Source: Flavobacteriales bacterium UBA4011 (GTDB lineage Bacteria > Bacteroidota > Bacteroidia > Flavobacteriales_D > Crocinitomicaceae). From it: a DNA stretch of 17,174 nt. The notes under the pieces were generated by a model. It had not been told where the DNA came from and did no database searches. It saw only the letters and a list, made by a program, of their open reading frames with translations. Location: NCBI GenBank assembly GCA_002384725.1, contig DGBF01000150.1:3720-20893 (forward strand), given 5' to 3'. Positions 1 through 17,174 of this stretch are shown piece after piece. The position numbers and the translations under genes are program-made. The first letter of the stretch is position 1. Every line of letters begins with the position of its first letter.

Positions 1-740
1 AGATGCATTTTGATTGTTCCCACAGGAATTTTTGCCTTAACCAGAATTGGAATTTTATTGTCATCTGCCGTCACCCAGAAGCTAACATCTTCTTCGCTCT
101 TGAAGTAACGTCCGGTTTGAACAACCGGCACAAATTTATGTACTTTGAATTTTCCTTTACGGATACGAATCGTTTCATCACCAACATATTTCACTTTCAA
201 AGGCCAAACCTCATCATCCATGAAACACTGAAAAGCAAATACCTGTCCCACTTTCATGTACTCCATTCTGATAGTTCTTGCATAATAGAATGAAGAAATC
301 ATATCTTGAACTCCCATCGGTATCTTGAACTCTTTACCTTCTCCATTATCCACCTTGTATTGATGGTGTTTGAATGTATAGTCTTGATTAATGATGTATC
401 CTCCTTCATCTACTCGCCGTTTGAAATACCAAGGGAAAATACCTTGTTTGTCCAAATACGTTTCATAGGTGTCATCTACTTTGAAAAAAGCATTGAATCC
501 AGCTAAAGTTCTACCCGTTCCAATTGCTTGATACAAACTTCTGCCATTTCCTTTTTTAGATGTGCTTTTTACTTCCATAACTGCCTCACCAGCATCTACG
601 AAGCCATACGTTACTCGGTAACGCAATTTTTCTCCTACATCAAAAGATGAATTGCCGCGCTCTGGATAGTCCACTGAAGTGCTACTCAGTAAAAATCCCA
701 ATCCTATGATTGCTGTACATGTATATATCAACTTTTTCAT
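1..740 (-). CDS. DUF3108 domain-containing exported protein (3' end outside window)
   Basis: The frame is open from ATG at 740 to the left edge, giving 246 residues with no stop, so the C-terminus is missing. The N-terminus (MKKLIYTCTAIIGLGFLLSS) is a signal peptide, so the product is exported. The mature part begins with a 'VGEKLRYRVTYGFVDAGEA' stretch (about residues 35-53), which is the hallmark start of DUF3108, a beta-rich envelope family of unknown role in Bacteroidota and Proteobacteria. Later segments such as 'VGDETIRIRKGKFKVHKFVP' and 'VSFWVTADDNKIPILVKAKI' also fit that family. The gene lies 60 bp downstream of the acetyltransferase on the same strand. A weak promoter-like TATATTAG (764-771) sits in that gap, but its spacing to an upstream TTTG (786-789) is short. 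The family call is firm; the function is unknown. Confidence 0.85.
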   Translation of the reverse strand, partial: MKKLIYTCTAIIGLGFLLSSTSVDYPERGNSSFDVGEKLRYRVTYGFVDAGEAVMEVKSTSKKGNGRSLYQAIGTGRTLAGFNAFFKVDDTYETYLDKQGIFPWYFKRRVDEGGYIINQDYTFKHHQYKVDNGEGKEFKIPMGVQDMISSFYYARTIRMEYMKVGQVFAFQCFMDDEVWPLKVKYVGDETIRIRKGKFKVHKFVPVVQTGRYFKSEEDVSFWVTADDNKIPILVKAKIPVGTIKMH

Positions 741-800
741 AATGTTATTATTGTTCTGTTTTGCTAATATAAAACAAATGCTGTGCCAAAATCAATGGTT

Positions 801-1247
801 TTATTCTAGGGAGTAGACCATTTCAACCAAGTCCAAGCCTTCTGCCCAAAAATCTTTGACTCTTTTAATCTCCTTAAATCCTCTTTTCGCATAGAATCCA
901 TCTGTAAACTGAGACGTTTTAAGAGCGATTTTTTTAACTTCCTTCATGTCTTTTAGAATCTCTAGTCGGTGATTTGTCATTTGTTTCCCAATTCCTTTCC
1001 CTTGAAATTCAGGATGAACCATACCCCAGCTTAAGAATGCTTTTTTCTTATCTGGAGAAAAATTTAAGCCTGCACAACCAATAATCTTTTTTTCTATTGC
1101 ATAGACATAATACAATTCAATATTGTTTTTCAGAAAGTCATAAAAATCTTGTTCTTCGTGCTTCGCGAAAAATTTAGGTGTGTTCAAACGAATTAAACCA
1201 ATAGCTATATCGAGGTCTTTTTCCTCATACGCACGAATATTTAGCAT
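801..1247 (-). CDS. GNAT family N-acetyltransferase
   Basis: This 148-residue protein has the size of a single GNAT domain, which transfers an acetyl group from acetyl-CoA to an amine. The acetyl-CoA pyrophosphate-binding motif A is clear at residues 77-90 (VHPEFQGKGIGKQM, the Q/RxxGxG/A loop). It follows the beta4 strand 'AFLSWGMV', and a helix runs after it. Near the C-terminus, 'FYAKRGFKEIKR' is the usual beta6/beta7 region with the conserved Y-x-x-x-G-F. It has no signal peptide, so it is cytoplasmic. The substrate cannot be read from the sequence. An AAGGA-like run lies a few bases upstream of the ATG. It is divergent from the large secreted protein at 1352 across a 104-bp gap. Confidence 0.88.
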   Translation of the reverse strand: MLNIRAYEEKDLDIAIGLIRLNTPKFFAKHEEQDFYDFLKNNIELYYVYAIEKKIIGCAGLNFSPDKKKAFLSWGMVHPEFQGKGIGKQMTNHRLEILKDMKEVKKIALKTSQFTDGFYAKRGFKEIKRVKDFWAEGLDLVEMVYSLE

Positions 1248-1351
1248 TTGGTCCTTTTTATATTCAATTAAGATTCCTTATTAACGGCAGAAACGATTCC
1301 GAAATTTCATTTCTTCTCCATATCTTTCCACTCAATTATACAATTAAATAT

Positions 1352-4210
1352 ATGAAGTTTTTTCTGAGCATTTTCCTATTGACTTTTTCCTTATCGAGTT
1401 TAGCACAAGAATGGAAAACGATGATGTACGACCCTTCTTACAATTTTTATGAAGTTTGCGCTGCAGCCGATCTCTATTTTGAAACTATCGACAAAGAGGC
1501 AAAAGGCTCAGGATGGAAGCCATATCAAAGGTGGAGAAACGAAAATGAATCGAAATTCGCTCCGAGCGGTGACCGAAGCAATGTTGATCCAGAATTTGCA
1601 ATCACAGGGTATCGCCGGTTTCTAAAAAACAACCCGAGTTCCAAAGCCATTTTTGGCGCAGGATGGAAAGAATTGGGTCCATGGTCTATTGACAGTATTA
1701 CGGGTCACTACTCCGCTGGATTAGGAAGAATTGAGGACATGTTCGTTGATCCAAACAATACCAATCGAATATACTTAGGTTCACGGAGTGGAGGATTCTG
1801 GCGGACATTAGACGGTGGTGTAAATTGGATAGGAACAACAGATACCTTGTTTGCATCAGGTGCAAATGCCATTACCGCTAAGCCTGCCAATACCGCACAT
1901 GTGCTCATTAATGTTCAAAATTCTAGTAATCAATATTCCCATGGTATCTATCGTTCCACTAACAGTGGAGATTCTTGGACAGAAACAAATTTTAATCCGA
2001 CAAATACAGGAGAAGGCGGATTGGGGACAACTTTCCGAATCTATGATATAGAATACCACCCGACCATACCAAATTTGGTTTTTGTGGGCACCAACAAAGG
2101 ACTATACCGATCTAATGATGATTTACAAACTTGGACACAAATGTTCAACCCAGCTGAAATCAGTCAATTTACGTTTCATCCAACGAATGCAAATATCATG
2201 TATGCCTATGATTCTCGGAGTGCAAATGGAAACCGAAACAAAGTGTATATATCAAATGATGCCGGTTTGACTTGGAATTTCACCAATGATATTGCGGCAA
2301 ATAGTAATCAAACTGCATTGATTTCCGCAAGCGCCGCTTGTCCAGATTGTTTGTTTTTCCAATCCAACAATGGGGTTTGGAAATCGTTAGATCAAGGAGC
2401 CAATTTTTCTTTTGTGAGCAATCCAGGTGAAGGTAGAGGCGCTTATGTGGTAAGTGACACGGATACTTCTGTGATGGTTCTTGGTTCAATAGACCCTTTT
2501 ACTTCCATCGATGGAGGACAAACTTTTAATCAATCTGGATTTTGGTCGCTTGGAAATGGAGCACATGGTGGAGGTTCATTAAGCGATAATTTTTCGCAAA
2601 CTGATGTGTACGTCCATGCCGATTTAAGAGCCGCCGCATCTGTTAATGGTGTGCTTTATATTGCAACTGACGGATATTTAAGCAAAAGTATCGACGACGG
2701 AACGACTTGGCAAATCCTAAGCAATGGTGTGCCTATTCGAGAAAACTATACATTAGGTATTAGCCAATCGAACCACTTTTGTTCGATGATTGGTTCGCAA
2801 GATAATGGCACGAGCATTTTGGGTGAAACCGGTTGGGTTGAGTTTTATGGAGCCGACGGAATGGAAGCGATTATTCACCCTTTGAATCCTGACTGGATGA
2901 TCGGTAGCTTTCAGTATGGGGGTCGAAGAAGAACCTTTAATCGCGGCTTCACGCAGTCTGGTGTTACGCCTAACAATCAATCTGGATCTGGCGAGGGAGA
3001 TTGGGTTGCTCCTTTGGTGTACAATCCGAACAATCAAATGGAGGTCTATCACTTTAGCGACGAAGTGTGGTTTTCGGAAGATTTTGGTGAGAACTGGGAA
3101 GAAAGAGGCACTCCCTTCAGTGGAGCGGTGATCCAGCGCATGGCGATTGCGGAAAACAATCCAGATATTATGATTCTTTCCCGAAATGGAAATGTGCAAA
3201 AATCAGATGATGGAGGTAACACTTTTTATAGCGTCGCGGCTGGGCTGCCCGGTGCAACACCAACCGATTTTGCCTTTGATCCTAAAAACGATAGCGTAAT
3301 ATTGGTCGTGTATGACAAATATCAAAACGATGGACAAAAGGTATACAGAACCAACGATGGAGGCCAAACCTGGACGAACATTACCTACAATTTAGGCGAC
3401 ATGCCTTTACGCTCAGTGGTTATTGATCATTCAAACGATGCGAACATTTATTTAGGTGCAGAAATTGGAGTCTATGTAATGCCTTCTTTGGGAAATACGT
3501 GGAGTTTATACAACCCCGGATTTCCTAATGTTTCGGTTCGAGAAATGGAAATCAACTACGGTTCAAATACACTTCGAGCAGCAACTTGGGGTAGAGGAAT
3601 GTGGGAATATACCTTGAAAGACCGCATTGATTTTCCTGCGATTATGACTACGGAGATTAACAATCCCCCTACTTTTGATGAACCAAAAGAAGATGTCGAT
3701 CAATACGTCACTTCTCGAATTTCGTATGCTGGATCTTTAAGCGATGCCTATGTAGAATGGTCAATAAACTCCCCTGTTTTTGGAAATGTCATTGAAATGA
3801 CCAATACTATCGACAGCACGTGGGTAAGTGATTCTCCTTTGCCCGATTTTCCAGAAGGGACAAAAATGTATTTCAAAGTTTTTGCAGTGGGCGCAAATGG
3901 AGACACTTCAGAAACGTATAAATTCATGTACACCATTCGTTACAATGTGGAAGCAAGTTTGGCTGATTTAACAAAGAAAGATGTCATTTTATTTCCAAAT
4001 CCAAACTCTGGTCAATTTACCGTTGAGTTAGATGAAAAAGAAGCGAATGTTCTCTTTAGTATTCTTTCTTTGGACGGAAAAAAAGTGTGGGAAAAGTCCT
4101 ACGAAAACCAAAATAAAATTGAGGTTGAAGTAGCCTTGAGTAAAGGAAACTATTTCATTCTGGTTCAATCGAAAGGAACAAATGTGGTGAAGAAGATGGT
4201 GATTGAGTAA
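1352..4210 (+). CDS. Secreted Asp-box / VPS10-like beta-propeller protein with T9SS type A sorting domain
   Basis: A large (952-residue) secreted protein. Residues 1-18 form a signal peptide ending 'LSSLAQ'. Between about residues 150 and 715 there are around ten Asp-box (BNR) motifs of the form S/T-x-D-x-G-x-x-W/F: TLDGGVNW, STNSGDSW, SNDAGLTW, SLDQGANF, SIDGGQTF, SIDDGTTW, SEDFGENW, SDDGGNTF and TNDGGQTW. These are typical of sortilin/VPS10-like beta-propellers and of sialidase- or xyloglucanase-like 'BNR repeat' proteins. An Ig-like or fibronectin-like stretch follows (about 765-865). The last ~75 residues (from 'ILFPNPNSGQFTVEL' to 'KKMVIE') are a T9SS type A C-terminal sorting domain, so the protein is probably exported through the outer membrane and released or anchored at the surface. 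No glycosidase catalytic residues can be assigned, so enzymatic activity is uncertain and a binding or adhesion role is equally possible. It converges on the next gene with only a 6-bp gap. Confidence 0.88.
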   Translation: MKFFLSIFLLTFSLSSLAQEWKTMMYDPSYNFYEVCAAADLYFETIDKEAKGSGWKPYQRWRNENESKFAPSGDRSNVDPEFAITGYRRFLKNNPSSKAIFGAGWKELGPWSIDSITGHYSAGLGRIEDMFVDPNNTNRIYLGSRSGGFWRTLDGGVNWIGTTDTLFASGANAITAKPANTAHVLINVQNSSNQYSHGIYRSTNSGDSWTETNFNPTNTGEGGLGTTFRIYDIEYHPTIPNLVFVGTNKGLYRSNDDLQTWTQMFNPAEISQFTFHPTNANIMYAYDSRSANGNRNKVYISNDAGLTWNFTNDIAANSNQTALISASAACPDCLFFQSNNGVWKSLDQGANFSFVSNPGEGRGAYVVSDTDTSVMVLGSIDPFTSIDGGQTFNQSGFWSLGNGAHGGGSLSDNFSQTDVYVHADLRAAASVNGVLYIATDGYLSKSIDDGTTWQILSNGVPIRENYTLGISQSNHFCSMIGSQDNGTSILGETGWVEFYGADGMEAIIHPLNPDWMIGSFQYGGRRRTFNRGFTQSGVTPNNQSGSGEGDWVAPLVYNPNNQMEVYHFSDEVWFSEDFGENWEERGTPFSGAVIQRMAIAENNPDIMILSRNGNVQKSDDGGNTFYSVAAGLPGATPTDFAFDPKNDSVILVVYDKYQNDGQKVYRTNDGGQTWTNITYNLGDMPLRSVVIDHSNDANIYLGAEIGVYVMPSLGNTWSLYNPGFPNVSVREMEINYGSNTLRAATWGRGMWEYTLKDRIDFPAIMTTEINNPPTFDEPKEDVDQYVTSRISYAGSLSDAYVEWSINSPVFGNVIEMTNTIDSTWVSDSPLPDFPEGTKMYFKVFAVGANGDTSETYKFMYTIRYNVEASLADLTKKDVILFPNPNSGQFTVELDEKEANVLFSILSLDGKKVWEKSYENQNKIEVEVALSKGNYFILVQSKGTNVVKKMVIE

Positions 4211-4216
4211 GCAAAA

Positions 4217-4624
4217 TTATTTGTATCCTATCAATTTGGTGTGAAACACTGCACCATTTGGAGTTCCTGGACAGTTATTCGGATAATAGTTCAATGTAAT
4301 TTCATGATTGTTGATAGTGCCGGCGGTAACATATTGTAGACAATAAACCATAGTCCCCAAAGAATCAACCGTATAATTAACGGAAGAACCGTTGTGCCAA
4401 TCGACAGTCAAACCATCGGTTCCCGAAAGTGAGACGTTCCCAACATAACTCGTATCAACTACTGTTAAAGTTGCATTTCCACCATTATTCATGACATATA
4501 ATTCTTGATAAAAGTAAAAATTGTAAGTTCCCAAATAATCTTCACGATAGTCCGGTTCAACTTTTTTACACCCACATGCTAGTATAATTAAAACAATATG
4601 CGAAACCAAATGGACACTTTTCAT
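4217..4624 (-). CDS. Small hypothetical lipoprotein
   Basis: A 135-residue protein with a short hydrophobic signal and a cysteine-rich end to it (IILACGCKK). Lipidation could be at C17 or C19; the 'CKK' context is common in Bacteroidota lipoproteins. The mature region has repeated beta-strand patterns ('GTYNFYFYQELYV', 'NATLTVVDTSYVGNVSLSG', 'NHEITLNYYPNNC'), which suggests a small all-beta domain with two further cysteines (near 'VYCLQY' and 'NNCPG') that could form a disulfide. I do not recognise the family. It has its own promoter-like sequence (TTG-N20-TAAATTTG) upstream, and it is flanked by leuS on the same strand and by the convergent 952-residue protein. Lipoprotein status is fairly sure; function is unknown. 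Confidence 0.75.
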   Translation of the reverse strand: MKSVHLVSHIVLIILACGCKKVEPDYREDYLGTYNFYFYQELYVMNNGGNATLTVVDTSYVGNVSLSGTDGLTVDWHNGSSVNYTVDSLGTMVYCLQYVTAGTINNHEITLNYYPNNCPGTPNGAVFHTKLIGYK

Positions 4625-4702
4625 ATTCGTAGTTTATAATCACAATTAATATAACGAATAAATAGGATTAAAAATAAATACAGCTTACCCTTTATGTCTT
4701 AG

Positions 4703-4733
4703 CAAATTTATTGTTTAATATTCTTGCATTCAA
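4703..4733 (-). promoter_or_regulatory. Bacteroidota-type promoter of the small lipoprotein gene
   Basis: On the minus strand there is TTG (4733-4731), a 20-nt spacer, then TAAATTTG (4710-4703). This matches the Bacteroidota primary sigma factor consensus (-33 TTG, -7 TAnnTTTG) exactly in the -7 box. Transcription would start near 4698, leaving a leader of about 74 nt before the ATG at 4624. It lies just after the leuS stop codon, so the lipoprotein need not be co-transcribed with leuS. Confidence 0.55.
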
Positions 4734-4737
4734 GTTT

Positions 4738-7581
4738 TTACACTACAAAATTTACAATCTTACCAGGTACAATAATCACTTTTTTAGGTTCTTTTCCTTC
4801 CAAATATTTCTGCGTTTGTTCCATCGCAAGAATTTCTTTTTGCATATCTGGAATAGACATTGATTTATCCAAAGTTACTTTGAAACGCATTTTACCATTG
4901 AACGAAACCGGGTAATCGAAAGTAGATTCCACTAAATAACTTTCGTCAAATTTCGGGAAAGTCGTTTTTGAAACCGCTCCTGCAGGATTACCCAAAAGCG
5001 CCCACAACTCTTCAGCAATGTGCGGTGCAAAAGGCGATATCAAAGCAACCAATGGTTCCAAAACTTCTTTGTGCTTGCATTTTTGTTCCGTTAATTCGTT
5101 GACACAAATCATAAAACTGGAGACTCCCGTATGGAAAGAAAAACGATCCAAATCTTCGCCAATTTTCTTGATGGTCTTGTGCAAGGTTTTCATGCTTTCT
5201 TTGCTCGGTGCTTCGGTTGAAACAGCAAATTTATTGTCTGCATCGTGGAACAAACGCCACAGTTTACGTAAGAAGTTACTCACACCACTAATGCCTTGTG
5301 TATCCCATGGTTTGCTCTGTTCGAGTGGTCCAAGGAACATTTCATACATGCGCAAAACGTCTGCTCCGAACTTCTCTATCAAGTCGTCAGGAGTTTGAAC
5401 GTTGTATTTGGATTTGGACATTTTTTCGACTTCGTGCCCACAGATGTAGGTTCCGTCTTCTTCTAAAATGAATTCAGCATCTTTAAATTCTGGTCGCCAT
5501 TTTTTAAACGCTTCGATGTCCAGTTTGTCATTTTCAACGAAAGATATATCTGCATGCATAGCATCCGTTTTATATTCTTTTCTCATCAATTTCGAAACGA
5601 ACTTGTTCTCACCAGAAACTCGATAGACAAAACTACTACGCCCCAAAATCATACCTTGGTTGATCATTTTCTGAAACGGTTCTTCGAAAGGAATGTAATC
5701 CAAATCATTCAAGAATTTAGTCCAGAAACGTGAATACAACAAGTGCCCCGTAGCATGTTCTGCCCCACCGATGTACAAATCCACATTGTTCCAGTACTCC
5801 ACTTTTTCCTTAGCAACGAATTCGTTTTCGTTTTTCGGATCCATGTAGCGCAAGAAATACCACGAACTCCCCGCCCAACCTGGCATGGTATTGTACTCCA
5901 TTCTGTCGCCTTGAAATACATTCCAAGCGTCTTTTTCGGCTCTTGCCAAAGGTGGCTCGCCTTCTTCGGTTGGTAAATATTTATCTACTTCTGGAAGAAC
6001 GACAGGTAATTTGTCATCATCCAAAAGTTTCGGAATATCGTTTTCGTAGTAAACTGGGAACGGTTCCCCCCAATATCGCTGACGGGAGAAAATTGCGTCG
6101 CGCAAACGGTAATTCGTTTTCCCTTTTCCGATTCCTAGCTCTTCGATTTTATGAATCGCAAATTTCATGGCCTTTTTAATCGATAAGCCTGTGAGGAAAT
6201 CAGAATTGGCTATCGTTCCTTCTTTTTCGGCGTAAGCTTCTTCCGAAATATCTATTCCTTCGAAAATGTTGATAATCTCTATGTCGAAATGTTTGGCAAA
6301 ATCCCAATCGCGTTGATCGCCGCAAGGAACGGCCATTACTGCTCCAGTTCCGTAAGAAGCCAAAACGTAATCGCCTATCCAAATCTGTACCTTTTCACCC
6401 GAAAAAGGATGAATGGCATATGCCCCGGTGAATTGACCAGAAATATTTTTTACGTCTGACTGACGATCTCTTTCCGATTTCAGTGAGGCTTCTTTCTTAT
6501 ACGATTCGATTTTGTCTTTGTATTCAGCTGTGGTGATTTGATCAACCAAAGGATGTTCTGGAGCAAGAACCATGAAGGAAACGCCAAAAATGGTGTCGGG
6601 ACGGGTGGTGAAAACTTCGATATTGTGGTCTTCTACTCCGCTCAGACCACTTTCTCCAACAACCGCTGACTGAGTGGAGTCGAAGACATCGGTTGAGTTG
6701 TCTATGGCAACACTAAAACGTACCGAACAACCAACTGATTTTCCGATCCAGTTTCTTTGTATTTCCTTGATAGAATCCGTCCAATCAACCGTTTCTAAAC
6801 CGTCTAAAAGTCGCTGTGCGTATGCTTTTATTCGCATCGACCATTGTCGCATCAGTTTCTGCTCAACGAGATGACCGCCGCGTTCTGAAACGCCATTTAC
6901 GACCTCATCATTGGCCAAAACGGTACCCAATGAAGGACACCAATTCACCCATGAATCAGCCAAATAGGCCATTCGGTATTCTTGTAAAATGGTTTCTTTT
7001 TGTAGATCGGAAAAGTTTTTCCAATCTACCGAAGAAAAGGTGTCTTCGTAATCGGTACAGGCATTTATTCTTTCATTTCCATTTGTCTCGAAACTAGAAA
7101 TCAAGGTTTCTATCCGTTCTGCTTTTTGCGTGTCATTGTTGAACCAAGCGTCAAATAATTGTTTGAAAATCCATTGGGTCCATTTATAATATTTAGGCGA
7201 AGAAGTACGCACTTCTCTATCCCAGTCATAACAGAAACCCATTTTATCCAATTGCTCTCTATATCGGGCAATGTTTGTCTCAGTTGTTATCGCTGGATGC
7301 TGTCCCGTTTGTATTGCATATTGTTCAGCTGGCAAACCAAATGAATCATATCCCATAGGGTGTAAAACATTGAACCCTTGAAGCTTTTTATACCTAGAAA
7401 AAATATCTGAAGCAATATAGCCGAGTGGGTGCCCAACATGGAGACCTGCACCAGAAGGATAAGGAAACATATCCAAAACATAATATTTCGGTTTGCTTGT
7501 ATCTTCTAAAACTTGGTACGTGTGATTCTCCGCCCAATGCTTGCGCCATTTTTCTTCGTTTTCGATAAAATTATACTCCAT
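4738..7581 (-). CDS. leuS: Leucyl-tRNA synthetase
   Basis: This cytoplasmic class I aminoacyl-tRNA synthetase (947 residues) charges tRNA-Leu with leucine. The HIGH motif is HVGH at residues 48-51 within 'MFPYPSGAGLHVGHPLGY'. The KMSKS motif is intact at 720-724. The CP1 editing domain carries 'TTRPDTIFG' (threonine-rich site) and 'GTGAVMAVPCGDQRDWDFAKHF', with the conserved Asp that holds the misactivated amino acid. 'NYRLRDAIFSRQRYWGEPFPV' and 'SSWYFLRYMDP' are further LeuRS signatures. The C-terminal anticodon-binding helices and the short C-terminal domain ('KKVIIVPGKIVNFVV') are present, so the gene is full length. The oddity is codons 299-318, an extra 20 residues directly before 'HNIEVFTTRPDTIFG', encoded by a palindromic REP-like element (see the repeat entry). 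The catalytic core is unaffected, so the enzyme is probably functional. It stands alone, with no obvious operon partner. Confidence 0.97.
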   Translation of the reverse strand: MEYNFIENEEKWRKHWAENHTYQVLEDTSKPKYYVLDMFPYPSGAGLHVGHPLGYIASDIFSRYKKLQGFNVLHPMGYDSFGLPAEQYAIQTGQHPAITTETNIARYREQLDKMGFCYDWDREVRTSSPKYYKWTQWIFKQLFDAWFNNDTQKAERIETLISSFETNGNERINACTDYEDTFSSVDWKNFSDLQKETILQEYRMAYLADSWVNWCPSLGTVLANDEVVNGVSERGGHLVEQKLMRQWSMRIKAYAQRLLDGLETVDWTDSIKEIQRNWIGKSVGCSVRFSVAIDNSTDVFDSTQSAVVGESGLSGVEDHNIEVFTTRPDTIFGVSFMVLAPEHPLVDQITTAEYKDKIESYKKEASLKSERDRQSDVKNISGQFTGAYAIHPFSGEKVQIWIGDYVLASYGTGAVMAVPCGDQRDWDFAKHFDIEIINIFEGIDISEEAYAEKEGTIANSDFLTGLSIKKAMKFAIHKIEELGIGKGKTNYRLRDAIFSRQRYWGEPFPVYYENDIPKLLDDDKLPVVLPEVDKYLPTEEGEPPLARAEKDAWNVFQGDRMEYNTMPGWAGSSWYFLRYMDPKNENEFVAKEKVEYWNNVDLYIGGAEHATGHLLYSRFWTKFLNDLDYIPFEEPFQKMINQGMILGRSSFVYRVSGENKFVSKLMRKEYKTDAMHADISFVENDKLDIEAFKKWRPEFKDAEFILEEDGTYICGHEVEKMSKSKYNVQTPDDLIEKFGADVLRMYEMFLGPLEQSKPWDTQGISGVSNFLRKLWRLFHDADNKFAVSTEAPSKESMKTLHKTIKKIGEDLDRFSFHTGVSSFMICVNELTEQKCKHKEVLEPLVALISPFAPHIAEELWALLGNPAGAVSKTTFPKFDESYLVESTFDYPVSFNGKMRFKVTLDKSMSIPDMQKEILAMEQTQKYLEGKEPKKVIIVPGKIVNFVV
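6628..6687. repeat. REP-like palindromic element inserted in frame in leuS
   Basis: Two 18-bp arms, 6628-6645 and 6670-6687, form an inverted repeat (16 of 18 positions match) around a 24-nt centre. Each arm contains a version of CTTCGACTCCGCTCAG with one change: the left arm reads CTTCTACTCCGCTCAG, and the right arm read in reverse is CTTCGACTCCACTCAG. This type of motif (TTCGAC-nnn-GCTCAG) is, from general knowledge, an abundant interspersed palindromic repeat in Bacteroidota and other genomes, usually between genes. Here the 60-bp unit equals exactly codons 299-318 of leuS, read as FDSTQ ... LSGVED. E. coli LeuRS has only a short turn at this place before the TTRPDT motif. Confidence 0.7.
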
Positions 7582-7637
7582 CCTTATTTTCCCTTCGCTG
7601 AATTAAGTCCATAAAGATAAGGTGTTTCCTGATACTC

Positions 7638-7667
7638 TTTGGCACTCTCTAAAAAAGTCTATCTTTA
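7638..7667 (+). promoter_or_regulatory. Promoter-like sequence ahead of a broken lipoprotein gene
   Basis: TTTG (7638-7641), an 18-nt spacer and TATCTTTA (7660-7667) resemble the Bacteroidota -33/-7 pair, with one mismatch in the -7 box (final A for G). It ends 11 nt before the ATG at 7679, so it is placed correctly to have driven the damaged reading frame that follows. Confidence 0.35.
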
Positions 7668-7678
7668 ATCCCCAATTT

Positions 7679-7961
7679 ATGGAAGTGTTTGCCAAAAACA
7701 TAATAAAAGGGGCTCTTTTTTGCTGATGATTTTCAGCATGGGGACGGTGTTTTGTAAAAAAACAGAGCAAACACCTTGGATTGGAAGGCGAAAAATGCAA
7801 AATCCGGAAATACACTTACTCATGCGTATGTTGACCTTAGTAAATTATATCTTGAAACGGATTTCGTAAAAGCAGATTCCAATGGTCAAGTGATCGAAGT
7901 CATTTATCCTGTACTTTTAGAGTTAGACCCCATCAAATATTCGACCAAAACTCTGTTTTGA
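7679..7961 (+). pseudogene. Small lipoprotein-like gene broken by two single-base losses
   Basis: The three forward frames join into one plausible 94-residue protein if one base is restored at each of two homopolymers. Frame A (from ATG 7679) reads MEVFAKNIIKGALF and then stops at 7724. Adding one T to the T-run 7716-7721 continues it as LLMIFSMGTVFCKKTEQTPWIG. Adding one A at about 7785 (GGAAGG to GGAAAGG) continues it as KAKNAKSGNTLTHAYVDLSK and on to a TGA at 7959-7961. The result has a basic N-terminus, a hydrophobic core and a 'FCKK' junction like an exported or lipidated protein, although the -1 Phe is not a canonical lipobox residue. The C-terminal 62 codons (from TTG 7776) are intact on their own and have protein-like composition. 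I do not recognise the family. Sequencing error in homopolymers is an alternative explanation. Confidence 0.5.
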
Positions 7962-8252
7962 ATAATACGCTCCTAAAGTTTTTCACTTGGTGTTAACTTC
8001 GTTAAAGGAAATAAGGAGAAAATTCTGGTTATTTCTTGTGTTCTTTTCTTTTTTATGCTGTTTCTGCTTGGAGATGCAGTTTCATTTTCTAGATTGATTT
8101 GAGAGTTTATAATTCTTCATGTCATTAAAAAAGATTGGTCATCGTATGTAGTAAGACGAATTCGCATGCGAATAACCAGAATTTATTTTTACTGAAAGAA
8201 ATTATACCTAAGAAACTGCTGCTTAGAATCTAAATAGGGGTTTTTCTCTTTT
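7962..8252. other. Gene-free stretch
   Basis: I find no supported gene here. The DNA is very AT-rich with stops in all frames. Two overlapping forward frames (about 7990-8100) read as short hydrophobic segments without an ATG; these could be chance or the remnant of a lost signal peptide. The only distinct structures are the 14-bp palindrome at 8160-8173 and the terminator that begins at 8253. Confidence 0.5.
8160..8173. repeat. 14-bp perfect palindrome (attcgcatgcgaat)
   Basis: ATTCGCATGCGAAT is its own reverse complement. It lies in the gene-free stretch, about 80 bp from the terminator and far from any intact start codon. It could be a binding site for a dimeric regulator or a leftover of lost DNA. 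Nothing nearby shows what it would control. Confidence 0.4.
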
Positions 8253-8283
8253 AAAAAGGTTATCATCTGATAACCTTTTTTTT
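8253..8283 (-). terminator. Strong intrinsic terminator of the cyclase gene, probably bidirectional
   Basis: AAAAAGGTTATCA (8253-8265) and TGATAACCTTTTT (8268-8280) are a perfect 13-bp inverted repeat; the realistic hairpin has a 4-6 nt loop. It begins directly after the TAA (8284-8282) of the cyclase gene. It has U-tracts in both directions: T8276-8283 on the plus strand, and a shorter one on the minus strand formed by the A-run at 8253-8257. Confidence 0.85.
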
Positions 8284-9025
8284 ATGCTTTATGAATTTTA
8301 TAAAGTACGGGCCGACTGGGACTAGCATCATTCTCAATTGGCGCCACTTGAAGGTTCATTAGGTATTCCCCATCCAGACAATCTGTTGGCACAAAAATAA
8401 ATTCAGTTATAGTTTTCGAATGATTGGGGTTTTCTGGCACTTTCCAAAAGGCATGATGAAAGGCCAATTCGCCATCATCTTCCTCTTTATCCACAGACGG
8501 TAAATCAATCAGTAAATGTTGAATACCTTTTTCCTCCATTAATTTTGCACATGCTATGTCAATATAGGGCGGATTGCTGTGACTGTATCTCGCATTTTTC
8601 TTCTCTCTAAAATTCGGTAAAGTACGGATAATCAGCGCTTCAATATTTTTTATATTTATAGATTTGAGGCTTTCAATTGTAATTATTTGATCGCCATTAT
8701 CTCTTCTTTCAGGTCTTACAGAAATCAACTGAGCCCGATAGAATAATGGGTGGGAAATCTGATTTACAGAGTAAACAACTGATGTAATATGACCTAAACC
8801 TTCCGTATGTGTCACATGCGCATGTGGATTAAAAAAAATATTATTAAAGTTTACAGGAGCTCCTTTTACTACCGATCCAATGAAATCATTCGTTTGAACA
8901 GGTGTAATCTTTGGGTCGTCGAGATACCATGCATTGACCTGGCTGATCCCACCGAGCGAAATCGAAATATCGATCCCTTCATTCGTATTTACAAAAGATC
9001 CAGACTCATCTATAATTAATTTCAT
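8282..9025 (-). CDS. Cyclase family protein (kynurenine formamidase-like metal hydrolase)
   Basis: The 247-residue protein matches the cyclase family (PF04199), metal-dependent hydrolases that include bacterial kynurenine formamidase. The metal-binding region is at residues 66-80, 'NPHAHVTHTEGLGHI', with H70, H73, E75 and H79 as candidate ligands. The usual family motif is HxGTHxDxPxH, so Gly is replaced by Val and Asp by Glu here. A second conserved region, 'HLLIDLPSVDKEEDDGELAFHHAFW' (170-194), holds D174, D179 and H190/H191. 'ALIIRTLPN' and 'YSHSNPPYID' also fit. There is no signal peptide, so it is cytoplasmic. No tryptophan-degradation gene lies nearby, so the substrate is not supported by context. 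It is transcribed away from the YceI-like gene, from a candidate -7 box at 9043-9050, and ends in a strong hairpin. Confidence 0.85.
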   Translation of the reverse strand: MKLIIDESGSFVNTNEGIDISISLGGISQVNAWYLDDPKITPVQTNDFIGSVVKGAPVNFNNIFFNPHAHVTHTEGLGHITSVVYSVNQISHPLFYRAQLISVRPERRDNGDQIITIESLKSINIKNIEALIIRTLPNFREKKNARYSHSNPPYIDIACAKLMEEKGIQHLLIDLPSVDKEEDDGELAFHHAFWKVPENPNHSKTITEFIFVPTDCLDGEYLMNLQVAPIENDASPSRPVLYKIHKA

Positions 9026-9042
9026 TATTGTTCCACTTTCTT

Positions 9043-9050
9043 CAAAAATA
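9043..9050 (-). promoter_or_regulatory. -7 box of the cyclase gene promoter
   Basis: On the minus strand this reads TATTTTTG, a full match to TAnnTTTG, 17 nt before the start codon at 9025. No clear TTG lies at -33; that position is occupied by the inverted repeat at 9061-9076. Confidence 0.4.
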
Positions 9051-9060
9051 CCATTTTCAA

Positions 9061-9076
9061 TTTAGGTAAACCTAAA
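9061..9076. promoter_or_regulatory. Inverted repeat between divergent genes, possible operator
   Basis: TTTAGGT-AA-ACCTAAA has two perfect 7-bp arms with a 2-bp centre. It lies where the -33 region of the cyclase promoter should be and about 40 bp upstream of the YceI -7 box, which is a typical place for a dimeric regulator acting on one or both genes. No regulator gene is adjacent. Confidence 0.4.
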
Positions 9077-9114
9077 AAACACTTAATTACTTACCGTGGT
9101 ATATATATTTTAAT

Positions 9115-9122
9115 TACATTTG
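9115..9122 (+). promoter_or_regulatory. -7 box of the YceI-like gene promoter
   Basis: TACATTTG fully matches TAnnTTTG and ends 16 nt before the ATG at 9139. The -33 element is weak (TTAC at 9091-9094, 20-nt spacing). The leader would be only about ten nucleotides. Confidence 0.5.
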
Positions 9123-9138
9123 AAAAAAATTAGAAAAT

Positions 9139-9741
9139 ATGAAAATCACAAAAATGTTATTGATGGCAGGTGCTGTCGCTGCCTTGTCTTCTTGTGGGGG
9201 AGATGCCGAAGTAATCGATCAAATGGAGGCTATAGAGTCAGCCTTGACTGCCGATACTGAAAATTCTTCTATTGAATGGAAAGGAATGCAAACAGAGGAC
9301 TATTTCCACAAAGGAACCGTTAAGTTTCAAGAAGGTTCAGCTATGTTTATCGACGGAAACCTTGTTTCTGGTGCGTTTAAAGTAGATATGAAATCTATAT
9401 CTGTTTCGGATGAACTACCTGCTGAGAAAAAAACGATGTTACTTGGAGATATAAGCAGTGAAGACTTCTTTAATATCGCTGAAAACGCAAATGTAACTGT
9501 ATCATGCGGACCTTATATGGATGGAAAGCTTCTTGTCACGATGACAATTTCAGGTGTTGAGATTTCAAAAAGTATTCCTGCAAAAGTAACATACGCAGAT
9601 GGAAAAGGAAGTATTACGGGGTCTTTTGAAATTGATTTCGCTGCGCTAAACGCAAAAGGATTCCAAGCAGATCCAAAAAAACCAGGGGATACACCTGTAT
9701 CTTCTAAAGTGCAATTCGAATTGAATTTGTTGCTGAAATAG
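9139..9741 (+). CDS. YceI-like domain lipoprotein
   Basis: The 200-residue protein starts with a lipoprotein signal; the lipobox is LSSC with lipidated C19, followed by GGDAE. After a linker (about residues 20-42) comes a YceI-like lipocalin domain: 'NSSIEWKGMQTEDYFHKGTVKFQEGSAMF', then 'SGAFKVDMKSISVSD', 'DISSEDFFNIAENANVTVS', and a C-terminal 'KVQFELNLLLK' strand. YceI proteins form a beta-barrel that binds isoprenoid or other hydrophobic molecules in the periplasm, and some are induced by stress. The ligand cannot be read here. The gene stands alone, with its own -7 box upstream and a strong terminator starting about 20 nt after the stop. Confidence 0.9.
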   Translation: MKITKMLLMAGAVAALSSCGGDAEVIDQMEAIESALTADTENSSIEWKGMQTEDYFHKGTVKFQEGSAMFIDGNLVSGAFKVDMKSISVSDELPAEKKTMLLGDISSEDFFNIAENANVTVSCGPYMDGKLLVTMTISGVEISKSIPAKVTYADGKGSITGSFEIDFAALNAKGFQADPKKPGDTPVSSKVQFELNLLLK

Positions 9742-9760
9742 GAGTAAATAATTTTATGCT

Positions 9761-9812
9761 AAAGGGCGATTCAAATTCTGGTAGCTATCGGAATCAGAAT
9801 CGCCCTTTTTTT
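9761..9812 (+). terminator. Intrinsic terminator of the YceI-like gene
   Basis: AAAGGGCGATTC (9761-9772) pairs perfectly with GAATCGCCCTTT (9797-9808) and is followed by a run of T to 9812. The 24-nt loop can form an additional small stem. The T-run abuts the -7 box of the next gene, so the terminator and the next promoter overlap. Confidence 0.85.
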
Positions 9813-9815
9813 CTC

Positions 9816-9823
9816 TACTTTTG
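9816..9823 (+). promoter_or_regulatory. -7 box of the HAD gene, giving a leaderless mRNA
   Basis: TACTTTTG is a full TAnnTTTG match and ends 4 nt before the ATG at 9828. Transcription should start at or within a few bases of the start codon, so the mRNA would have essentially no leader. No good TTG is present at -33; that position lies in the right arm of the terminator hairpin. Confidence 0.55.
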
Positions 9824-9827
9824 CGCC

Positions 9828-10439
9828 ATGACTGACAAGAAGATTCTTTTATTTGATATGGGAGGCGTTTTGCTCAACATCAATTATCAACTGACGATAA
9901 ATGCATTTGAAAAACTAGGAATAGATAATTTCGACCAAATGTACTCTCAAGCTGATCAAAGTGGATTGTTTGATAAAATTGAAAAAGGGGAGATTTCTTC
10001 ATTTGAATTCATCAATGGACTCCTTGATTACCTGCCAAAGAACTGTTCTGCAAATAACGTGGTACATGCCTGGAACGCCATGCTCCTTGATTTCCCTTTA
10101 GAACGGCTTACCTTCTTAGAGAATTTATCCAAAACACATACACTCTATTTGCTGAGTAATACAAACGAAATCCATGTCGAAAAAGCGCTTCGCATATTGA
10201 AAGAAGTGACGGATAAACCTTTGGATCAATATTTTACAAAGATTTTCTGGTCGCATGAATTAGGGGATAGAAAACCACATGGGTCTGCCTTCCAAAAGGT
10301 ATTGGATACTATCGATACCAAAGCTGAAGAGGTGTTATTTGTAGACGATAGCCTTCAGCATGTCGAAGGCGCTCGTTCTATTGGAATAGAAGCCGTTCAT
10401 TTACAAGGGGAGATTATGTCTCACCCCTCTTTTTCTTGA
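9828..10439 (+). CDS. HAD family phosphatase (subfamily IA variant 3, YihX-like)
   Basis: A cytoplasmic 203-residue haloacid dehalogenase-type hydrolase. Motif I is 'LLFDMGGVL' with nucleophile D10; the second Asp of the classical DxD is Gly (G12), as in YihX-like members (DLGNV). Motif II is S110 in 'LYLLSNTNE', motif III is K149 in 'GDRKPHGSAF', and motif IV is 'FVDDSLQHVEGARSIG' with D173/D174. The helical cap lies between about residues 20 and 90. The likely substrate is a small phosphorylated metabolite or sugar phosphate, but this is not determined. An upstream in-frame ATG at 9756 would give a longer protein. I reject it because the extension would be encoded by the preceding terminator hairpin and lies upstream of the -7 box; the family-like start is MTDKKILLFD. 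Its 3' end overlaps the convergent epimerase gene by 19 bp. Confidence 0.88.
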   Translation: MTDKKILLFDMGGVLLNINYQLTINAFEKLGIDNFDQMYSQADQSGLFDKIEKGEISSFEFINGLLDYLPKNCSANNVVHAWNAMLLDFPLERLTFLENLSKTHTLYLLSNTNEIHVEKALRILKEVTDKPLDQYFTKIFWSHELGDRKPHGSAFQKVLDTIDTKAEEVLFVDDSLQHVEGARSIGIEAVHLQGEIMSHPSFS

Positions 10440-10825
10440 CATAACTCCACCAATAATCCACCACTCGATTTTGGATGTAAGAATGCGATTAATTTGTTGT
10501 CTGCGCCATCTTTTGGTGTTTCGTGGATAAGTACAAAATCCAATTTCTTTAATCTTACAATTTCCGCTTCTATATCTTCTACGTCAAATGCGACGTGGTG
10601 AAATCCGGCTCCTTTTTTTGCCAAAAACTTCGCAATAGGCGAATCCTCATCTGTAGCTTCGAGCAATTCAATCTTGGACTCACCCACAGCAAAAAAAGCT
10701 GTTTTAACGTGTTCACTCAGCACCCCTTCCTCTTTGTAACACGGAACTCCCAATAGGTCTTCGTAGAGCTTAATTGAAGCTTCCATATCTGTTACCGCAA
10801 TTCCTAAATGTTCAATCTTTCTCAT
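10421..10825 (-). CDS. mce: Methylmalonyl-CoA epimerase
   Basis: A 134-residue vicinal-oxygen-chelate (glyoxalase fold) protein that interconverts (R)- and (S)-methylmalonyl-CoA in the propionyl-CoA/succinyl-CoA pathway. The start 'MRKIEHLGIAV' and the segment 'KIELLEATDEDSPIAKFLAKKGAGFHHVAFDVEDIEAEI' are characteristic, as is 'FLHPKSSGGLLVELCQ' at the end. By comparison with known epimerases, the metal ligands would be H6, E53, H76 and E128. The ATG at 10828, one codon upstream, is an equally possible start; an AGGAG lies just before this double Met. A still longer in-frame start at 10870 is rejected because it would place coding sequence in the terminator hairpin of the preceding gene. No mutase or carboxylase gene is adjacent. 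It overlaps the convergent HAD gene by 19 bp. Confidence 0.88.
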   Translation of the reverse strand: MRKIEHLGIAVTDMEASIKLYEDLLGVPCYKEEGVLSEHVKTAFFAVGESKIELLEATDEDSPIAKFLAKKGAGFHHVAFDVEDIEAEIVRLKKLDFVLIHETPKDGADNKLIAFLHPKSSGGLLVELCQEKEG

Positions 10826-10846
10826 CATACTTCTCCTCTTTTCCAC

Positions 10847-10881
10847 AAAAAACCCTACCTCAATTTCCAAGATAGGGTTTT
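10847..10881 (-). terminator. Intrinsic terminator of the secreted protein gene at 10898-11701
   Basis: On the minus strand AAAACCCTATC (10881-10871) pairs with GGTAGGGTTTT (10859-10849), 11 pairs with one G-U, around an 11-nt loop, and is followed by further T. It lies about 17 nt after the stop codon of the upstream gene and about 20 nt before the epimerase start. Confidence 0.75.
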
Positions 10882-10897
10882 ATTAAATGTCTTATGT

Positions 10898-11701
10898 CTA
10901 ATTCTTAATGAATTTCTCATTCACATTATCGTAATTGATATAGTATACACCTTTCACAAGGTTCGTGCAATTTACCATACTTCCAATACCTTTCTTCACG
11001 ATATTACCGTAGGCATCATAAATTTCATAACGTGTTTCAACAGGTTTGTTTTCAACAAAGAATTCAATTTTATCTTTTACAATGGCGGGTTTCTTCGTTA
11101 CCGGAGCAACTTTCGATCTAAATTTAGATTGAGTAGAATATCTTCCTTTACCTGTATGGTCGAATTGAGAAACGCGAACAATGTTTTCGCCCGAGTGCGG
11201 ACTAATTTGAAAAGAATAGCTATTCGTTCCAACCGTCCCTTTTCCTTCAACTTCACCAATTACTACCCACTTATTCCATCGATATTGTTCAATAACAAAG
11301 GGTAATTTCCCATCTTCCTTCGTTGTAGACCAACTCAATCGACCATCATTGGTAACATCCATTGTCAAAATCTTATACGTACTCTTCGGCAGCAAAACCT
11401 CTGGATTCAATATTTTCGGTCGACATCCATCGTTGTGTTCAATAACGATGAATACTTTTTCTCCAATAGCAATATTAAATTGGGCAAAATCTATCCCAAA
11501 AGCTGCCAAGCTTGTTCCACCTGGCATTGCATCTCCATTAACGGTCACCATGGTTGCACAATAGCCAAAACCATCCGCGTCCATTGGGTTCTGTATGTAT
11601 AAATTCTTGCCTTGATAGACGCCTTCAATTGAAAGTGCAGCCTCACTCGAAAAAGCAAAGCTAATCAAAACGATAAACAGTAAAATTACGTTCTTCATCA
11701 T
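10898..11701 (-). CDS. Conserved secreted protein with T9SS-like C-terminal domain
   Basis: A 267-residue protein with a signal peptide at residues 1-22 (hydrophobic core VILLFIVLISFAF). The first mature domain runs 'ALSIEGVYQGKNLYIQNP' to 'DGCRPKILNPEVLLPKSTY'. From memory, this arrangement is common in secreted Bacteroidota proteins of unknown function. A middle domain with an Ig/fibronectin-like pattern follows ('LPFVIEQYRWNKWVVIGEVEGKG ... ENIVRVSQFDHTGKGRYS'). The last ~60 residues ('YEIYDAYGNIVKKG ... VKGVYYINY') resemble the T9SS type A sorting fold, so export across the outer membrane is plausible. The start is a double Met; the second Met at 11698 is equally possible. A promoter candidate and a terminator bracket the gene, so it is probably a single-gene unit. 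Confidence 0.75.
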   Translation of the reverse strand: MMKNVILLFIVLISFAFSSEAALSIEGVYQGKNLYIQNPMDADGFGYCATMVTVNGDAMPGGTSLAAFGIDFAQFNIAIGEKVFIVIEHNDGCRPKILNPEVLLPKSTYKILTMDVTNDGRLSWSTTKEDGKLPFVIEQYRWNKWVVIGEVEGKGTVGTNSYSFQISPHSGENIVRVSQFDHTGKGRYSTQSKFRSKVAPVTKKPAIVKDKIEFFVENKPVETRYEIYDAYGNIVKKGIGSMVNCTNLVKGVYYINYDNVNEKFIKN

Positions 11702-11746
11702 TCGTTTTTGTTCTTATGCGAAAAATTCTCCGTTAAGATGTCATTA

Positions 11747-11778
11747 CGAAAATAACGGCATTTTTCTTACGTTCCAAA
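11747..11778 (-). promoter_or_regulatory. Promoter candidate for the 10898-11701 gene
   Basis: On the minus strand TTTG (11778-11775), a 20-nt spacer and TATTTTCG (11754-11747) fit the Bacteroidota -33/-7 pattern with one -7 mismatch (C for T). The leader would be about 40 nt. The rest of the 216-bp divergent gap (11702-11917) shows only weak -7-like sequences (TATTATTG, TATTCTTG) facing the downstream operon. Confidence 0.45.
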
Positions 11779-11917
11779 TAATATTCGCGCCTATGCTACA
11801 ATCAGCACGTAAATACTTACGGATTACGATAAACATTACTCGGTAGAAAAACAAAAATAACTTGTCACCTGATAACCAGATATTATTGTTATTCTTGTAT
11901 ATGCGTTAATTTCATCA

Positions 11918-13642
11918 ATGAGGGGCAAAGCGATCTTATTTTCTCTTATCTTAATCCTTGCCTCGTGCGGAAATAACAAGAAACAAGCTCCTTTTTCTGG
12001 TGGCACTTTTAGTGTTTGCCTGAATTCCAGTTATATCATGCGCGATCCAGCCAAGATAGACGATTATGGAACTGCCCAAATTTTAGGACAAATTTATGAA
12101 GGTTTGGTTTCGTTTCATCCGAAAGATTTGAGCGTTCAGCCACAACTGGCCAAAAAATTTGAAATTAAAAAAGGTGGATTATTATTCGAATTCACGCTTC
12201 GTGATAAGGTGTTATTTCAGGATTTTGGTGCTAGTGAAAAAGATAGAGAATTAACTACCGAAGATGTGGTGTTTAGCATCGAAAGGGCTTGTAAGCCTGA
12301 CAAAATGGGCAATCCGTCTGCAGCGTATTCGCTCGTTTATGGTGATAAGCTAAAAGGAGCGGACGATTTTTTTCATGGAAAATCGAAAAGTATTTCTGGA
12401 ATAAAGATAAAAGACAAAACAGTTTCGTTAGAGTTGACTCGACCTGATTTCAATTTTCTGGAAAAATTGAGTCAAATATGTTGCGCTGTTTTGTCAAAAA
12501 AATTGTATTCCGAAAAAGGTAATTTTATCGGAACTGGACCGTTCATTTCACAATCCGAATTCGAAACAACGCTCAATCTCAAGCTTACAAAAAACCCTGA
12601 TTATTATCTCTATGATCAAAATGGCTGTGCTTTGCCCTATTTAGATACCTTAGAATTTGTTATTCTCCCCAAAAAACTAGAACAGCTTGACATGTTTGAG
12701 CAAAAAAAGCTTGATGTGATTTTAGGTCTTCCAGCGAGTAGAATTAAGGAAATGATTGAAGGTCGAATTGAGGATTTTAATTCCCAACCACCTATTTTTT
12801 ACTTACATAACTCAGCTATTTTAAGAACAGATTACTACTATTTTGACATGACTGATCCTCGATTCAGGGATCCTCGGGTTAGACAAGCCTTCAATTACGC
12901 TGTAGACAAAAACAAGATAGGACAGAATGTTCTACAGAATCAATATTACGAGGTAGGTGATTACGGAATTGTACCACCATTAAAGCGGCTTTTCAGAGGA
13001 TATGATTTTGAAGGCGTTAAGAAAAATGGGTATTCCTACAATCCCGAAAAAGCAAAAACTTTACTCGCTGAAGCAGGTTTCCCAAATGGCGAGAATTTTG
13101 GAACAGTCACTTTGTGCTTGAATATTGATGATGTGCACTCGGCTGTTGCTGAGGAATTCGCTAAGCAGATTGGTGTCAACCTAGGGATAAGAGTAAACAT
13201 AGATGGTTCCACTTACCAACAGCTAACTAAAGATCAAGTAACCGGAAATGGTGACATATTTCGAACGGCATGGGTAGCGGATTATCCCAACCCTGAAACT
13301 TTTTTGCAAAATTTTGCTGGTAAATTTGTCCCAGAAAATGAAAACATTCCGTCTTTGTTGAACAACGCTCGTTATATAAATCCCAAATTCGATGAATTCT
13401 ACGATAAGGCCATAAAATCCGTCAAGTTGAAAGAACGTCGAACGTATTTTTCTATGGCTGAAATAGAATTAATGAAGGACCCGCCAATCATTCCTCTTTG
13501 GTATTCTGGAGAGTTATGTGTTACCTACGCCAATGTGAGAAACTTCCATATTAATTCACTTAATCTTTTCGATTTCAGACGTGTCTATATTAAGGAATGG
13601 ACAAAAGAGGAATACCAGAACTCAAAAACTAGGAAATCATAA
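11918..13642 (+). CDS. ABC transporter substrate-binding lipoprotein, family 5 (peptide/nickel type)
   Basis: This 574-residue lipoprotein (lipobox LASC, lipidated C17, then GNNKK) belongs to SBP_bac_5, the DppA/OppA/NikA cluster of extracytoplasmic binding proteins. Typical family blocks are 'AQILGQIYEGLVSFHPKDLSVQPQLAKKFE' near the N-terminus, 'FTLRDKVLFQD ... LTTEDVVFSIERA', 'FRDPRVRQAFNYAVDKNKI' near residue 315, 'YNPEKAKTLLAEAGFPNG', and the C-terminal 'PPIIPLWYSGELCVTY'. It would capture an oligopeptide, a metal complex or a similar ligand on the periplasmic side of a membrane. No permease or ATPase gene is in the window. It is separated from the TonB receptor gene downstream by 14 bp, so they are very likely co-transcribed. 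The substrate cannot be read from the sequence. Confidence 0.9.
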   Translation: MRGKAILFSLILILASCGNNKKQAPFSGGTFSVCLNSSYIMRDPAKIDDYGTAQILGQIYEGLVSFHPKDLSVQPQLAKKFEIKKGGLLFEFTLRDKVLFQDFGASEKDRELTTEDVVFSIERACKPDKMGNPSAAYSLVYGDKLKGADDFFHGKSKSISGIKIKDKTVSLELTRPDFNFLEKLSQICCAVLSKKLYSEKGNFIGTGPFISQSEFETTLNLKLTKNPDYYLYDQNGCALPYLDTLEFVILPKKLEQLDMFEQKKLDVILGLPASRIKEMIEGRIEDFNSQPPIFYLHNSAILRTDYYYFDMTDPRFRDPRVRQAFNYAVDKNKIGQNVLQNQYYEVGDYGIVPPLKRLFRGYDFEGVKKNGYSYNPEKAKTLLAEAGFPNGENFGTVTLCLNIDDVHSAVAEEFAKQIGVNLGIRVNIDGSTYQQLTKDQVTGNGDIFRTAWVADYPNPETFLQNFAGKFVPENENIPSLLNNARYINPKFDEFYDKAIKSVKLKERRTYFSMAEIELMKDPPIIPLWYSGELCVTYANVRNFHINSLNLFDFRRVYIKEWTKEEYQNSKTRKS

Positions 13643-13656
13643 AAAACATAATAACT

Positions 13657-16125
13657 ATGAGTAAATTATTATTCTCTTTCGTAATACTTTTTTGTTTTCA
13701 AAGTATAATTGCTCAACCCAGTCAGAACGTTCGTGGGAAGGTTGTTGATGCAGAAACCAACTACCCTCTTGTGGGAGTGAAAATCGAAATCTTTACACAA
13801 GACTCTCTCAAAAAATATCGCGGACTGAGCGATGCCAATGGTGAGTTTAACATTTCCAATGTGCCGGTAGGAAAACATGGATTAAAGGCCACTTTGATGA
13901 CTTTTGATGCGAAAAAACTAACCGTAGAAGTCAATTCAGGTAAAGAAACAATCGTAAACTTCGGACTTCAAGAAAGCTTCTTGGAACAAGAGGAGGTCAT
14001 AATTACCGCAACCAAGAAAGGTGAAACAATTAATGAATTGGCCACCATTTCAGCGCGTCAATTTAGTGTAGAAGAAACCAATCGATATGCTGGTTCTCGT
14101 TCCGATCCTGCTCGAATGGCTTCCAATTTTGCCGGTGTTCAGGGTGCCGATGACTCCAGAAATGATATAATTATTCGTGGAAACTCTCCTTTAGGAGTTA
14201 TTTATCGCGTTGAGGGTGTTGACATTCCCAATCCCAATCACTTCGCAACAGCAGGAAGTTCGGGTGGCCCTGTTTCCGTCCTAAACAATAAAATTCTGGC
14301 AAATTCCGATTTTTTTATGTCGGCTTTTCCCGCGGAATACGGAAATAGCACAAGTGGAGTCTTTGATTTAAAGTTACGTAATGGTAACAATCAAAATCAT
14401 GAATTTACTGGACAATTTGGGTTCTTAGGTACTGAGTTTTTAGCAGAAGGCCCTTTGAATAGAGAAAAGAGATCGAGCTATTTGGTCATGGGTAGATATT
14501 CCACATTAAGCCTGTTTCAAGCAATTGGAATTCAAATTGGAACGGATGCTGTACCTGTTTATGGCGACGGTGCTTTTAAATTCAATTGGCGGTTGAAAAA
14601 TGGAGCTAGCTTATCTGCCTTTGCAATTGGAGGTAAAAGTCAAATTGCAATCAAAGTTTCTAAACAAACCGTTGTTACGGATGAGCTTTATGGAGAAGGA
14701 GATCGTGATCAATATTTTGGAACATCCATGCTAACGACTGGTTTGGTCTATAAAAAATCAATCAATACTAAAACGTTTTTAACATCAACTTTGGCCTATA
14801 ATGGAGATGAATCACATTCTCATCATGATTACTTAATTCGAAGTACGTTTACAGATAATTCCACAGGTGAGGATATAGAACGAATCAAAGTAGATTCCAT
14901 TTTTCCATTGATGGGATATTATTACAAAACGAATAAACTTTCATATCACCTCGGTGTTACGCACAAAAAAGGGAAAAGACATTTGGTCCAGTTTGGATTA
15001 AATTTCGATGCCATTCATGTGAGTCAAATGGATTCAGTTTTGAACCAAGATTCTTTGAAAGCCGGAAACTATAGTGTATTTAATAATCGTTGGGATTATA
15101 CAGGCTTGTCCTTTTTGGTGCAACCCTTTGCGCAATGGAAATACCGAATCAATGAAAACATGGATTTCACAGCAGGCGCACATGCACAATATTACTCGGG
15201 AAGTGGCAGTTTAAGTCCATTTGAGCCGCGTTTGGGTTGGAAGTGGAGAATGCGCAAAAACCAAGCTTTGAGCGCTGGGGCTGGGCTGCACAGTCAAATG
15301 CAACCACTATACACCTACACCTATCATCTTCAAGGTGCCCCGAATAATGAAGGACATAACAAGAACATGGATTTCACGAAAAGTATCCATGCAGGATTTG
15401 GATATGAAAAATCATTCACTAAAAGTTTAAATATTAAATCGGAAGTATATTACCAACATTTGTATAATATTCCTGTTGAAATTCACCCTAGCGCATTTTC
15501 TATGGTCAATCTTGGTGGCGGATTTCAACGGTTTTTCCCGGATACCCTAGAGAATACTGGAACAGGATATAATTACGGTTTAGAGGTGACCATCCAGAAA
15601 TTTTTTGATAAGAGCTTTTTCTTTTTGTTCTCTGGAACCTTATACGATTCGAAATACAAAGGAAGTGATGGAATCGAACGAAATACGAGCTACAATGGAG
15701 CGTTTGTAACGAACTTATTAGCAGGAAAAGAATTTAAAATCAATGACAAAAACACCATTTCTGGCGGCTTAAAAATAACGTATGCTGGCGGAAAAAGATA
15801 TGGTTACGTCGATCTTGCGAAAACACAACAGGCAAATGAATTGATTTATAGAGATTCCGCTTTTAACGAACGACAATTTCGTGAATACTTCCGAATGGAT
15901 GTAAAAGTAAATTGGAAGAAAAATGCAAAAAGAGTAACCCACGAAATCGGATTGGATTTGGTGAATGTACTTGGAACTGTGAATATCCTATCTTTGGTTT
16001 ATGCGCCAGATCCATCAAACCCCTTGGTCGAACCAATAGCTGAAAAACCTCAACTGGGTTTCTTGCCAATTTTCTATTACAAGATTGATTTCAGAGGAAA
16101 GAAAAAAGAGTCAATTACCAATTAG
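13657..16125 (+). CDS. TonB-dependent outer membrane receptor with carboxypeptidase-regulatory-like N-domain
   Basis: An 822-residue receptor. Residues 1-19 are a signal peptide (QSIIAQ). Residues about 24-105 form the carboxypeptidase-regulatory-like domain ('VRGKVVDAETNYPLVGV ... SDANGEFNISNVPVGKH') found at the start of many Bacteroidota TonB receptors. 'EEVIITATKK' resembles a TonB-box region, and the plug follows, with 'GSRSDPARMASNFAGVQGADD', 'IIIRGNSPLG' and 'VEGVDIPNPNHF'. The rest is a 22-strand-type barrel with alternating aromatic residues. This plug pattern marks a SusC-unlike TonB receptor subgroup, and no SusD partner is present. A His-rich loop, S386-H-S-H-H-D391, lies in the barrel region. 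It is co-transcribed with the solute-binding lipoprotein just upstream, so together they probably take up one nutrient across the outer membrane. The gene end overlaps the convergent next gene by 11 bp. Confidence 0.92.
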   Translation: MSKLLFSFVILFCFQSIIAQPSQNVRGKVVDAETNYPLVGVKIEIFTQDSLKKYRGLSDANGEFNISNVPVGKHGLKATLMTFDAKKLTVEVNSGKETIVNFGLQESFLEQEEVIITATKKGETINELATISARQFSVEETNRYAGSRSDPARMASNFAGVQGADDSRNDIIIRGNSPLGVIYRVEGVDIPNPNHFATAGSSGGPVSVLNNKILANSDFFMSAFPAEYGNSTSGVFDLKLRNGNNQNHEFTGQFGFLGTEFLAEGPLNREKRSSYLVMGRYSTLSLFQAIGIQIGTDAVPVYGDGAFKFNWRLKNGASLSAFAIGGKSQIAIKVSKQTVVTDELYGEGDRDQYFGTSMLTTGLVYKKSINTKTFLTSTLAYNGDESHSHHDYLIRSTFTDNSTGEDIERIKVDSIFPLMGYYYKTNKLSYHLGVTHKKGKRHLVQFGLNFDAIHVSQMDSVLNQDSLKAGNYSVFNNRWDYTGLSFLVQPFAQWKYRINENMDFTAGAHAQYYSGSGSLSPFEPRLGWKWRMRKNQALSAGAGLHSQMQPLYTYTYHLQGAPNNEGHNKNMDFTKSIHAGFGYEKSFTKSLNIKSEVYYQHLYNIPVEIHPSAFSMVNLGGGFQRFFPDTLENTGTGYNYGLEVTIQKFFDKSFFFLFSGTLYDSKYKGSDGIERNTSYNGAFVTNLLAGKEFKINDKNTISGGLKITYAGGKRYGYVDLAKTQQANELIYRDSAFNERQFREYFRMDVKVNWKKNAKRVTHEIGLDLVNVLGTVNILSLVYAPDPSNPLVEPIAEKPQLGFLPIFYYKIDFRGKKKESITN

Positions 16126-16975
16126 GACAATCGTCGCATTTTCCTTTTGGCTTCAGATAAAATAGGCCCCCGATTAACACATTGTATTCGACATAACCCA
16201 ATGCTTGTCGAGCAAAAGAAGATGCGTCATTTGGCCGTGTTCGCACTTTTAATTGATGAATGAAGCCGGTGTTTAATCCGCCTTGCAGATACAGGTGTTT
16301 CCAAAATTCAAACCGAACGCTAGATTGACCCGAAAAACCGTAGCCAGAAATGGAATATGTTACTCGGTCAAATTGACCCAGAAAGTTAAAATCGTTCACC
16401 GAAAGTATTGTTCCAGCGCTTACTCCTACATTACCAACTATTCCGAAATTCTTGTTTTTGCGTGGTGAATACAATGGAAAAGAACGTGTTAATTCTACTC
16501 GAATAAAATTCATTCCATTTGTGTTTTCATAATGAAAATCGCTATACTTTGTTGTGATTTTTTCACCCGTGTAGGTTCCATTCCAATTGGAAACAGTATC
16601 TACACCTGGATCTATTTGCCCAGAAAGCGTTACTTGGTTTCTATCTTCGAAAACATACTTGAAATGATCATAGCCCAAAGAAATCGCCCATTTGTCTTTG
16701 TAATAATAACCAGCACGAAGATTGAATTGAGGAACAGTAAGGTTCGTTGGATTCAAATAATTATTAACTGAAAAAGCTTCTGGGCGATCGACAGCTTTTG
16801 CTCCGGATAACGTCAAATCATATCCAGGCCCAACTACACGCAGGTTGGACTTTGTATAATGCGTTCTGTTGTAACCCCATTGAACAAATACAGTCCCTTT
16901 TTCAGTTGACACTTTTCGCTGAGCATTTAAAGAAAATGAAAGAGAGAACAACACCAAAACTACTAAGTACTTCAT
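16115..16975 (-). CDS. Outer-membrane beta-barrel-like protein of unknown function
   Basis: A 286-residue exported protein. I take the start at ATG 16975 because the signal peptide (MKYLVVLVLFSLSFSLNAQ) begins there. The in-frame ATG at 17008 would overlap the end of the upstream gene and put a charged segment ahead of the signal. The mature part is rich in alternating polar/aromatic strands ('TVFVQWGYNRTHYTKSNLRV', 'FNLRAGYYYKDKWAISLGYD', 'VRFEFWKHLYLQGGLNTGF', 'YVEYNVLIGGLFYLKPKG') as in outer-membrane beta-barrels. The C-terminus ends CDDCPNW, with two cysteines. I do not recognise a named family. It follows the partial gene at 16983 with a 7-nt gap, so the two probably form an operon. Confidence 0.78.
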   Translation of the reverse strand: MKYLVVLVLFSLSFSLNAQRKVSTEKGTVFVQWGYNRTHYTKSNLRVVGPGYDLTLSGAKAVDRPEAFSVNNYLNPTNLTVPQFNLRAGYYYKDKWAISLGYDHFKYVFEDRNQVTLSGQIDPGVDTVSNWNGTYTGEKITTKYSDFHYENTNGMNFIRVELTRSFPLYSPRKNKNFGIVGNVGVSAGTILSVNDFNFLGQFDRVTYSISGYGFSGQSSVRFEFWKHLYLQGGLNTGFIHQLKVRTRPNDASSFARQALGYVEYNVLIGGLFYLKPKGKCDDCPNW

Positions 16976-16982
16976 ATCTAAA

Positions 16983-17174
16983 TTATCTTTCTTTAATTCT
17001 GTTAGCAAATTCTGTTTCCGAAATTATTTTTTCTAGCTTATAATCTTGTGTTTTGTTTTTGTCATGCCAACGCACTAAACCGTAACCCTTCGCATAATAA
17101 TTAAGAATTGTTCCCTTTTTCTGGTCAATTGCCTCACCGTTGGGACCATACATTGTAGCTGTAAAATCGTCACT
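16983..17174 (-). CDS. C-terminal part of an unidentified protein (5' end outside window)
   Basis: An open frame runs from the right edge to TAA at 16985-16983, giving 63 residues. It reads 'MYGPNGEAIDQKKGTILNYY', 'GYGLVRWHDKNKTQDYKLEK' and ends 'EFANRIKER'. The charged, soluble composition and the 7-nt gap to the next start support a real gene end. I do not recognise the family from this fragment. Confidence 0.7.
   Translation of the reverse strand, partial: SDDFTATMYGPNGEAIDQKKGTILNYYAKGYGLVRWHDKNKTQDYKLEKIISETEFANRIKER

What the first reader, a model, noticed from the sequence alone, without database searches (positions are those of the whole stretch)
6628..6687. Palindromic REP-like element embedded in frame in the leuS editing domain
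A 60-bp inverted repeat (18-bp arms, 16/18 matched, 24-nt centre) sits inside leuS and supplies exactly 20 codons (299-318). Each arm differs by a single base from CTTCGACTCCGCTCAG, so both look like drifted copies of one perfect palindrome arm. That motif type is, as I recall, an abundant interspersed repeat in Bacteroidota, normally intergenic. E. coli LeuRS has only a short turn at this place, just before the TTRPDT editing motif, so the segment looks like an insertion tolerated as protein. It parallels the Rickettsia palindromic elements that insert in frame into genes. If the same repeat occurs in other genes of this genome, this could be a protein-inserting palindromic element family in Bacteroidota.
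Basis: partly seen in the sequence, partly recalled or inferred. Interest (0 to 1): 0.72.

Follow-up and report, generated by a model that had tools for sequence, protein, structure and literature searches.

The report
Mobile DNA hairpin translated inside LeuRS
A short hairpin-forming repeat, normally found between genes, sits in frame inside the gene for an essential enzyme, leucyl-tRNA synthetase, at a loop that many related bacteria have filled with other repeats or even a whole nuclease, which points to an overlooked kind of mobile DNA that its host simply translates.

Summary
Window 6628-6687 is a head-to-head pair of REP-like hairpin units (12-nt core TCGACTCCGCTC, variable self-complementary stems), read in frame as LeuRS residues 299-318. 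The genome holds other copies, mostly intergenic. Two same-genus relatives have 17 residues where the window has 40; a third has a different 37.

The turn is a hotspot: 64 of 146 parsed genomes have 20-241 residues there, from several unrelated repeat families. In 80 leuS genes, units of this type occur at the turn in 6 and elsewhere in leuS in none.

The repeats have partners. Such units flank small GIY-YIG nuclease genes (8 of 30 loci; 0 of 30 S23 and 0 of 30 Y1-transposase loci from the same genomes). CCCTCC/GGAGGG hairpins flank DUF559 (Vsr-like) nuclease genes. Across Bacteroidota, DUF559 domains with such hairpins lie in frame inside LeuRS (same turn), MetH, RecG, methylmalonyl-CoA mutase and restriction enzymes; 22 of 23 in non-restriction hosts form one clade that partly sorts by host gene.

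I propose that the window copy is a non-autonomous unit spread by a GIY-YIG nuclease and kept because the loop tolerates it. Cleavage and mobility are inferred, not shown.

The parts
4738..7581 (-). leuS, leucyl-tRNA synthetase, 947 aa; host gene of the insert
   Evidence: ORF; Pfam LeuRS editing domain PF13603 and other tRNA synthetase domains; solved LeuRS as best sequence and fold matches
6628..6687 (-). 60-bp palindromic insert, residues 299-318 (VFDSTQSAVVGESGLSGVED)
   Evidence: arms 16/18 complementary; absent from the LeuRS of G003 and G004
6625..6650 (+). hairpin unit 1: stem GTGGTCT/AGACCAC (7 bp) around core TCTACTCCGCTC (6632-6643)
6665..6690 (-). hairpin unit 2: core GAGTGGAGTCGA (6672-6683) with an imperfect stem
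   Evidence: 8 of the first 10 flanking pairs are Watson-Crick
6622..6714 (-). variable turn of the CP1 editing domain, residues 290-320, the insertion hotspot
   Evidence: length variation in 146 genomes; pLDDT under 50 at residues 296-317 between strands 281-293 and 320-325

Best explanation
The 60-bp segment is a non-autonomous mobile element: two hairpin units, head to head, of a REP-like family with core TCGACTCCGCTC. Shown: other copies in this genome; absence from two same-genus LeuRS; an open frame through it; a turn that is a recurrent target of several repeat families; units of this family flanking small GIY-YIG nuclease genes in other genomes. Inferred: a GIY-YIG nuclease that recognises the unit (or a target like it) cuts DNA, and the unit is copied into the break during repair; a copy in the CP1 turn survives because it keeps the frame in an exposed loop; the 20 residues have no function of their own. 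The same turn also accepts DUF559-linked repeats and, in five LeuRS seen here, a whole DUF559 domain, so 'repeats plus nuclease' would be the autonomous form and 'repeats alone' the reduced form.
For: Copies; core in 61 of 240 family genomes, 2 control hits in all. Hotspot: 64 of 146 genomes with 20 or more residues; in 80 public leuS genes A-type units (either core) at the turn in 6 and elsewhere in 223,692 bp of leuS in 0; 5 of 6 core matches in 889,426 bp of leuS loci are at the turn; fewest changes 7, 3 and 20 on the tree. Hairpin nature: 5.37 of 8 flanking positions pair against 3.34 +/- 0.13 in re-pairings, 68 units. Partner: A units within 400 bp of GIY-YIG genes in 8 of 30 loci, both sides in 5; S23 loci of the same 40 genomes 0 of 30, Y1-transposase loci of the same genomes 0 of 30. 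Class-wide set: 23 of 30 GIY-YIG loci share a repeat of 14 nt or more between flanks, 6 with the A core on both sides.
Against: 22 of 30 GIY-YIG loci have no A unit; most of these have other repeats or tRNA genes beside them. The 40 genomes were picked mostly for carrying the core, and the 30 loci are the best-scoring. The window genome has 3 GIY-YIG matches, of which one (long, UvrC-like) was listed, so no partner was seen in it (83% complete). No cleavage, mobility or target duplication is shown. The tree cannot tell gain from loss. LeuRS varies in length at other loops too.
Confidence: 0.73

Rival explanations
1. Classical REP: the units are moved by a RAYT/Y1 (HUH) transposase, and their nearness to GIY-YIG genes is a by-product of shared intergenic islands.
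For: REP-RAYT pairs are the known engine for such palindromes (recalled; RAYTs are treated in PMC3733652). 27 of 40 genomes have a Y1_Tnp match.
Against: A units lie within 400 bp of 0 of 30 Y1 loci, and 13 of 40 genomes have no Y1 match, among them the window genome and A-rich near-complete ones such as G168 (28 copies) and G012 (8).
Confidence: 0.12
2. Selected insert: the extra residues or the mRNA hairpin do something for LeuRS (editing, tRNA contact, pausing), and the hotspot reflects benefit, not tolerance.
For: The same turn is extended again and again; the mRNA folds somewhat better than shuffles (z -2.4).
Against: 82 of 146 genomes do without; the inserts differ in sequence, frame, orientation and length, and the modelled segment has low confidence, as an unstructured loop would.
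Confidence: 0.1
3. Assembly artefact in a draft genome.
For: Draft genome: 211 contigs, 82.7% complete.
Against: Inserts at the same turn occur in many assemblies, including single-contig or near-closed ones (G096, G013, G291), and the window ORF is intact.
Confidence: 0.03

Closest known systems
Rickettsia palindromic elements (RPE)
   Same: Dispersed palindromes inserted in frame in genes for working proteins (described in PMC3733652, passages and section 15).
   Different: Other phylum and, as far as I recall, other sequences (not compared); here a loop of one enzyme is hit by several unrelated repeat families, and nuclease partners are seen.
GTAG- and CGTC-tagged REPs (PMC3733652)
   Same: Short hairpins, often as dimers, mostly intergenic, some intragenic, with tRNA synthetases among the hosts and one recB site used in two Xanthomonas.
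   Different: No constant GTAG or CGTC foot in the 60 units printed; the partner here is a GIY-YIG or DUF559 nuclease and not a RAYT.
Inteins and free-standing homing endonuclease genes
   Same: Nuclease domains at conserved sites of housekeeping genes; one lineage per host site for MetH.
   Different: No intein domain in the Pfam scans of the DUF559-bearing frames; the reading frame runs through the nuclease, so no splicing is needed.
Coding palindromes of Nematomorpha mitochondria (PMC6649704; listing and abstract start only)
   Same: Inverted repeats inside protein-coding genes.
   Different: Mitochondrial, up to 284 bp, perfect; no nuclease partner mentioned in what I saw.

Membership tests
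REP (general sense) | Short hairpin-forming repeat in several copies, mainly intergenic | tested here: met
   9 places in the genome, 7 intergenic; in other genomes 2 of 30 loci are inside an open frame, 4 near an end of one; stems pair beyond chance
REP (GTAG/CGTC superfamilies) | GTAG or CGTC tetranucleotide at one foot | tested here: not met
   by inspection of the 60 units printed; no count was made
REP-RAYT | Association with a Y1/RAYT transposase gene | tested here: not met
   0 of 30 Y1 loci have an A unit within 400 bp; 13 of 40 genomes, the window's included, have no Y1 match
Rickettsia palindromic element | In-frame insertion in a conserved gene | tested here: met
Rickettsia palindromic element | Sequence kinship with RPE families | not tested
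   no RPE sequence was compared
GIY-YIG-linked mobile element | Units of the same family on both sides of a nuclease gene | tested here: met
   5 of 30 and 6 of 30 loci for the A core; not seen in the window genome itself
GIY-YIG-linked mobile element | Nuclease cuts the unit or its target | not testable with these tools
   needs protein work
Intein (for the DUF559 inserts) | Splicing domain around the nuclease | tested here: not met
   Pfam scans of 38 DUF559-bearing frames list none (E up to 1e-5 or 1e-8)
MITE | Target-site duplication | not tested
   no close filled/empty pair was aligned at base level for this

The most novel reading that the evidence does not exclude
Bacteroidota carry a class of mobile elements made of a small nuclease (GIY-YIG or DUF559/Vsr-like) bounded by its own hairpin repeats. 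One DUF559 clade lives in frame, unspliced, inside housekeeping enzymes, its lineages tending to keep to one conserved host site (LeuRS CP1 turn, a second LeuRS loop, MetH, RecG, methylmalonyl-CoA mutase), so that an essential protein carries and expresses the endonuclease that spreads it. The dispersed palindromes of these genomes, the window's included, are the reduced, non-autonomous forms.
Probability: 0.55. Interest if true: 0.93.

Novelty: new variant of a known kind. Interest (0 to 1): 0.84.

Why it matters
It gives dispersed palindromic repeats of environmental bacteria a candidate engine other than RAYT transposases, with nuclease-repeat pairs that can be tested one by one. It shows an essential enzyme whose loop repeatedly takes up mobile DNA as protein. 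Unspliced nucleases inside LeuRS, MetH and RecG would be a way for selfish genes to persist without breaking their host, and a source of new protein parts.

Tried and rejected
Target-derived stems: I thought the stem might be an inverted copy of the LeuRS flank (GTTGAT, the V-D codons, in G155 and G165). Intergenic units use the same GTTG/CAAC stems, so I dropped it.

S23/IVP genes (PF05635) as partners of the AATTGCAGATT repeats: 2 of 30 loci, not supported; these loci then served as control. At 12 nt the shared-flank measure is noisy (S23 10 of 29, random windows 13 of 160), so I rest on 14 nt; Y1 loci reach 10 of 28 at 14 nt, so sharing alone does not mark these elements.

The repeat finder missed the palindrome. 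Rfam: no match in 5 sources. Repeat class C is loose (two of its 14 rows have native length) and the patterns for class B are broad. L290 looked RHS-like to me, but Pfam lists no family. L475 was labelled restriction-modification from its flanks for the tree, but Pfam finds only DUF559 in that frame.

Papers: 10 searches. No paper holds any of six arm strings; 14 hold 'DUF559', of which I saw passages of one (PMC12907096). None of the listings showed these nuclease-repeat pairs by title or abstract start; the library lacks bioRxiv and most subscription journals.

Full report
What is in the window. The leuS gene (4738-7581, minus strand, 947 aa) contains at 6628-6687 an inverted repeat with 18-nt arms, 16 of 18 complementary, and a 24-nt centre. 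It reads in frame as residues 299-318. Each arm is one mismatch from CTTCGACTCCGCTCAG; 0.04 such matches are expected and none of 200 shuffles had two. The AlphaFold2 model (mean pLDDT 75, pTM 0.61; 47 rows) has residues 296-317 under pLDDT 50 between strands 281-293 and 320-325 and matches LeuRS structures best, TM-score about 0.7.

It is an insertion. The genome (G000, 2.25 Mb, 211 contigs, 82.7% complete) has 12 arm matches at up to 2 mismatches in 9 places and none for the reversed pattern. Seven places lie between genes, one is leuS, one a weak match in a helicase that looks native. Of four same-genus genomes, G004 and G003 (LeuRS 82 and 77% identical) have 17 residues between NWIGKS and VFTTRPDT against 40 here; G001 has 37 of a kind I could not assign; G002 has no LeuRS in its assembly.

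The unit. Each arm is a small hairpin: a 12-nt core TCGACTCCGCTC in a stem whose sequence varies but stays self-complementary. In 68 non-redundant units (of 84) 5.37 of the first 8 flanking positions pair, against 3.34 +/- 0.13 (maximum 3.75) in 2000 re-pairings. Stems of L267 and L269 are perfect over 12 bp with unrelated sequences. TTCGACTCCGCTCA occurs in 61 of 240 family genomes (reversed control: 2 hits in all). Of 30 loci, one per genome, 2 are inside an open frame, the LeuRS of G012 and a 1004-aa frame of G107 without a Pfam family; 4 are near an end of one and 24 outside.

The turn is a hotspot. The family search (240 genomes, 225 with a match), 75 re-located genomes and earlier loci, eight of them from other families of the order, gave 146 parsed sites: 82 with 16-18 residues, 64 with 20-241. 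Seventy-nine further family genomes with matches of 570-576 bp, the uninserted length, were not fetched. Inserts include this core in several frames and both orientations (10 genomes), a sister core TTCGAGTGCCTCAG (3) and CCCCCTTTGGAGGGGG-type units read as PLWRGTEGE or PPLSPFKGGE (25, one of them also with this core). The patterns are loose; 15 further rows were left unassigned. The fewest changes on a tree of the flanking residues are 7, 3 and 20, which cannot tell gain from loss. In 80 public leuS genes A-type units (either core) occur at the turn in 6 and in the other 223,692 bp of leuS in none; B units in 7 against 1 hit. LeuRS varies in length at other loops too.

Partner nucleases. I used 26 of the 30 DUF559 (PF04480) loci, leaving out two at contig ends and two weak helicase hits. 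CCCTC..GAGGG hairpins lie within 400 bp in 22 of 26, on both sides in 15; in GIY-YIG loci 2 of 30, S23 loci 0 of 30, background 10 in 507,663 bp. The core CCCCCTTTGGAGGGGG is exact in 81 of 240 family genomes, control 0. A units: GIY-YIG loci 8 of 30, both sides 5; S23 0 of 30; DUF559 0 of 26; background 0; Y1-transposase loci 0 of 30. GIY-YIG, S23 and Y1 loci come from the same 40 genomes, picked mostly for carrying the core; the DUF559 loci come from another set of 59, so that control is not matched. Other GIY-YIG genes have their own cores of like build, such as TTCGAGAGCCTCAG and TTCGAGTGCCTCAG; a second kind lies beside tRNA genes (9 of 9 loci checked have one). A repeat of 14 nt or more is shared by both flanks in 22 of 29 GIY-YIG, 14 of 26 DUF559, 4 of 29 S23, 10 of 28 Y1 loci and 4 of 160 random windows. 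A class-wide GIY-YIG set (30 best-scoring loci of 295 genomes) gave 23 of 30; the A core is on both sides in 6.

Nucleases in frame inside host proteins. The LeuRS of G023 carries at the same turn 241 residues with tandem repeats and a DUF559 domain in a 1276-aa frame. DUF559 also lies inside MetH (L293), a SpoIIE-type protein (L300) and an Eco57I-like enzyme (L383). In 296 genomes drawn from the phylum, 125 have DUF559; of the 150 matches listed (best first; more were not), 34 lie in frames of 600 aa or more. All 34 were fetched and scanned with Pfam: LeuRS 7 (4 at the same turn, 3 before TMPGWAGSSW), MetH 4, RecG 4, methylmalonyl-CoA mutase 2, UvrD-like helicase 2, a GATase_5 protein with the domain at its C-terminus 1, restriction-modification proteins 13, unresolved 1 (L475). 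One restriction protein (L483) also holds a GIY-YIG domain in frame. Hairpins of a looser pattern lie upstream in 32, downstream in 27, on both sides in 25 of 34, against 27 of 544 control windows. In a tree of 73 DUF559 rows, 22 of 23 from non-restriction hosts fall in one 24-row group (SH-aLRT 96) with two stand-alone genes; the five MetH rows group together (95), four of five LeuRS-turn rows group with one UvrD row (97), and the four RecG rows, two of them near-copies, lie in an open group with a stand-alone gene (81) (quick method, few columns, 32 of 70 inner branches open).

Mechanism. Shown: anatomy, absence in relatives, hotspot, specific nuclease association, in-frame nuclease insertions. 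Inferred: cutting by the partner nuclease, copying of the hairpin into the break, survival at the CP1 turn through tolerance. The check for Y1 transposases was run late and weakens the RAYT rival; my odds moved by one hundredth.

Known work. PMC3733652 (passages and section 15 read) reports intragenic REPs, tRNA synthetases among them, and a recB site used in two Xanthomonas. So in-frame REPs are known. The multi-family hotspot, the GIY-YIG and DUF559 pairing and the in-frame DUF559 clade did not appear in the listings of my ten searches.

Noticed in passing
L331, L344, L346, L348, L349, L350, L352, L328, L335: Another kind of small GIY-YIG gene lies close to a tRNA gene, with direct repeats of up to 59 nt on its two sides that include tRNA 3' sequence, as if it targets tRNA genes.
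   Followed up: partly
L318 1501-1698 (G000 contig C164): The window's own genome has a broken DUF559 gene (one stop in the match) with a CTCCCTCCTTGAGGAGGGA hairpin upstream.
   Followed up: no
L483: A type I restriction subunit carries both a GIY-YIG and a DUF559 domain in frame.
   Followed up: partly
G096 contig C1, e.g. 677119-677243 and 1738659-1738783: CCCCCTTTGGAGGGGG units recur as inverted pairs about 109 bp apart, like a short non-autonomous element.
   Followed up: no
L290 around 1501: The core read as FDSAQ lies inside a 1004-aa open frame of G107 without a Pfam family; it looked RHS-like to me.
   Followed up: partly
L294: The G023 LeuRS also has a repeat-like stretch (TTPLSFGEGQGERYGEGEQ) at a further loop downstream of the turn.
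   Followed up: no
window 9761-9808: Inverted repeat of 24-nt arms (83% complementary, no loop) between two genes.
   Followed up: no
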